Shown here in pieces: positions 1 through 64,000 of a stretch of 64,000 bases of DNA. Both the position numbers and the translations under genes were made by a program. This DNA is from an uncultured Planctomycetota bacterium (GTDB lineage: Bacteria > Planctomycetota > Planctomycetia > Pirellulales > Thermoguttaceae): assembly GCA_902796885.1 (NCBI GenBank), contig CADBQY010000114.1, forward strand, positions 1 through 64,000. The letters run 5' to 3'. The stretch's first letter is position 1, and each line of letters begins with the position of its first letter. The notes under the pieces are model-generated. The model searched no databases, was not told the origin of the DNA, and was given only the letters and a program-made list of their open reading frames with translations.

Positions 1-1
1 G

Positions 2-100
2 AGGTCAACAGTGGGAACCAAAAAGACGGGTAAAGGTCGGCGGAAGCTCGGAAGAAAAAAGCGGCGAATGCGTTCGAAGATCAGACATCGTAAAGACTGA
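2..100 (+). CDS. Small Lys/Arg-rich basic protein (partial or whole)
   Basis: An open frame runs from the left edge to a TGA at 98-100. A GTG at 11 would give a 29-residue peptide beginning VGTKKTGKGRRK and ending MRSKIRHRKD; the real start may lie outside the window. The very high Lys/Arg content recalls the tiny ribosome-associated or RNA-binding basic proteins of bacteria (the bTHX or AURKAIP1/COX24 type), but I cannot assign it to a family. No hydrophobic segment is present. It converges with the deacetylase gene whose stop is at 121; a T-rich stretch at 104-110 has no clear hairpin before it. Confidence 0.45.
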   Translation, partial: RSTVGTKKTGKGRRKLGRKKRRMRSKIRHRKD

Positions 101-120
101 TCCCTTTTTTCGCTCCGGTT

Positions 121-1053
121 TCACCCCGGACTGTTGAAGCGTGACGCGTCAATCCCCAAATCCAACAGTTTCGCTTGGATTTGGGGCGCGTATTTTATAA
201 GCAGGTCGTATTCCTCTTCCCGGCGGGGCGAGCGCGCAAAAGCGCGGTCCGCCGCCGAAGCCTCTTCCGGCAGAAGATTCTCTTCCCCCGCCACCTTCCA
301 GGGGTGCAGATTGATTTCGATCGGGCGATCCCCTCCGGGATTCCCCCGTTTCGAGAGCGCGTCCAGGATCGCGGTGACCGCCGAAACGTTCATTCGGCCC
401 GAGTCGACGATCCCGAAATAGACCGGCGCGGCGTTCAGGTTTTCGACTCGACGGCTTTTCGCCAGGTAGCGGTCGAGGATTCTCTTTTTCAGGTATCCTT
501 TCGCATGAAAGAAAAATGGGGGGCGCCAAAGACGTCCGATCGAAAGGACCGGCTCGGAAGGAACCCGCATCGTCAGACGGTCTCGCCGCGCGGCGTCGGC
601 CAGAAGAGAGGTGATCGGCGGAAAGACGTGAATATGTTGGTGGGCGTCGATATGGTCGACCCGGTCTTTCAATTCAGACGGGAGGAGTTCGGCGAACCGT
701 ACGCATTGCGCGTCGAACTCGACGCGGATCTGCCGCGCCGCCTCGTCCCGGCGGCGCGAGCGAAGAAGAGAAGCCAGTGAGAGGAACCCGTGCCGGAACC
801 GACCGTCCGGGGCGGCCAGCAGGGGGATCGACTCGGGCGGCGAAACCGCCCGGCCGCTCGTCAGACAGAAATGAAGCCCCAGCCCGATCGGCTCGGCGAG
901 CTCGGACGCCCGGCGCAGCGCGTCTTCGGCGGCGCCGTGGGTCACGAAAAGCGAGACCGACTTCATCAGGCCGCCGCGCGCGCATTCGACGATCGACCGG
1001 TTCACCGACGGGGAAAGTCCGAAATCGTCGGCGTTAAAGACGAGCCGCGCCAT
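121..1053 (-). CDS. ChbG/HpnK (YdjC-like) carbohydrate deacetylase
   Basis: A 310-residue protein of the YdjC-like deacetylase family, metal-dependent enzymes that remove N-acetyl groups from sugars; HpnK acts in hopanoid side-chain formation and ChbG on chitooligosaccharides. The N-terminal NADDFG motif (Asp9-Asp10), His61 in GLHFCLT and the HQHIH cluster (His138/140/142) supply the metal and catalytic residues of the family. Length is typical. Its start overlaps the end of the upstream GT2 glycosyltransferase gene by 20 bases, so the two are translationally linked and probably act on the same lipid- or polymer-linked sugar. Which substrate is used cannot be read from sequence. Confidence 0.85.
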   Translation of the reverse strand: MARLVFNADDFGLSPSVNRSIVECARGGLMKSVSLFVTHGAAEDALRRASELAEPIGLGLHFCLTSGRAVSPPESIPLLAAPDGRFRHGFLSLASLLRSRRRDEAARQIRVEFDAQCVRFAELLPSELKDRVDHIDAHQHIHVFPPITSLLADAARRDRLTMRVPSEPVLSIGRLWRPPFFFHAKGYLKKRILDRYLAKSRRVENLNAAPVYFGIVDSGRMNVSAVTAILDALSKRGNPGGDRPIEINLHPWKVAGEENLLPEEASAADRAFARSPRREEEYDLLIKYAPQIQAKLLDLGIDASRFNSPG

Positions 1054-2050
1054 CTTCGCCCCTTTCGTGAGGAAACGCGGCCTGAACGACCCGTTTTTCG
1101 TCGGCGCCCCAGACTTTTTTCACCGTGTAGAGAGGACGCTGTTTCACCTCGTTGTATATGCGCCCGATATACTCGCCCAGGATCCCCAAAGAAACGAGCG
1201 TCGCCCCGCCCAGCAGGAGATTCACCAGGATGATCGAAGTCCACCCGGGTGTCTTTGAACCTAAAAAGAGGAACTGAAAAAGGGCCCAGCCGCCGTAGGG
1301 CACGGTGATCAGGAGAACGATCGCGCCCAGGTAGATGATCGCGCGGAGCGGCTTGGTCGAAAAGCTGATGATTCCGTCCGCCGCCAGCTCGGCCAGACGA
1401 ATGAAGTTGAACGACGAGGTTCCCGCGTAGCGCTCTTTGCAGTCGAACGGAATCGACGTCTGCCGAAACCCGAGCCAGGGGATCAGCGCCTTGAAATAAC
1501 GCGTCCGTTCGGGAAGCTGAACCAAGAGATCGACCACGCGCCGGTCGAGGAGCTTAAAGTCGGGGGCCGCCGCCTCGATCTTCGTTCCGGACAGGGCGTT
1601 CATCACCTTATAGAAGATCGCCGAAAGGAACCGTTTCGACAGAGGCGCCTTGTCGCCGTAACGGCGGACCGTGTTGACGATCTGGTACCCCTCGCGCCAC
1701 GCTTCGACCATTTTCGGGATCAGTTCGATCGGATGCTGCAGATCGGCGTCGATAATGACCACCGCCTCGCCCCGCGCCATCGCCAACCCCGCCGAGACCG
1801 CCACCTGGTTCCCAAAATTCCGGGCGAACGAAACGCCGCGAACACGCCCGTCCCGCCGATGGAGCCGGTCGATCACCTCTTGGGTGGCGTCGCGGCTTCC
1901 GTCGTCGACCATCACGATTTCCCAGGTCAGACCGGCGGCGTCGAAACAGGCGGACGCCTGCCGATAGAACTCTTCGAGATTTGCCTCTTCGTTAAACGCC
2001 GGTGTGATCACCGAAAGGAGCGGCGCGTCTGCGTCGTGCGGTTCTGCCAT
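1034..2050 (-). CDS. GT2 family polyprenyl-phosphate glycosyltransferase (DPM1/GtrB-like)
   Basis: The protein has an N-terminal GT-A domain with SVITPAFNEE, the MVDDGS motif (Asp49-Asp50) and DADLQHP (about 101-107), the nucleotide-sugar and metal-binding signatures of GT2 enzymes. Two hydrophobic C-terminal segments (about 228-310) are arranged as in GtrB/ArnC-type transferases, which load a sugar onto undecaprenyl phosphate at the cytoplasmic membrane. The start at 2050 (MAEPHD) is preceded by GGAG with 6-base spacing; an ATG at 2062 has no ribosome site. It overlaps the downstream deacetylase by 20 bases, suggesting transfer followed by deacetylation of a lipid-linked amino sugar (inference). 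Confidence 0.86.
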   Translation of the reverse strand: MAEPHDADAPLLSVITPAFNEEANLEEFYRQASACFDAAGLTWEIVMVDDGSRDATQEVIDRLHRRDGRVRGVSFARNFGNQVAVSAGLAMARGEAVVIIDADLQHPIELIPKMVEAWREGYQIVNTVRRYGDKAPLSKRFLSAIFYKVMNALSGTKIEAAAPDFKLLDRRVVDLLVQLPERTRYFKALIPWLGFRQTSIPFDCKERYAGTSSFNFIRLAELAADGIISFSTKPLRAIIYLGAIVLLITVPYGGWALFQFLFLGSKTPGWTSIILVNLLLGGATLVSLGILGEYIGRIYNEVKQRPLYTVKKVWGADEKRVVQAAFPHERGEDGAARL

Positions 2051-2116
2051 AGCCCTCTCCATGGTGCGACGGGAATCGTCCGCTGAATATCAAACACAGA
2101 AAAACAATACGGCCCG

Positions 2117-2308
2117 CTAGAACGAGTTCGTTCTCTTGAGGTCCTCCTGCAGACCGTCGGGAACCGGCAAAGTTCTCGGCGCGTGGGGAAAATCGGGCAA
2201 CTCGTCGACGACCTGCCCGTATTCGCTCTGAGGAACTTCGGGACGATCGCACCCCGAAATCATCCAGACCCCCAACAGAAAGAGAACCCCGCAGAAAATT
2301 TTAGACAT
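2117..2308 (-). CDS. Small lipoprotein, function unknown
   Basis: A 63-residue protein with a lipoprotein signal: MSKIFCGVLFLLGVWMISGC, the Cys following SG as a plausible lipobox, then a short acidic and proline-rich mature part of about 43 residues with no recognisable domain. GAGG precedes the ATG with 6-base spacing. It lies 10 bases after leuA and 66 bases before the glycosyltransferase on the same strand, so it is probably co-transcribed. No function is assigned. Confidence 0.7.
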   Translation of the reverse strand: MSKIFCGVLFLLGVWMISGCDRPEVPQSEYGQVVDELPDFPHAPRTLPVPDGLQEDLKRTNSF

Positions 2309-2318
2309 CGCGACCTCG

Positions 2319-3905
2319 TCACGCCTCGGCCGGAGTCTGGCCGCCGATCAGACGGTTGACCGCGCTGATCATCGCCATGATCGACGCTTCGAAAACGTCG
2401 GTCGAAACGCCGTGCCCGCGATAGATGACCCCGGGCGCCGAAGCCTCTTCGAGGAGGACCAGCGCCTCTCCCTGCGCGTCGGGCCCCCCCGAGACGGCGT
2501 CGACCTTGTATTCGCGAACCGCCAGCTGGTAACCCGTCGCCATTTGGATCGCCTCGAAGAGGACGTTGACCGGCCCCCCTTCGCCGCGGACTTCGACGGT
2601 TTTCTTTTCGTCGTTCTGCGACAGGGTCAGCCGCAGAAGAGGTTTCTTTTCGGAACCGATCTCCAGCTCGTAACCGACGTAATGCCAGTAGCGGTCGACC
2701 GATTCCCCTTCCGATTTCTTGTCGTGAATCGACTGTTCGATGATCGCCAGGATATCGACGTCGAACACGTCCTTTTTGCGGTCGGCGAGTTTTTTGAATT
2801 CGACGAAGACCTTGTCGAGCTGTTCCTGGGTCAGGTCGTGCCCCAGGTGTTTGGCGCGGTCGGCCAGCGCGGCGCGGCCGCTGTGTTTCCCCAGAACCAG
2901 ATCGCTCTTGAGAAGTCCGACGCTCTCGGGGGTCATGATTTCGTAGGTGGTCCGCTCGCGAAGCATCCCCGCCTGATGGATCCCCGACTCGTGGGCGAAA
3001 GCGTTCTGTCCGACGATCGCCTTGTTCCGCTGAACTTTCAGCCCGGTGATCTGCGAGACGAGCCGGCTGGTCGGAACGATCTTCTTGGTATTGACCCGCG
3101 TGTCGGCGCGGAAAATGTCGCCCCGCGTTTTCAGACTCATGACGACCTCTTCCAACGCGCAGTTCCCGGCGCGCTCGCCCAGGCCGTTGACCGCGCATTC
3201 GAACTGCTGCGCCCCGGCGCGAATCGCCGAAAGAGTGTTGGCGACCGCCATCCCCAGATCGTTGTGGCAGTGAACGCTGATCGCGGCTTTGTCAATGTTC
3301 GGAACGCGGTTCAGGAGGGTTTGGATCCGCTCGAACATCTCCTGCGGCGTCGTGTAGCCGACCGTGTCGGGGATGTTGACCGTACTCGCTCCGGCGGCGA
3401 TGACCGCCTCGACCACCTTGCAGAGGAAATCGATTTCGGTTCGTGAAGCGTCTTCGGGAGAGAACTCGATGTCGTCGCAGTAATTACGCGCGCGTTTGAC
3501 CCCCTCGACCGCTCGGGCGATGATGTCGTCCTGGGTCATTCGGAGCTTGAACTCGCGATGAATGGCGCTGGTCGCCAGAAAGACGTGGATTCGGGGACGA
3601 ACGGCGACTTTCAGCGAGTCGCGGGCGGCGTCGATGTCTTTGTCGACGCAACGGGCCAGACCGCAGACGCTGCAGTTTTTCACCGTCTTCGCGATCTCAA
3701 GGACCGACTCGAAATCGCCGGGCGAAACGATCGGAAATCCGGCCTCAATGACATCGACCCCCAGCTCTTCCAGCGCTTTAGCCACTTCCAGCTTTTCCGA
3801 AAGGTTCATGCTCGCTCCGGGGGACTGTTCCCCGTCGCGCAAAGTGGTGTCAAAGACGGTGATGAGCCGGCGCGGCTCGGCGGTTTTCTCGGCGGACTGT
3901 TCCAT
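2319..3905 (-). CDS. leuA: 2-isopropylmalate synthase
   Basis: LeuA condenses acetyl-CoA with 2-oxoisovalerate, the first committed step of leucine synthesis. The 528-residue protein carries the DRE-TIM signature DTTLRDGEQSPG (about 19-30), the metal-binding HCHND, the GLGERAGN loop, the GKHSG segment and a C-terminal regulatory (LeuA dimer) domain of about 130 residues, so it is the full-length feedback-regulated form. GAGGAA precedes the ATG at 3905. A TTGAAA-16-TATAAT promoter lies just upstream on the minus strand. No other leu genes are in the window; the next genes downstream are a small lipoprotein and envelope sugar genes. Confidence 0.95.
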   Translation of the reverse strand: MEQSAEKTAEPRRLITVFDTTLRDGEQSPGASMNLSEKLEVAKALEELGVDVIEAGFPIVSPGDFESVLEIAKTVKNCSVCGLARCVDKDIDAARDSLKVAVRPRIHVFLATSAIHREFKLRMTQDDIIARAVEGVKRARNYCDDIEFSPEDASRTEIDFLCKVVEAVIAAGASTVNIPDTVGYTTPQEMFERIQTLLNRVPNIDKAAISVHCHNDLGMAVANTLSAIRAGAQQFECAVNGLGERAGNCALEEVVMSLKTRGDIFRADTRVNTKKIVPTSRLVSQITGLKVQRNKAIVGQNAFAHESGIHQAGMLRERTTYEIMTPESVGLLKSDLVLGKHSGRAALADRAKHLGHDLTQEQLDKVFVEFKKLADRKKDVFDVDILAIIEQSIHDKKSEGESVDRYWHYVGYELEIGSEKKPLLRLTLSQNDEKKTVEVRGEGGPVNVLFEAIQMATGYQLAVREYKVDAVSGGPDAQGEALVLLEEASAPGVIYRGHGVSTDVFEASIMAMISAVNRLIGGQTPAEA

Positions 3906-3962
3906 CGTTTCCTCGAAGGGTGAACAATACGGTTAAAACGGCAAATATCACATTGCCACATA

Positions 3963-3990
3963 ATTATAGGGAAAAGGCGGGAATTTTCAA
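3963..3990 (-). promoter_or_regulatory. leuA promoter
   Basis: On the minus strand, TTGAAA at 3985-3990 and TATAAT at 3963-3968 are separated by 16 bases, about 60 bases before the leuA start. It is divergent from the kinase promoter at 4084-4111. Confidence 0.7.
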
Positions 3991-4083
3991 GAGGATTGAC
4001 CGAAGGGGGCCGTCCGGCGAAACGGCGCGCGCGAATCCTCCTCTTCCGATCTCCCCGCCCCCTTCGGAACGGCTCGCGCCTTT

Positions 4084-4111
4084 TTGACAAAACCGCGCTC
4101 CGCGCTATAAT
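4084..4111 (+). promoter_or_regulatory. Consensus sigma70-type promoter of the kinase gene
   Basis: TTGACA at 4084-4089 and TATAAT at 4106-4111, both perfect consensus, are separated by 16 bases. The predicted transcript starts near 4118, about 45 bases before the kinase ATG. Confidence 0.8.
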
Positions 4112-4162
4112 AGGGGTAGCCTTCGGGCGAATGTTTAACGTTTGAATTGTACGACCTGACAG

Positions 4163-6070
4163 ATGGCAGAACTTTCCGTAGACGAAATCGCCCAGCGAGC
4201 CCTGGCGCTGGAGATACTCTCTCCCACCCAGCTCGAAGACGTCTGGAACGCGCTCGGCACCCAGAACGTCGAGCGCGACCAGTTCCTTGCTGCGCTTCTG
4301 CGGCAGGGACATCTGACCAAGTACCAGGTCGACCGCCTCGCCAAGGGAGAGTCGACCGGCTTCTTCTACGGCGATTATAAAGTCCTCTATTCCGCCGGGG
4401 CGGGGACGTTTGCCCGCGTCTTTCGCGCGGTCAACGTCAAAACGGGAAAGACCGCCGCGGTCAAGGTCCTGCGAAGCCGCTATTCCGACGACCCGGAAGC
4501 CGTCAGCAACTTCCGGAAAGAGGCCGAGGTGGGGATGCAGCTCCATCACCCGAATATCGTCCGGATCTACGACTACTTCTCCGAAAAGAAGACCCATTAC
4601 ATCGTCATGGACTTCGTCGAAGGCCAGACCCTTCGGCAGTATATCAACGTCCATAAAAAAATCGAATACAAAATCGCCACCCGGATCGCCGCCGACATCT
4701 GTACCGGACTCGACTACGCGTTCAAACGCGCGCACCTTCATCGCGACATGAAGATGACCAACGTCCTGATCGCCAGCAACGGGACGGCGCTTCTGCTCGA
4801 CTTCGGTCTGGCGGCGGAGACCGACACCAAGGGAGAACAGAAAAATCAGCGCGCCATCGAATACGCCGCGCTCGAACGGAGCACCGGCGTCCGCCGCGAC
4901 GACAAACGAAGCGACATTTACTTCCTGGGGGCGATGTTCTACCAAATGCTTTCGGGAATCCCCCCGCTGGGAGACATCAAAGAGCGTGCCCAACGTCTGA
5001 ATAAAGACCGTTTTTTCAACGTCAAACCGATCCGTCAGGTCATGCCGCGGATCCCCGCTCAGCTCTCCTATATCGTCGAAAAATCGATGGCGCTCGACCC
5101 GACGAAACGGTATCAGTCGCCGGGCGAAATGCTCGCCGACCTGTCGGCCGCGCTCAAAAAACTCGAGAAGCTCGGCACCGACGAGGCCGCCGAGGCCGCG
5201 TCCGTCTCGGCGGCGGTTCATGCCCCTCAGGCAAAAAAGAATGCCGACCAGGCGGTGGTCTGCGTGGTCGAGTCGAACGGGAGCCTGCAAGACTCGTTCC
5301 GCGACTCGCTCAAAAACGCCGGGTACCGCGCGCTGATTTTCTCGAACCTCGACCGCCTTTTCGACCGTCTCAACGACTCGCAGCAACGGATCGACTGTAT
5401 TCTGCTCAACGCGCAGTCGCTCGGAAAGCAGGCGGTTTTGGCGTTTAACGAACTGGCTAAGATTTCCGCCGCCGAGGTTCCCGCCCTTCTCCTCTTAGAC
5501 GAAAACCAGCGGAAATGGGAAGCGAAAACCGCCAGAACACGCTGGCACAAAACGGTCGGCATGCCGATCACGATGGCGCGCATCCTCTACATCATCGGCC
5601 GAATGCTCGCCGAAAAGAAAGCGCAAAAAAAACCGGAAGAGCTGCCCCCCCCCCGCCCCGTGTCCCCCTCGTTCGACTCGACTCCCAGTCTGATGGACGC
5701 CGAATCGGCGAAACCGTCGAAAGAGAATGCGCCCGCGCCGACCGAAACGCCCGTCCCGGCCGACAAGACGCCGCCCCCCCCGAAGAAGGAACCCCTTCCC
5801 TCCCCGTCCGACTCGTTCGACGACCTTTCGGCCGCAATGGACGAACTCGACAATATCGCGATCCCCGACGCCGTGGCGCCGCAGGCGAAAACGCCCCCCT
5901 TCGATCAGGTTTTGGAGCAGAACGCCGACGCCCTGGCCGAGGCGCTCGAAGAGGCCCTGGCCGAACCGAGCCGTCCCGCCCCGTCCCCTTCCGATCCCGG
6001 TCAGGCCGCCCCGTACCCCGAAGACGAAGAATTCTTTTTCGACTATATCGACGACCGCGATCTGAGATAA
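4163..6070 (+). CDS. Ser/Thr protein kinase fused to a degenerate receiver-like domain
   Basis: A 635-residue soluble protein. Residues about 20-75 form an N-terminal helical module ending in GFFYGDYKVL that is shared with the kinase at 20381-21988. The Hanks-type kinase domain follows (about 72-335): GAGTFARVF loop, Lys101, Glu120, HRDMKMTN (HRD 193-195, Asn200) and DFG 213-215, so it should be active. Residues about 365-490 have the pattern of a CheY-like receiver (a hydrophobic strand into VVESNG, a second strand IDCILLN, then LLLLDE) but lack the usual acidic pocket and phospho-Asp context. The tail is Pro/Asp/Glu-rich and disordered. There is no transmembrane segment. The ribosome site is weak, although the promoter is consensus. 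A 10-C run (5645-5654) lies in the linker. Confidence 0.88.
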   Translation: MAELSVDEIAQRALALEILSPTQLEDVWNALGTQNVERDQFLAALLRQGHLTKYQVDRLAKGESTGFFYGDYKVLYSAGAGTFARVFRAVNVKTGKTAAVKVLRSRYSDDPEAVSNFRKEAEVGMQLHHPNIVRIYDYFSEKKTHYIVMDFVEGQTLRQYINVHKKIEYKIATRIAADICTGLDYAFKRAHLHRDMKMTNVLIASNGTALLLDFGLAAETDTKGEQKNQRAIEYAALERSTGVRRDDKRSDIYFLGAMFYQMLSGIPPLGDIKERAQRLNKDRFFNVKPIRQVMPRIPAQLSYIVEKSMALDPTKRYQSPGEMLADLSAALKKLEKLGTDEAAEAASVSAAVHAPQAKKNADQAVVCVVESNGSLQDSFRDSLKNAGYRALIFSNLDRLFDRLNDSQQRIDCILLNAQSLGKQAVLAFNELAKISAAEVPALLLLDENQRKWEAKTARTRWHKTVGMPITMARILYIIGRMLAEKKAQKKPEELPPPRPVSPSFDSTPSLMDAESAKPSKENAPAPTETPVPADKTPPPPKKEPLPSPSDSFDDLSAAMDELDNIAIPDAVAPQAKTPPFDQVLEQNADALAEALEEALAEPSRPAPSPSDPGQAAPYPEDEEFFFDYIDDRDLR

Positions 6071-6309
6071 CGCCGTTTCTCGAAATGAGTATCTTCTCGC
6101 AACACTTCTTTCGGCGGTTTAGTCCGTCTCCTTAGTATTGCCGGAGAGAACCTTTTAATGAGCGGGCGAGACGGCAAAAAAGGATGTCTGCGGCGCGAGA
6201 AAACGCGGTCATCCGGAAGCGACAATCCCCAAAGACCGCTTTCAAGGAAATTTTAACGTCTCGAAATATAGTGTTGAAATATGTTTGTTCACAAAATATG
6301 CCGTTTCCC

Positions 6310-6337
6310 TTGACTTCTGAGTGCCCGGCATTAGAAT
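6310..6337 (+). promoter_or_regulatory. Promoter-like element, distal dnaB or ncRNA promoter
   Basis: TTGACT at 6310-6315 and TAGAAT at 6332-6337 are separated by 16 bases. A transcript would start near 6344 and run straight into the hairpin at 6371-6405. Confidence 0.5.
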
Positions 6338-6370
6338 CCGTCACGTTCCGCCCGGCTCCGTTCGTCTGTT

Positions 6371-6405
6371 CGATTGGAGCGAGCGGTTTCCGACCGCTCC
6401 AATCG
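6371..6405 (+). other. Perfect 11-bp hairpin in the dnaB leader
   Basis: CGATTGGAGCG (6371-6381) pairs with CGCTCCAATCG (6395-6405) around a 13-base loop. No T-run follows, so it is not a simple terminator; it may be an RNA structure or an operator. Confidence 0.55.
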
Positions 6406-6495
6406 AAGGCGTCGACGGTTATATCCGTTCCGAACGGCTTCGCCGGTCCTTTGGCAGCTGCCGCGCGGGGTCGAATGAAGATCATCCGCGAACCA

Positions 6496-6524
6496 TTGAT
6501 TCTTTCTCAAAACAGATGTAGAAT
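6496..6524 (+). promoter_or_regulatory. Proximal dnaB promoter
   Basis: TTGATT at 6496-6501 and TAGAAT at 6519-6524 are separated by 17 bases, placing the transcript start about 80 bases before the dnaB ATG. Confidence 0.55.
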
Positions 6525-6611
6525 GATTCTGCCACTGTTGGAGAAATGTTGTTTTTTGTGACTCGTGTCACTTTTTCTGCCGAAACCGTTTCCAAACAGG
6601 AGGTGAATACC

Positions 6612-8051
6612 ATGATGGACAGAAATCCCCAACGCAGACCAAGAAGCGTCGAGACATCCCAGCAGCCGTTCGGCCGAAATATCCCCTTCAGCGCCGAAGC
6701 CGAAGCGGGCGTGATCGGAGGAATGCTTCTCAATTCGTCCGTCTGCGACGAGGTTGCCACGATTGTACGCGCGCAGGATTTTTATTCCGACGCGAACCGC
6801 CGCCTTTTTCAGTGTCTTCTCGATATGCACAACGAGGGGAGAGGAATCGATCTGATCCTCTTGACCGAACGGCTCCGCCGCTCCGGCGAGATGGAGCAGA
6901 TCGGCGGCGAGGCCTATCTTGCCGAGCTGATGCAATCGGTCTCGGTCGCGGCGCACGCTCCCCGCTACGCCGAAATCGTTCGCGACAAATCGGTGCTGCG
7001 CGATCTGATCGAAACGACGTCGGGCATTCTCTCGAGCGCCTACGAATCGGATCGAACTCCGCGGGAACTGATTTCCGAAGCCGAAGAGAGCATCTATCGG
7101 ATCAGCGATGTGCGGAGCTCGAAGAACGTCCTGCCGATGCACGATATCGTGGACGATCTTATGGCGAAGATCGACTTGATGAACGGCGAGATGGACGGCG
7201 TGCCGACCGGATTTGCCAAGATCGACAAGATGCTCAACGGACTGCACGCGTCGGAGCTGATCATCCTGGCGGCCCGTCCGAGTATGGGAAAGACGGCGCT
7301 GGCGGCAAACATCGCCGAGTATGTCACGATTGAAGCGAAACAGCCGGTTCTCTTCTTCAGTCTCGAAATGAGCCGCGACGAATTGGCGATGCGTATGATC
7401 TGTTCGCGAGCACGGATCCGAAAGCGGGACCTCATCAACAACAACCTGAACGACGCCGAAAGAAAACGAGTCAGCAATGCGCTCAGCGACCTGACCAACT
7501 CGCCCCTTTTCATCGACGACACCTCGTCGCATACCGTCTCGGAAATCGCGGCGGCGGCTCGCCGTCTGAAGCGTCAGAACGGTCTGGCCCTGATCGTCAT
7601 CGACTACCTGACCTACATCGAACCGGACAATCCCCTGGAACCGCGGCAAGAGCAGGTGGCCAAGGCGGCACGCCGTCTGAAAGGACTGGCGCGGGAGCTT
7701 AACGTACCGGTTCTCTGCCTGGCGCAGGTGAATCGGCAGGCCGAACAGTCGAAAGACAACCGGCCCCGTTTGAGCAACCTGCGCGACTCGGGCGCGATCG
7801 AACAGGACGCCGACGTCGTGATGTTCGTGCACCGCGAAGAGTATTACCGCCGCGACGAGGAGGCTTTCGACCAAGACCTGAAAGGGAAAGCCGAAATCAT
7901 CATCGCCAAACAGCGGAACGGGTCGACCGGAACGGTCGAAATGCACTGGAACGCCGAATTCACCCGCTTTTCGGACGACGCTGACGGCGAGTCCGACAAT
8001 TTTCCCGGTGACTACGCCGAGTTTAACGATATCAGTTCCGAGGAATTCTGA
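6612..8051 (+). CDS. dnaB: Replicative DNA helicase DnaB
   Basis: The ring helicase that unwinds DNA ahead of the replisome. This 479-residue protein has the N-terminal DnaB domain (FSAEAEAGVIGGMLL, loading about residues 17-120) and a RecA-type core with Walker A ARPSMGKTAL (about 220-229), Walker B LIVIDYLTYI and the NLRDSGAIEQDAD segment. There is no intein. The ATG at 6612 is chosen because AGGAGG lies 8 bases upstream; an in-frame ATG at 6546 has no such site. The DYLTYIEP version of the usual DYLQLM motif is a lineage-specific variation. No replication partner lies beside it. Confidence 0.96.
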   Translation: MMDRNPQRRPRSVETSQQPFGRNIPFSAEAEAGVIGGMLLNSSVCDEVATIVRAQDFYSDANRRLFQCLLDMHNEGRGIDLILLTERLRRSGEMEQIGGEAYLAELMQSVSVAAHAPRYAEIVRDKSVLRDLIETTSGILSSAYESDRTPRELISEAEESIYRISDVRSSKNVLPMHDIVDDLMAKIDLMNGEMDGVPTGFAKIDKMLNGLHASELIILAARPSMGKTALAANIAEYVTIEAKQPVLFFSLEMSRDELAMRMICSRARIRKRDLINNNLNDAERKRVSNALSDLTNSPLFIDDTSSHTVSEIAAAARRLKRQNGLALIVIDYLTYIEPDNPLEPRQEQVAKAARRLKGLARELNVPVLCLAQVNRQAEQSKDNRPRLSNLRDSGAIEQDADVVMFVHREEYYRRDEEAFDQDLKGKAEIIIAKQRNGSTGTVEMHWNAEFTRFSDDADGESDNFPGDYAEFNDISSEEF

Positions 8052-8095
8052 GCCTTCCGTCGGCGCGCCGCGCCGCCTCAATAGAAAGCCGTTCG

Positions 8096-8905
8096 ATGCC
8101 TTCATCTTCGCCGATCGTTGAAATCCGCGCCTGCGATTTTGCCTACCGGTCTTCCGAGCCGGTTCTGGAAAACGTCAACCTGACCGTCGACGAGGGAGAG
8201 TTCGCCTCGATCATCGGGCCGAACGGCGGGGGAAAAACGACGCTCGTCCGTCTGATCCTGGGGCTCCTCGCCCCGCAGCGGGGAAGCGTCACCCTTTTCG
8301 GCGGCAATCCGGCGCACACGCGTCTGGCCGCGGGATACGTGCCGCAACAGGTCCGTTCGGACCGTCTCTTCCCGATTTCGGTCCTCGGGGTCGTTCTCAC
8401 CGGCCGTCTCGGTTACGAGGCGCCCCCCGACGCCCCATGGGACGAACGTATCCGCCGCGTCTTTTTCCGATACACACGAGCCGACGCCGACGCCGCGCGC
8501 CGCGCGCTGGAGCGCATGGGGCTTTCCGGATTCGAAAAGAAAGCGTTCGGCGACCTTTCGGGGGGGGAACGCCAGAGGGCGCTGATCGCCCGCGCCATCG
8601 TTTCTTCTCCCCGGCTTCTGATTCTCGACGAGCCGACCAACAATATGGACCCCAAAGGGACGGAAATCCTCTACTCGCTGCTCGAAAAGGAAAACCGCCG
8701 AACGACGATCCTGATCGTCTCGCACGACCTGGGGGTCGTTTCGCGCTACGTGCGCAGCGCGATCTGCGTAAACCGCCGCGTACTGGTACACCCGACCTCT
8801 CAGCTCGACGGAACGGCGATCCGCGAGCTGTACGGATCGGATCAGCTCCTCGTCCGGCACGATCACCGCTGTCACGAAGCGGGACATCAACACGTTCCCG
8901 AATAA
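8096..8905 (+). CDS. ZnuC/MntB-like metal ABC transporter ATPase
   Basis: A 269-residue ATP-binding subunit with Walker A GPNGGGKTT (41-49), signature LSGGERQ (about 154-160), Walker B LLILDEPT (about 175-182) and the H-loop Ser-His-Asp. Overall organisation matches ATPases of zinc or manganese importers (ZnuC, MntB). The C-terminus is His-rich (RHDHRCHEAGHQH), consistent with metal sensing or binding. No permease or solute-binding gene is adjacent; a terminator follows directly, so the ATPase gene is isolated here and its partners must be elsewhere. It starts 44 bases after dnaB. Confidence 0.82.
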   Translation: MPSSSPIVEIRACDFAYRSSEPVLENVNLTVDEGEFASIIGPNGGGKTTLVRLILGLLAPQRGSVTLFGGNPAHTRLAAGYVPQQVRSDRLFPISVLGVVLTGRLGYEAPPDAPWDERIRRVFFRYTRADADAARRALERMGLSGFEKKAFGDLSGGERQRALIARAIVSSPRLLILDEPTNNMDPKGTEILYSLLEKENRRTTILIVSHDLGVVSRYVRSAICVNRRVLVHPTSQLDGTAIRELYGSDQLLVRHDHRCHEAGHQHVPE

Positions 8906-8923
8906 ATCGTCCCTTTGTAACCA

Positions 8924-8951
8924 CCCCCTTGAACCGTTCGGTTCAAGGGGG
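8924..8951 (+). terminator. Bidirectional terminator hairpin
   Basis: CCCCCTTGAACC (8924-8935) pairs with GGTTCAAGGGGG (8940-8951) around a 4-base loop. It sits between the convergent ATPase gene and the AddB-like gene. The following T-rich tract is weak. Confidence 0.65.
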
Positions 8952-8971
8952 GGTTGTCTTACGCATTCGGT

Positions 8972-11900
8972 TCAGTCCGGAAAATCGCGCAGGATGTCCC
9001 AAGACGGCGTTCCCTTTGAATTCCAGGTATTTTTGTTCGGCTCGCAGAGCTTTCCCAGATCTTCCCGATTCGGGTCGACCGGAGCGTTCGGATCGGCCTC
9101 TCCCTTTTGCCAGATTTCGGCGATCGTCCGACGAACCCAGCGGGCGGTCCGGACGGCGTCGTCGATATCATCTTCGGTCCAGGCGGCGAAACTCGCCTCG
9201 CAGGAATTGTCCTTTTTTAACAGGATGTAGCCGGGAATCAGAGGATTTTTGCCGCAAGTCAGACCGATCTCCCCGATCAGCCGTTCGGCCATACGCGTGT
9301 AGAGGGGAAGCTGCAGGTTCTTCCAACGTTTTTCGGGGAATTTCAAATCTTCGGGAAAGATTTTCTGATCCTTCCCGCGGTGCTCCTGCTCGGCCATATT
9401 GTTCCCCTTGATATTGACGTCGGGAAGTTCGACCGCGTCCGTTTCCCGACGCCCCTCGGGATCGCTTAAAAGCCACTCCAAACGTATCCGAAGGTCTTCG
9501 TTGTCCTTATCTCCTTTCCCGCCGTCTTTATCGAACGTCTTGTAGTCGAAGACAAACCATTGATCGTGTTCCTCGTTGTAGTCGAGTCGGTCGATCATTC
9601 CGGTCAGCGTCAGAGGAAAAGCCGCCGCGCCGTCGTAAGGCTTTTTCCCCGCCAGTTTGTACCAGGTCTCCTTTTCGACCGCGATGATGCTGTTCCCCAA
9701 GCGGCGCCATCCCGCCTGCCAGCGGGCGAAGCCTTCGAGACGCCTGCGGATCAGTTCGAGCTGGAGGAGCGCCGTTCCCGCGGCGCCTCTCATCTTGTAT
9801 TTCTCGACGGTCTTGCCGAGCTCGGCGATAAGAAATTCTCTAATCTCTTTTTCGTCGGCCGAGTCTCTGACGTCGTTCTTGCCGAACTCGCGCAGGACGT
9901 CGTGCGCGATCGAGCCGAACGTAGACACCGGAATTTCCGGATTCGAATCGTCGAACGTGGCCAGCTCGTAAATTTTCCTGAGAAAATATCGATACGGCGA
10001 TTCAAGAAAAGACGCAAAATCGGTCACCCTCATCTCCTTCGGCAGCTCGCCGGAAAGGGGAATAACCGGGAGGGCGAAGGGATCGGGCGCCCCGTCCGGC
10101 GCGGACGCGCGCAAGTCGCCGTCCTTCGGGGGTTCGACGGCGAAATAGGGGGCCAATTCCCCTTTTTCGGGGGAATCGTCCGACGCGTCGCCGCCGAAAA
10201 AACGCTCGACCCGTTCGGCGATTTTTCCCTCGTTTTCGGCAAAGAGAAGCCGGCTCGGAGGGGTCGGCGAACCGTCGCTTCCGGCGCGGGCGAAGAGGAT
10301 CCGCAGGCCGTCGTTCCCCTCCGCGTCCAGTCGGCGGACGATCGCGGTTAAGTAATACGCGTCGCGGGCATAGCGCCGTCGGTTGTTTTCGATATTGACC
10401 TCGGTTCGGACCGTATCGGGAAGGAAAACGTCCGACGATTGCGACTGGGGAACGATCCCCTCGTTCATTCCGACCAGGATCAGGTTCGGCGCTTCGCTGA
10501 AACGCGCGTCGAGTCCGCCGGTGATGTCGACGGCGTCGTCGGACGTCTCTTCGCGAATCTGTCCCGAGGCGCAGCGGAGAATAAAACCGATCGCTTCCCC
10601 CGCGGTCAGTTCGGGGTCCGCGCCGCCGGGAAGCGCGTTGATTTGGTCGAACGCCTGATAGAGGATTTTCAACCCCTGGTCGATCTGATCGTCGACCGGC
10701 AAAGAGGCTCCGTCCGCCTCGTCTTCCGACGGTTCGCGGTCGGGATAGAACATCGCCAAAAATTTGCCGATCCGATCGAGGTATTGGGAAAGGGGCGCCG
10801 TTCGGCGCAGGTCTTCGGAAGAAACGTCGCCGTCGTCGGTTCCCCAAAGCGCCGCCAGGACGCTCCGCGCCGCGCGCGAGAGACGCGAGAGACTCTTCTT
10901 TCCGTCCCGGAAATCTCCCTTTGACAAAGCGGCGAGGGCGACGGTCTGAGGAACATACTTGTTCTGATACCGATCAAGTTCGGTAAGCCAATCGCACGGT
11001 TCTTGGGATTCCTCCGCGTTTGAAATTCGTCGAAACGCGGCGTCGACGTCCGGCTGGCGGATCCAGGCGGCGAAACTGTCGTACGATTCGGTTCGAAGAT
11101 AGTCGGCGGCGCCGCGCAGAAGAGCCGCCACGCGGCACGAGGCGAACGGCTGCCCTTCGCCGAAATGCGCTTCGATCCCAAGGTCGGCGAGCTTTTCGGC
11201 AAGGTAGGGGCGGGACGACGGATCGAGAAGGCCGAGCGCGACCCGTCCGCGCCGAAAGACGCCCCGTTCGGCTCCGCGCAAATGTGTATAGCAGGCGGCG
11301 TATTCCCCCTCTTTGACCGTGTCGGAGGCGGCGACGATCGACTCTTCACGGGGGATCTCGATTTGATAGTTTTCCCACGCTTCGGCTTTGAGGCAGCCGA
11401 AGCCGTCGAAGAGGTTTTTCGCCTCGCCGGGCGCCTGAATAAAGAGAACGACCCGTTCTTCGATCTTTTCGAGAATCTTCTTCTGAAGATTGCTCAGATC
11501 GGCGGTTCCGACCAATACGACCGTCTTGTCGGTCTTCACGCGATTCTCCTCGACGGCGGCGAGACGTTCCGTCTGTCTGTCGCACAAACCCCACCGGCCG
11601 AGCGTTTTGTAATACTGATTTTGAATGGCGCAAAGCGCGTTCCAGCGCACGACCTCTTCGGGGATTCTCTCTTTGACATACTTTTGCGGAGACGAAAAGC
11701 TGAGACCTTCCTTGGCGACCTCTTCGTGAAGACGCGCCAAATAGGCGGCGATATCGAGCCGACCGGCAAAATCGCCGGCCGGGGGAAGATTCCGAAAGAC
11801 GTCTTTCGCGGCGGTCTCGTTCGAGCCGAGCGCCTCGCGCCACGCCAAAAGAAGAGCGGGCTTTTCGGCAAACGCCTTTCTCGGCATATAGAGGCGTTCG

Positions 11901-12157
11901 GGGAATTCGCCGACCGGAATCACCACTTTCGGAGGATACCAGTCGGGACGGAGACTCCCGGCGCGAACCATCGCCTCGGCCCCGCGAGCCAGCTTCTCTT
12001 CAAACGAACGAACCGCCAGTCCCGAAGGAAAAACGAAGATAAAGTCGGCCAGATCCAACAGGCGGTCTTTGACCGCGCCGAGCGCGTTCCGTTCGAGAAT
12101 CTGCCGGACCACGCCGCTCAGAAACGGTTCTTTCCAATCGATAAAATAAGAGCGCAC
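8972..12157 (-). CDS. AddB-like PD-(D/E)XK exonuclease with inactive helicase fold
   Basis: A 1061-residue protein resembling AddB, the nuclease and scaffold partner of AddA in double-strand-break end processing. The N-terminus has the UvrD-like fold start, but VFPSGLAVRSF stands where a Walker A would be, so the helicase half is not an ATPase. The C-terminus carries the RecB-type nuclease: TDFASFLESPYRYFLRK, GSIAHDVLREF, GMIDRLDY (about 855), the DYKT catalytic motif (about 869-872) and LQLPLYTRM (about 949). The four-Cys iron-sulphur pattern of classic AddB is not obvious. No addA is adjacent. The next gene upstream on this strand, the protease, lies 39 bases away. Confidence 0.78.
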   Translation of the reverse strand: MRSYFIDWKEPFLSGVVRQILERNALGAVKDRLLDLADFIFVFPSGLAVRSFEEKLARGAEAMVRAGSLRPDWYPPKVVIPVGEFPERLYMPRKAFAEKPALLLAWREALGSNETAAKDVFRNLPPAGDFAGRLDIAAYLARLHEEVAKEGLSFSSPQKYVKERIPEEVVRWNALCAIQNQYYKTLGRWGLCDRQTERLAAVEENRVKTDKTVVLVGTADLSNLQKKILEKIEERVVLFIQAPGEAKNLFDGFGCLKAEAWENYQIEIPREESIVAASDTVKEGEYAACYTHLRGAERGVFRRGRVALGLLDPSSRPYLAEKLADLGIEAHFGEGQPFASCRVAALLRGAADYLRTESYDSFAAWIRQPDVDAAFRRISNAEESQEPCDWLTELDRYQNKYVPQTVALAALSKGDFRDGKKSLSRLSRAARSVLAALWGTDDGDVSSEDLRRTAPLSQYLDRIGKFLAMFYPDREPSEDEADGASLPVDDQIDQGLKILYQAFDQINALPGGADPELTAGEAIGFILRCASGQIREETSDDAVDITGGLDARFSEAPNLILVGMNEGIVPQSQSSDVFLPDTVRTEVNIENNRRRYARDAYYLTAIVRRLDAEGNDGLRILFARAGSDGSPTPPSRLLFAENEGKIAERVERFFGGDASDDSPEKGELAPYFAVEPPKDGDLRASAPDGAPDPFALPVIPLSGELPKEMRVTDFASFLESPYRYFLRKIYELATFDDSNPEIPVSTFGSIAHDVLREFGKNDVRDSADEKEIREFLIAELGKTVEKYKMRGAAGTALLQLELIRRRLEGFARWQAGWRRLGNSIIAVEKETWYKLAGKKPYDGAAAFPLTLTGMIDRLDYNEEHDQWFVFDYKTFDKDGGKGDKDNEDLRIRLEWLLSDPEGRRETDAVELPDVNIKGNNMAEQEHRGKDQKIFPEDLKFPEKRWKNLQLPLYTRMAERLIGEIGLTCGKNPLIPGYILLKKDNSCEASFAAWTEDDIDDAVRTARWVRRTIAEIWQKGEADPNAPVDPNREDLGKLCEPNKNTWNSKGTPSWDILRDFPD

Positions 12158-12196
12158 AAAACCTCCAGCGTTCAGATGACAGACGAAGCGCCGAAG

Positions 12197-13867
12197 TCAG
12201 TTGTCTTTCGACGCGATCGACAGAAGACGAAGCGAATTAACAAACAGGAAGAGAACAACGGCGATCGCGAGAATCGACTGCAGGTTGTTCAGCGAAATCT
12301 GCGGAAACCCGGGAATCTTTTTCCGCCAGGCGCCCTTCTCTTTTTCGGCGCCTTCCCCCTGCGAGTCGGCGACAGTCTGAGCCGCCACTTTCGGATTCGG
12401 ATCGGCTTTGGCCAGACCGGCGCCGCGGTAAGACGCCCCGTTCCCTCCTGCCGACCTGAATTTTACAGAATTTTTCGAGTTTGTCGAGGCAACGGCCACA
12501 TTCGAGGCCCCCGTGGTCTGAACTTCGGCGGACGCCTTCGGACGCGACGCGGCGTATCGGGGATCGACGTAGACTTCAGGATGCGTTCGCCCGATCGCCT
12601 TCCGCTGCGCGGTCAGGGTGGGCGAAGAGATGGCCGGATAGGGAGGAAGAGAATAACCGTCTTTGTGCGCGTTTTTGTATTCGGCCTGGGTCCGGAGGAA
12701 CTCCTTCGACGGGGCGCTGCTCTTGGCGCCGTCGATGTCGGTCACCGTGGCCGGCTTGTAGAAGGGAGGAAGATCCTTGCTCTGCGGCAGTTTCGATCCG
12801 CTCGTGTAGACCGGTTCGGACGAGATCGGAAATATCCCCGACGAACGGAGAGCGCTCTGCGCCGGAACCGACGGCATGGCGATCTTCTTTAACGGGATCT
12901 CTTTCCGGGCGGCGCGGGCGAAAAACTCGCCGGCCGAATAACGGTAGTGCATCAGCTGGAACTGTGCCTGTGTCAGAAACGCCTGAAGGCGGAGGCAGAA
13001 CGTCCCCATCGCCAAATGCCCGTCGGACCCCCAGATGATCCCCGCCAGTTCTCCGTAACGGTTAATGATCGGCCCCCCCGAGTCGCCGTAGCGGACTCCG
13101 GTTCCGATCTGGATAGTCTCGCAGGGGAGCGTCGCCTTCGAGTCGGGGCCGCCGTTCCACTTCCCCGCGCTCTCCTCGCCGGCGTCGCTCGGCCGACCGT
13201 AACCGAGAACCGGTCCGGACGAGACCTGATAACCGTTCAGGTCGGACTGTTGACCGAACCCCGCCACCCAAAGCTCGTCGCCGAGCTGGGGAACTTCCAA
13301 CGAGATCGGCATCGGGAGAAACGGCGGCCGGTAGATGACGACGGCGGCGATATCCCAAACCGTATCGGCCATCAGCACCGTACCGGGCGTCTCGAACTGG
13401 CTGAACTTGACCAGAAGCGGGCCGACCGCTTCGCTGACCACATGCCAGTTGGTCAGAACGATACCGAACTCGCCGACTTCCGCCACATAGCAGCCGGAAC
13501 CGTAAAAGATCGACTGCACCTGTGAATCCACCGAACGCTGAAACTCGCCCTGCCCGACGATTTTCGCCGCGGGCGGGTAGATCGAACGGAACGGATCGAT
13601 CGCCGAGTCGGAAACTTCGCCCGTTGCGGCTGTCTGCGCAGAATCGGGGCGGGCGTCCCCCCAGGCCGTGGAAGTGCAGACAATAAAGGGGAAAAGGATC
13701 AGCAGGAAGAGAGGCAAAAGGTCGAAGAGTGTTCCGGTTGTACCGATATTCGCGACTTTGACGGGCCCCAATTCGGACGAGAGATTCCCCGGCATGGAGC
13801 AACAGAAAACGCCGCGCGGGGAGCTTGTCGGTTTCATGACCTGACCGCTGTCTAAATTCCGGAACAT
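12197..13867 (-). CDS. Membrane-anchored trypsin-like serine protease
   Basis: A secreted or membrane-tethered S1-type protease, about 556 residues from the ATG at 13867. A hydrophobic segment (DLLPLFLLILFPFIVC) is followed by the protease domain with the full triad: TNWHVV (His), DIAAVVIY (Asp) and GDSGGPI (Ser). A long Ser/Ala/Pro-rich linker leads to a C-terminal transmembrane helix ending in LRLLSIASKDN. No PDZ domain is visible, unlike DegP. The start is uncertain: ATGs at 13867, 13837 and 13795 and a TTG at 13918 all lack good ribosome sites. The neighbouring upstream gene on the same strand encodes an unrecognised large protein. Confidence 0.75.
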   Translation of the reverse strand: MFRNLDSGQVMKPTSSPRGVFCCSMPGNLSSELGPVKVANIGTTGTLFDLLPLFLLILFPFIVCTSTAWGDARPDSAQTAATGEVSDSAIDPFRSIYPPAAKIVGQGEFQRSVDSQVQSIFYGSGCYVAEVGEFGIVLTNWHVVSEAVGPLLVKFSQFETPGTVLMADTVWDIAAVVIYRPPFLPMPISLEVPQLGDELWVAGFGQQSDLNGYQVSSGPVLGYGRPSDAGEESAGKWNGGPDSKATLPCETIQIGTGVRYGDSGGPIINRYGELAGIIWGSDGHLAMGTFCLRLQAFLTQAQFQLMHYRYSAGEFFARAARKEIPLKKIAMPSVPAQSALRSSGIFPISSEPVYTSGSKLPQSKDLPPFYKPATVTDIDGAKSSAPSKEFLRTQAEYKNAHKDGYSLPPYPAISSPTLTAQRKAIGRTHPEVYVDPRYAASRPKASAEVQTTGASNVAVASTNSKNSVKFRSAGGNGASYRGAGLAKADPNPKVAAQTVADSQGEGAEKEKGAWRKKIPGFPQISLNNLQSILAIAVVLFLFVNSLRLLSIASKDN

Positions 13868-13956
13868 AGATGTATCGATACCTTTTTCTGATTTCGGCTC
13901 AAAAGAAGGGCTGTTCAAGGAACTTTTTTTAAAGCGGCAGAGTCGGATTAATTGGT

Positions 13957-15498
13957 CTAATCGATGTCAAACGAAAATTCGGCCGCCTCACCTTCGTTCA
14001 GGAAAAGATTCAGAATGTCGAGCGCGGCCGCGCTCTGGCGGGCGGAACCGGTACCGTCGACCCCGCCCGTTTCGGTCAGATAGACTTGGACGAAATGAGA
14101 GTACTCTTCGCAGATGTGCCAGCGGCGCTCGTCGTCGGCGCTTTCCAAATATCCGCGCCAGAGGCTGGTCAGCCGATCGAGTTGGCGCGATCGGCCGTTG
14201 AGAACCGCCGCGACCAACCGGTCGATCTGGCGCAGAAATTTTTCGTCTCCGGGATACGCCGCCAGGAGCCGTTGGAAGGGGGAAAAGAGCGAATTCCGGC
14301 CGGTTCGAAGAACCAGCGGCGAGCGGAGAAGCGGAACTTCGGGCCGGGTCTCTTTGAAGTAGTGCACGCCCTCTTCGGGATGGGCGCTCTCCAGCCAGCG
14401 GAAAACCTTTTCGGAAAGATTCGGGGGAGGAAGAATTTCCTCTTCGGACCGCTTCACGCGGAAGATACGCTTTTCGGTCTTTTCGCCGCTCCGGGACGGT
14501 CCGTTCTTTTCGGGAACCCGATCGGGTTCGATTGCGAGTGTTTCGCCACGGTTCGGCGAACGCTCGGCGCGCTCCAGATCGGCCAGCCACTCGGTTCCGA
14601 GCGCGTCGAGTTCGTCGGCGCTTGGGATCTCGGGAATCTCCCGTCTGATCCTCTGGGCGTAACCGCGGTCGTAACTGATCAGCCGCGCCTGGAAGAACTC
14701 GAACTTGCCGGTTTCCAAAACTCTGCAGATCAGCCGCTGCCAACCGTGGAGAGGAACGGTCTCCTCGGGCCGGAGAATCAGCCGGTCAAGGTTCAGATAG
14801 GGAACGGGCCGGAACCGGCTCAAATCGGCGCCGCCGTTCTTTTCGGAGACGCCGATCACGCGGAAATGGCGGTTCGGCGCGAAGAAAACGCCGGACGAAA
14901 AGGTCAATTCCGGGCGAAAGCGGACCGGAAAGAGAGTCGACATCGCCGAAAGGAGATAGAGGGACTGTTGCCCGCCGGCGACGATCGTCGTGAGGGAATG
15001 GAGGATCGTGTCGGCCAGTTTCGCCAGGGGCGCCGCGCCGGGACACGCCGAGAGTCCGCGCAACAGAGGCACGTCGAACCACTTCCGCGGGGAATGAAGC
15101 GTGATCGGTTCGGCGGTCTCGCCCGGTTTGGCGACGAACGAAAGACGCGTGCGCGTCAGGACCGCCTGATAGAGAAAGACCGGATTGTTCCCGAACCGGA
15201 GAAAAAGTTCGGGGGGAACGACCAAATACTGAAGATAAAAATTGTCGAGTCGGCTCAGGCGAATCGGAGCGCCGCTGAGCGCGGGAATCAGACGGCCGAC
15301 CGCGTAGGCGCCGCTTGGCAGATGGTGAAAAAAAAGGTTGAGCAGATCGAAGGCGCCGCTTTGGGGAAGGCGGAACGACGCGGCCGATTCGAGAATCGCC
15401 TCGAAATCGATCGGAAGTACGTCGGCGCTTCGGATCACTTCGGAAGAGATCCCTTCCCGATGCGAAACGGGAACGAAAACCTGCTCAATCTTTTGCAT
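13957..15498 (-). CDS. Unrecognised 513-residue protein
   Basis: The codon pattern and length support a real gene. No signal peptide or transmembrane helix is seen. The N-terminal half contains FHHLPSGAYAVGRLIPAL and YLVVPPELFLRFGNNPVFLY. The VVPPE..xRFxxNP pattern recalls large conserved proteins of planctomycetes that I cannot name with confidence, possibly related to GTPase-associated proteins. The middle has SGVFFAPNRHFRVIGV. The C-terminal third is charged and helical, ending acidic (EGEAAEFSFDID). It lies next to the protease gene on the same strand. No function is proposed. Confidence 0.6.
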   Translation of the reverse strand: MQKIEQVFVPVSHREGISSEVIRSADVLPIDFEAILESAASFRLPQSGAFDLLNLFFHHLPSGAYAVGRLIPALSGAPIRLSRLDNFYLQYLVVPPELFLRFGNNPVFLYQAVLTRTRLSFVAKPGETAEPITLHSPRKWFDVPLLRGLSACPGAAPLAKLADTILHSLTTIVAGGQQSLYLLSAMSTLFPVRFRPELTFSSGVFFAPNRHFRVIGVSEKNGGADLSRFRPVPYLNLDRLILRPEETVPLHGWQRLICRVLETGKFEFFQARLISYDRGYAQRIRREIPEIPSADELDALGTEWLADLERAERSPNRGETLAIEPDRVPEKNGPSRSGEKTEKRIFRVKRSEEEILPPPNLSEKVFRWLESAHPEEGVHYFKETRPEVPLLRSPLVLRTGRNSLFSPFQRLLAAYPGDEKFLRQIDRLVAAVLNGRSRQLDRLTSLWRGYLESADDERRWHICEEYSHFVQVYLTETGGVDGTGSARQSAAALDILNLFLNEGEAAEFSFDID

Positions 15499-15786
15499 GT
15501 CGGAATTGTCGGTCGGAATGACAACGGGTAAAAACTGCTTCTCTGGTAATATACCTTACGCGATAAAAAAAGCTCGATTGGCCGCGCGACAAAACGTGAA
15601 AAGTCGCAAAACCACGCTTTGTCGAAAGCGGCCGCTCGAACTTCGCGGGACGATGGGAAGGAGGTTAATTCCCATGTAAGATTCCCACGACAATGAATAC
15701 GTAAGAAAAGAAGGAAAATCCCGATTTCCCGAAAAAAAAACGCCGTTCCGCCGGGGATTCGCGCCTCAGGTCCGGGAGAGGGAAAA

Positions 15787-16371
15787 CTACTCGGCGAACC
15801 GCTTTTTGACGATCGCCTCGACCTCGGTCAGCCAGGCGGCGCGCTCTTCGGGAGAGCTCATGATGATCGACTCAAAATTGCGGCGGCCGAAATCCCGACT
15901 CCCGACCAGGCCGAAAACGATCGTCTTCCAGAAGTTCTCGAGCGGATCGTGGTAGACTTCCAATTCGACGTCGCGCGGGGTGTTCGAGGTGGTAAAGACC
16001 TGGGCTCTCTTCTCGGTAAAGTTCGAAACGACGCCGTTTGCCGAAAAAGAATAGGCGAATCCCGCGCGAAAGACACGGTCGAGCCATCCTTTCAGGATCG
16101 CCGGCGGGGTTCCCCACCAGTTCGGGTGGACGATCACAAAGCCGTCCGCCTCGCGAACCGCGTCGATTTCACGCCGAACCGATTCGGGGAGCTCTTCGAT
16201 CGGAAGTTTCTCTTCCCCCATCGGCATGACCGGATCGAACTTTTCGGCGTAGAGATCGCGGAGAACGGGTTCGTGTCCCATTTCGCGAAGGGTTCGGCAG
16301 GCCGTCTCGACGATGGCGCGGTTGAAGCTTTCCCCCGGATTCGGGTGCCCCAGAATGACCAAAACTTTCAC
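15787..16371 (-). CDS. NAD(P)H-dependent flavodoxin-fold oxidoreductase (NQO1/MdaB/KefF-like)
   Basis: A soluble FMN- or FAD-dependent quinone or nitro-compound reductase of the flavodoxin-like NAD(P)H dehydrogenase family. The start VKVLVILGHPNPGESFN gives the N-terminal flavin phosphate-binding loop; HPNWWGTPPAILKGWLDRVF is the characteristic second flavin motif, followed by AQVFTTSNTP. I place the start at a GTG (16371) with AGGAGA 6 bases upstream; an in-frame ATG at 16404 would add 11 unconserved residues. Length of 194 residues fits the family. It is monocistronic, and the physiological substrate is unknown. Confidence 0.82.
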   Translation of the reverse strand: MKVLVILGHPNPGESFNRAIVETACRTLREMGHEPVLRDLYAEKFDPVMPMGEEKLPIEELPESVRREIDAVREADGFVIVHPNWWGTPPAILKGWLDRVFRAGFAYSFSANGVVSNFTEKRAQVFTTSNTPRDVELEVYHDPLENFWKTIVFGLVGSRDFGRRNFESIIMSSPEERAAWLTEVEAIVKKRFAE

Positions 16372-16766
16372 TCCATCTCTCCTTTCGGAATTGTCGTTTT
16401 CCATTTCGGCGGCGGATTAATCCGCCGCGAGGCGTTCGGTTATATTTTATCCTCTTTACCGCGCCCGTCCAGTCGCGCCGGGCGCGGACGCCCCGAAAGC
16501 GATAATCGAAGAGACTTTTTTCTGCGTTTTCGGAATTTCGAGAAGATAGGAAAAGTTTGCGGCGGCGCGCGGAATAAAAAACGCTCACGCGCCGGAAAAT
16601 ATTATAGAAAACCTCTTGACGCAGGGCTCGCTTTTTGAGATACTCCGCGTAAGGGTTCCGATGGGAGGACTCTTAACAAAAACGAATTTCCCGCGCTCCC
16701 GTTTTCGAATATCCGGGCGCGGTTTATACCGTCACGACAATGTGACAGAAAAAGGAGTTTCATCAC
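16372..16766. other. Divergent intergenic region
   Basis: About 395 bases between the leftward oxidoreductase gene and the rightward lipoprotein gene. It contains the lipoprotein promoter (16616-16644). AT-rich blocks at 16440-16450 and 16597-16610 may belong to the leftward promoter. No convincing small gene is seen. Confidence 0.5.
16616..16644 (+). promoter_or_regulatory. Promoter of the lipoprotein gene
   Basis: TTGACG at 16616-16621 and GATACT at 16639-16644 are separated by 17 bases, about 120 bases upstream of the ATG. Confidence 0.5.
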
Positions 16767-17312
16767 ATGCGTACGCGTACATCGTCCATTTTCATTCTTC
16801 TCTTGGCCGCCACGCTCCTTCCGCTCGGCTGCCAAAAGGCCGAGTCTCCCAAAGAGGACGCTCAGCCCGCCGCCGAAACACACGAGTCGACGGCGCTGGA
16901 CATCCGTTCCGACAAAACCCCCGAGGGGGTGACGAACCACTTTTTCGGCGCGTTCTTTTCCGGAAAAGACAGCGAGGCGTGGTCTTACCTGACTCCGGAG
17001 GCTCAAAACGCGACGAAAGACTCGTTCGAGGCCCAGGCGAGCGATACGATCCGCTGGAACGTCACCAAGGTTGACCGCGACAACAACAACGCGTACGTCT
17101 ACATCAACGTGAGCGATCTGAACGACGCCGGCGAAGTCACCAGCGAAGAGCTGATCTTCGCCCTGCGCAACGAGTCGAACCAATGGGGAGTCGCCGGATT
17201 CAGCGCTGGCGATATGATCGTCAACTTTGAAGAAAAAGTTTTGGAAACGGTCAGCGTTGGCGAGACGCCCGCCCGCGTCAGCCAGAACCCGAACGGCGCG
17301 TCGGCCAAATAG
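16767..17312 (+). CDS. Lipoprotein of unknown function
   Basis: A 181-residue lipoprotein: a basic N-terminus, a hydrophobic stretch FILLLAATLLPLGC with the lipobox Cys at about residue 23, then a soluble domain with EGVTNHFFGAFFSGKDSEAWSYLTP, a pattern resembling NTF2/DUF4878-like folds in which a short helix precedes a curved sheet. AGGAG lies 9 bases before the ATG. The stop codon abuts the stop codon of the convergent hemD gene with no gap. A role in the cell envelope is likely, but nothing more specific can be said. Confidence 0.72.
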   Translation: MRTRTSSIFILLLAATLLPLGCQKAESPKEDAQPAAETHESTALDIRSDKTPEGVTNHFFGAFFSGKDSEAWSYLTPEAQNATKDSFEAQASDTIRWNVTKVDRDNNNAYVYINVSDLNDAGEVTSEELIFALRNESNQWGVAGFSAGDMIVNFEEKVLETVSVGETPARVSQNPNGASAK

Positions 17313-18080
17313 TCACACGGGCCGAAGCGCTTCGAGGATTCCCTCGATCGTCGCTTCGGCGGCTTGCAGGGCGGCCGGAAAGCCCGCCGCTTCAAGCGCC
17401 GAGCCGGTCAGAGGGCTGATCGAGACCAGCGTTGTGTTATGCAGACTTTTTCCGAAAAGGCGAACCGCTCCCGCGGCGGTCGCGCTGCTGGTCACCAGCG
17501 TGTAATCAATCCGACCCGAATCCATCAGCCGGACGATTTCGTCGTCCGGCTTTTTTATTTCGATCGCGCGATAGACGCTAATTTCGGCGACCGCCCCCCC
17601 GGCGGCGGAAAGACGTTCCCGCAAGACTTTTCGGCCGCGATCCCCCCGAACCGAAAGGAAACGGCGGCCCCGCCGGGCCTCGTCTTCGAGTGCCTCGGCC
17701 AGACCTTCGGCCGAATGGAGCGCAGGGACGACGTCGGCGCGAAATCCGGCACGGATCAATTCCCGTTCGGTTCCCGGACCGACGGCGGCCAGGGGGATTT
17801 CGCGCAAAAGGGCGCGTCGGCCGCCCCCGTCGCGGTCGGCGGCATCGATGGCGGCCAGAAAGAAGATCACGCCGTTGGCGCTCGAAAAGATCACGCGATC
17901 GACCGCCGCAAGGGTTTCCGGCGCGATCGACTCGGGCGCGAGCGTCTCGGCGGGAAGGATCTCCTGTACCGGCTGAACGAGCACCCTCGCCCCTTCGGCC
18001 TCGAACAAAGGACGCGACTCTTCGGCCTGACGCCGGGGCCGGGTGAGAAGAACCGTTTTGCCGGAGAGAAACGGACACAT
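17313..18080 (-). CDS. hemD: Uroporphyrinogen-III synthase
   Basis: HemD closes and inverts ring D of hydroxymethylbilane to give uroporphyrinogen III for haem and cobamide synthesis. The 255-residue protein shows the two-lobe family pattern: GKTVLLTRPRRQAEESRPLF, RVIFSSANGVIFFL, AAVGPGTERELIRAGF, a second-lobe YRAIEI segment, DYTLVTSSATAAGAV and a C-terminal helix ATIEGILEAL. HemD diverges fast, so assignment rests on this overall layout. The ATG at 18080 is chosen; an in-frame start at 18152 would lie inside the tRNA-Leu gene. The gene follows tRNA-Leu by 33 bases and may share its transcript. Confidence 0.87.
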   Translation of the reverse strand: MCPFLSGKTVLLTRPRRQAEESRPLFEAEGARVLVQPVQEILPAETLAPESIAPETLAAVDRVIFSSANGVIFFLAAIDAADRDGGGRRALLREIPLAAVGPGTERELIRAGFRADVVPALHSAEGLAEALEDEARRGRRFLSVRGDRGRKVLRERLSAAGGAVAEISVYRAIEIKKPDDEIVRLMDSGRIDYTLVTSSATAAGAVRLFGKSLHNTTLVSISPLTGSALEAAGFPAALQAAEATIEGILEALRPV

Positions 18081-18113
18081 ATCAAAACCGCCGTCTAAAC
18101 TGTTGAAAAAAGA

Positions 18114-18195
18114 TGCGGGCGAGAGGACTCGAACCTCCACGCCTTGCGGCACCAGATCCTAAGTCTGGCGTGTCTGCCAATTCCACCACGCCCGC
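18114..18195 (-). tRNA. tRNA-Leu (anticodon UAG)
   Basis: On the minus strand the gene folds as a class II tRNA: acceptor GCGGGCG/CGCCCGC with discriminator A, D arm, anticodon stem CCAGA/TCTGG around loop CTTAGGA (anticodon TAG), an extended variable arm (TGCCGCAAGGCG) and T arm GGTTCGAGTCC. The 3' CCA is not encoded. It is 82 nucleotides long. Confidence 0.95.
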
Positions 18196-18207
18196 ACGGG
18201 TTCGACT

Positions 18208-18235
18208 ATTATAACAGCCGGCCGCCGAACGGCAA
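18208..18235 (-). promoter_or_regulatory. tRNA-Leu promoter
   Basis: On the minus strand, TTGCCG (18230-18235) and TATAAT (18208-18213) are separated by 16 bases, 12 bases before the tRNA 5' end. The same -35 hexamer occurs before tRNA-Pro. Confidence 0.65.
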
Positions 18236-18240
18236 GTCTT

Positions 18241-18828
18241 TCACTCGACGCTCTTTAGGCCGATTTCGGCCAGCGGCTCATATTTCGGGCCGCCGCGGCT
18301 CAGTTCGCTCGAAAAGAGCGTGACCGAGTCCACCGACGAGACCCCGAAGAATGCCGGTCCCTTGGCGGGGAGGAGGAACGCGTCGAGTCCCGAATCGTCC
18401 TCGTGCGCCCCCTTTTTGACACGACCGATCGTCAGGTGGGGAGTGAACCGGCGCGACTCGCGGGGAAAGCCGATCTCGGCAAGTTCGGCGTCGATCGCCT
18501 CGGCCAGATCGGTCGATTCCTCCACCCCCTCGCTCACGCCGACCCACAGAGTACGGGGATGTTCGGCGTTGGGGAAAGCGCCGATCTCTTCAAAGACCAG
18601 ATCGAACGGCTCGATTCGTCCGCAGGCGCTTTCGATCGCTCGAATCACGTGGTGGATTTCCGTCTGCGGCACGTCGCCGAGAAACTTGAGCGTCAGGTGG
18701 AACTGGTCGGGAGCGACCCACTTGATCCGTTTTAGGTCGGTCACGCGGCGGTTCAGATGGCGGGCGATCTTCGAACGGACCTGCGAGGCGATTTCGACGG
18801 CGATAAAGAGTCGGAGTTGGTTTTTCAT
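18241..18828 (-). CDS. thpR: RNA 2',3'-cyclic phosphodiesterase
   Basis: A 195-residue member of the 2H phosphoesterase superfamily (ThpR/LigT). The two catalytic HxTx motifs are present: HLTL (about 44-47) and HLTI (about 131-134), each at the end of a beta hairpin. The N-terminal LRLFIAVEI is the family's standard opening. These enzymes hydrolyse 2',3'-cyclic phosphate RNA ends and were first found by 2'-5' RNA ligase activity. Its ATG overlaps the stop of coaD (ATGA), showing translational coupling, although the functions are unrelated. Confidence 0.92.
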   Translation of the reverse strand: MKNQLRLFIAVEIASQVRSKIARHLNRRVTDLKRIKWVAPDQFHLTLKFLGDVPQTEIHHVIRAIESACGRIEPFDLVFEEIGAFPNAEHPRTLWVGVSEGVEESTDLAEAIDAELAEIGFPRESRRFTPHLTIGRVKKGAHEDDSGLDAFLLPAKGPAFFGVSSVDSVTLFSSELSRGGPKYEPLAEIGLKSVE

Positions 18829-19322
18829 TTGGTTTCCGCCTTTCGGATAACGGCCTCGACGACGGCCGGGGGAAGGAACGAGGCGAGCATCTCGGCGTCG
18901 GCCCCCCCGGCGATCTCTTTGATCAGGGAACTCGAGACGTGGGCCAGCTCCCCGTCGGCGACCAGGAAGAGGGTCTCGACTTCCGGCGCCAGCTGGCGGT
19001 TGGCCATCATCATCGTGATCTCGGCGGGGATATCGGTGATCGGACGGACCCCCCGGATCATAATCTTCGCCCCCCGACGGCGGGCGTAGTTAACCGTCAG
19101 CCCCTCGTAAAGCTCGACGGAGACGTTCGGGATCGAAGCGACCGAAGCGCGAACGAACTCGGCGCGCTCTTCCGGCGAAAACCAGGGACGTTTCTCACGG
19201 TTGATGCCGATCGCGACGACGAGCCGGTCGAAAAGGCGGCTCGTCCGTTCGATGATGTTCAGATGCCCCAGGGTGATCGGGTCGAACGACCCCGGATAGA
19301 CCGCAATCGTCTCTTTGTGCAT
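18825..19322 (-). CDS. coaD: Phosphopantetheine adenylyltransferase
   Basis: CoaD transfers AMP from ATP to 4'-phosphopantetheine, the penultimate step of coenzyme A synthesis. The 165-residue protein has YPGSFDPITLGH (nucleotidyltransferase TxGH loop, residues 16-19), GINREKRPWFSPEER, an RGVRPITDIPAE segment and VSSSLIKEIA in place of the usual SSTxVRE. Length is typical. AGGAAAG precedes the ATG at 19322; upstream in-frame starts would add an unconserved leader. It is coupled to thpR by a 4-base overlap. Confidence 0.94.
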   Translation of the reverse strand: MHKETIAVYPGSFDPITLGHLNIIERTSRLFDRLVVAIGINREKRPWFSPEERAEFVRASVASIPNVSVELYEGLTVNYARRRGAKIMIRGVRPITDIPAEITMMMANRQLAPEVETLFLVADGELAHVSSSLIKEIAGGADAEMLASFLPPAVVEAVIRKAETK

Positions 19323-19363
19323 ACTCTTTCCTTTCGTTTTCGCCTTCGCGAAGGCGCTCTTCA

Positions 19364-19391
19364 ATTGTACAGGCCCGACGAAAAAGAGCAA
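19364..19391 (-). promoter_or_regulatory. coaD-thpR promoter
   Basis: On the minus strand, TTGCTC (19386-19391) and TACAAT (19364-19369, preceded by TG as an extended -10) are separated by 16 bases, about 40 bases before the coaD ATG. Confidence 0.45.
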
Positions 19392-19495
19392 GAGTTCCGC
19401 CGACCCGGCACACCTTGAAAAAAGACGGCAAGAAGTCATAATGGGTTCAAATATTTTTTCATTTGACCCACCCGCGATAAACCAAGGGAGAAATT

Positions 19496-20368
19496 ATGAC
19501 GCGCCTTTCGACGGGGATACCCGGACTCGATGAAAAAATCGGCGGCGGCCTCCTTCCCGGAACGATGACCGTCTTGGTCGGATCGTCCGGAATCGGAAAA
19601 ACCCAATTCGGTCTGCAGTTCCTTGCCGCCTCTCAAGAGAAGCGGGGGGTCATCTTCGATATGACCGCGCGGGGGGATTCTCAGAACCATGCCGACTACG
19701 CCAACCGCCTGTTCGGCTGGAACCCGACGACCGAAGACGCCGAGCGGCGCTTCAGCGCCGACGAGTTCTTCACCCCCGGATACGCCGTCGGCGACTACTT
19801 CGGAGCGCTGGCCGGCCGGGGAAAGCGGGTGACGCGCCGCGATCTTGACTTCGAAGACTGGCGGCAGTGGCAAGGTTCACTGGCGCGCCGGCTCGACGCC
19901 GCCGTCGCGTTCCTCTTTACGCATTTCACCCGCGGCGTACGCCGCGTCCTGATCGACGGGATCGAACCGGTCGCCCACCAGGGTGACTCGATCCAGTTCG
20001 AGCTTTTGGAATACGTCTATCACCAGATTCTTCAAAAAGAGCCCGCATGGGTGGCGCGCGATCTGTTCCGGCAGGATTTCCGCCGGTTCGAAGAGAAAAT
20101 CCTGCCGATCCTCTGGCCCGCCGGATCGGTCGCCACGGTCGTCAGTTACACGGCGCCGGAGACTTCGCTCGAGGCGCTCATCGACAAGCCGTTCGACGAA
20201 GGCGATCTTCTGGCCCAGGCAAACACCATCGTCTACATGGGTAAGATCCGCGACGGGGTAAAGTTCCGCCGCGCCCTCTACGTGGCGAAGCACCGCGGAA
20301 GCGTCTGCCCCGACGAAATTCTCTTCTACGACATCACCGATTCGGGCATTTCCCTTTCGGCGGAGTAG
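19496..20368 (+). CDS. KaiC/RadA-like RecA-superfamily ATPase
   Basis: A 290-residue single-domain ATPase. It opens with RLSTGIPGLDEKIGGGLLPG, the hallmark of KaiC/RadA/gvpD-type proteins, followed by Walker A GSSGIGKTQ (29-37) and a Walker B-like RVLIDGIEP (about 150). The KaiC phosphorylation sites and second ATPase domain are absent, so it is not a clock protein. The insert between Walker A and B is long. GGGAGA precedes the ATG. It ends 12 bases from the convergent kinase gene. Function is unknown; related single-domain proteins are tied to signalling or DNA metabolism. Confidence 0.75.
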   Translation: MTRLSTGIPGLDEKIGGGLLPGTMTVLVGSSGIGKTQFGLQFLAASQEKRGVIFDMTARGDSQNHADYANRLFGWNPTTEDAERRFSADEFFTPGYAVGDYFGALAGRGKRVTRRDLDFEDWRQWQGSLARRLDAAVAFLFTHFTRGVRRVLIDGIEPVAHQGDSIQFELLEYVYHQILQKEPAWVARDLFRQDFRRFEEKILPILWPAGSVATVVSYTAPETSLEALIDKPFDEGDLLAQANTIVYMGKIRDGVKFRRALYVAKHRGSVCPDEILFYDITDSGISLSAE

Positions 20369-20380
20369 ACCGCCCGGGTG

Positions 20381-21988
20381 TCACTTCATCTGGAAGAGAA
20401 CCGAAACGAAGAAGAAGCACCCCATAATGATCGCCAGAATGTACCCGGCGGCAAAGAGTGTCCAGAACCAGACCGGCACGTCCTTGTACCAGGGGTGTTC
20501 GTGTTTCTCTTTTCGAGCTTTTTCGGGTTTCTTCAGGGGAACCGCCGGACGCATTGCCGAAGCCGACGACGCCGCGGCCGCCTCGGCCAGCGAGATCGTC
20601 GAATGCTCCCCCGTCCGCTCGACTTTAATGTCGTTAAGCGCCAGTTCGAACGCGTCAGATTTCATGTCATCGCGGTTGGCCCGCTGCGAAAGGAGAATGT
20701 CGGCCGGCGCCTTGACAAACTCCTCGGTCGTCCGTCCGTCGTCGTTCCCGGCCATCGACCCGCTGCCGAGACTCGAACCGTAAAGATTGACGACGTTCTC
20801 GCGTCCGATCCCGATCCGGCTGTCCTCTTCCCGCTCGCTCAGCCCGGTCGCGTTCCACGGGTCGTTTCGATAGGCGAAGTCGCCCGAAAAGAACCCGTCG
20901 CTGTTGTCTTCCCCCTCGTTCGTTTTAAACCCGAGTTCTTCCGGCTGCGCGTAGCCGTGATGAATGAGCCAGCGGCCGAGGATGTCAGTCACTTCCTTTG
21001 CGGTCTGAAACCGGTCTTCCGGCTTTTTCGCCATCATTTTGGCGCAGATTTCGACCAGGTCGTCGGGACAGTCGGGCCGGTCGATGAGGATGCTCGCCGG
21101 AGTCTCGCGCTGGTGCGCCAGAAGACGCTGCGGGATCGTGCCGAACGGGAACGGGGGATGCCCGGTCAGACAGAAGTAGAGGGTGCACCCCAGGGAGTAA
21201 ATGTCGGCGCGGCCGTCGATCTTGCTGCTGTTGATCGCCTGTTCCGGCGCCAGGTAGTCGGCTGTTCCCAAGATGCTGTCGTGTTTGGACGAAGAGCTCG
21301 TTTCGTCCTCCTCTTTTAAGAGCGCCAGCCCCAGGTCGAGGAGTTTCGCCGTCCCTTCGGCGTTGGCCAGGATATTTTCGGGCTTGACGTCGCGGTGGAT
21401 CACGCCGATCCGGTGCGCGTGAATCAGGCCTTCCGCCCCCTGCCGAATATAGCTGACCGCGTCTTCGAAAGGGAGCGGTCCCTCTTTGTCAACAAGCTGG
21501 CGAAGATTGTTCCCCTCGAAGTATTCCATGACGATATAGTGCATATCGTCGTAGCGGTCGATGTCATACGCCTGCACGATGTTCGGATGATTGAGCGCGG
21601 CGATCGCCTGAGCTTCCCGGACGAACCGTTCGATATACGCCGAGTTGGTCATCCTCTTTTTCGGAAGGATCTTGATCGCCACCATCCGGTGCATCAGGGT
21701 GTGTTCGGCCAGGTAGACGGTGCTCATCCCGCCGGTGCCGATGTGGTCCAAGATGCGGTACTGGCGCAAGAAAAAACCCTTGTATTTCCGCTTCATCAGC
21801 TGGCGGACATGCCAACGGGTGATCAGTCCTTTTCGAACCAGCATCCCCGCCAGATAATCGGCGTCTTGCAGACGGGTTTTGTCCCCCTCTTCGGCAATCG
21901 CCGCCAGGGTGGAGTTGAGCCGCTCATCTTCGGTCAGCTGACTTTTGCGAAGGAGGTCAAGAAACGTTTCAACCGAAAGTTTTGCCAT
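20381..21988 (-). CDS. Membrane Ser/Thr protein kinase
   Basis: A 535-residue Hanks-type kinase. Residues about 20-80 form the N-terminal module shared with the kinase at 4163 (KGLITRWHV, KGFFLRQYRIL). The kinase domain spans about 78-345: GTGGMSTVY, Lys106, HRDVKPEN (HRD 198-200, Asn205), DLG 218-220 in place of DFG, GTADYLAPE and DIYSLGCTLY, all consistent with activity. A Ser/Asp-rich linker of about 150 residues leads to a C-terminal transmembrane helix (about 506-532), so the kinase faces the cytoplasm and has almost no external part. Its ATG overlaps the TGA of the exoribonuclease gene by one base. Confidence 0.92.
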   Translation of the reverse strand: MAKLSVETFLDLLRKSQLTEDERLNSTLAAIAEEGDKTRLQDADYLAGMLVRKGLITRWHVRQLMKRKYKGFFLRQYRILDHIGTGGMSTVYLAEHTLMHRMVAIKILPKKRMTNSAYIERFVREAQAIAALNHPNIVQAYDIDRYDDMHYIVMEYFEGNNLRQLVDKEGPLPFEDAVSYIRQGAEGLIHAHRIGVIHRDVKPENILANAEGTAKLLDLGLALLKEEDETSSSSKHDSILGTADYLAPEQAINSSKIDGRADIYSLGCTLYFCLTGHPPFPFGTIPQRLLAHQRETPASILIDRPDCPDDLVEICAKMMAKKPEDRFQTAKEVTDILGRWLIHHGYAQPEELGFKTNEGEDNSDGFFSGDFAYRNDPWNATGLSEREEDSRIGIGRENVVNLYGSSLGSGSMAGNDDGRTTEEFVKAPADILLSQRANRDDMKSDAFELALNDIKVERTGEHSTISLAEAAAASSASAMRPAVPLKKPEKARKEKHEHPWYKDVPVWFWTLFAAGYILAIIMGCFFFVSVLFQMK

Positions 21989-23046
21989 CAGTTATCTCTC
22001 CGCGGACAAGTTGATTCGGATCGGGGAGGCTCGGGAGCCCGCCCCGAAGGGTTAAACCATGGAACGCCGAACGGACCGTTCGAGGCCGTAAAGGGAGCCG
22101 TACCGGCGTCTGCGTCCAAAATGCGGGCGGCGGCGGCGAATACCGAGTCGGCGTAGTCGGCCTGATGTACAAGGAGCGCCTCGAACGAGGCGGGAGGTTT
22201 CACCGCGCCCCATTCGTTAAAACGCGGATGCGTCAAAAGGATATGTTCGAGCCGCAACAGCTCGTCGGGCGAAACCTCGGCGTCGGAGGCGTGGCGGCGG
22301 ACGACGTCCCGCCCCAAGACGGGGTAGCCGACCAGATCGCCGGCGACGGTATGTATCGGGATCCGCGAGGCGGGATCCATCTCTTCGATTTTGCCGATTT
22401 CGTGCAACATCGCCCCGGCGGCGACCAAATCGAGCGAAAGCGCCGGCGCGGTCTGCGGGTACGCCTGTAAAAAATGCTCGGCGAGGCGGACGGCGATTTG
22501 CGTCACCGAAAGGGTGTGTTCCAAAAGTCCGCCGGGATAGGCGTGGTGATTGCCCCTCGACGAAGGAGTCGAAAGGAGCGGCTCGCGGTATTCTTTGTAT
22601 ATCCTCAAAACGAGTCGCTGAAGAGGTGCGCCTTTGGTTATTTTCTCTTTGGCGAGAGAGACGATTTTGTCGTAAAGGACATCGGGTTTCACCGTCGGCG
22701 CGGGAAAGGCGAACCGCAGGACGCCCCCTTCTTCGAAGTCTTTTTCCCGCGCCTCGCGAATTCGGAAGATATGGAGCTGGGGTCCGTATTTGGTGACGCT
22801 GTACGCCGCGTCGATCTTGTAGAGCGCGCCGATCTTCCACGTGTCGCGGCATTCGGCGAAAAGGGGGGAATCGCCCCAGAGAACGGCGCCGACCTGGCGG
22901 TTCGCCCCGCTGAAAAGGACGCGGAAATACGGTTTCCCCTCTTTTGTCTTCCGCTCTTCCCGTTCGAGGAGACTGGCGAAAAAGACCCCCCGCTGGTTAT
23001 TCACCATTTCGGAAAGAAGGATGAGTGAACGATTGCTTAAAACCAT
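21988..23046 (-). CDS. YhaM-like OB-fold/HD-domain 3'-5' exoribonuclease
   Basis: A 352-residue protein with an N-terminal OB-fold nucleic-acid-binding domain (about 15-115) and an HD phosphohydrolase domain with HHAYPGGLLEHT (about 165-176) and LHEIGK (about 214), the metal ligands of the family. This two-domain layout is that of YhaM/CBF1, which degrades RNA and single-stranded DNA from the 3' end. HE replaces HD in the second motif, a change found in some members. The C-terminal 35 residues are Pro/Arg-rich and unconserved. It is translationally coupled (one-base overlap) to the downstream kinase gene. Confidence 0.82.
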   Translation of the reverse strand: MVLSNRSLILLSEMVNNQRGVFFASLLEREERKTKEGKPYFRVLFSGANRQVGAVLWGDSPLFAECRDTWKIGALYKIDAAYSVTKYGPQLHIFRIREAREKDFEEGGVLRFAFPAPTVKPDVLYDKIVSLAKEKITKGAPLQRLVLRIYKEYREPLLSTPSSRGNHHAYPGGLLEHTLSVTQIAVRLAEHFLQAYPQTAPALSLDLVAAGAMLHEIGKIEEMDPASRIPIHTVAGDLVGYPVLGRDVVRRHASDAEVSPDELLRLEHILLTHPRFNEWGAVKPPASFEALLVHQADYADSVFAAAARILDADAGTAPFTASNGPFGVPWFNPSGRAPEPPRSESTCPRRDN

Positions 23047-23070
23047 CTTCCGGCCCCGTGACTCTTTCGT

Positions 23071-25572
23071 TTACTCTTTCACGCCCACGATAAACGTGTC
23101 GCTAATCGGCGCGAGGGTGACGGAAACGTGCGTGTAGACGACCCCGGCGTCGTCGGCGACCCGCCGCCCCGCGGCCGGAACGATTTCGCCGGTGCGCGGA
23201 TTCCAGACTTCAAGCGCCTTGAACGCCCCGCGCAACTTCGCGGTGAACGCGGCGGTTTCGTCTGACGAGTTCGCCAGATAGTAGACGTCTCGGCCCCACT
23301 TGACCTTGTGTACATATTGGCACATTCCTTCGATGGGATAATCCCAGCGGGGAACGACGCCCAGCGTCGGCATCACCGTTCCCGGATCGGGAATCAGATC
23401 GACGTCGGGGGAGGGAAGGAGGCGGTCGACCGCACCGCGCATCGCCTCGTCGGTCGGCCGGGGAAGGAAAACGGCGCGCAGGACGCCGTTTTCGGTCTTT
23501 TCGACCGGAGCATCGTACAGAATTGGGTTTTCAGGCTCGCGGCGATAGAACCCCGGGCGGTTGAACTCGCGAACGCGGCGGAACGACTCGGGCAGGACGA
23601 TGTCTTCCTGCCCGGTCAGGATCGCCGGACGAAACGCCTGAGTCGCGGGGTCGATTCCGAAGATTTCCTCGACCGCGGCGCGGACTTCCTCGTCGGCGTC
23701 CCCCTCTGTCGAACGGGAGGGAAGACGCGTCGTGCCGAGGACCTTCCCCCCGGCGCGGTAGAATTCGAGGACCTTCCGCATATTCGCCGCCGAGATCACG
23801 TCGGCGCCGGTCAGAACGATCATTTTGAATTCTTTGTAGTCGCGTTCGTTGTTCAAACGCAGAATCGGACGGCCGTCTTTCGTTTCGACGGTACATTTTG
23901 TATTAAGCGTTTCGGGGTGGACAAAGAGGAAGTCGCGGTAGAGCTTCGAGGTCAGCGTCGCGCCGATCTCCATGTAGTCGGTCTCTTCGGGAATGAAAAG
24001 GCCGAGCGGAAAATCCCCTTTGATCGGATAGCCGGTCAGGGCGTCGTAGGGGAAATGGAACCCCGCCTGAAGCGCGTCGATCGGGTAGAGAATCGCGATA
24101 TCCTCCACCGTGCGCGCGTGGCGAAGAAGAACGCAGCAGCGGCTGACCCAGTCGCCGTAATCTTTCAGACCGGGCTCGACCGCGGGGTTCTGCCATCCGA
24201 TCACCGGATCGATGTAACACCCCGCCGCGTTCGACCACTGTCCGTGCGGCAAGATGAAGTTCCCCCCGCGCGCGAAGATCTCCATCAGCGCGCGGTACAT
24301 CATCGAGACGTCGAACGTGTTGTTCCGGTAGTCGCCGTAGACTTCGACCGCCACGGTGTCTTTGTCGAAATTTTCGGCGGCGCTGGTCGGCACCTTAAAG
24401 CCGTTCCGCCCATGCCCGTAATAATGGATCGAATCGAAGAGGGGAACGTCGGAATAGCGGTGCGTCAACATCGCGTCGTTACACATGTCGACCGGACCGA
24501 TCGTGTACGGTCCCTGCGGATGACCGCTCGAAAGAACGCCGCGCTTAGCCGCCCATTCGTGAACTTCCTTCGGATACCCTTCCGAAAAGAGGAAGGCGCG
24601 GGTCGACCAGAGGCGGCACCGGGCGGCGGGCGTCTCGTCGCCGATCGAATAGAAGAGCGCCGGATAATCGAGCGCCGGTTCACGATGGTGAAGCTTGCGG
24701 TACGCCTCGTTAAAGCCGGGAGTCCAATTCCGTTCCCCCTGCGCGCCGGCGGCGGGCAGATCATCGAAGAAGGTCATCGGAATCGTCGTGCCGAACGCTT
24801 TGGGGAACCGTTTGTCGACCTGGTCGTACGTCAGGCTCATGAACTTCCGGACCGAATCGGGCGAGAGGTAGTCGACAAAGCCGAACGGGTCGGGCGCGCA
24901 GACGAAGACCATCGCCAGCCATTCCCCTTCCGGAACGTTCCAGACGAGCGTCCCTCCCCGAATGGCGCCGCTGATATCGATCCGTTCTTTCGTTTCGGTG
25001 TTCATCGCCACCGCGGCCTGCAGAACACCGGCGTCGACGCCGTACACCACGCGGTCGGAAAGAGGGATCGGAATTTCGGCCTCGAGGAGTTCCGGGCCGG
25101 TCACTTTCCACTCGTACTTATCGAGGCGTTTGGCCATCGCCTCAGGGAACTGCTTGCGCAGCCGTCCCCCCGCCGTACCGCTCGGAAAACCGATATCGTC
25201 GTAGAAGACGATCTTCATTCCCGCCTCGTCCGCCTGGCGGAGCATATACCCGAACGCGTCGAAATATTCTTCGGTCAGATATTTCGGCAGGGTCGAGTCG
25301 ACCGGCAGGAAGGCGTAGCCGCCGAAACCGTATTCTTTCCCCTTGAAAACCATCTCGCGGATCAACTCGCGCGAAAGCATATCGTTGGTGTGCCAGAGCG
25401 GGACCCCGCGCAAAGGAAGCGGATCGCCGGGAAGAAAGTCGGGCGCCTGTCGGAACAGCTCGGCCGGGTCGTCCGCGGAAGACGGTTCCCCAGACGGAGA
25501 CGACGCCATACAGACGAAACAAAGAGAAAGAGACACGGCAACCGCGCCTGCAAATATGCGGAAATATTTCAT
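23071..25572 (-). CDS. Secreted glycoside hydrolase, GH106-like (alpha-L-rhamnosidase type) candidate
   Basis: An 833-residue exported protein: MKYFRIFAGAVAVSLSLC is a signal peptide, with GAGGTG before the ATG at 25572. The catalytic part starts near FRQAPDFLPGDPLPLRGVPLWHTND and includes GMKIVFYDDIGFPSGTAGG, a strand-loop resembling the DEYxWPSGxAGG region of GH106 rhamnosidases and related TIM-barrel glycosidases. Later come YSIGDET, TVAVEVYGDY and a C-terminal beta domain with KVKWGRDVYYLANSSDE, typical of this superfamily. It probably acts on plant polysaccharide. Family assignment is moderate; catalytic residues are not certain. The gene upstream on the same strand, 72 bases away, is a secreted unknown. 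Confidence 0.65.
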   Translation of the reverse strand: MKYFRIFAGAVAVSLSLCFVCMASSPSGEPSSADDPAELFRQAPDFLPGDPLPLRGVPLWHTNDMLSRELIREMVFKGKEYGFGGYAFLPVDSTLPKYLTEEYFDAFGYMLRQADEAGMKIVFYDDIGFPSGTAGGRLRKQFPEAMAKRLDKYEWKVTGPELLEAEIPIPLSDRVVYGVDAGVLQAAVAMNTETKERIDISGAIRGGTLVWNVPEGEWLAMVFVCAPDPFGFVDYLSPDSVRKFMSLTYDQVDKRFPKAFGTTIPMTFFDDLPAAGAQGERNWTPGFNEAYRKLHHREPALDYPALFYSIGDETPAARCRLWSTRAFLFSEGYPKEVHEWAAKRGVLSSGHPQGPYTIGPVDMCNDAMLTHRYSDVPLFDSIHYYGHGRNGFKVPTSAAENFDKDTVAVEVYGDYRNNTFDVSMMYRALMEIFARGGNFILPHGQWSNAAGCYIDPVIGWQNPAVEPGLKDYGDWVSRCCVLLRHARTVEDIAILYPIDALQAGFHFPYDALTGYPIKGDFPLGLFIPEETDYMEIGATLTSKLYRDFLFVHPETLNTKCTVETKDGRPILRLNNERDYKEFKMIVLTGADVISAANMRKVLEFYRAGGKVLGTTRLPSRSTEGDADEEVRAAVEEIFGIDPATQAFRPAILTGQEDIVLPESFRRVREFNRPGFYRREPENPILYDAPVEKTENGVLRAVFLPRPTDEAMRGAVDRLLPSPDVDLIPDPGTVMPTLGVVPRWDYPIEGMCQYVHKVKWGRDVYYLANSSDETAAFTAKLRGAFKALEVWNPRTGEIVPAAGRRVADDAGVVYTHVSVTLAPISDTFIVGVKE

Positions 25573-25644
25573 CAAGACACCTCTGTCCGGCAAATAGAAA
25601 AATCCCCCGCCGGAATCGGCGACTCGGCGGCTGAGCGCGGCGTG

Positions 25645-26901
25645 TCAGAGATAGACCCAGTCCGAGGCCTTCTGGCCGGGAACGCCGAAATAGACTTTGC
25701 TCTCCGGCTGGATGTTGACGTCCCCCGGCCGGAAAAAGTTGAGTTTTAAGGTTTTTCGCATCACTTTGCGGCCGATCAGCGGAACTTCGTTCTCTTTGTT
25801 GTAGGCCGCGGCGGCGTCGTCCGACCAGCGCAGGGCGTTGGTCAGACCGCTGAGATAGACGGTGAAGTTATTGACGCGCGGATCGATGTCGGTCCACGTG
25901 ACGATTCCCCAGTAAGTTTCGCCCGGAGCGATATCGATCGTCGGGAACGAAACCGAGGTCTGATAGGTCTGGTTCGGGTCTTCGAGCGCCGCAATCCGCG
26001 TCAGCGCCAGGGGGAGAAACTGATCGTCCCACGCCTTGGCGGTCCGCTGCGTATCCTGCGCGCCGTAAAGCCCGTCGGCTCCCTTTTCGTAGTCGAGGGG
26101 CCCGATCAGATTCTCCGAGGTCAGAACGAAACGCGGGATAAACCGGACGGTGCCGCGCGCTTTGATCTCTTCGTCGGTGAGCTTCTTTTCGCCGTCGGTC
26201 AGCGGTTTCGGCTCGCCGAGCGGCTGGAGTTCGTAGGTCTTCACGCCGTCGCGCGCTTCCCCTTCGTTGACCTGCATCAGCTGGCTGGTGCCGTTTAGGT
26301 AGTCGATGTCGTTGATGACATAAATTCCGTCGAGGTTGTTCGATTTCCGCTCGTGGGTGACGGCTTCGACCCCGCGGTAGCCGGGCGAGTAAACGTCGTT
26401 CAAATTCTGACCCGAAACGATTTCGGCGTGCTCGTCCGAGCCGTCGTATTCCCCCTCTTGGCGAAGGATGACGCTGACGGTATTGTCAACCTCATACTCC
26501 TTGGCGCTCGAAACGCCGCTGCCGACAAACTGGCCGGTATTGGTGACCGAATAGACCATGTACCAGACAATCTTGCGGTCCATCTGGCCGTTTTCGTTTG
26601 GGAAATCGATCGGAATAAAGCGAATCGGCTTGAAACTAAACTGAAGGCACCAGACCTCTTTCGAAAAATAGACGTTCCTGGCCCAGTCAAACGAGTTGTC
26701 GTCTTCCCCCTGTGCCTCGGCAACGATTTCGGGGATATCGGACCACTGGAACGTTTCGCTGTAGTTGATGAATGGGCGGATGGTGGTCATCACCCCCGGA
26801 GCCGGCTGGCGGGGCTCCTGAGCCCTGATCGGCGCCGCGCCGGCCAGACCGAGAACGAGAAAACACATCCCCAAAACGAGTCGATATCGGTAATTTTTCA
26901 T
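25645..26901 (-). CDS. Secreted protein of unknown function
   Basis: A 418-residue protein with a clear signal peptide (YRLVLGMCFLVLGLAGAAPIRAQ, cleavage near AQ). The mature part is mostly beta-strand in pattern, with WYMVYSVTNTGQFVGSG and PGETYWGIVTWTDIDP resembling a repeated immunoglobulin-like carbohydrate-binding or scaffold fold. No catalytic motif is recognised. A good promoter (TTGACG-18-TATAAT) lies 55 bases upstream. The glycosidase gene follows, so the two may be expressed together. The type appears to be lineage-specific (inference). Confidence 0.6.
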   Translation of the reverse strand: MKNYRYRLVLGMCFLVLGLAGAAPIRAQEPRQPAPGVMTTIRPFINYSETFQWSDIPEIVAEAQGEDDNSFDWARNVYFSKEVWCLQFSFKPIRFIPIDFPNENGQMDRKIVWYMVYSVTNTGQFVGSGVSSAKEYEVDNTVSVILRQEGEYDGSDEHAEIVSGQNLNDVYSPGYRGVEAVTHERKSNNLDGIYVINDIDYLNGTSQLMQVNEGEARDGVKTYELQPLGEPKPLTDGEKKLTDEEIKARGTVRFIPRFVLTSENLIGPLDYEKGADGLYGAQDTQRTAKAWDDQFLPLALTRIAALEDPNQTYQTSVSFPTIDIAPGETYWGIVTWTDIDPRVNNFTVYLSGLTNALRWSDDAAAAYNKENEVPLIGRKVMRKTLKLNFFRPGDVNIQPESKVYFGVPGQKASDWVYL

Positions 26902-26955
26902 TGTCTGCTATATTTTTGCTCGAATGGATCGAAACGGCACCCTCTCCCTCGCCCC

Positions 26956-26985
26956 ATTATAATATGAACCAGCAAAGCGCGTCAA
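26956..26985 (-). promoter_or_regulatory. Promoter of the secreted protein gene
   Basis: On the minus strand, TTGACG (26980-26985) and TATAAT (26956-26961) are separated by 18 bases. Confidence 0.6.
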
Positions 26986-27157
26986 CTCGTCGCCGCCGTC
27001 TCTACCCCTTTTTCCCCTTTTTTCCTCTCTTCTTTGAGCAAAATCCGAATCTTTTACCAAATTGACCTGGAAAAGCGCGTAGGAAAAGAGTAACCTTCCC
27101 GCGGAAAGGAGTCTCCGCCGCGGAGATTCTCCGAACGATTCACCCCGTTTTCCGACC

Positions 27158-28102
27158 ATGACCGAACACCTGCCCGTTCAAGACCCCGATGCGACGCCGG
27201 GTCGGACCGTTCATCGGCCGGTCCTCTTTCACGAGGTTCTGGACGCGCTCTCGCCCGAACAGGGAGGGGTTTATCTGGACGGCACCCTGGGGGGTGGGGG
27301 GCATTCGCTGGCGATCGCCGACCGTGTCGGACCGAAAGGCCTGGTGATTTCGATCGACCGCGACGCCGCGGCGCTCGACCGCGTCGAGGCGCGCCTGGCC
27401 CGCGACTCCGCGCCAAATCGGGGAGTCGTACGGATGGCGCAGTCAAACTACGCCGACTTTCCCGCCGTCCTGGAGATGCTCGGGATCGACAAGGTCAACG
27501 GCTTCCTCTTGGACTTAGGGCTTTCGAGCGATCAGCTCGCCGACCCGACGCGGGGATTCAGCTTCAACGCCGACGGAGATCTCGACCTGCGGTTCGACGC
27601 GACCGAAGGAGAGCCCGCCTGGCAGCTTCTGGCGCGCCGGAGCGCCGACGAGATCGCCGGCATCATCTTTCGCTACGGCGAAGAGAGGTTCAGCCGGCGT
27701 ATCGCGCGGGAGATCGTCCGGCGCCGTGCCGAAGAGCCGATCCGCCGCGCGTCCCAACTGGCCGAGATCTGCCGAAAGGTGATCCCGGCCCCGGCCGGGC
27801 GCGACCGACAAAGGATCGACCCGGCCACCCGAACCTTTCAGGCGCTGCGGATCGCGGTGAACGACGAACTCGGTTCGCTCGAACGCTTTCTGCGGCAGGC
27901 GCCCGACCGCCTCCTTCCGGGGGGGAAGATCGCCATCATCAGTTTTCATTCTTTGGAAGACCGAATCGTCAAGACGGCTTTTCGCGACACGCCGGAACTT
28001 GAAGTTCTGACGCGCAAGCCGATCGAGGCCGGTCAAACGGAACAGCAAGAGAATCCGCGCGCGCGGAGCGCGAAGCTCCGGGTCGCCCGCCGGATTCCCT
28101 GA
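27158..28102 (+). CDS. rsmH: 16S rRNA (cytosine-1402-N4) methyltransferase
   Basis: RsmH methylates N4 of C1402 in the ribosomal P site using S-adenosylmethionine. The 314-residue protein has HRPVLFHEVLDAL, the SAM motif YLDGTLGGGGHS, the LLDLGLSSDQL motif, RGFSFNADGDLDLRFD, the FQALRIAVNDEL segment and the closing ISFHSLEDRIVK, and ARSAKLRVARR at the C-terminus. Length is normal. No ribosome site precedes the ATG. In most bacteria rsmH is followed by ftsL and a class B penicillin-binding protein; here the next gene, 21 bases on, is a LysM membrane protein. Confidence 0.95.
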   Translation: MTEHLPVQDPDATPGRTVHRPVLFHEVLDALSPEQGGVYLDGTLGGGGHSLAIADRVGPKGLVISIDRDAAALDRVEARLARDSAPNRGVVRMAQSNYADFPAVLEMLGIDKVNGFLLDLGLSSDQLADPTRGFSFNADGDLDLRFDATEGEPAWQLLARRSADEIAGIIFRYGEERFSRRIAREIVRRRAEEPIRRASQLAEICRKVIPAPAGRDRQRIDPATRTFQALRIAVNDELGSLERFLRQAPDRLLPGGKIAIISFHSLEDRIVKTAFRDTPELEVLTRKPIEAGQTEQQENPRARSAKLRVARRIP

Positions 28103-28123
28103 ACCTGTAACACGAGGAACCCG

Positions 28124-31100
28124 ATGAAAGATCGTTACGACAATTTCTTTGACGCCCAGCAGGACCCGTACGAATACGACGCGGACGGCGAAAACGACGC
28201 CGAAGAATACGAAGAGGACGAGCTGGAAGACGAGGAATCGCTCGAAGATGACGACGAGTCATACGAGGACGACGAGCTAGAGGACGAAGACGATTCGGAG
28301 GAGTACTCCGAAGAAGAAGAGGAGGAGGAGGTCCCGGCGGCGCCGGCGGCTTCGTCGCGTCCCTTCGGAAACAGTCTGAATATTCAGCTCAACGACCGGA
28401 ATCGAAACAACGGCGGCGGCAACAATCAGGGGAATACGGCTCGGCCGAACGGAAACGCGCCCCAAAATCGGCCGCAAGGCGCGGGTCAGGGACTGGTCTT
28501 TAAGCAGGTAAAACCGGCCGCGCCGACCGTAAACGGCGCGGCGCCGCCAAATCGACCCGCGGCGGCGAATCCGTCCGCCCGTCCCGTCCAAGCCGTCTCT
28601 TTGAACCGAAACGCGCCGAAAGAGGAAGAACCGGTCGACGCGCAAGTTGCGAACGACGAAACCGCGGAAGAATTCGAATCTCCGAGAACGGGCGTTTTCT
28701 CGAAACTCGCGCCGTGGAACTGGGGAAAATCGCGGCGTATCGAACTCGAGGACGAGGCGTCCGATCCCGACGAAGAGGAAACGACCGGCGAAGAGCGCGA
28801 AGAGGACGACGCTGAGCGCCCCGGCCGGTTCCGACGGTTCTTCTCGCGCTTCTCGCGATCTTCGGACGAAACCGAAGCAGAAGCCGAAGACACCGACGAA
28901 GAAGAGATCGCCGCGCCGGAAACGAAGATCGCGCGTCTGGGTCAAAGGGTCTCCAAAAAATTCTCGTCCCTTTCGAACCGCGTGCGGGGACGCCTGCGGA
29001 CCGACGAGACGCTCGACGAGTTCAAGGAGAATCTCGCCGAATCGGAAGAAGAGTTTGACGAGGTTCCGCACGGACGGCTTCGCCGTCTGGTGAAAACCGG
29101 AATGATCGGCGGCGCGGCGGCGATTCTCGTCTTCGCCTGCTGGACGGGATATAAACACCTGACCGGTTCGAAATCGGATCCCGACGCGGCGGCGGGGCTC
29201 GCTTCGTTCGACGGAAAAGAGAACGACACGCTCAGCGGACTTTCGTCCCGCGCCGAGTCGGACGGACTTGAAACGACGCCGCTCGACTCGATCGCCGAAG
29301 AGTTCGACACGCTTGGGGACACACTCTCGGATCAAACCGATTCCCTCAAGGATCAGGTCGATTCCCTTTCGGGAAAAGTCGGCGAGAAGATCGATTCGGT
29401 CACCGCGGCTCTCACTTCCGGCGTCAACGACGCGCTTGACAAACTTGACGGCGACCTTCTGTCGAACGACGATCCCGCGGCCGACTCGCGCGGCGGCGAA
29501 GCGCTCGGCGCCGTTGCGGCCGGCGCGGCGGCGGCCGCCGCCGGGGTCGCCGCCCTCTCGAACGGAAACGGCTCGTCCGACAACGGGCTCGATTTCGATT
29601 TCGGCACCTCAGACGACGGCGCCCTGTCGGTCTCCGAAACGACCCCCGCCTACGGCGACAATCAGGCCGGCGGACTTTCGTTCGACCAGCTCAAGGAAAA
29701 TCTTGCCGAAACCGGCGAACAACTCAAAGACGGATTCCAATCGGGGGTCGAAAAGGTCGACGATTCGCTGAAGAAAGCGGGCGAAAAGACCGGCGAATTC
29801 TTCGATCAGGTCGGTCAGAAGATCAGCGGTTCGGCGCAGGAGCTCAAACAGGAGTTTAAAGACGACATGGCTCAGGCCGGCGGACAGGCGCAGGACGCCG
29901 CGCAAAAAGTCGGCGACTGGGCGAGCAACACGTACGACGCCGCCAAGGAGAAGGTCGGGGACGCCGCCTCCAGTATCAAAAGCGAACTGAATCAAGCCGG
30001 AACCCAGGCACAGGACGCCGCGCAAAAAGTCGGCGACTGGGCGAGCAACACATACGACTCCGCCAGGGGAAAGGTCGGGGACGCCGCCTCCAACATCAAA
30101 AGCGAACTGAATCAAGCCGGAACCCAGGCGCAGGACGCCGCGCAAAAAGTCGGCGACTGGGCGAACGAGACGTTCCAATCGCCGCAATCGACCGCCGGAA
30201 CCGTGCCGTCGGCCGCGCCGCAGTCGACCGTCGGCACGCTCCAAAGCGGCGGCGGACAAACGCAGGGGCTTTCGCTCGGCCAGAAGAATCCGAGCGAGCC
30301 TCTCTTCCTCGAAACCTCGGCTCGAAAAAGTAGCGCCGCCTCATCGCTCGGGGGGAGCGCCAATCAGTTTCAGTCGGCCTCGACCGCCGTTTCGGGCGGA
30401 CGGAATACGCCGCTGGGAACCGCGTCCCTCGCGCAGAATAACGGCGCGGCCGGAAGTCTGAACAACGGACTCGGCAGTACGCCGACGGCCGGCGCCCTCA
30501 CGAGCAGTTTAGGAAATACCGCGCAAAGCGCCCCCCCGGCACAAAGCGGCACGCAGCTTCAAGAGAGCGCTCCCCTTTCGTCAAACGAAACCGCGGGCGC
30601 TCTGAACAATACGCCCCGGAGCGCGGCCGCCGCGCAGCTTCCGGCGCAGGGAAACACGGCGCCGGTAAGCGCCGCGCCGGCCGAAATCCAGGACGCGCTG
30701 GCCCAGGAGGCCGCCGCCGCCCGCTCGGCCGCCGCGCAACAGGCCGAAGTGGTTCAGGGACAGACCCCCGACGAAACTTTCGCCGCCGAAACCGATCTTT
30801 CGTCGATCGGGTTTGAAGCGCCCCGCGTCGAGGACGGCGATCCCCTCTCCAATTCCCTCTCCCCCTTCGGGAGCCAGTACTCCCTTCCCGAGGAGACGGT
30901 TCCCGCCGCCAATCTGAACGCGGCCGTACCGAACACCGCGAACCTGGGTTCGAACGCCCCGGCGGCGGGTCAGCCCGCGCAACAGCTCTCGTCCCTCGAC
31001 TACAACCCCGCCGACCCGGCCGCCTCGGCACGGTACAACAACGGTCAGACGGGGATCTCCTTTGCGGGGAACAGTCTCTCCGGCATCACATCGCCGGGTT

Positions 31101-31279
31101 CGGAATACCGGCAGTACCGGACCAAGGCGGGGGATAATCTGATCAAGATCGCCGAGAACGAACTCGGCGACGGAACCCGTTGGTCCGAAATCAGTAAACT
31201 GAACGCGAACATCGACCTTCGCGGACGGCTCGACGAGGGGTTGATCATTCTTCTTCCCCCGAAAAACAGCGGGAACTGA
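28124..31279 (+). CDS. Large acidic single-pass membrane protein with 40-residue repeats and a LysM domain
   Basis: A 1051-residue protein. Residues 18-68 are almost all Asp/Glu. A low-complexity Asn/Pro region and charged linkers follow, then one transmembrane helix (about 325-345), giving an inside-N, outside-C topology. Residues about 400-690 are Lys/Asp/Ala/Gln-rich amphipathic helix resembling LEA or apolipoprotein repeats, with near-identical 40-residue units (DNA period 120 bases, 29891-30168). A Gln/Asn/Ser/Ala-rich stretch leads to a C-terminal LysM domain (about 998-1048, YRTKAGDNLIKIAENEL), which should bind glycan or peptidoglycan outside. GAGGAA precedes the ATG. It follows rsmH by 21 bases. 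Confidence 0.8.
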   Translation: MKDRYDNFFDAQQDPYEYDADGENDAEEYEEDELEDEESLEDDDESYEDDELEDEDDSEEYSEEEEEEEVPAAPAASSRPFGNSLNIQLNDRNRNNGGGNNQGNTARPNGNAPQNRPQGAGQGLVFKQVKPAAPTVNGAAPPNRPAAANPSARPVQAVSLNRNAPKEEEPVDAQVANDETAEEFESPRTGVFSKLAPWNWGKSRRIELEDEASDPDEEETTGEEREEDDAERPGRFRRFFSRFSRSSDETEAEAEDTDEEEIAAPETKIARLGQRVSKKFSSLSNRVRGRLRTDETLDEFKENLAESEEEFDEVPHGRLRRLVKTGMIGGAAAILVFACWTGYKHLTGSKSDPDAAAGLASFDGKENDTLSGLSSRAESDGLETTPLDSIAEEFDTLGDTLSDQTDSLKDQVDSLSGKVGEKIDSVTAALTSGVNDALDKLDGDLLSNDDPAADSRGGEALGAVAAGAAAAAAGVAALSNGNGSSDNGLDFDFGTSDDGALSVSETTPAYGDNQAGGLSFDQLKENLAETGEQLKDGFQSGVEKVDDSLKKAGEKTGEFFDQVGQKISGSAQELKQEFKDDMAQAGGQAQDAAQKVGDWASNTYDAAKEKVGDAASSIKSELNQAGTQAQDAAQKVGDWASNTYDSARGKVGDAASNIKSELNQAGTQAQDAAQKVGDWANETFQSPQSTAGTVPSAAPQSTVGTLQSGGGQTQGLSLGQKNPSEPLFLETSARKSSAASSLGGSANQFQSASTAVSGGRNTPLGTASLAQNNGAAGSLNNGLGSTPTAGALTSSLGNTAQSAPPAQSGTQLQESAPLSSNETAGALNNTPRSAAAAQLPAQGNTAPVSAAPAEIQDALAQEAAAARSAAAQQAEVVQGQTPDETFAAETDLSSIGFEAPRVEDGDPLSNSLSPFGSQYSLPEETVPAANLNAAVPNTANLGSNAPAAGQPAQQLSSLDYNPADPAASARYNNGQTGISFAGNSLSGITSPGSEYRQYRTKAGDNLIKIAENELGDGTRWSEISKLNANIDLRGRLDEGLIILLPPKNSGN
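29891..30168 (+). repeat. 120-base tandem repeat inside the LysM protein gene
   Basis: Two full copies (29891-30010, 30011-30130) and the start of a third differ at only a few bases. Each encodes a 40-residue unit beginning QDAAQKVGDWA. Being in frame, copy-number change would keep the protein intact. Confidence 0.85.
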
Positions 31280-31304
31280 CCGCTTCGACCCGACGAACTT
31301 GCCA

Positions 31305-31341
31305 AGCGCGGATTCCTTCCCTTTCGGATCGGATCCGCGCT
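31305..31341 (+). terminator. Probable terminator after the LysM protein gene
   Basis: AGCGCGGAT (31305-31313) pairs with ATCCGCGCT (31333-31341), followed by a pyrimidine-rich TCTTCTTATCT tract. It lies 26 bases after the stop. Confidence 0.5.
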
Positions 31342-31382
31342 CTTCTTATCTCCCGGCGACTGGAAGCTCCCCGATTTTTGTT

Positions 31383-31388
31383 TATAAT
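31383..31388 (+). promoter_or_regulatory. -10 element for the BRCT-MerR-TPR gene
   Basis: A perfect TATAAT lies 52 bases before the ATG at 31441. Only a poor -35 (CTGGAA, 31360-31365) is found at 17-base spacing. Confidence 0.45.
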
Positions 31389-31440
31389 ACCCTTGGCTTA
31401 CGGGTACGCGTCCGTTTTCCGTCGCCGGAACGAGGGAGTC

Positions 31441-32589
31441 ATGGTCCAGAATATTAAAAATCGAAAACTCTGCTTCTGCGGAAAACTCGCCGGGATGTCC
31501 CGAAAGGAGGCCGAAACGCTCGCCCGCGCCGCGGGCGCGGTTGTCTCGTCGGTCCCGCGCGGCGATGTCAACCTGATCGTCCTCGGCGAAGCCGCCCCCC
31601 TGGGAAAAACGTGGGACGAACTGCAAGGCGCGTTCGACGAAGCGCTCCGCGACGCGTTTGAGTCGGGCCGGCTTGAAACGATTACCGAAACGACCTTTTG
31701 GCAATGGCTCGGTCTCCACCCCGAGACCGACGGCGCGCCCCCGCTCTTCACTCCGGCGGCATTGGCCGAATTGACCGGCGTCACCGCGGCGGCGATCCGT
31801 CTTTGGTACCGGCTCGGTTTTCTCAAGAGCGAAAGCCAGGTCGGTAAACTCCCCTATTTCGCGTTTGAAGAAATCCTCGCCGCCAAGCGTCTGAAAGCGC
31901 TCTGCGAGGCGGGTTCCTCGCCCCGGCAGATCGGTCGGGCGATCGCCCGACTCCAGAAGATGTTTCCGAACGACCGGCGGGTTCTCCTCCGTCTGAGTCC
32001 AACCGCCGACCCGAAAAAGATGCTCTACGCCGACGGGACGTCTCTTCAAGATTCCGGCGGGCAGTCGTTTTTCGACTTCGACCGGGTCGAACCGGTCCCG
32101 GATCTCGCAGACACGATCCCGCGCCTCGACGACGTTTTTCGTGCCGACGGCGAGATGCTGAGCGCCGAGTCGGTCTTGGCCGAACTCCCCCGCCGCGAAC
32201 AGGACGAGGCGATCGGACGGAAGGTGATCGATCTCTGTCAGAAGGCATGGCAGCTGGAAATGGAAGGCGATCTCGAAGGAGCCGTCGTTTCGTGCCGTGC
32301 CGCGCTGTTATTGGGCGGGCCCGACCCCGACGTTTCGCTCCAGCTTGCCGAACTATTGGCCGCTTCGGGAAACGATCAGGCCGCCCGCGAACGATACTAT
32401 GCCGTCTTAGAGGCGGACGGACGTAATGTGGAAGCGATGATCGGTCTGGCGCGTCTGCTTGACCGTCTCGGTCAGCAGGCCGACGCGGCCGAACTCTACC
32501 GGGCGGCACTCGAAATCGCCCCGGAGTACACCGAACCGCGCGACCGGCTGGAAGACCTTCTTCGCCGAATGGGAAAAACCGCCCGCTGA
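31441..32589 (+). CDS. BRCT - MerR-like HTH - TPR fusion protein
   Basis: A 382-residue protein of unusual architecture. Residues about 6-60 match a BRCT-like fold (NRKLCFCGKLAGMSRKEA, a conserved small hydrophobic core, then DVNLIVLGE). Residues about 101-180 form a MerR-type winged helix (FTPAALAELTGVTAAAIRLW, YRLGFL, FAFEEILAAKRLKALCEAG). Residues about 260-380 contain three TPR-like helix pairs (AWQLEMEGDLEGAVVSCRAAL and so on). GAGGGAG precedes the ATG at 31441; an in-frame start at 31378 overlaps the -10 element and is rejected. It may bind DNA and assemble proteins; target unknown. The gene is monocistronic. Confidence 0.78.
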   Translation: MVQNIKNRKLCFCGKLAGMSRKEAETLARAAGAVVSSVPRGDVNLIVLGEAAPLGKTWDELQGAFDEALRDAFESGRLETITETTFWQWLGLHPETDGAPPLFTPAALAELTGVTAAAIRLWYRLGFLKSESQVGKLPYFAFEEILAAKRLKALCEAGSSPRQIGRAIARLQKMFPNDRRVLLRLSPTADPKKMLYADGTSLQDSGGQSFFDFDRVEPVPDLADTIPRLDDVFRADGEMLSAESVLAELPRREQDEAIGRKVIDLCQKAWQLEMEGDLEGAVVSCRAALLLGGPDPDVSLQLAELLAASGNDQAARERYYAVLEADGRNVEAMIGLARLLDRLGQQADAAELYRAALEIAPEYTEPRDRLEDLLRRMGKTAR

Positions 32590-32683
32590 ACCTCGCGGCG
32601 CCCGCCCGTCAAAAAAGGGCCGGCGCGCGACCGCTCTCCCTTTCCCTCCGGTAAAAGACCCTTTTTATTTGCCCCCGATAGGT

Positions 32684-32689
32684 TATAAT
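32684..32689 (+). promoter_or_regulatory. -10 element of the purL-purQ-metG operon
   Basis: TATAAT lies about 155 bases before the purL ATG; the -35 (TTTTTA, 32662-32667) is weak. The roughly 150-base leader is long enough for regulation, but I recognise no known riboswitch in it. Confidence 0.5.
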
Positions 32690-32844
32690 GGGGAAGGAGC
32701 CTTCTCTCCGGCCTTCGGGAACCCTTTTTGACCTCCCCCGAAGCCCGTCCGAGGAGAAGCTAGCGGCGTCAGAAGTTCCTCTTTTCGCCCTCATACCGGA
32801 GGAATTTGAGCCGATAAAGTCTACCACCTTGAAAGGACGTTTCT

Positions 32845-35800
32845 ATGCTTTGGGAAGTCGACATTTTCGCCGCGCCCGACCAGCTTGACCGCGCGGCTTC
32901 CGACACCGTTTCCGACGCGGCCGACATGGGTCTCTCTTCCGATCTGACGGCGGTTGCGGCACGGGGTTACCTGATCGAAGGGGATCTCGACGCGCCGCAG
33001 GTTGAAAAACTCGCCGCGCTCTTTCTGGCCGACCCGGTCGTCGAACAAACCGTGATCGGCCGGGTGGGGGATCCGCGGCTCGATCTCCCGCCGGGGCGGA
33101 CCGAAGCCCCCGAACCGATCTACGTTCTCCCGAAACCGGGGGTGACCGACTCGGTCGCCGACAACGCCCGTAAGACGTTCCCCCTGTTCGGCGTCGCCGC
33201 CCAGGGGTGCCGGACTTTCAAAAAATACTGGATCGACGGCGTCACCGAAGCCCAGCGCGATCTGATCGCGCACAAGCTCCTGGCAAACGACGCGATCGAA
33301 CAGCTCGTTCGGGGAAAACTCCCTTTCACGAAACTTCAGGTCGGCGCGCCGGGCGAGTTCAATCTGAGGACCATAGCGATCCGCGCCATGTCGGAGACGG
33401 AACTCGAAAAGCTCAGCAAAGAGGGGCAGCTTTTCCTCTCGATCACCGAGATGAAAACGATTCAGACGTATTTCAGCGAACTCGGCCGCGACCCGACCGA
33501 TATCGAGCTTGAAACGATCGCCCAGACGTGGAGCGAACACTGCTCTCACAAGACCCTCGCCGGACGGATCACCTATTCGGGGCCCGAAGGGGAAAAGACG
33601 TTCGACAACATGTTGAAAGAGACGATCTTCGCCGCCACGGTCGAAATCCGCAAAAACCTCGGACCGGGCGATTTCTGCGTTTCGGTCTTTTCCGACAACG
33701 CCGGAGTCGTCACGTTCAACGACGAATACAACGTCTGTTTCAAAGTCGAAACGCACAATCATCCCAGCGCGCTCGAACCGTACGGGGGCGCCAACACGGG
33801 GCTCGGGGGTGTGATCCGCGACCCGATGGGAACCGGGATGGGCGCCAAACCCGTCTGTAACACAGACGTTTTCTGTTTCGCCCCGCCCGAGACGGACGTC
33901 GCCGCCCTTCCGCCGGGCGTTCAGCACCCGCGGCGGATCATCAAGGGGGTCGTCGCCGGAGTGCGCGACTACGGAAACCGAATGGGGATCCCCACGGTCA
34001 ACGGCGCGGTCTATTTTGACAGACGCTATTTGGGAAACCCGCTCGTCTACTGCGGCAATATCGGCCTTCTGCCGGTCGATATGTCGTTCAAACACCCGCA
34101 GGCCGGCGACCTGATCGTGGCGATTGGCGGACGGACCGGACGCGACGGGATCCACGGCGCGACTTTCAGCAGCGCCGAGCTGACCAGCGAAAGCGAGACC
34201 CTTTCGGGGGGCGCGGTTCAGATCGGAAACGCCATCACCGAAAAGATGGTTCTCGACGTCATGTTGGAGGCGCGCGACCGCGGCTTGTATAACGCCGTGA
34301 CCGACTGCGGCGCGGGGGGCTTTTCGAGCGCGGTCGGCGAAATGGGCGAAGAGATCGGCGCCGAAGTCGAGCTGGACGCCGCGCCGCTGAAATACGACGG
34401 TCTGAGTTACACAGAAATCTGGATCAGCGAAGCGCAGGAGCGGATGGTCTTCTCGGTCCCGAAAGAGAAATGGGACGAATTTAAAGCTCTCGCCGAAAGC
34501 GAAAACGTCGAAGCGGTCGTTCTGGGGGAATTTAAACCGACCGGCCGACTCGTCCTCAATTACAAGGGGGTCAAGGTCGCCGATCTGCCGATGTCGTTTC
34601 TCCACGACGGCCGCCCGCCGGTCATCCGCCGGGCGGTCTATCGGCCCGCCCAGGCCGAGCCTCTTTCGGTCCGTCCGCAGGGGGACGTTTCGCCGGCGCA
34701 GACCGCCCTTTCGGCGGGAATCGGCACCGACGACTGGAACGCCGATCTCGACGCGATTTTGTCCTCGCTCAACGTTGCCAGCAAGCACTGGGTCGTCCGC
34801 CAGTACGACCACGAAGTTCAGGGGGGGAGCGTCATCAAGCCGCTGGTCGGCGTCTGCAACGACGGCCCCGGCGACGCGGCGGTTCTGCGTCCGCTCGTCT
34901 CGTCGCGCCGCGCGTTGGTCGTCTCGTGCGGGATGAACCCCAACTACGGCGATTTCGACACCGCCGACATGGCCGCCTCGGCGATCGACGAGGCGGTCCG
35001 CAACGCGGTCGCCGTCGGGGCCGACCCGGCGACGATCGTCCTGCTCGACAACTTCTGCTGGGGAAACACCGATCGGCCCGAAACGCTCGGCTCGCTCGTT
35101 CGCAGCGCGCTGGCGTGTTACGACGTGGCGGTCGGGTTCGGCACGCCGTTCGTCTCGGGAAAAGACTCGCTCAACAACGAATTCCGTCCGGTCGGCGCCG
35201 AAGAGCCGATCTCGATTCCCCCCTCCCTGCTGATCAGCGCGATGGGGCAGATGCCCGACGCCGCGTCGGCGGTCTCGATGGACCTGAAAGAGGCGGGCAA
35301 CTCGCTCTACCTGGTCGGCGAGACGAAAAACGAGTTGGGCGGTTCGCACTTTGCGCTGGTCCGCTCCCTGAAAGGGGGCAAATCCCCGTCGGTCGATATC
35401 CCGCGCGCGCGGCGCACCTTCTACGCGGTCTATCAAGCGATTCGGGAAGGGCTCGTCCGCGCGGCGCACGACCTTTCGGAAGGGGGGCTTGCCGCCGCCG
35501 CCGCCGAAATGGCGTTCGCCGGAAACCTGGGGGCGGAACTCTGGGCGGAACACGTCTCGGTTGACTTCGTTCCGGGAGACCGCGAAAAACTCGCCGCCGT
35601 TCCGGGCGTAACGGCCGAAAACGCCGCCGATCCGGTCCGTCTTTTCAGCGAATCGAACTCGCGTTTTCTGATCGAGGTTCCCGCCGAGAACGCTTCGGCG
35701 TTCGAAGCGATTCTCGCCGAGGCCGAGGTTCCCCACGCCCAGGTGGGGAAAGTAACCGCGTCGGACCGCCTGGTGATCGTCGGCGCCGACGGAAAGAAAC

Positions 35801-35874
35801 TGATCGACCGCCCACTGCGGCAGCTCAAAGCGGTCTGGCAGAAAGCGTTTGATCTCGGAGGTGACTATCAATGA
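32845..35874 (+). CDS. purL: Phosphoribosylformylglycinamidine synthase, PurS-PurL fused subunit
   Basis: PurL converts FGAR to FGAM using ATP and ammonia from PurQ, step four of purine synthesis. At 1009 residues it lies between small PurL (about 740) and the large single-chain form (about 1290). Residues 1-185 look like two PurS-like halves (IYVLPKPGVTDSVADNA begins the second), so PurS is fused to the N-terminus and no separate purS is needed. The synthase part shows WSEHCSHKT (catalytic His), THNHPSALEPYGGA, DCGAGGFSSAVGEMGEE and PFVSGKDSLNNEF. The glutaminase domain is absent and encoded by purQ, which overlaps by ATGA. Confidence 0.94.
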   Translation: MLWEVDIFAAPDQLDRAASDTVSDAADMGLSSDLTAVAARGYLIEGDLDAPQVEKLAALFLADPVVEQTVIGRVGDPRLDLPPGRTEAPEPIYVLPKPGVTDSVADNARKTFPLFGVAAQGCRTFKKYWIDGVTEAQRDLIAHKLLANDAIEQLVRGKLPFTKLQVGAPGEFNLRTIAIRAMSETELEKLSKEGQLFLSITEMKTIQTYFSELGRDPTDIELETIAQTWSEHCSHKTLAGRITYSGPEGEKTFDNMLKETIFAATVEIRKNLGPGDFCVSVFSDNAGVVTFNDEYNVCFKVETHNHPSALEPYGGANTGLGGVIRDPMGTGMGAKPVCNTDVFCFAPPETDVAALPPGVQHPRRIIKGVVAGVRDYGNRMGIPTVNGAVYFDRRYLGNPLVYCGNIGLLPVDMSFKHPQAGDLIVAIGGRTGRDGIHGATFSSAELTSESETLSGGAVQIGNAITEKMVLDVMLEARDRGLYNAVTDCGAGGFSSAVGEMGEEIGAEVELDAAPLKYDGLSYTEIWISEAQERMVFSVPKEKWDEFKALAESENVEAVVLGEFKPTGRLVLNYKGVKVADLPMSFLHDGRPPVIRRAVYRPAQAEPLSVRPQGDVSPAQTALSAGIGTDDWNADLDAILSSLNVASKHWVVRQYDHEVQGGSVIKPLVGVCNDGPGDAAVLRPLVSSRRALVVSCGMNPNYGDFDTADMAASAIDEAVRNAVAVGADPATIVLLDNFCWGNTDRPETLGSLVRSALACYDVAVGFGTPFVSGKDSLNNEFRPVGAEEPISIPPSLLISAMGQMPDAASAVSMDLKEAGNSLYLVGETKNELGGSHFALVRSLKGGKSPSVDIPRARRTFYAVYQAIREGLVRAAHDLSEGGLAAAAAEMAFAGNLGAELWAEHVSVDFVPGDREKLAAVPGVTAENAADPVRLFSESNSRFLIEVPAENASAFEAILAEAEVPHAQVGKVTASDRLVIVGADGKKLIDRPLRQLKAVWQKAFDLGGDYQ

Positions 35875-36644
35875 CAACGACAAAACCGAACGTACTGGTT
35901 CTCCGTGCTCCCGGCACCAACTGCGACGTCGAGACCGCCTACGCCTTTGAGCTGGCGGGCGCCAACGCCGAACGGATCCATATCAACCGGCTTCTCGAAG
36001 ATCCCGCTCTCCCCGAACGGTTTCAGATTCTCTGCTTCCCGGGGGGATTCAGTTTCGGGGACGACGTGGCGAGCGGGCGAATCCTCGCCGCGACGATCCA
36101 CCATCACCTGACCGACGCGATCCGCTCGTTCCGCGACGCGGGAAAACTGATCCTGGGAATCTGCAACGGGTTTCAGATTCTGATCAAGTCGGGCATTCTG
36201 ATCGACGAAGACGAAAACGGTCTGCGCGCCACTCTCACCTGGAACAAGAGCGGCGTCTACACCGACCGCTGGGCGCGTCTGGCCGCCGACGGCGAAAAGT
36301 GCGTCTTTCTGCGCGGGGTGAACGAACTCTACCTGCCGGTGGCTCACGCCGAAGGGCGGTTTGTCGCGCGGAGCGAAACGGTCCTCGACGAACTGGAAAA
36401 GGCGGGACGGCTGGCTCTGCGTTATCTGCCCGAAGACAACCCCAACGGCGCGGTGCGCGACGTGGCGGGTGTCTGCGACGAGACGGGGCGCGTATTCGGC
36501 CTGATGCCCCATCCCGAACGGCACATCGACGCGACCCAGCATCCCCGCTGGACCCGTCTGGCGCCGAGCGAACGCCCCGCCGCCCCCGAAACCGCCGGGG
36601 ACGGTTTCGTCCTCTTTAAGAACGCCGTGGAATATTTCCGGTAA
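35871..36644 (+). CDS. purQ: Phosphoribosylformylglycinamidine synthase, glutaminase subunit
   Basis: PurQ is the class I glutamine amidotransferase that releases ammonia for PurL. The 257-residue protein has [14 protein letters not shown], the nucleophile Cys in [10 protein letters not shown] and the His/Glu pair in LMPHPERH, giving a complete triad. Its start overlaps the purL stop by 4 bases, ensuring matched synthesis. It has a slightly long C-terminus ([19 protein letters not shown]) compared with the short bacterial form. It is followed by metG 20 bases later. Confidence 0.95.
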
Positions 36645-36664
36645 TCGAAGGGAGCTTCAGCACA

Positions 36665-38797
36665 ATGAAAAAACGAAACATCTTGGTCACCAGCGCGCTT
36701 CCTTACGCGAACGGCGAGATTCACATCGGGCACCTGGTTGAGTATCTTCAGACCGACGTCTGGGTTCGGTTTCAGAAGCTCCGCGGGAACAACTGCCGCT
36801 ATTTCTGCGCCGACGACACGCACGGCACCGCGATCACCATCAGCGCCCGCAAAAAAGGGATCACCGAAGAGGAATTCATCGCCGGGGTGAGCCGGTCGCA
36901 CCAGGCCGACTTCGCCGCGTTCGGGATCGAGTTCGACAACTACGGCTCGACCAACTCGCCGGAAACGCGCGCCTTCTGCGTCGAAATTTGGGACGCGATC
37001 CGCAAGGCGGGACTGGTCGAAGAGCGCGAGATCAAACAGCTCTACGACCCGGTCGCGCAGACGTTCCTCGCCGACCGTTTCGTCAAGGGGACCTGTCCGA
37101 AATGCGGGCGGGCCGACCAGTACGGTGACAGCTGCGACTGCGGCGCGGTCTATTCGCCGACCGATCTGATCGATCCGGTCAGCACGTTAAGCAACACGAC
37201 GCCGGAGCTCAGAACCGCTAAACACCTCTTCGTCGAAATCGAACGGGTCCACGAATTCCTGGACGACTGGGTTTCGAATTCCGGCGCCCTTCAGCCGGAG
37301 ATCGTCAACTACCTCAAAGGTCAGTTCCTCTCCGACGCGCTCTGGCCGTGGGACGTCTCGCGCCCGGCGCCCTATTTCGGGTTCGAGATTCCCGACTCGC
37401 CGGGAAACTACTGGTACGTTTGGTTCGACGCGCCGATCGGCTACATGGGGTCGTCGATGCAGTGGTGTAAAAAGCACGGCGAAGACTCCGACTTCTGGTG
37501 GAAGAATCCCGAGACGGAAATCCACCATTTCATCGGGAAAGACATCTGCTACTTCCACACCCTTTTCTGGCCCGCCATGCTCAAAAGCGCGGGATACTCC
37601 CTTCCGACCAAGGTACACATTCACGGTTTCCTGACCGTCAACGGCGAAAAGATGTCGAAATCGCGCGGCACGTTTATCCTGGCGCGCACCTATCTGAACC
37701 ACTTAAACCCCTCGTATCTGCGTTACTTCTTCGCCACCAAAACTTCGCCGCGGGTCGACGACCTCGACCTCAATTTCGAAGAGATGGAAGCGCGGATCAA
37801 CGCCGACCTGGTCGGAAACGTCGTGAACCTGGCGAGCCGGTCGGCGAAATTCGCCGCGGTCACCGGTCTGGGCGACGCCTATCCCGAAGACGGTGGACTT
37901 TTCCGTCAGGCGGCGGATCTTTCCGAAGAGATCGCCGCCGCCTATGAAGAGCGCGACTACGGCAAGGCGCTACGTCACATTCTGGAATGCGGCTACCGCG
38001 CCAACAAGTTCTTCGAAGACGCCGCCCCCTGGACGATCCGCAAGGAGCTGGCCGCGCTCGAAGCCGACCCCGCCGCCGATCCCGCCGCGCGCGACGCGGC
38101 GTTCAAACGCCTGCAAGACGTGGCGACGATCAGCGTCAATCTGTTCCGCCAGATCGTCGTCTATCTCACGCCGATCCTTCCCGACCTGACAAAACAGACC
38201 GAAGAGCTTCTGGGCTGTAAAATCGAATCGTGGTCCGACGCCGGTCGGCCGCTCCTGGGAAAGACGATCGGCACCTATAAACACATGATGACCCGCGTTC
38301 CTAAAGAAGGGATCGAAGCAATGATCGAAGAGACGAAAAACCTGAACAAACCCGCCGACACCCCGGCCGAACCTGAAACGGACGCGGCGACCGCCGCCGA
38401 AGCGGCCGTTTCCGACGACCAATGGAAAGACTCCGGACAGCCGCTCCTCGACGAACCGATGAGCGACACGATTACCATCGACGATTTTCTCAAAGTCGAC
38501 CTGCGGGTCGGTCGAATCGTCGAGGCCGAGCAGGTCGCCGAGGCGCGCAAACTCTTAAAGCTGAAGATTTCGCTCGGCGGCGCCGAAACGCGCCAAGTCT
38601 TCGCGGGGATCAAAGCTGCCTATCCCGAACCGGAAAAACTGGTCGGCCGGCTCGTCGTCTTCGTGGCGAATCTCCAACCGCGAAAGATGAAATTCGGAAT
38701 GAGCGAAGGAATGGTCGTCGCCTCCGGTCCCGGCGGCCCCGACGTCTTTTTGACCTTCCCCGACGAGGGGGCCAAACCGGGCATGCGCCTCCACTGA
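36665..38797 (+). CDS. metG: Methionyl-tRNA synthetase
   Basis: A class I synthetase of 710 residues that charges initiator and elongator tRNA-Met. HIGH at residues 20-23 and KMSKS at about 329-333 are intact. A zinc knuckle of the four-Cys kind ([17 protein letters not shown]) lies in the connective peptide. An Ala/Glu-rich linker leads to a C-terminal tRNA-binding (EMAP/Arc1p) domain ([18 protein letters not shown] to the end), which also supports dimerisation. GGGAG precedes the ATG. It probably belongs to the purL-purQ transcript. Confidence 0.97.
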
Positions 38798-38806
38798 GAA
38801 GCGGCG

Positions 38807-39535
38807 ATGGGGTCGGTCTATCGGCTTCTGGCGGTTCTCTACGCCGTGTTGATCGGAGGATGCCTGGGTTCATTCCTGAACGTGGCCGTCTGGCGTCTCC
38901 CCGCCGGGAAGAGTCTGATCCGGCCCGCCTCATTCTGCCCGAAATGCGGACACTCCATCCGTTTTTACGATAACGTTCCGGTCTTCGGCTGGCTCTTTTT
39001 GCGTGGAAAATGCCGCGACTGCCGTCAGCCGATCTCCCCCCGCTATCCGATCGTCGAAGGGATCGTCGCCGCGGCGGGCGGAATTCTCGCCGCCCTCTTT
39101 TTCGTCGGCCGGCGCGGGGTTCCGGCGGGCATCTTCCGCTGGGACGGACTTTCCGAACGGATGGCCCTTTTGGCCGACTACCAGAGCGGCGGGTCGTTCT
39201 TTTCGCCCGTCACGCCGGAGGGAACGCTCCTGGTCGGACTGGGAATGACCCTCCTGTGGCTGGCGGTCTGCGCGTTCGTCTTCGGGCTGGCGCTGATACA
39301 CTTCGACGGGCATCGGCTTTCCCCTCTCTGGCAGGGGGGGCTCCTTTGCGGGGCGTTCCTCCTGTTGGGGGAAGCGGGAATCGTTCCCGCCGCCGGCACG
39401 GTTCTCTACGCCCTGGCGGCGTCCCTTTTCGGGCGCCGCGCGATCCGCGGGCAGGGGCTGGCGTTTTTCGTCCTGTTTTTTGTCACACTCACGGGGATCA
39501 TCTTCTTCTATGGCATCTCAACTGAAGCTCTTTGA
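38807..39535 (+). CDS. Prepilin peptidase-like A24 protein, apparently degenerate
   Basis: A 242-residue membrane protein. The N-terminus is the typical PilD amino-methylation region: [20 protein letters not shown] and two zinc-binding pairs, CPKC and CRDC. About six hydrophobic segments follow. The peptidase half looks damaged: the first Asp region reads [11 protein letters not shown] where DxxxxxLPD is expected, and no GxGD motif is visible. It is also a little shorter than usual. It may be a methyltransferase-only or inactive form, or a divergent enzyme. The end overlaps the start of priA by 26 bases. No pilin genes are near. Confidence 0.7.
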
Positions 39536-41906
39536 CGACTCGGCGCCGCCCCCGAAACGGGAGAAAACTCCGCGTTCCGAAACGCCGTCCGCCGTTTCTC
39601 CCTGCTGGAAAGCTTCGGTTGTCTATCAGGAGGGAGCCGAAGGGGTTTTCGACTACCTGATTCCCGAAGAGTTTCTTTCGCTCGTCCGTCCGGGAGAGCG
39701 TCTTTACGTGCCGCTGGGAGTCTCGAATCGGCGCGTGGTCGCCTGGTGTATCGCCACGTCGTTCGGTCCGCCCCCCCTTTCGGCCAAGGGGAAGCCGGTT
39801 CGCTTAAAGCCGATCTCGAAACCGATCGACGAGGAACCGCTCCTCTCGCCGAAGATGCTCGATCTGGCGCGCTGGCTTTCCAAGCGCTACTTCTGTCCGC
39901 TGGGGACCGTGATGGAGACGATCCTTCCGGCGGGCGTGCGCAGGCAGGCGGGAACCCGGCCGACCACCGTCTATCGCGTCGCCGACGACCTCGCCGAAAG
40001 ACTCGCGCGGTTAGAGACACAGAAAGCCGACGCGAAACGCCGCGCGCCGATTCTGACGCCGAAACAGCGTCTGGCACTCGACGTGTTGCAAAAATCGCCC
40101 GAACCGATGACCCTGGGCGAGCTGGCCCGTTCGGCGCGAACCAGCGACGTGCCGGTCCGCGCGCTTAAAGAGATGGGGCTCCTTCAGGCCGAACGGATTC
40201 GGCGGAAGAGCAAAATCTTTGAAGAACTTCAAAAAGAAGTGCCCCGTACCGATCCGCTCGACCTGAACTCCGACCAGGCCGAAGCCGTCGCGCGTATTAC
40301 GCATTACGTGAAGACGGGGACCTATAAGACGATCCTCCTGCACGGGGTCACCGGCAGCGGCAAGACCGAGGTTTATCTCCAGTCGATCGCCGAGGCGGTT
40401 CGGATCGGGAAACAGGCGATCGTCCTCGTCCCCGAAATCAGTCTGACGCCGCAGACGGTCCGGCGGTTCCGGCAGCGGTTCGATTCGGTCGCCGTCCTGC
40501 ACAGCCATCTGACCGATATCGAACGGCACGTCGAATGGCGTCGGATCAGCGAGGGAAAAGCGCAGGTCGTGATCGGCGCGCGTAGCGCCGTTTTCGCGCC
40601 GCTCGACCGGCTCGGACTGATCGTGATCGACGAAGAGCACGAGACTTCGTTCAAACAGGGGGAACTCCCCCGCTATCACGCGCGGGAAGCGGCGCGCTAC
40701 CGCGCGTGGCAGGAGGGGATTCCTCTCCTTTTAGGCTCGGCGACTCCGTCTCTGGAAAGCTGGCACCACGCCCAAAAGGGGGAATACGACCTCGTCACGA
40801 TGCCGCGGCGGGTCAACGACTATCCGCTGCCGAAAGTCTCGCTCCTCGATCTGCGCACTTCCGGCGAGACGGGGTTCGCGCACGGCGCCATCCACCGAAA
40901 ACTGGCGATGGCGATCCAGGACGCGCTCGACGCGAACAGGCAGGTGATCCTCTTTCTGAACCGGCGCGGCTACTCGACCCGCATCCAATGCCCGCGGTGC
41001 GGCGAGGTGGTGAAATGTCCGAATTGCGACGTTCCGCTGACCCATCACCGCACCGAACGGGCCGCGATCTGCCACTACTGCGACTACGAAACGCCGATTC
41101 CCCGCCGATGCCCGAATCCCGACTGCCGCGGCGGCGGGGATATCCTCTTCAGCGGGTTCGGGACCGAACGGCTCGAGAAGGAGCTCGCCGACCGATTCGC
41201 CGCGCCGCTTCTCCGCATGGACATGGACACCATGCGCGGCCGGGGAGCTCACGAAAAAGCGCTCGAAGCGTTCCGGCGCGGCGAGTACAAGATACTCCTG
41301 GGAACCCAGATGATCGCCAAGGGGCTCGATTTTCCGAACGTCCTTCTGGTCGGCGTGATCAGCGCCGACACCTCGCTCTATCATCCCGACTTCCGCGCCT
41401 CGGAACGGACGTTTCACCTGATCACTCAGGTCGCGGGGCGAACCGGACGCGGCGAACGGGGCGGGCGGGTGATCGTTCAGACCTACGCGCCGGAACACCC
41501 GGCGATCGTGGCGGCGGCGAAACACGACTTTCACGCGTTCGCGGCCGAAGAACTCGCCAACCGGCAGAAGGTCGGGTATCCCCCCTTTACCGAATTGGTC
41601 CGATTCATCGTGCGGGGGGAAGACGGCGACAAGACCGAGTCGTTCGCCGCGCGCCTGACCGACCGACTCCGCGCCTCGCTTTCCGAGGCGAAAGACAACG
41701 CCGGCGCCTCCCTGCCGTTCCGGATTTTAGGGCCGGCGCCGGCGGTCTTCCCTAAACTCCGAGGACTTTGGCGCTGGCACATTCATATCCACTCGAAGTT
41801 CGGCGCGGCGATGCGCGAATCGATCCGCCGCGCGCTGGCCGAAAAGATCGACAAGCCCGACGGGGTCGAGTGGGTCATCGACGTCGATCCGATCGACATG
41901 CTGTAA
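39510..41906 (+). CDS. priA: Primosomal helicase PriA
   Basis: PriA restarts stalled replication forks by recognising fork DNA and reloading DnaB. The 798-residue protein has an N-terminal fork-binding domain ([15 protein letters not shown]), a winged helix, Walker [18 protein letters not shown] (DEEH box), [10 protein letters not shown], an eight-Cys zinc module ([23 protein letters not shown]) and QVAGRTGRG. The ATG at 39510 is used; a TTG at 39480 would add ten residues. It overlaps the prepilin peptidase gene. A Pro/Lys-rich N-terminal extension of about 35 residues is not conserved. Confidence 0.95.
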
Positions 41907-41954
41907 CCGACACGCAAAAAACGTTATTCTTTCCTCAACGCAAAGGAGCGAACC

Positions 41955-43514
41955 ATGGCCACCGAAAAACCTCTCTTCACCCGCGAGGCGGAAGACCTCA
42001 TCTTTAACACCGCCCGCGCCCAGGTCGTCTCGACCGTTCTGTGGCGCGGCTCCGGCAAACCCGGTCCCGATTTTTCGAAAGAGCTCGGCGATCTGGCCAA
42101 AACGCCGGTACTCGGCACGTTCGTCAGTTTCAAGAAGAACGGCGGACTGCGCAGCTGCATGGGATGGATGAACGACGGGGTCGGCCTCGCCGAGGCTCTG
42201 CGCGCCTCGGCCATTTCGGCGGCGCGCGAAGACCCGCGGTTCCCCCCGCTCTCCGGTTCGGAATTCGAGTCCCTGACGATGGAAGTCTGGGTCTTGTGGG
42301 GAATGACCGAAACGACTTGTCCGCCGGAAGACCGCGCGGGCGCGTTCGAGATCGGCCGACACGGTCTGCAGATCAGCGGCGGCGGGCGGCGCGGACTTCT
42401 GCTGCCCGGCGTGGCGCTCGAGTTCGGGATGGACAATCTCCAATTTTTAGAGGCGGTCTGCCAAAAGGCGGGACTTCCCAAAGGCGCGTGGCGCGATCGC
42501 CGAACCGTGCTCTACATTTTCGAGGGACTGGCGATCGACCGTCCCTTCTTCGACGAAGCGGTCGCCGCCGAACGCGCCCGGGCGGCGCGCGAGAACCGGG
42601 ACGCCGACGGGCGGTTCGACGCGCGGCAATACACCTGGAACTTCGGTCCCGCGCCGACGGCTCCCGCCCCGTCCCGTCCCGCGCCTCAAGAGTCCGAACC
42701 CCCCGCGTCGCGCCCGGCGGCGGTCGCCGGCATGTTCTATCCGCGCGGAGAGGAACAGAAGAGAATGCTCGACGCTTTCGCCGCCGTCTCGGCCAAAGAG
42801 CCGACCTGCGAGGCGAAAGCGGTGATGGTCCCGCACGCCGGCTGGATCTATTCCGGCGAGCTCGCTTACCGCACCCTCGCCGAGACGAAAATCCCCTCGT
42901 CGGTTCTGATCCTGGCGCCGAAACACCGTCCCGAAGGGGCCCCCTGGGCGCTCTCTCCGGCGAAAGCCTGGGAATACGGAGACGGCCGGCTCGAAAACGA
43001 CCTGGAACTGACGCGCGGAATCGCCGAGGCCGTTCCGCGGTTCAAACTCGACACGCTTTCGCACAGGCGGGAACATGCCGTCGAGGTGATTCTGCCGATT
43101 CTGGCGCGTCTGGCGCCGAACGTCCGGGTCGCGGGCGGAGTGATCGGATTCGGAAACGAGGATGACCTCTTCGACGGGGCGCGGCGGCTGGCCGACTATT
43201 ACGCCGGGCTGAAGAATCCGCCCCTGCTGATCATTTCGAGCGACATGAACCACTACGAAAGTCTGGCGCGGACCGAAGAGCTCGACCAGAAGGCGCTCGA
43301 CGCGCTCGAAACGCTCGACCCGCGCCGTCTCTGCAAAGTCGTCGCCGAGAACCGGATCTCGATGTGCGGGGTTCATCCGGCGGCGTTCGTTCTGGAGACG
43401 CTCCGCCGCGCCGGCCGCCTCTCGTCGTGCCGGAAGGTCGGACACACGACCAGTGCCGCCGCTTCGGGGGACACCGCGCACGTGGTCGGTTACGCGGGAT
43501 ACCTCTTCTTCTGA
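41955..43514 (+). CDS. AMMECR1-MEMO fusion protein
   Basis: A 519-residue fusion of the A and B components of the AmmeMemoRadiSam system. Residues about 1-190 are AMMECR1-like (GTFVSFKKNGGLRSCMGWM, ISAAREDPRFPPLS, LLLPGVALEFGMD). A Pro/Ala linker (about 215-250) joins the MEMO-like domain (about 254-519): AAVAGMFYPRG, MVPHAGWIYSGELAYRTL, ISSDMNHYE, MCGVHPAAFV and VGYAGYLFF, keeping His, Asp and Cys positions of the metal site, although APKHRPEG replaces the usual GPxHH. The radical SAM component is not adjacent. AAGGAG precedes the ATG. The biochemical role of the system is unsettled; protein modification is suggested from genomics. Confidence 0.9.
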   Translation: MATEKPLFTREAEDLIFNTARAQVVSTVLWRGSGKPGPDFSKELGDLAKTPVLGTFVSFKKNGGLRSCMGWMNDGVGLAEALRASAISAAREDPRFPPLSGSEFESLTMEVWVLWGMTETTCPPEDRAGAFEIGRHGLQISGGGRRGLLLPGVALEFGMDNLQFLEAVCQKAGLPKGAWRDRRTVLYIFEGLAIDRPFFDEAVAAERARAARENRDADGRFDARQYTWNFGPAPTAPAPSRPAPQESEPPASRPAAVAGMFYPRGEEQKRMLDAFAAVSAKEPTCEAKAVMVPHAGWIYSGELAYRTLAETKIPSSVLILAPKHRPEGAPWALSPAKAWEYGDGRLENDLELTRGIAEAVPRFKLDTLSHRREHAVEVILPILARLAPNVRVAGGVIGFGNEDDLFDGARRLADYYAGLKNPPLLIISSDMNHYESLARTEELDQKALDALETLDPRRLCKVVAENRISMCGVHPAAFVLETLRRAGRLSSCRKVGHTTSAAASGDTAHVVGYAGYLFF

Positions 43515-43539
43515 GCGGCGCTCCGCGAACCGTTTTGCC

Positions 43540-43567
43540 TTGAAAAATTTGGGGGCTCTGTTAAGAT
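43540..43567 (+). promoter_or_regulatory. Promoter of the ABC transporter cluster
   Basis: TTGAAA at 43540-43545 and TAAGAT at 43562-43567 are separated by 16 bases, about 105 bases before the ATPase ATG. Confidence 0.5.
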
Positions 43568-43671
43568 AAAGGGAAGGCCGCGGCCCGGCGGAGCGCTCTT
43601 TCGCGCGCGCGAAATCCGGCTCGGCCGACACGAATCCAAACGAAAGCGAAATCAGGAATTCCGCCAGAACA

Positions 43672-44379
43672 ATGCTTGAACTGCGAAACTTAAAGAAATC
43701 GTACAAAGAACCGGACGGGAGCGAGCTTCCGATCCTCGACGTCCCTCACTGGAAGGTCGACGCCGGGGAACAGGTGGTCGTGATCGGTCCGAGCGGATGC
43801 GGCAAGACGACCCTTCTGCACATCATCGCCGGCATTCTGAAACCGACTACCGGACACGTTCTGATCGACGGGTGGGATATTCCCCTGTTGAACGAGTCGG
43901 AACGGGACCAGTTCCGCGCCCTGCGGATCGGTTACGTCTTTCAGACATTCAATCTCCTCCAAGGGTTCTCGGCACTCGAAAACGTGATGATCGGGATGGC
44001 GTTCGCCGGGAAAGGGTCGGACCGCGCCCGCGCGATCGACCTGCTCGACCGCGTCGGGCTGAAACACCGTCTCCATCACAAACCGGGGCAGATGTCGGTC
44101 GGCGAACAGCAGCGCGTCTCGGTCGCCCGGGCGCTGGCCAATAAACCGAAACTGGTCCTCGCCGACGAGCCGACGGCGAACGTCGACGTCGGGAATCAGC
44201 AGTTGGTGATCGATATGCTCCGCAACTCCTGCCGGGAAGAGGGCGTGGCGCTGATCATCGTCACGCACGCGCCGCAGGTCTCGTCGCAGTTCGACCGGGT
44301 CGACCGGCTGACCGAGATCAACCTGGTCGCCAAGAAGAAGGTCGGCGAACTCGAAGAACAGCTCCATCCGGCCGGCTGA
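43672..44379 (+). CDS. LolD/MacB-type ABC transporter ATPase
   Basis: A 235-residue ATPase that pairs with FtsX-type permeases. Walker A GPSGCGKTT, the Q-loop VFQTFNLLQGFSALENV, Walker B LVLADEPTANVD and the H-loop VTHAP are intact. The signature is MSVGEQQR, with Val in place of the first Gly of LSGGQ. The permease gene starts 64 bases downstream and a DUF3299-like membrane protein gene follows, so the three form one export, import or mechanotransmission unit. LolD/MacB ATPases do not usually import; a zinc link is inferred only from neighbours. Confidence 0.9.
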   Translation: MLELRNLKKSYKEPDGSELPILDVPHWKVDAGEQVVVIGPSGCGKTTLLHIIAGILKPTTGHVLIDGWDIPLLNESERDQFRALRIGYVFQTFNLLQGFSALENVMIGMAFAGKGSDRARAIDLLDRVGLKHRLHHKPGQMSVGEQQRVSVARALANKPKLVLADEPTANVDVGNQQLVIDMLRNSCREEGVALIIVTHAPQVSSQFDRVDRLTEINLVAKKKVGELEEQLHPAG

Positions 44380-44443
44380 ACGCCGCGCCGTCCGACGAAA
44401 AGAAACGCGCACGCGCGTCATACGAATAAGGGAATCGCAAAAG

Positions 44444-45886
44444 ATGAGTTTGATCAAAATCGCGTTACGGAGTGTCCAGCACCGAAGCCTCGCTTCGGGA
44501 CTGACGGCGCTGTCGATCTCGCTGGGGGTCGCGCTGGTGGTGACCGTTCTGGTGATCAACGGCGTGATCAGCAAAACGTTCCGGCAGGGAGCCCAGGGGT
44601 ACGACCTGATTCTGGGAGCCAAAGGGAGCAAACTGCAGCTAGTTCTGAGCACCGTCTTCTACAACCAGGACCCTCTCCCGCCGATTCCGTACCGCTACTA
44701 CACCCTTCTGAACACCAGCCGGTACTCGGCGGAAGTCGAAGCGGCGATTCCGATCGCGATGGGAGACCGCTACCAGGGAGCGCCGGTGATCGGCACGATT
44801 CCCGATTACTTCAAGAAGCTGATCCGTCCCGACGGAAAGCCATACACCTTTATGCAGGGGGACGCGTTTAAAAACTCCGACGTCGACTCGGCGGTGGTCG
44901 GCTACACAATCGCCAAACAGCAGAGGATCAAACTCGGCGACAAAATCCGATTCGGCCACAGCGGCGGCACGCGCGACGACGACCTGCACGACGCGTTCAC
45001 CGTGGTCGGCATTCTCGACCACACCGGAACGCCGAACGACCGCGCCGTCTTCGTCAATCTCGAGGGATTCTATCAGCAACACGAAGGGAACGAAGGGCCT
45101 CTGAAAGTCGATTACTCTCTCCTCGAAGCCGAAAAAGACGCCCGCCAAAACGGCGCGGGGGACGCCCGCGCCGAAGAGGACGCGGACCACGCCGGGCATG
45201 ACCATGATCACGCCGATCACGAGCGCCGTCTGACCGCCGTCTTGATCGTCACGAAAGAACAGGACGAGCAGGTCGCCGCGACGATGAGCCAAATCGACCG
45301 AATGATGGAGAACCAGCCGGGCGTCTCGATCGACGAAACGCAGCTCATTTCGAAGCGTCAGCGCCGCAAGGTGGTCAATACGGCGGTCACCGCGTTGCAG
45401 CCGAAACTCGAGGGGGAACTCTTAGAGGCGCAGGCGGTCGCTCCGGTGCAGGAGATCGCGGCGTTCTATCAGGACGTGATCGGGAACATTCAGTATATTC
45501 TGATTCTCTTCGCGGTACAGGTGATCATCGTGGCGGGGATCGGCATGATGGTCAGCATCTACAACTCCATGAACGAGCGTCGGCAGGAGATCGCCATCAT
45601 GCGCGCGCTCGGCGCGCGCCGGGTCACGGTCATGTCGATCATTCTCCTCGAATCGATCCTCCTTTCGCTGGGCGGGGGGATTCTGGGCGTTCTGATCGGG
45701 CACGGTCTGGTCTGGGGTTTGAGTCCGCTCATCATGGAGTACTCGAACGTGATGGTCCGCTTTTGGGACTTCCAGCCGGCCGAGCTGATTCTGATTCCGG
45801 GTCTGATCGCGATGGCCTCGATCGTCGGTTATCTGCCGGCGGTGATCGCTTACCGAACCGACGTGGCGCAGTCACTTCAGCCGTGA
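44444..45886 (+). CDS. FtsX/MacB-type ABC transporter permease with His-rich loop
   Basis: A 480-residue permease. One transmembrane helix near the N-terminus (TALSISLGVALVVTVLVING), a large periplasmic MacB-PCD domain (about 45-370) and three C-terminal helices (from IQYILILFAVQVIIVAGIGM) with the EIAIMRALGARR cytoplasmic coupling motif of FtsX permeases. The periplasmic domain carries a His/Asp-rich loop, DADHAGHDHDHADHERR, at about residue 247-263, likely to bind divalent metal such as zinc. It sits between its ATPase and a DUF3299-like protein gene. Confidence 0.9.
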   Translation: MSLIKIALRSVQHRSLASGLTALSISLGVALVVTVLVINGVISKTFRQGAQGYDLILGAKGSKLQLVLSTVFYNQDPLPPIPYRYYTLLNTSRYSAEVEAAIPIAMGDRYQGAPVIGTIPDYFKKLIRPDGKPYTFMQGDAFKNSDVDSAVVGYTIAKQQRIKLGDKIRFGHSGGTRDDDLHDAFTVVGILDHTGTPNDRAVFVNLEGFYQQHEGNEGPLKVDYSLLEAEKDARQNGAGDARAEEDADHAGHDHDHADHERRLTAVLIVTKEQDEQVAATMSQIDRMMENQPGVSIDETQLISKRQRRKVVNTAVTALQPKLEGELLEAQAVAPVQEIAAFYQDVIGNIQYILILFAVQVIIVAGIGMMVSIYNSMNERRQEIAIMRALGARRVTVMSIILLESILLSLGGGILGVLIGHGLVWGLSPLIMEYSNVMVRFWDFQPAELILIPGLIAMASIVGYLPAVIAYRTDVAQSLQP

Positions 45887-45940
45887 CAATCGGAACCGCG
45901 CCACATTCACCGAAACTCAAACCTGAAAGATCATTCGACC

Positions 45941-46633
45941 ATGGCAAAAACGGAATTCAGCGACGCGCTGCGCGGGGTCTACCGCGACGTTGACGAGGTC
46001 AACGGCGACGAGCAGACGGTCGATTACAAAGAGGTCAACGCCCTGGCGATCCTTTCGGTTGTCCTGGCGGTCGTTTCGGGCCTCGGCTTCTTTTTCAAGC
46101 CGTTCATCTTCCTGGCGATCGTCGGCTTCCTTTTGGGATTCCTCGCCCTGCGCAAGATACTCCGTGCGCCGGAAGAGCTGAGCGGCATGATACCCGCCAC
46201 GCTCGGAATGGGGCTCGGGATATTGGTCGGTCTTTCGGCGACGATCTTCCAGGTCTGGTATTACTACCACAACGCCCCGCCCGGCTACGAGGTGGTCGAG
46301 TTCGACTCGCTGGGATTCGACAAAAAGGGGAAGATCCGTCCCGAGATCCTTGCGCTCGACGGCAAAAAAGTATATATTACGGGCTATATGTACCCGACCG
46401 ACCGCCATGCCGGGATCGAGAATTTTCAGTTGGTACGTCTTCTGGCGCACTGTAAATTCTGCAGTCCCGGCACGAACCCCGCCGACATGATCGCGGTCAA
46501 TCTCGAAAACGGGATGACGGTCTCGTATCGGGCGAACAAAATCGTCGGGGTCGGCGGGATTCTCTACGTCGATCCGAACTTCAAGCCGGGTGAGATTCCC
46601 TACAGCATCGAAGCCGACGTTTTCCGAAAATAA
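45941..46633 (+). CDS. Membrane protein with C-terminal DUF3299-like domain
   Basis: A 230-residue protein. Two or three hydrophobic helices (about 33-70 and 82-104) precede a soluble domain from about 115: LDGKKVYITGYMYP, then LLAHCKFCSPGTNPADMIAV with paired Cys171/Cys174, and VGGILYVDPNF. This matches the DUF3299 pattern, in which a CxxC-like centre follows an OB-like strand set. DUF3299 genes are often found beside FtsX-type ABC transporters, including zinc-regulated zrg-type loci (recalled association, not checked). The location 54 bases after the permease gene supports a shared role, perhaps metal binding or redox. Confidence 0.72.
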   Translation: MAKTEFSDALRGVYRDVDEVNGDEQTVDYKEVNALAILSVVLAVVSGLGFFFKPFIFLAIVGFLLGFLALRKILRAPEELSGMIPATLGMGLGILVGLSATIFQVWYYYHNAPPGYEVVEFDSLGFDKKGKIRPEILALDGKKVYITGYMYPTDRHAGIENFQLVRLLAHCKFCSPGTNPADMIAVNLENGMTVSYRANKIVGVGGILYVDPNFKPGEIPYSIEADVFRK

Positions 46634-46680
46634 ACAGATTCATCTTTCGTCCCGCGTGCGGGAAGAAGTACCGATCGCCT

Positions 46681-47934
46681 ATGTCCGTCCAACGAAAATA
46701 TATCGCTCGATTCAGCGCCATGCGGCTGATGGGACTTTTCCAGTATAACTCGGAAGTCCCTCTTTTCCGCGGCGCGCGCGTTATTGTACGCACCTCGCGC
46801 GGGCAAGAGGTCGCCACCGTCATGCGCGAAGCCGACGAGGAGTCGATCGCCCGTCTTCCCTACCGGCACGAAGAAGGCTCGGTCCTGCGGATCATGACGC
46901 CCGACGACGAAACCGAATGCCGCCGGATCCACATGGCCGAAAAGGACGAATTCTTCCGCGCCCGCGCGATCATCGAAAAGACCGACCTGGTCATGAACCT
47001 GGTGCGGGTCGAGCACATTTACGGCGGCGAGCGGCTCATCGTCTACTACGTTGCCGACGGACGGATCGATTTCCGGGAACTGGTTCGAATCTTGGCCGCC
47101 GAATTCCAGACGCGGATCCAAATGTATCAGATCGGCGTGCGCGACGAGTCGCGGCTGATGGCCGACGTCGGCGACTGCGGACGCGAGGTCTGCTGCAAGG
47201 CGTTCCTCACTTCGATGATTTCGGTCAACATGAAGATGGCCAAGCTCCAAAAGGCGACCCTCGACCCGACCAAAATCTCCGGCCGATGCGGACGCCTGAA
47301 ATGCTGCCTGACGTATGAATACGAATCGTACAAAGAGCTTCTGTCGATTCTTCCCCCCGTCGGCGCGACCATCGTCACTCCCGAAGGGCCGGGTGTGGTC
47401 GTCGGTCAGGAGCTTCTGGCCAAGCGTCTGCAGGTCGAGCTGAACGACCGAACGCGAAAATATTTCACCATGGACGAAATCGAAGCCGCCGCCGCCGGAC
47501 CTCTTCCCAAAGAGGACCCGGACGCGCAGCTCGAGCGGATCGACGAGACCGGCGGTTTCGATTACCCCGGTTCGAGTCTCCCGACCGAGACGCCGAGCGA
47601 AGCCGCCTCGACCGCTCCGATTCGGCGAAGCGAACGGCGGCGCGGACCGAAAGGGCGCCCGCCCCGCGGGGAACGCCTTCCCGAAGGACGTCCCGAACGG
47701 CGTCACGGCACGCCGGGAAACGCCGGGCCGGCCTACGGCGAACCGCGGCGCGGCGACCGTCCGGCGGGTCCGCGTAAAGGGCCCTCCCGCCCGTTCGAGA
47801 AGAGCGGACCTCCACGACAGGGCGGCGGTCCGAGACCTCCTCGGCAGGCGCCGCCCCCGACCGATTCCCCCCGGCGGTTCCGGCACGAAAACCGAAACCG
47901 CGGTTTCCACCAAAAGAGAAGAGAAAGTGAGTAA
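46681..47934 (+). CDS. ricT: PSP1/RicT (YaaT)-family protein with basic disordered tail
   Basis: The first 270 residues are a PSP1 domain: an N-terminal RGARVIVRTSRGQEVATV, then DLVMNLVRVEHIYGG, GVRDESRLMADVGDCG and the Cys sets CGREVCC and CGRLKCC that ligate iron-sulphur in RicT. In Bacillus RicT works with RicA and RicF to steer RNase Y. The remaining 150 residues are unusual: Pro/Arg/Gly-rich, strongly basic, with motifs such as RRGPKGRPPRGER, a plausible RNA-binding extension. The ribosome site is weak. tyrS starts 8 bases after the stop, so the two are co-transcribed. Confidence 0.85.
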   Translation: MSVQRKYIARFSAMRLMGLFQYNSEVPLFRGARVIVRTSRGQEVATVMREADEESIARLPYRHEEGSVLRIMTPDDETECRRIHMAEKDEFFRARAIIEKTDLVMNLVRVEHIYGGERLIVYYVADGRIDFRELVRILAAEFQTRIQMYQIGVRDESRLMADVGDCGREVCCKAFLTSMISVNMKMAKLQKATLDPTKISGRCGRLKCCLTYEYESYKELLSILPPVGATIVTPEGPGVVVGQELLAKRLQVELNDRTRKYFTMDEIEAAAAGPLPKEDPDAQLERIDETGGFDYPGSSLPTETPSEAASTAPIRRSERRRGPKGRPPRGERLPEGRPERRHGTPGNAGPAYGEPRRGDRPAGPRKGPSRPFEKSGPPRQGGGPRPPRQAPPPTDSPRRFRHENRNRGFHQKRRESE

Positions 47935-47942
47935 GTTTTTCA

Positions 47943-49226
47943 ATGCCTCAGCTTCACGACGTTGTCGCCGACCTGAAATGGCGCGGTCTTCTGAACCAGG
48001 TGACCGACGAATCGATCGATAAATTCCTACTCGAAAAGCCGCGGCTCATCTATACCGGATTCGACCCGACCGGTCCTTCGCTCCATGTGGGGCATCTGGT
48101 GGCGATCATGAACCTGCGCCGCGCCCAACGCGCCGGGCATCGTCCGATCGCTCTGATCGGAGGCGCCACCGGCATGATCGGCGACCCGAGCGGAAAGAGC
48201 GAAGAGCGCCAGCTCCTCACCCCCGAGACGATCGAAAACAACGTCCGTTCGATCCGCGCGCAGATGGAGACGTTCCTCGATTTCGACGAAAAAAGCGGCG
48301 CGCTCCTTCTGAACAACTTCGACTGGATGAAAGGGTTCACCTTTCTCGACTTTCTGCGCGACGTCGGCAAGCATTTTCCGGTCAACGTCATGCTCACGAA
48401 AGACTCGGTCAAGAGCCGGCTCGAGCGAACCGACAGCGGTTTGAGTTATACAGAATTCAGCTATATGCTTCTGCAGTCGTACGACTTTGTGGTACTGAAC
48501 AAACGTTACGGCTGCGAGGTCCAGTTCGGCGGGAGCGACCAGTGGGGAAACATCACCGCCGGAATCGACCTGGCGCGCCGAATGGCCGGGGTTCAGCTCT
48601 ACGGTCTGACAAGCAAACTTTTGGTCAAGAGCGACGGCAAAAAGATGGGGAAAACCGAATCGGGCGCCGTCTGGCTCGATCCCAACCGGACGAGTCCCTA
48701 TCACTTTTACCAGTACTGGGTCAACGTCGACGACGCCGACATTCCGAACGTTCTGCGTTTCTTCACCGACCTGACCGAACCGGAGGCGAACGACCTCCTG
48801 GCCGAACACGCGAAAGACCCGGGGAAACGCCTGCCGCAAAAGCAAATCGCGACGGAACTGACCCGTCTGGTCCACGGCGCGGCCGGACTCGCCGCCGCCG
48901 AAAAGGCCACCCAAATCTTTTTCGGCGCCGAAGTGGCGGAACTTTCCGACTCCCAACTCGGCCCGATCTTCGCCGACGTGCCGAGCGTCGAAATTCCGCG
49001 CGCCGAACTTGAAGCGGGTCTCCCCCTGGTCGACGCGTTGGTTCGCGCCAAGCTCGCCGGCTCGAAAGGGGACGCGCGCCGGACCGTGCAGCAAGGGGGC
49101 GCCTACGTCAACAACCGCCCCGGCGGCGACCTCGACCGGAAACTGACCCTCGACGACCTGGCGAGCGAGACGATGATCGTTCTGCGCAGCGGCAAAAAAC
49201 GCTACGCGCTCATCAAGACGGTCTGA
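47943..49226 (+). CDS. tyrS: Tyrosyl-tRNA synthetase
   Basis: A class I synthetase of 427 residues. YTGFDPTGPSLHVGHLV contains the HIGH-type motif HVGH (about residues 48-51); GDPSGKSEER, YTEFSYMLLQSYDF and QFGGSDQWGNI are the tyrosine-binding signatures; KMGKTE replaces KFGKS as the KMSKS-class loop. The C-terminal S4 RNA-binding domain (about 355-427, ARRTVQQGGAYVNN) is complete. It follows ricT by 8 bases and ends at a strong bidirectional terminator. Length is normal. Confidence 0.96.
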   Translation: MPQLHDVVADLKWRGLLNQVTDESIDKFLLEKPRLIYTGFDPTGPSLHVGHLVAIMNLRRAQRAGHRPIALIGGATGMIGDPSGKSEERQLLTPETIENNVRSIRAQMETFLDFDEKSGALLLNNFDWMKGFTFLDFLRDVGKHFPVNVMLTKDSVKSRLERTDSGLSYTEFSYMLLQSYDFVVLNKRYGCEVQFGGSDQWGNITAGIDLARRMAGVQLYGLTSKLLVKSDGKKMGKTESGAVWLDPNRTSPYHFYQYWVNVDDADIPNVLRFFTDLTEPEANDLLAEHAKDPGKRLPQKQIATELTRLVHGAAGLAAAEKATQIFFGAEVAELSDSQLGPIFADVPSVEIPRAELEAGLPLVDALVRAKLAGSKGDARRTVQQGGAYVNNRPGGDLDRKLTLDDLASETMIVLRSGKKRYALIKTV

Positions 49227-49233
49227 ACCGAAG

Positions 49234-49300
49234 CGGCCGCGCAATAAAAAACGAAGGAAGAGACGCTTTTGTTCTTCCTTCGTTTTTTATTGCGCGGCCG
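49234..49300. terminator. Strong bidirectional terminator (28-bp perfect inverted repeat)
   Basis: Bases 49234-49261 are an exact reverse complement of 49273-49300, with an 11-base loop. Each inner arm, GAAGGAAGA/TCTTCCTTC, is followed by a T6 tract in its own direction, so it stops transcripts of both tyrS and the convergent esterase gene. Confidence 0.93.
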
Positions 49301-49310
49301 AGAAGACGCT

Positions 49311-50585
49311 TCATCTCTGGAGATACCGATCGGCGAAATCGAGATATTGCGCCCAATCGTATTCGGTGAGATCGTGTTTTCCCGTCCGGCGGTGATAGCG
49401 GACGACCGCGCCGACCGGCGCGTCGGCTTCGGGCGGATCGGGCGCCGCTTCGCCGATTCCTTCGGTTCCCAAAAGGCGGTAGACCGGATCGGCGTTATAC
49501 GCCGAAAGGAATTCTCCCGTCGGGTCGGCCCACAGGTCTTCGGACGCGCTGGCGACGTAGACGGGACGGGGAGCGATCAGCGCGATCAGTTCGTGCTGAT
49601 CGAACGGCAGCTCGCCGACACGCCCGACGTACGTTTTGTATTTCGGGCAGAACCAGTGCGGAAAGGCGCGGTTGATGCTTTCGATCGTCTCGCCGAAGTT
49701 CCGGCGGGTGAGCGCCGCGCCGCCGCAGCCGGAATCGTTCGAAACGACGGCCGCAAAACGCGGATCGTTCGCGCCGGCCCAGAGCGTGGTCTTTCCGAGC
49801 CGGGAATGGCCGACGACCGTCACGCGCGACGCGTCGATTTCGGGAATCGTCTCGAGCCCGTCGAGCGCGCGCGAAAGTCCCCACGCCCAGGCGGTGATCG
49901 TCGCGGCGCGCGACTCTTCCGGCACGTCCCGTTCAAACGGCGCGAAGAGCGGATGAACGCCGTTCCGCCGCTGGTCGTCGAAGTCGGGATCGATATCTTC
50001 GTAGAAACCGGTCGCCAGCGCGTAGCCGCGATCGACGATCATCTCGAACGGATACCGGTCTTTTTTATGGCCCCGTCTCTCCCGACCGTCGACTCCGCGC
50101 GTGTGTATCGCTTCGGTATTGTCGGAAATCGAGATCCACGGGTCGGAACAGGTCGTATGGTTCCCCTGGAAGTTCAGAACGAGAAACGCCGGAACCGGCT
50201 TTTCGGCCCCGTTCGGAATACAGATCAGAAGATCGAGTTTCGGCGCGGGGTTCGGCGCGTCGAAATAGACGCGCATTTCTTTAAAGGTCGCCTTTCCGTC
50301 GAACGCGACCGGATCGGTTCGGAGCGTTTCGAACGCGAGACGCGAACGGTCGACGCCCGGCATCACGCCGTACATCTCCCGCCCGAACAGCTCGAGGAGT
50401 TCCGGACGGCGTTTGGCGAACCAGTCGTCGGGCGTCGTCACCGCCGAGCCGTCGCTCGCCGTCAGCGGATCGGGAAGGACGTAGGTCCCGGCGGCCGCCT
50501 CGTCGTAGTTAGGCTCCTGAGCCGGAACGGCGGAGGTGAAAAGCGCCGCCGCGCCGAAAAAAAGGCCGTACAGAAGCTTCGTCAT
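49311..50585 (-). CDS. Secreted CE15 glucuronoyl esterase-like hydrolase
   Basis: A 424-residue exported alpha/beta hydrolase. The signal peptide is MTKLLYGLFFGAAALFTSAVPAQ. The family nucleophile motif GHSRLGKTTLWAG (Ser at about 262) matches CE15 glucuronoyl esterases, which cut ester links between lignin and glucuronoxylan. NFQGNHTT gives the oxyanion-side loop, SNDSGCGGAAL follows, and a His in GKHDLTEYDW near the end completes the triad. AAGGAA precedes the ATG at 50585; a GTG lies one codon earlier. The gene shares a strand with the TPR protein and rpiB but is separated from the TPR gene by 41 bases. Confidence 0.85.
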   Translation of the reverse strand: MTKLLYGLFFGAAALFTSAVPAQEPNYDEAAAGTYVLPDPLTASDGSAVTTPDDWFAKRRPELLELFGREMYGVMPGVDRSRLAFETLRTDPVAFDGKATFKEMRVYFDAPNPAPKLDLLICIPNGAEKPVPAFLVLNFQGNHTTCSDPWISISDNTEAIHTRGVDGRERRGHKKDRYPFEMIVDRGYALATGFYEDIDPDFDDQRRNGVHPLFAPFERDVPEESRAATITAWAWGLSRALDGLETIPEIDASRVTVVGHSRLGKTTLWAGANDPRFAAVVSNDSGCGGAALTRRNFGETIESINRAFPHWFCPKYKTYVGRVGELPFDQHELIALIAPRPVYVASASEDLWADPTGEFLSAYNADPVYRLLGTEGIGEAAPDPPEADAPVGAVVRYHRRTGKHDLTEYDWAQYLDFADRYLQR

Positions 50586-50626
50586 CACTTATTCCTTTAC
50601 GGTTCAGAGGATTATCGGCGATTATT

Positions 50627-52450
50627 TCAGAAGAATTCGACTTCTCCCTCGGGGACAGGGTCGTCGGCCGCGCCGCTTTTTTGCGCCTCTTCGCGCCACG
50701 GTTTTTCGTTTTGGTACGATTCGAGTTCTTTCCGGAACTCGTCGACCCGTTCGTCTTTTTCCTTTTCGGCGAGATCCGTTCCCATTTGGGCGTATTTCCG
50801 CGCGTTTTCAAAGTCGCCCGTTTCGGCATACGCCGCGGCCAGGGTGCTGAGGATATACGTTTCGCGGAAACGCGTCGTCTCGGCGGCGCGGGTCGCCAGA
50901 TCGAGCGCCTTGGCGCCGTCGCGCACGTCGTCTTCGGGACAGGTGGCCAGAAGCCAGGCGTAATTGTTCAGCGAACCGCTGTCCTGGGGATGGTCGGCGA
51001 CGATTTTCTCGTAAACCGCGGCGGCGTCTTGCCAGCGGCCGAACAGCAGATAGATATCGGCTTTGCCGCGCAGGAGGGGGAGCGAGTCGGGATGTGTTTC
51101 AAGGAGAAGGTCGATTTTCGCCATTCCGCCGGTGAAATCGTCGTTCTGCGCCATCACGTAGGCCAATTGCGAGGTCACCCCTTCGTCGTCCGGATTCTGG
51201 CGGCGGATCTTTTCCAAAAGGGGAACCGCGTCGCCGTACCGTTCCTGCTGAATGTAGATCAGCGCCTTGAGCCGGAGCGCTTCGGACAGTCCCGGATTCA
51301 TACCGATCGCGCGGTTCACGTCTTTGAGCGCGTCCTTGAACTCCTTCTTTTGGAGGAACGCCGAGGCCCGCAGATAGAAAATCGCCGCCAGCGGCGTCTC
51401 ATCGATCAGTTTGGTATAGAGTCCGATCGCCTCGTCGTACGCGCCGATCGACGTTAGAAACTCCCCCCGTTCGATCTGGGAGATCAGCGTTTTCTCTTCG
51501 GAGGCGTCGGCTTCGTCGTAGAGTTTAATCGCCTCGTCCTTCCGGTCAAGCGCGGCGAGAATCACCGCTTTCGTCTTTTTGAACCGCGCGTTCTCGCCGT
51601 CGAGTTCCAGCGCCCGATCGATCGACTCGAGCGCTTCCTCCTCCCGATGCGTTTCGGCGCAGCAGAGCGCCAGCAGATTGAGCAGATCGCCGCTTTCCGG
51701 TTCCAGCGCGACGGCGTCCCTCAGATACGCGAGCATCTTTTCGGTGTCGTCTTCGGTCAGCGCGCGGTATTTGAGCGCCATCGCGTAGATATCGGGGCTC
51801 GATTCGCGCGAAAGTTCGATCGCGGCGTCGAGCGCCGCACGCGCCTTGTCGCAATCCCCCTCCGGCAGCATCTGAAGCCGGCCGATCGCCAGCTGGGCCA
51901 GCGCCAGATCCGAGAACTCTTCCGCCGAAGATTCGAGGTCGTCGAGCGCCATCGCGCGGATCACCGGCCAGCCGTTCGGGTACTTGTCGACCGTAATCGA
52001 ATCGTCCATGAAGATCTTCGACAGCGCCAGTCCCCGTTCGAGCTGGGACGAAAGCCTCAGCTGACGGCAATACTCGAGGTTTTCCCCGTCGAGACCTTTC
52101 TTTTCGGCCTCCCGGCAGTAGGCGATCACTTTTCCCAGATCGAGAATCGACGCGGCCGACAGTTTCACCTCGGTCGCCAGGTTCAGAAGGTCTTCGGCGC
52201 TGTTCTCTTGCACGGCGCTTTCGATCTCTTTCGTCAAGTCTTCGGCCGCCGCGCGTTCGGGATCACCGATCTCGTCGCCGCCGTCGGCGGACTCGTCCCC
52301 GTCGGGCGTGTCCTTCTCGGCCTCGGCCTGCGGCTCGTTCAGTTCCGGCGGAGCGGCGGGCGCGGGATTGCCGGCGCCGTACGAAACAGCCGCCGGAGCG
52401 AACGCGAGGGTCAGCGCCGCGCAAAGCGCGATACAGATAGTCCGTTTCAT
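50627..52450 (-). CDS. Secreted TPR-repeat protein
   Basis: A 607-residue protein with a signal peptide (MKRTICIALCAALTLAFAPAAVSYG), an acidic Pro/Glu/Asp linker, and then about ten tetratricopeptide repeats from residue about 150 to 560 (for example DLLNLLALCCAETHREEEALESI and LNNYAWLLATCPEDDVRDG). The last repeat block, with the NxxAWxLAT pattern, is a frequent planctomycete TPR variant. GGAGG lies 8 bases before the ATG at 52450; the upstream in-frame start at 52501 is rejected. It is presumably a periplasmic scaffold; partners are unknown. Confidence 0.82.
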   Translation of the reverse strand: MKRTICIALCAALTLAFAPAAVSYGAGNPAPAAPPELNEPQAEAEKDTPDGDESADGGDEIGDPERAAAEDLTKEIESAVQENSAEDLLNLATEVKLSAASILDLGKVIAYCREAEKKGLDGENLEYCRQLRLSSQLERGLALSKIFMDDSITVDKYPNGWPVIRAMALDDLESSAEEFSDLALAQLAIGRLQMLPEGDCDKARAALDAAIELSRESSPDIYAMALKYRALTEDDTEKMLAYLRDAVALEPESGDLLNLLALCCAETHREEEALESIDRALELDGENARFKKTKAVILAALDRKDEAIKLYDEADASEEKTLISQIERGEFLTSIGAYDEAIGLYTKLIDETPLAAIFYLRASAFLQKKEFKDALKDVNRAIGMNPGLSEALRLKALIYIQQERYGDAVPLLEKIRRQNPDDEGVTSQLAYVMAQNDDFTGGMAKIDLLLETHPDSLPLLRGKADIYLLFGRWQDAAAVYEKIVADHPQDSGSLNNYAWLLATCPEDDVRDGAKALDLATRAAETTRFRETYILSTLAAAYAETGDFENARKYAQMGTDLAEKEKDERVDEFRKELESYQNEKPWREEAQKSGAADDPVPEGEVEFF

Positions 52451-52527
52451 GGTGTCATCCTCCGTTGAATCATAAAAGGGGGACGGCTCGGCACGCCGCA
52501 AACCGCCCCCGGCGCCGACGGCAAGAG

Positions 52528-53007
52528 TTACTTGTCCGTACCGAGATTCTTTTCGATCTGTCTCTTTTCGATCTCCGCGATTTTATCGTTCCGCCGTTTA
52601 TGCCGGCCGCCGGCGAATTCCGATTTCAGCCAGATTTCGACGACACGGTCGATCATCACTTCGCTGAGCAGATCCCCCGACAGACAGAGGACGTTCAGGT
52701 CGTTATGACGGCGGCTCATCTCGGCGGTCACCTCGTCGATCACCGGCGCGGCGCGCACGCCGGGGAACTTATTGGCGACGATACTCATCCCGATCCCCGT
52801 ACCGCAGATCAGGATACCGCGGTCGGCTTCTCCGCGAGAAACCGCTCCGGCGACCACCTTGGCGATGTCGGGATAATCGACGGGCACGTGGGCTTCTTCG
52901 GGGGTCGGTCCGACGTCGACCACTTCATGCCCGAGCCGGCGGAGCAAACCGCTCAAATCGACCCGAACCTGCACGCCGTGATGATCACTGCCAATCATGA
53001 TTTTCAT
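52528..53007 (-). CDS. rpiB: Ribose-5-phosphate isomerase B
   Basis: RpiB interconverts ribose 5-phosphate and ribulose 5-phosphate in the pentose phosphate pathway. The 159-residue protein has MIGSDHHGVQVR (His9/10), the base Cys68 in ILICGTGIGMS, and the anion-binding RRHNDLNVLCL segment. Length matches the family. The ATG at 53007 fits the conserved N-terminus; an upstream start at 53163 would run into the glmM-like gene. It lies 28 bases after that mutase gene, so both may be co-expressed as a sugar-phosphate unit. Confidence 0.94.
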   Translation of the reverse strand: MKIMIGSDHHGVQVRVDLSGLLRRLGHEVVDVGPTPEEAHVPVDYPDIAKVVAGAVSRGEADRGILICGTGIGMSIVANKFPGVRAAPVIDEVTAEMSRRHNDLNVLCLSGDLLSEVMIDRVVEIWLKSEFAGGRHKRRNDKIAEIEKRQIEKNLGTDK

Positions 53008-53035
53008 GGGAAAAACGCTTTCTACTTCAAGTCGT

Positions 53036-54397
53036 TCAGGATTCAATCGACGCGCGGACCTCGTCGCAAAGCGCCTGAGCCGCGCAGGCGTCGGGCGCTT
53101 CGGCGATAATCCGAACGATCGGTTCCGTATTGCTGGCGCGAACCAAAACCCAGCGGTCCGCAAAATCGACCCTCAGCCCGTCGCTTCGGTCGGTCCGATA
53201 TTCCGCGTAATTCGCCTCAAGCCGGTCGAGCGTCTCGGCGACCTTTTCGGCCGGCAGCGACGCTTTCTCTTTGATGATCGCGTAGGAAGGGAGCTCGTCG
53301 GCCAGCGCCGAGACGGGAACGCCGCGCAGCGCCATCGCCTCTAAGATGTTCGCCATTCCGACGAAACTGTCCCGAACCAGACCGACCGCCGGATCGATCG
53401 GCCCGCCGTTCCCCTCGCCGCCGAAAACCGCGTTTTCGGCCAGAAGGAGATCGACCACGTTCGCCTCGCCGACCGGACTGCGGCGGGCGGGAACGCCGAA
53501 CGATTCGGCCACGTCGAGGGTCATTCGGCTCGTCGCGCAGTTAATAACGACCGGACCCGCCTTTTTGGCGAGTTTATGTTTCGCGCAGATCGCCACGGTG
53601 TACTCTTCGCCGATATACCGGCCGTTTTCGTCGATCACCGCCAGGCGGTCGGCGTCGGGATCCTGGCAGAACGCCGCGTCGACCCCGGCGGCGCGGACCT
53701 TTTCGAGAATCCCCGAAAGGTTCGCCGCGGTCGGTTCCGGCGTGTGGGCGAACAGGCCGTTCGGCTCTTCCCCCATGCAGATCACCTCGCAGCCGAGCCG
53801 TTCGAGGAGCGGTTTGCCGAGCACCGCGCCGGCGCCGTGATTCGAGTCGAGTAGAACGCGGAACCTTTTGGCGGCGATCAGTTCGGCGTCGACCGTTTCG
53901 AGCACCGCACCGATATGCGCCGAAATCGTATCGGCGATCTCGCCGCGCCGCCCGAGCCGCTCGGGGGTACGCCACGGCGGGGTCAGTTCGCCCCGTTCGA
54001 GCGCGCGGTACGTTTCGAGAACCTTCTCACCTTCCCGTTTCGGGATCACGCGCCCTTCGCCGGAGAAGAGTTTCAGGCCGTTGAATTCGATCGGATTATG
54101 GCTCGCCGAAATCTGGATCCCCCCCGCGGCGCCCAGACTCCGAATCAGCACGCCGCAAGTCGGCGTGGCGGCCACCCCGCCGACCAAAGTCGGCCGGCCG
54201 ACCGCGTTCAGGGCAGCCGAAATCGCGTCGGCGAAAAGGGAACCGGAATTCCGGCCGTCCCATGTGATCACAAAAGGCGCGCCGTCCGGAATCGAAAGGG
54301 AAAACGCGATCGCGTACCGAACCGCGACTTCCGGCGTCAGCGTCTTACCGACTTCGCCGCGAAGCCCGGAAACGCTGATAATAAGCGGTGCTGACAT
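53036..54397 (-). CDS. glmM: Phosphoglucosamine/phosphohexomutase
   Basis: A 453-residue alpha-D-phosphohexomutase. The active site phosphoserine is in ISASHNP (Ser99), metal ligands in DPDADRLAV (about 243), the sugar-binding loop is GGEGNGGPI and the phosphate-binding loop RASNTEPIVRI. The pattern fits phosphoglucosamine mutase (GlmM), which makes glucosamine-1-phosphate for UDP-GlcNAc, but phosphomannomutase activity cannot be excluded. AGGAGA precedes the ATG. A promoter and an immediately following terminator-like hairpin lie upstream, suggesting attenuation. Confidence 0.85.
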   Translation of the reverse strand: MSAPLIISVSGLRGEVGKTLTPEVAVRYAIAFSLSIPDGAPFVITWDGRNSGSLFADAISAALNAVGRPTLVGGVAATPTCGVLIRSLGAAGGIQISASHNPIEFNGLKLFSGEGRVIPKREGEKVLETYRALERGELTPPWRTPERLGRRGEIADTISAHIGAVLETVDAELIAAKRFRVLLDSNHGAGAVLGKPLLERLGCEVICMGEEPNGLFAHTPEPTAANLSGILEKVRAAGVDAAFCQDPDADRLAVIDENGRYIGEEYTVAICAKHKLAKKAGPVVINCATSRMTLDVAESFGVPARRSPVGEANVVDLLLAENAVFGGEGNGGPIDPAVGLVRDSFVGMANILEAMALRGVPVSALADELPSYAIIKEKASLPAEKVAETLDRLEANYAEYRTDRSDGLRVDFADRWVLVRASNTEPIVRIIAEAPDACAAQALCDEVRASIES

Positions 54398-54451
54398 AAT
54401 CTTCTCCTGTTACTCTCCGGCGGAACGACTGATTTTCGGGGGAACCGGCGT

Positions 54452-54490
54452 AAAAAAGGGCGCGCGGGACAAAAAGTTCCCCGCGGCCCA
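54452..54490 (-). terminator. Terminator or attenuator hairpin in the glmM leader
   Basis: On the minus strand a GC-rich stem (arms about 54480-54489 and 54458-54468, one bulge) is followed directly by T6 (54452-54457). It lies downstream of the predicted glmM start point (near 54493), about 55 bases before the ATG. Confidence 0.7.
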
Positions 54491-54499
54491 TGATCGCCC

Positions 54500-54528
54500 A
54501 TTATATAGCGGCGGAGAGGGATGAACAA
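54500..54528 (-). promoter_or_regulatory. glmM promoter
   Basis: On the minus strand, TTGTTC (54523-54528) and TATAAT (54500-54505) are separated by 17 bases, between the VWA gene stop and glmM. Confidence 0.6.
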
Positions 54529-54540
54529 GACCTCCGGCGA

Positions 54541-55575
54541 TCATTTCAGACGGGTCACCTCTTTATAAAGATACGTCCCGCCGTTCTCTTCGGCGAGCTT
54601 TCGGTACGCCGCGGGATGTTTCCCGCCCGGTTTGCCGAACTCGATCACGTTAATCTGCGCCACTCCCGTCCGCCGGGCCAAATCGCCGATCCGCCGGAGC
54701 GCCAGCGCCGAGATTTCCTCTTCGGCGTCGGTCAGAAGGAAGATCACGTCGGGCGCCATCCGAATCGCGGCCGAAAGGGCGCCGAGCGGATCGGTTCCCC
54801 CTTCCGGGCGAACGGTCCGAAGAAACTCGACGGCGCGGCGTTTCGATTCGGGCGTGACGTCGGTCAGCCGCGTCCCGCCGTCGAAAACCGCCACGTTATG
54901 ATTGAAAACCACAAGCTGAAACTTCCGCGCCCCCTCGTTCGGTTCGAGCGACTCGATACTCCGCCGCGCCTCGGACACGGCGAAATTCATCGGCGCCTCG
55001 TCGGGCCATTTCATACTTTCGCTATGGTCGATCAGAAAGACAAACCGTTTTCCGCGTCCCGAAAGTTCTCCGAACCGCACCGTCTGCCCGTCGCCGCTCC
55101 CCGGCCCGGCGCTTTCGCCCGACCCCGTACCCGCCCGGGTTTCGCCGTCATCGTCCGCCGCGAACCGTACCCGCGCCGTCGCCCCGTCGCGCCGAGATTC
55201 CGTTCCGATCGTCTCGACCGCCGTCTCGGCGACCGGTTCGGGCGGCGCCGGGTCGGCCGCCGTCTCGGCATGTTCGGGCTCCGGCTCGGTATCGGCAGGC
55301 GCCTCGCCGCTTCCGCCCGGCTCCTCGTCCGAAAAGACGAGCGAAACCTCCCCGTCGGGCCGCCCGCGCAGCGCGCGCGAGATCGGCCGGTGAATCTGGA
55401 ACACGGTCAGCAGAAGGAGGAGGATCGCGGCGTGGATCATCAGCGATCCGCTCCACGAGGTCCAAAACGGCGCCTTTTCGCCGCCCGATTCCGGCGGGGG
55501 ATCCCCGGCGCCTCGGCGCGCCTTCCACTTCCAAAAAAAGTTCTTCCCTTTATAATGGGGTTCAGAGCCGCTCAT
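54541..55575 (-). CDS. Membrane-anchored von Willebrand factor A protein
   Basis: A 344-residue protein. A Lys/Trp-rich N-terminus precedes one transmembrane helix (SLMIHAAILLLLLTVFQI, about 44-61), in the manner of TonB-like or gas-vesicle-type anchors. A Glu/Pro/Gly-rich linker of about 90 residues leads to a VWA domain from about residue 175: FLIDHSESMKW is the MIDAS DxSxS motif (with Glu inside), GGTDPLGAL carries the MIDAS Thr, and FLLTDAEEE the MIDAS Asp. The domain should lie outside the membrane. The ATG at 55575 is chosen; the gene is divergent from def. Partner genes (MoxR, BatA) are absent. Confidence 0.82.
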   Translation of the reverse strand: MSGSEPHYKGKNFFWKWKARRGAGDPPPESGGEKAPFWTSWSGSLMIHAAILLLLLTVFQIHRPISRALRGRPDGEVSLVFSDEEPGGSGEAPADTEPEPEHAETAADPAPPEPVAETAVETIGTESRRDGATARVRFAADDDGETRAGTGSGESAGPGSGDGQTVRFGELSGRGKRFVFLIDHSESMKWPDEAPMNFAVSEARRSIESLEPNEGARKFQLVVFNHNVAVFDGGTRLTDVTPESKRRAVEFLRTVRPEGGTDPLGALSAAIRMAPDVIFLLTDAEEEISALALRRIGDLARRTGVAQINVIEFGKPGGKHPAAYRKLAEENGGTYLYKEVTRLK

Positions 55576-55657
55576 AACAGCCCGATTATAAAATTCCTCA
55601 CCCCGAAATAAAAGAGGGAAAAGGAATTCGTCCCGTATTCCGCCCAAAGGAGACCGC

Positions 55658-56242
55658 GTGAAAATCGTCCGATACCCGCATCCCGTTTTAACCTACAAAT
55701 CGAAACCGATCAAACGGATCGACCAGGGACTCCGCGACATTGCCGCTGAAATGCTCGAACTGATGTACGAGGCGCAGGGAGTCGGTCTGGCGGCGAACCA
55801 GGTCGGGCTCCCGTATCAGCTTCTGGTCATGAACCCGACGGGGGACCGCGAACAGAAAGAGGAAGAGTACGTCTTCATCAACCCGGTCATCCAGAAGCGG
55901 GGGGGCGGCATGAAAGAGTTCGAAGAGGGGTGTCTGAGCTTCCCCGACCTGCACCTGACGATCGCGCGGCCCGACGAGATCACGTTTCAGGCGATCGGCC
56001 CGGACGGCCGGCCCGCCGTCTACCACTGGAAAGGGTTCCCCGCCCGCGTCGTTCAGCACGAGACCGACCATCTGCACGGCAAATGCTTCTATCAGCGGGC
56101 GAAATATTCCGGGGAACTGATCGCGCGCGACGCGCTGGGCGCGATGGCCGCGGAATTCGAAGCCGACCGCCGCCGCGGGTTCGTCCCGAGCGACGGCGAG
56201 ATCGCCAAAGAGATCGCCGAACTCGAAAAGAAGTACTGCTGA
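55658..56242 (+). CDS. def: Peptide deformylase
   Basis: Def removes the formyl group from nascent protein N-termini. The 194-residue metalloenzyme has all three motifs: GVGLAANQVG (41-50), EGCLSFP with metal ligand Cys92, and QHETDHLHG with His134, Glu135 and His138. The start is a GTG at 55658 with AAAGGAGA upstream. The C-terminal extension after the third motif (about 50 residues, Asp/Glu/Lys-rich) is longer than in the shortest enzymes. No fmt gene is adjacent. The gene ends at the terminator of the convergent tRNA-Pro gene. Confidence 0.96.
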   Translation: MKIVRYPHPVLTYKSKPIKRIDQGLRDIAAEMLELMYEAQGVGLAANQVGLPYQLLVMNPTGDREQKEEEYVFINPVIQKRGGGMKEFEEGCLSFPDLHLTIARPDEITFQAIGPDGRPAVYHWKGFPARVVQHETDHLHGKCFYQRAKYSGELIARDALGAMAAEFEADRRRGFVPSDGEIAKEIAELEKKYC

Positions 56243-56271
56243 AAAAGAAAAGGCGTCCCGAAAGGGACGCC
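56241..56271 (-). terminator. tRNA-Pro terminator
   Basis: On the minus strand GGCGTCCC/GGGACGCC closes a 4-base loop (stem 56252-56271) and is followed by a T-rich TTTTCTTTTTC tract. On the plus strand the same hairpin lies just after def but without a T tract. Confidence 0.8.
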
Positions 56272-56302
56272 GAAACCTCTTCTCGAAACGATCGAATCGA
56301 AA

Positions 56303-56377
56303 TCGGGGTGACTGGATTCGAACCAGCGACCCTCTGCTCCCAAAGCAGATGCGCTAGCCAGGCTGCGCTACACCCCG
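56303..56377 (-). tRNA. tRNA-Pro (anticodon UGG)
   Basis: On the minus strand: acceptor CGGGGTG/CACCCCG with discriminator A, D arm, anticodon stem TCTGC/GCAGA around loop TTTGGGA (anticodon TGG), short variable loop and T arm GCTGG TTCGAAT CCAGT. The 3' CCA is not encoded. The low-GC operon lies on its 5' side. Confidence 0.95.
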
Positions 56378-56388
56378 CGTTCTCTCCT

Positions 56389-56416
56389 ATTCTAAACGAT
56401 GAACGCAAATCGGCAA
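56389..56416 (-). promoter_or_regulatory. tRNA-Pro promoter
   Basis: On the minus strand, TTGCCG (56411-56416) and TAGAAT (56389-56394) are separated by 16 bases, 11 bases before the tRNA. Confidence 0.55.
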
Positions 56417-56665
56417 GACGGGGAACGCAGGGGGGGGAACGTTTCGCCGGAAAGAGAGAAGACGCGCGGGGCGGTCTCGTTCGCCCTCTCAATCTCTTCT
56501 CAGCCGCGGCGAACGATAAACGGCGGCCGGAATGAGCCGGAAACCGCGCCGATCCTCAAACGCGCTTTAATAAGCCGAAATAGTCGAAATCGGAAGACTT
56601 CTCACGCTTTCTTCAAGTTTCGGAAATAAATTCCGTGATTTTTTGAGGGGATTTTAAAAATCGGG

Positions 56666-56694
56666 TTTACAAAATAGGGGGGGGGGGATATAAA
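56666..56694 (+). promoter_or_regulatory. Promoter with an 11-G homopolymer spacer (phase-variable candidate)
   Basis: TTTACA at 56666-56671 and TATAAA at 56689-56694 are separated by exactly 17 bases, of which 11 are a continuous G run (56677-56687). Gain or loss of one or two G by slippage would alter the spacing and thus expression of the downstream operon. Confidence 0.7.
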
Positions 56695-56811
56695 TAGGCA
56701 GATTTGTATTTCTTAAAGACCGTTCATCCGGACGGAATCATTTTACTCCGCCGGAAACCGGACGGGAGACAAACATTAAAACAGACTGATTGTATCAGTA
56801 AAGGGAAAACG

Positions 56812-58749
56812 ATGAAAAAGGGAATCAAAACTCGCAAATCTCGATTTGAAAACCTCGAAGAACGTCTGATGATGGCGGTCACCGCCGGCGGGTTCGCTTC
56901 GGCTGCGGAATGCGTCGCAAGCGAAGCCGTCAATGACGAGTTTATCCCCATCAGCCTTGGCGAGCCCCTTCAGACCGCCGCTTGCCCCTGCGACAATCCG
57001 CTCCCCGCGCCGACTATTCTGACGGGCAGTAATGGATATTACGTCTCCTACGGACAGAACAACCACTTGATCGCCTGGAGCGAGGTCGAAAACGCCGCGG
57101 GTTATGAATTGGAATATGTAAACGGCAAAGGCGAATGGTTTACGGTTAAAACAACGGAAGATCATGCCGTTGTCGCAAATCTGGCTTACGGGACCAACGT
57201 CACCTACCGAGTTCGGGCTCTCGGCGACGCGATTTACGGCAGTTCCGCTTGGAGCGCGGCCAAGAGCTTCAATGTCTGTCCGATGGATATTGACGAAGAC
57301 GGACTTATTGGACCGGACGACTACGCGCTTCTTTCTTCGGCATGGTTTTCCGCGGAAGACGGCGCAAATTGGAATCCCTGCCGTGACATTGACGGCGACG
57401 GTTTTGTCGGGCCGGGGGACTTCTCTTATCTGAGTTCGAACTGGCTTAAGGATACGGGAGACGAGGGGCTTTCTTATCCTACGGTTAATAAAATTTCCCT
57501 CACCGTTCCCACGTCGGCCCTTACAGTTCCCTCTATCGTGGCGGGGACTAGCAATCTTACGGTAACGGTTCAGGTAGACCAGTCTCAGATTCAGGGAATC
57601 GCGGAAGGTGACAAGGTGACGATAACCGCAAAAGGGACTTACGAGGACTCAGAAAACACAACTGATAAAAATGTCTCCAAAAAAGTTGTAGTTGAATTCA
57701 CTTTGAGCGGAGAAAATGCCTATAAATACGATAATATCCCCGATATCAATGTTCCCGGTGTAGTAAATCCTGCGCCCCCAAAAGTTCAGCTTACATTCAC
57801 AGATTCTATAGATGATCCGTTTCAAATTCCTTCTATCCTTGTCAACTCGACTGACAATACCGTTTCCTTCTCCGTTAATCCTTCCTATATTGACGGTGTA
57901 ATCGATGGCGATACCATTTCGGTTTTAGCGACGGCTATATATGGTGACGTCACACTTGGTGGTGATCAGTTGGTCGATGTCGTGTTCAGCGTGACCGGGC
58001 CTGACACAGAAAAATATATCGCCCCTGATTCGATCCAGTGCGTCGGAAAGATTCTAACCGTTGTCACATACACCCTTTCGTCCAACGGAAAGGCGAGTTC
58101 GGGAGACGGAAGTGTTGCCGAAGGCAGGGGGGCAGAAGAGACTACGGAACTTTACATTGACTTTGATGCCGACCCTGGTGATATCGACCAAAGCAACATT
58201 GCCATCACGACGGGCGGTTCGTACGTAACCAAAACGGGTGCCGGCGTGCTGACACCCGTTTTGGAAGGAACAAAATACCGGATTACCGTTCCGGTGAAAA
58301 AGACGGGCACAGTAGGCACCGGTATCGACAACGTGCAGGTAACGATCGAGAATGTGGCGAAGGTTGACTCAAAACAGTCCAACGCTACCGGGACTTATTT
58401 ACCGATGCTCTATTGGGGGAACTACCCGTTTACAGAGCAGGAAGACGACAATCTCCAAGCCAAACCAACCGTGGCGCTGATCAAGGCTTTTAATGGGGGT
58501 TATCGTCTTACGGGAGCAAAAGAAACTCCAAAGACTGTTCATTTTGAGGACACCTCAGACGCTTATTGTACAGTTGCCTATTATATGTCGGCGTGGGGCA
58601 GGGTTCCTAATCCCACTTCCGGAGGTCTCGAAGATTCGTTTGCGACTTTAACTGATCCAGATAACATCTATTCCGGAAAATATTCTCAATGCGGTGACTA
58701 CAAAGGGACTCACGCTGGATCCTACACGTTTACCATAGCAGAGGAATAG
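56812..58749 (+). CDS. Secreted modular protein with dockerin-like loops and Ig/fibre-like repeats
   Basis: A 645-residue protein. The N-terminus RKSRFENLEERLMMAV resembles the LEPR-XLL export or sorting motif of planctomycete extracellular proteins. Residues about 70-155 look like a fibronectin type III domain (LIAWSEVENAAGYELEY). Residues about 157-215 hold two Ca-binding dockerin-type loops, DIDEDGLIGPDDY and DIDGDGFVGPGDF. Two YDG/MBG-like beta repeats follow (about 222-400), then a C-terminal domain with LYWGNYPF and DAYCTVAYYMSAWGRV that resembles phage or cell-surface fibre domains. GGGAA precedes the ATG. Lower GC than neighbours suggests acquisition. It is the first gene of a three-gene operon. 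Confidence 0.8.
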   Translation: MKKGIKTRKSRFENLEERLMMAVTAGGFASAAECVASEAVNDEFIPISLGEPLQTAACPCDNPLPAPTILTGSNGYYVSYGQNNHLIAWSEVENAAGYELEYVNGKGEWFTVKTTEDHAVVANLAYGTNVTYRVRALGDAIYGSSAWSAAKSFNVCPMDIDEDGLIGPDDYALLSSAWFSAEDGANWNPCRDIDGDGFVGPGDFSYLSSNWLKDTGDEGLSYPTVNKISLTVPTSALTVPSIVAGTSNLTVTVQVDQSQIQGIAEGDKVTITAKGTYEDSENTTDKNVSKKVVVEFTLSGENAYKYDNIPDINVPGVVNPAPPKVQLTFTDSIDDPFQIPSILVNSTDNTVSFSVNPSYIDGVIDGDTISVLATAIYGDVTLGGDQLVDVVFSVTGPDTEKYIAPDSIQCVGKILTVVTYTLSSNGKASSGDGSVAEGRGAEETTELYIDFDADPGDIDQSNIAITTGGSYVTKTGAGVLTPVLEGTKYRITVPVKKTGTVGTGIDNVQVTIENVAKVDSKQSNATGTYLPMLYWGNYPFTEQEDDNLQAKPTVALIKAFNGGYRLTGAKETPKTVHFEDTSDAYCTVAYYMSAWGRVPNPTSGGLEDSFATLTDPDNIYSGKYSQCGDYKGTHAGSYTFTIAEE

Positions 58750-58751
58750 TT

Positions 58752-59585
58752 ATGGCAACCTTTTCAAAATACTCAACATGGAGTGAGCAGTATGTGTCTC
58801 GTAATGGGGCGTTTGACCCTAATAACGGGTTCCCCATCGACTCCCGTTATGTTATCGACACATATGATAATATTGTCACTGACATAACAAAATCACGTCG
58901 GTATCCCGGCCTTCGTATTTTTGTTCTCGATACAGAAAAAGAGTATTGGTTCAAAGGCGGCGTAGAAGACAACGATTTGGTCGAATACAAGCCTTGGATG
59001 AGCGATATCGGAGGCGGCGGAAGTACTGTCGTAACTTCCGCCACAGTCGTTCCTCTTGACGCCAACACCTGTTCAAAGGACGGTATTCCGACCTATTTGA
59101 GCCAACGCATTAGTGAACCGTCTTCCGGTGACGAAGTAAACGTCATTTATACCGAAAGTGGTGAAGAGTCGTTTACAAAGTACGTTTACCTACACGACTC
59201 TTGGCGCATCGCCTGTGGGTCTCAGACAATCTCCTTCACTCTCAGTGCCTACCAAAGTGGCTCATGGGATTCCTGGACGCCACCGACCGATTCTTCTGTC
59301 ATCAAATATGTCAAAGGCTCGGAGGGAGTTGTAACCGTTTATATTAAGCATAGTTTTTGTACCCAGTACGTAGATTCTACTCTTTATGCGGACGACTCGA
59401 CCCTGGACCTCGACAACGACGGAACAACCGACCCCTATGGCGAAGAGCTCCTGGCCAACATTAAATGCGTGAAGCTCTCATCTGCGGAACAAAGCGGATT
59501 CTGGGTTCGCATCGATCTCCACATTTCTTCTTCTGCATCCGTACCCGCACCAACATCAACCTATACGCTACTCCTTCAAAGATAA
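58752..59585 (+). CDS. Unrecognised fibre-like protein
   Basis: A 277-residue protein two bases after the preceding stop, with GAGGAA before the ATG. The N-terminal segment RVYP-type strand GLRIFVLDTEKEYWFKGGVED, then YKPWM and a Gly linker GGGG, resembles short domains of phage and bacteroidete surface-fibre proteins that display a terminal beta domain. The C-terminal part is beta-rich and ends SYTLLLQR-like (TSTYTLLLQR). There is no signal peptide, transmembrane helix or catalytic motif. Base composition is low in GC, like its neighbours. Function is unknown; an extracellular or phage-derived structural role is only inferred. Confidence 0.65.
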   Translation: MATFSKYSTWSEQYVSRNGAFDPNNGFPIDSRYVIDTYDNIVTDITKSRRYPGLRIFVLDTEKEYWFKGGVEDNDLVEYKPWMSDIGGGGSTVVTSATVVPLDANTCSKDGIPTYLSQRISEPSSGDEVNVIYTESGEESFTKYVYLHDSWRIACGSQTISFTLSAYQSGSWDSWTPPTDSSVIKYVKGSEGVVTVYIKHSFCTQYVDSTLYADDSTLDLDNDGTTDPYGEELLANIKCVKLSSAEQSGFWVRIDLHISSSASVPAPTSTYTLLLQR

Positions 59586-59596
59586 AAGGAAAAATC

Positions 59597-59968
59597 ATGG
59601 GAACCATTCAGAATAAAACCAACGTTGCTTCTCTTGACCGTGCCGACCTTTATCAGGAAAATGAGGTTGACCGAATCGTCAACGCTCAAAACGCCCGATC
59701 AGCACAAACCTTTCCAACGGCCACCTTCACAACGGTCACAGGGGACGGCCGGGAAGGGGATAAAATTTATGTCTACGCCTTCACAACATCCGATTCCTTT
59801 ACCGCCGGCGGACAGACCGTGGCCACATCCCTCGTGAACCTAGCCAACATCAACGAAGCGTCTATCCTGGGACAGGCCATGTTTTCGGACAGCTATTACG
59901 ATCCCAAAAACCGTTTCGGGGCGTACCAACCTGTATTAAATGGGTCTATTAAACTCCATACCTTCTAA
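59597..59968 (+). CDS. Small unrecognised protein, third gene of the low-GC operon
   Basis: A 123-residue protein starting at 59597, where AAAAGGA precedes the ATG and 11 bases separate it from the previous gene. It opens MGTIQNKTNVASLDRADLYQ, is polar, and its second half is beta-like (DKIYVYAFTTSDSFTAGG). No signal peptide, Cys or known domain is seen. Small size and position suggest a chaperone, cap or subunit acting with the two larger proteins, but this is inference. Confidence 0.6.
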   Translation: MGTIQNKTNVASLDRADLYQENEVDRIVNAQNARSAQTFPTATFTTVTGDGREGDKIYVYAFTTSDSFTAGGQTVATSLVNLANINEASILGQAMFSDSYYDPKNRFGAYQPVLNGSIKLHTF

Positions 59969-60385
59969 AATTTCCTCCTTACACGGCATTGAAAACCGCG
60001 ACTTGTTAATCCGCTTGAATGAATACGGGTTCTGCTTTTTTCGATAACCCTTTCAAAGGCCGAAGCAGGCACCACTTACCCGTAGCAAAACAACGAAAAG
60101 GCTCCCGAAATTCCCTTTCTCTTGACGGATTTGACATCTTGACATAAACTCATGTGAATTTCCCGCGACGGGCAAAGTCCCGCCGCGGTCGAATTTTCGG
60201 AATCGGGAAAAGAAGGATCGCTCCGCGGGATTCCGCCTAACGGCGTTATCACGCCGCGGTTTATTCCGACGGCCGCGTTCTTTGAACCCCGGCGGCGAAG
60301 CCGTTTGAGATTTTCAAAAGAAATGACGCCGATATACCGGGCGAGGAAATCGACGGAAACGGGCACGCCACAGCGAGACGATATC
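59969..60385 (+). other. Non-coding spacer with inverted repeats
   Basis: About 415 bases with no supported gene. It contains closely repeated TTGAC motifs (60122-60144), an interrupted hairpin CGCGACGGG/CCCGCCGCG (60164-60187) and a 6-bp hairpin CGGCGT/ACGCCG (60241-60256). It may contain the operon terminator and the promoter of the next gene, but neither is clear. Confidence 0.45.
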
Positions 60386-60964
60386 ATGGAATTAAAAGAT
60401 TTTCTTGAAAAAATGGATACCGGCGAAGAGATCGAGGCGGGATCGGAATACCACCTGTTTATGCACCGTCTCTCCCAAGAAGCGCTGCGCATCACGATGG
60501 AAATGAACAATGCCTATCATACGCCGGAAGAACTGGTCGAGCTGATGCGGAAGCTGACCGGTCAGCCGGATTTCCCTTCTTTCGCCCTCTTCCCGCCGTT
60601 TTATACGGACTGCGGGAAGAATATCCATTTCGGTCAAAACGTGTTCGTCAATTCCGGCTGCCGGTTCCAGGATCAGGGGGGTATTTGGATCGGGGATAAC
60701 GCGCTGATCGGGCACAATGCGGTGCTGGCGACGCTAAACCATCATCCCGACCCGAAAAAGCGGGGCAACCTGATCCCTTCCCGTATCGTGATCGGCAAAG
60801 ACGTCTGGTTTGGGGCCAACGTGACGGTATTGCCCGGCGTGACCGTCGGAGACGGCGCGATCATCGCCGCGGGCGCGGTGGTAACAAAGGATGTCCCGCC
60901 CAATGCCGTCGCGGCCGGAGTTCCGGCGAAAATCATCAAAAGGATAGGAGAACGGGAAGAGTAA
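60386..60964 (+). CDS. Sugar O-acetyltransferase (maltose/galactoside type)
   Basis: A 192-residue hexapeptide-repeat acetyltransferase of the LacA/Maa type, using acetyl-CoA. An N-terminal helical cap ([19 protein letters not shown]) precedes the left-handed beta helix: [41 protein letters not shown] with the catalytic His region HHPD, and the classic closing [20 protein letters not shown]. The cap is unlike the usual maltose type (no TEKEKM motif). The ATG at 60386 fits the conserved start. A cyclophilin-like lipoprotein gene follows 53 bases later; this pairing is common in gut bacteria and suggests transfer. Confidence 0.88.
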
Positions 60965-61017
60965 GGCGCTTGCGGTCGCCGGCGCGGGCGCAGCGGACGG
61001 AGAGAAAGAGGAGCTGT

Positions 61018-61611
61018 ATGCGGCGTATCGGTTCGGTAAAGCGTCGGAACGGGCGTGCGGCCGTCTGTATCCTCTTTCTGTTTCTGTTTGCCCTTGCCGC
61101 CTGCGCAAAAAAAGAAGCGCCGGCCCCCATGCCGGCATCCGAGACCGATTCAATCGGCGCCGTTAGAGATGATGCGGCGCTCCCCGCGGGTTCCGAAAGG
61201 GCGGAAACGGAACATGAAAGCCGGCGGAACCCGGCGACGAAGGATATTCCGATGAAAACCAAGCTGACACTCAAAATCGACGGGCGGCCAATGTCCGTTC
61301 TGTGGGAGGAAAACGAATCCGTCGCCGCTCTGCGCGATCTTGCGTCGAAAGAGCCGCTCAACATTCAGATGTCCATGTACGGAGGTTTCGAGCAGGTCGG
61401 TTCCATCGGCACAAGCCTGCCGAGAAACGACAAGCGGACGACAACCGCCGCGGGCGACATCGTCCTTTACTCCGGGAATCAGATCGTTGCGTTCTACGGT
61501 TCCAACACATGGTCCTATACGCGGCTCGGAAAGATATCGGACAGGACGGCCGACGAACTGACGGAAATCCTGGGAAGCGGAAACGTGACGATAACCATAA
61601 CGACGAAATAA
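61018..61611 (+). CDS. Lipoprotein with cyclophilin-like domain
   Basis: A 197-residue protein. A lipoprotein signal (VCILFLFLFALAAC) is followed by an Ala/Pro/Glu-rich linker to about residue 80 and then a cyclophilin-like fold domain: KLTLKIDGRPMSVLWEENES, LRDLASKEPLNIQMSMYGGFE and GDIVLYSGNQIVAFYGSNTW. The catalytic Arg of true cyclophilin prolyl isomerases is not evident, so the activity is unknown. AGGAG lies before the ATG at 61018. Sits after the acetyltransferase gene, an arrangement seen in mobile redox gene blocks of gut bacteria (recalled). Confidence 0.78.
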   Translation: MRRIGSVKRRNGRAAVCILFLFLFALAACAKKEAPAPMPASETDSIGAVRDDAALPAGSERAETEHESRRNPATKDIPMKTKLTLKIDGRPMSVLWEENESVAALRDLASKEPLNIQMSMYGGFEQVGSIGTSLPRNDKRTTTAAGDIVLYSGNQIVAFYGSNTWSYTRLGKISDRTADELTEILGSGNVTITITTK

Positions 61612-61794
61612 GCTCAAAATCACCGGTCAAGCGTTTTCCGCCGGCGTTTCTAAACCTCTTTGTTTCGGAACGGGCGGAAACGGTTTCTTTTCCCGCGGCG
61701 GCGACGGCGGATCGGAAAAATCTTTTACGACGCGTACTTTCAGGCTCTAAAATCGAATCCGTCTCGGTTTCCCCGAAACAACACCGCGAGCCCG

Positions 61795-62223
61795 TTATCG
61801 GAGCGTCCATTTCCCCTCTTTGCGCCTCCCGACCCGTTCGAGAAGACCTTGCTCGCGCATTTTCCCAAGCGCGTAACGGACGCCGCTTTTCGAAAGACCT
61901 GTCTTTTCCGCCATTTCGGTCAGAGTGATCGACGGATTTCCGCAGATCAAGCGGAGCAAACTCTCGGCTGATCCGTTTTTTGTGCCGGTCTTAGTGTTAG
62001 TGTCAGTCTTTATGCCGGTCTTAGTGTCAGTCTTGGCGGCGGTGCCGGATGCGGAAATGTCCGGGAAGACCTTTTCGTCGAAAGACGGACGCCCGCCGGC
62101 GGCCGGTTTTCGGTAGAGGTTGACGCGAAACGTTTCCGGCATTTCGATAAACTCCGGTTCGGGGAGTCCGTACGCCTTGGCTTCCTGACAGATCTTTCTC
62201 AGACCGTTCCCCCACGCGATTCC
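61795..62223 (-). pseudogene. C-terminal remnant of an AlbA_2/HATPase_c_4-type ATP-binding regulator
   Basis: The frame reads WGNGLRKICQEAKAYGLPEP, then MPETFRVNLYR, a Thr/Lys/Asp repeat linker (TDTKTGIKTDTNTKTGTK) and a winged-helix end (ITLTEMAEKTGLSKSGVRYAL). This is the typical C-terminus of Schlafen/AlbA_2-type ATP-binding proteins of 400-500 residues. The N-terminal two thirds are missing: upstream lies the end of glgC in another frame. An internal ATG could yield 115 residues, but that would contain only the wing. I treat it as a truncated gene. Confidence 0.72.
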
Positions 62224-62260
62224 GCGACGGGAATGGCGCGGGGATCGGCCGGGACGCGTC

Positions 62261-63571
62261 CTATTTCCCTTCCCCGGTCAGGTTGGTGCCGTCGGGGACG
62301 GAGGCGTTCTTTTCGACGCAGATCACGCCGTCGCGGATCTGGCCGTAGAAACTTTCGCGCGTTTCGACAATCCCGTTCGGATTGGCAATCGTGACGTTCC
62401 GGCCGATGGCGCAGTTCTTGTCGACGATCGCCCCGTCGATCACCGTGTTGTCGCCGATTCCGATCGGCACTTTCCCCTCGGCGGCGACCTGATCCAGTTC
62501 TTTGCGCGTCTGGTAGAAATCCTGCCCCATCAGGATCGTGTTGCGGATCACGCAGTTTTTGCCGATCTGCGAACGGAGTCCCACGATCGAGTTTTCGATC
62601 ACCGTCCCTTCCCCGATCGTGCAGCCGTCAGCGATCAGGCTCGAGACGATCTTCGCGCCGCCGATCCGCGAGGCGGGAAGGAAGTTCGGGCGGGTGTAGG
62701 TCGGCGACGAAGCGGTCGAAAGCGCGAACGGCGGATTGTCGGAGGCCATCGCCAGGTTCGCTTCGAAGAAGGCGCCGATCGTACCGATGTCTTCCCAGTA
62801 GCCGTCGAACGGATGCACCTGAACGCGTTTGGTTCGGATGGCCGCGGGAAAAACCTCTTTCCCGAAATCCTTGTAGTCGGTCTTTTCGAGCGCGTCGATC
62901 AGGGTCTGCTTGTTGAACAGATAGATCCCCATACTCGCCAGGTATTCGCGGCCGCCCGCTTCGATCCCGAGCGACTCGATCGATTCCCGCGAAATCCGAA
63001 CGTGGTCGAGTTCCTGCTCGGTCTTCGGTTTTTCGAGAAACCCGACCACTTTACCCCGCGAATCAGGTTTGTCGGAAAGACGCATGATCCCGAATCCGGA
63101 CGCTTTGTCGCGCGTTACGGGCACCGCGGCGATCGTCACGTCGGCCTTGGCGTTGACGTGCGTCTCGATCATTTTGGCGAAATCCATCCGGTAAAGCTGG
63201 TCCCCCGAAAGGATCAGAACGTAGTCGATGTCGCGCTGGCTGATGTAGTTGATGTTCTGGCGGACGGCGTCGGCGGTTCCCTGATACCAGGCTCCGCTCT
63301 GGTTCGTCTGCTGCGCGGCCAGGATCTCGACGAAGCCGCGGCTGTAATCGTCGAAATTGTAACACCGGATATGATGATGGAGACTGACCGAGTTGAACTG
63401 CGTGGCGACGTAGATCCGGTTCAGACCGCTGTTGATGCAGTTCGACAGGGGAATGTCGATCAGGCGGTATTTCCCCCCGATCGGAACCGCGGGTTTCGCA
63501 CGGTATTTCGTCAGCGGATAAAGACGGGTCCCCTGCCCGCCTCCCAAAATCAGAACGACAACATTATTCAT
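62261..63571 (-). CDS. glgC: Glucose-1-phosphate adenylyltransferase
   Basis: GlgC makes ADP-glucose from ATP and glucose 1-phosphate, the committing step of bacterial glycogen synthesis. The 436-residue protein has GGGQGTRLYPLTKYRAKPAVP (nucleotide-binding loop; positions 10-30), GTADAVRQN, the catalytic LSGDQLYRMD, GFLEKPK and a C-terminal left-handed beta helix (VIENSIVGLRSQIG and following). Start ATG at 63571; the frame stays open to 63883, but that extension lacks conservation and overlaps the promoter. No other glg genes lie in the window. Confidence 0.95.
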   Translation of the reverse strand: MNNVVVLILGGGQGTRLYPLTKYRAKPAVPIGGKYRLIDIPLSNCINSGLNRIYVATQFNSVSLHHHIRCYNFDDYSRGFVEILAAQQTNQSGAWYQGTADAVRQNINYISQRDIDYVLILSGDQLYRMDFAKMIETHVNAKADVTIAAVPVTRDKASGFGIMRLSDKPDSRGKVVGFLEKPKTEQELDHVRISRESIESLGIEAGGREYLASMGIYLFNKQTLIDALEKTDYKDFGKEVFPAAIRTKRVQVHPFDGYWEDIGTIGAFFEANLAMASDNPPFALSTASSPTYTRPNFLPASRIGGAKIVSSLIADGCTIGEGTVIENSIVGLRSQIGKNCVIRNTILMGQDFYQTRKELDQVAAEGKVPIGIGDNTVIDGAIVDKNCAIGRNVTIANPNGIVETRESFYGQIRDGVICVEKNASVPDGTNLTGEGK

Positions 63572-64000
63572 CGCTGAACTTTCTTTTTGAAATTTGGCGG
63601 CTTTGAAGAAGAAAGGACGTTCGCCGGGATTTCGCCGCGGGACCGACCCTTTCGCCCCCTTAATTATAAACCGCGGCGCGGTTCCTTTCAAGTTTGATTG
63701 CGGCGGGTTCGGCGGGCGGAAGATAAAAAAATCCCGATCTCGGAAAACTTCGCGCTGAAAAAGGGATCCGAAACAATGTATCGATTTCGGTTTGAGTTCC
63801 CAATCGGGTGACGGCCGCTTGGGCAATAAATTCGGAACCTTTTTCTGAAGCTCTTCGAGATCGGGAGCGATGATCCTGATCATTTTGCCTGACAGGCAAA
63901 CGAGGTGTTCGTCCTTGAATTCCTTTCTGTTAGGGGTTGTTCTATCCTATCGATGAAACACAAATAAATTTCGAGCGCGCCGATCACCCCACCTTCGAAA
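63572..64000. other. Right-edge region upstream of glgC
   Basis: About 430 bases with no supported gene. It contains the glgC promoter and a near-perfect palindrome TTTGCCTGACAGGCAAA (63884-63900, 8-bp arms, one-base centre) that could be an operator. Sequence beyond 63960 may lead to a gene outside the window. Confidence 0.5.
63664..63692 (-). promoter_or_regulatory. glgC promoter
   Basis: On the minus strand, TTGAAA (63687-63692) and TATAAT (63664-63669) are separated by 17 bases, about 90 bases before the ATG. Confidence 0.72.

Follow-up and report, generated by a model that had tools for sequence, protein, structure and literature searches.

The window, which is the whole 64,000-nucleotide stretch of Thermoguttaceae DNA analyzed here, carries a promoter whose spacer includes an unbroken run of 11 G. 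We consider it quite likely that this is a sigma-70-type promoter with a slippage-prone G tract inside its spacer, and that it belongs to a set of such promoters used by at least two gut-associated Thermoguttaceae genera. Slippage would alter the number of Gs, and hence the distance between the -35 and -10 elements and the level of transcription; the window locus itself would presumably be switched in this way. In one genus the set would serve LEPR-XLL/dockerin proteins and an operon of TerY_C, kinase, VWA, PP2C and FGE genes, and in the other PEP-CTERM and autotransporter-repeat proteins. The geometry of the promoter, its recurrence, its placement before mostly exported genes and the difference in tract length between near-identical paralogous promoters were observed directly, and sequence comparison gives good support, for the promoter class, to phase variation through slippage.

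The window promoter and its operon

The first-pass annotation had described TTTACA and TATAAA separated by 17 bases that include 11 unbroken G, and re-reading the coordinates found this to be exact (Table 1). TATAAA likewise abuts a G11 tract on contig C170 of the window genome, in G001 and in G005. The conserved stretch 3' of the -10 element corresponds to a consensus of about TRGGCARR among the promoters of the genus, and the transcript probably starts within it.

Table 1. Features of the window promoter, its surroundings and the second G11 promoter of the same genome.
Feature	Position	Strand	Basis or remark
-35 element, TTTACA	56666..56671	+	Sequence; TTGACA in related promoters
17-bp spacer, AAATAGGGGGGGGGGGA (AAATA-G11-A)	56672..56688	+	Sequence
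G11 tract, proposed slippage site	56677..56687	+	Sequence
-10 element, TATAAA	56689..56694	+	Sequence
Conserved stretch 3' of the -10, TAGGCAGA	56695..56702	+	Listing of genus promoters
tRNA-Pro(tgg), conserved left edge of the variable slot	56303..56377	-	Comparison with relatives
Accessory segment, 5.86 kb (5,858 bp), between tRNA-Pro and glgC	56419..62276	.	Comparison with G005
Gene 1, 645 aa	56812..58749	+	ORF; LEPR-XLL-type N-terminus, Fn3-like and dockerin-like parts, weak YDG-like repeats
Gene 2, 277 aa	58752..59585	+	ORF
Gene 3, 123 aa	59597..59968	+	ORF; no convincing family match
L081, operon of TerY_C, kinase, VWA, PP2C and two FGE-sulfatase genes	G000 (window genome), C170:9000-17600		Under the second G11 promoter

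The three close-packed ORFs downstream are separated by 2 bp (genes 1 and 2) and 11 bp (genes 2 and 3) and have GC contents of 0.50, 0.475 and 0.50 (about 0.475-0.503), against 0.61 in the window left of the accessory segment, which bears out the low-GC three-gene operon of the annotation. Its description of the operon as encoding an exported modular protein is plausible: the gene 1 product has LEPR-XLL/dockerin/Fn3 homologues in the genus. The N-terminus carries the LRxESLEERxLLAV-type motif, with the window sequence RKSRFENLEERLMMAVTAGG aligning with genus members. The product resembles that of L074, a G001 gene under a G12 promoter (43% over about 230 aa), and has its Fn3/dockerin part in common with L076. 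The Planctomycete extracellular profile PF07595 (Planc_extracel) scored below cut-off in L074, L076 and L079, and the profile search did not report it for the gene 1 protein. For gene 2 we found no relatives in 119 family genomes and nothing convincing in viral contigs or by PDB sequence search; a 52-aa part of it weakly resembles Tenacibaculum phage proteins, and the AlphaFold model of this protein alone has a pLDDT of 35, too low to be informative.

Comparison of genomes indicates that the window operon is accessory. The close relative G005 is without the whole segment, having the peptide deformylase-tRNA-Pro region, then about 34 bp and glgC; in G003 the genes that follow the tRNA-Pro are unrelated ones. 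This accessory character and the lack of gene 2 relatives in the family favor a reading that we hold only tentatively, in which the slipping tract tunes expression by degrees as a rheostat, or the switch is relevant only elsewhere and the window copy is a passenger on an accessory segment. The porA promoter is itself graded (PMC3639595), which also speaks for this reading. Set against it is that a pure G11 with intact -35 and -10 elements has been retained on accessory DNA, in which a tract out of use should decay.

Recurrence of the layout and the genes it precedes

The window belongs to a 3.14-Mb assembly that resembles a MAG and consists of 215 contigs. Only 14 G-runs of at least 9 occur in the whole assembly, and the longest are two G11 runs, both between TTKACA and TATAAA. 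A first-order model predicts about 4e-6 matches to TTKACA-N3..6-G9-N0..1-TATAAW per 3.14 Mb, versus the two present. The second lies at C170:16884-16904 and reads TTGACA-AACT-G11-TATAAATGGGC.

G8 or longer followed by TATAAA was found in three of the seven genomes of the genus, including the window genome, with no control matches. A search of the 119 family genomes for TTGACA-N2-7-G8 returned about 45 distinct loci; the backward pattern, used as a control, gave 6 hits, and a C tract in place of the G tract gave 17 loci. Because the -10 element was not part of the search pattern, its presence at the end of the tract provides an unbiased test. TANNNT or TATAAN directly follows the last G at 26 of the 28 loci in g1 (the window genus) and g32, and a -10-like hexamer adjoins the tract at 0 of 15 loci elsewhere in the family and at a single one of the 17 C-tract loci. 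The background frequency of such a hexamer is 0.022, and the binomial calculation on these counts takes the loci as independent, some of them being paralogues. A long homopolymer between the -35 and -10 elements, as in porA-type promoters, is thus present in the window and in 26 of these 28 relatives. The poly-C version as an equal alternative is ruled out by its single adjoining -10. Phylum-wide spread of the exact layout was also rejected, since it was found in 10 of 392 sampled genomes, mostly as single G8-G9 matches at a background-like level.

Two-colour sequencing chemistry is a source of false poly-G, and most or all of the genomes concerned are MAGs. That the tracts arose in sequencing or assembly, or fell where they do by chance, is nevertheless exceedingly improbable given the exact -35 and -10 flanks at some 27 loci, which come from independent projects (the RGIG goat and deer sets and the S1R_St set), the near-empty control searches, which rule out chance placement of the tract, and the minute number of sites expected per genome (about 4e-6). 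Where the first-pass annotation treated the window promoter alone, missing that it is one of a set, the layout recurs at about 27 further loci, ahead of surface genes and one kinase-phosphatase operon, in two related genera.

The genes under G-tract promoters in both genera are predicted to encode mostly exported products. In g1 they include six further LEPR-XLL genes (L072, L074, L075, L076, L079 and L080), and the profiles matched downstream are Dockerin_1, fn3, Planc_extracel (below cut-off) and choice-of-anchor Q. In g32 most of the products are PEP-CTERM proteins, of which some contain autotransporter repeats (PATR); a DUF1559 pseudopilin is also among them. The operon on C170 matches TerY_C (PF15616, 4e-8), kinase (PF00069, 6e-19), PP2C (PF13672, 1e-18) and two FGE-sulfatase profiles, and VWA below cut-off (PF00092, 6e-4), so that the TerY_C, kinase, VWA and PP2C genes of a TerY-P-type module, with a putative defence or stress role, are found together. 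Its kinase also matches the PADLOC PD-T4-6 and mad6 models, over the kinase domain. The second G11 promoter lies ahead of this operon, so promoters of this type also serve genes other than those for surface proteins.

LEPR-XLL motif matches at E<=1 number 38 in the window genome and 52 in G001 (range 7-52 per genus genome). None of 40 further LEPR-XLL upstream regions of the genus has an intact long tract in a promoter spacer, which rules out that every LEPR-XLL gene has a G-tract promoter; three of the 40, all from G003, have G-rich interrupted spacers. Only a minority of LEPR-XLL genes are therefore under G-tract promoters, and this counts against the switch reading.

Other poly-G layouts were seen in the course of the searches. 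In G116, of the same family (g40), about 18 loci (L344, L351, L352, L356, L357, L361-L364 and L367-L375) have a common leader, CAAAGCGTTTGATTTTCTTGGATTGTGTCAAAATATGTC-G11..13-TACGTAAAATGGC...GCCATATTTTACGTG, with an inverted repeat after the tract. Most of them precede pseudopilin-like genes, among which one has FTLVELLVVIAIIG as a clear prepilin start, and they probably represent another poly-G-controlled surface family. A different layout, TTAAAATRGG... followed by G12-17 and TATAAA, occurs in g39 (G112, G109 and G101; L376-L379), with tracts of 12, 14, 16 and 17. Dispersed TTGACAGCGCC(A/G)G8-10 promoters in g22 (L102-L105, L111 and L260) keep an 18-bp spacer where the -10 is readable, with an apparently invariable tract and, in some cases, exported proteins downstream. 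Among the matches listed, Microcystis L125, L126, L131, L136, L156, L160 and L189 have TTGACAAA(A/T)TC-G9..11-TA(G/A)AAT promoters preceding proteins with PEP-CTERM-like ends, a pairing that is apparently convergent. TTGACA-G9..12-(TGN)-TATAAT spacers (L115-L229, again among the matches listed) are widespread in many Clostridia, Streptococcus, Ca. Ancillula, Treponema and Helicobacter, often ahead of apparent lipoproteins or secreted proteins.

Tract length, spacer length and proposed switching

In MAG consensus sequences, one genome per species, the 11 g1 loci (window included) have tracts of 10 (n=2), 11 (n=7), 12 (n=1) and 16 (n=1), and the g32 tracts run from 8 to 16. The LEPR-XLL genes L072 and L075 of G001 have G11 and G16, respectively; they are about 97% identical over the 400 bp downstream (leader and coding sequence), and their upstream flanks differ. 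These paralogous promoters thus vary in tract length among near-identical copies, as porA-type promoters do. Five Gs gained or lost, against a few percent of substitutions, show a far higher rate of change in the tract than in the sequence around it.

A tract kept by selection as a fixed promoter feature, recognized for instance by a G-specific regulator or serving some particular sigma factor as a shape element, would account for several observations: where a tract abuts the -10, the Gs are nearly always on the non-template strand, G11 predominates in the window genus, the stretch just 3' of the -10 is likewise conserved, and g22 has TTGACAGCGCC(A/G)G8-9TGATTATACT at a constant 18-bp spacing. 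We regard this explanation as unlikely in view of G11 versus G16 in near-identical paralogous promoters and the lengths of 8-16 across loci. It is further weakened by the G-rich interrupted spacers of some relatives in G003, TTGACA-GAAGGGGCGGGGGCGACG-TATAAT, which are consistent with decayed or locked tracts, as expected of slippage and not of a required motif.

Two aspects of the length data count against switching by slippage. The first is that 7 of 11 g1 loci are exactly G11 at any spacer length, which might be less scatter than expected of free slippage. The second is the spacing. By the usual E. coli rule a 17-bp spacer is optimal, and spacers here gather at 14-15 bp: those to the adjoining -10 in g1 are mostly 15 bp (five loci), with others of 14, 16, 17 (the window) and 20, and those in g32 cluster at 14-15 bp, with outliers of 12, 16, 17, 19 and 21. 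Under this rule the spacing of the window promoter would be optimal and its state, at a guess, ON, and most other G-tract promoters would be weak. G11 occurs in g1 with spacers of 14, 15 and 17 bp.

The proposal of a phase-variable switch for a surface-protein operon stands at the level of the promoter class, because the architecture is recurrent, lengths range from 8 to 16 and near-identical paralogous promoters have G11 and G16. Its further claim, that 11 G gives the optimal spacing, is not established, most relatives having 14-15 bp and G11 occurring at three spacings.

Relation to known phase-variable systems

Among open-access papers (subscription papers not covered) we found no earlier report of such promoters in planctomycetes; the porA-type mechanism is already known from Neisseria, and a multi-locus set in Planctomycetota appears to be unreported. 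We lean, with less assurance than for the promoter set itself, towards a broader view in which several gut planctomycete genera have genome-wide poly-G-spacer promoters that independently randomise LEPR-XLL, PEP-CTERM and DUF1559 pseudopilin families and a TerY-P-type signalling/conflict operon, a Neisseria-like phasome, of which none is known to have been described in the phylum. If true, surface diversification in uncultured gut planctomycetes would be stochastic, as is best known of pathogens adapted to a host, and phages, host immunity or competitors would be the suggested source of pressure. The same promoter before the TerY_C-kinase-phosphatase operon suggests randomised expression of regulatory or conflict systems as well. 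The G tracts are ready-made markers, and length counts in existing metagenomic reads could test switching without culture.

In the porA promoter of Neisseria meningitidis a poly-G tract lies between the -10 and -35 elements, and relative to 11G (high), surface protein is about 2-fold less with 10G and about 13-fold less with 9G (PMC3639595). The planctomycete promoters are similar in having a poly-G tract in the spacer, in its length of about 11 G and in the surface-protein gene that follows. They differ in the direct contact of tract and -10 in most copies, in spacers that mostly measure 14-15 bp and in the use of one layout by many unlinked genes, in another phylum, Planctomycetota.

Mononucleotide tracts also control surface structures at contingency loci of Haemophilus, Campylobacter, Helicobacter and Bordetella, and the planctomycete tracts resemble these in their placement at surface-structure genes. 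Many homopolymer contingency loci switch by coding frameshift, whereas the planctomycete tract is in the promoter. In Chlamydia, of the same superphylum, poly-G variation affects the polymorphic membrane proteins. There too poly-G lies near genes of repeat-rich surface proteins, and L079 has a weak Chlam_PMP repeat match; the promoters and proteins are unrelated.
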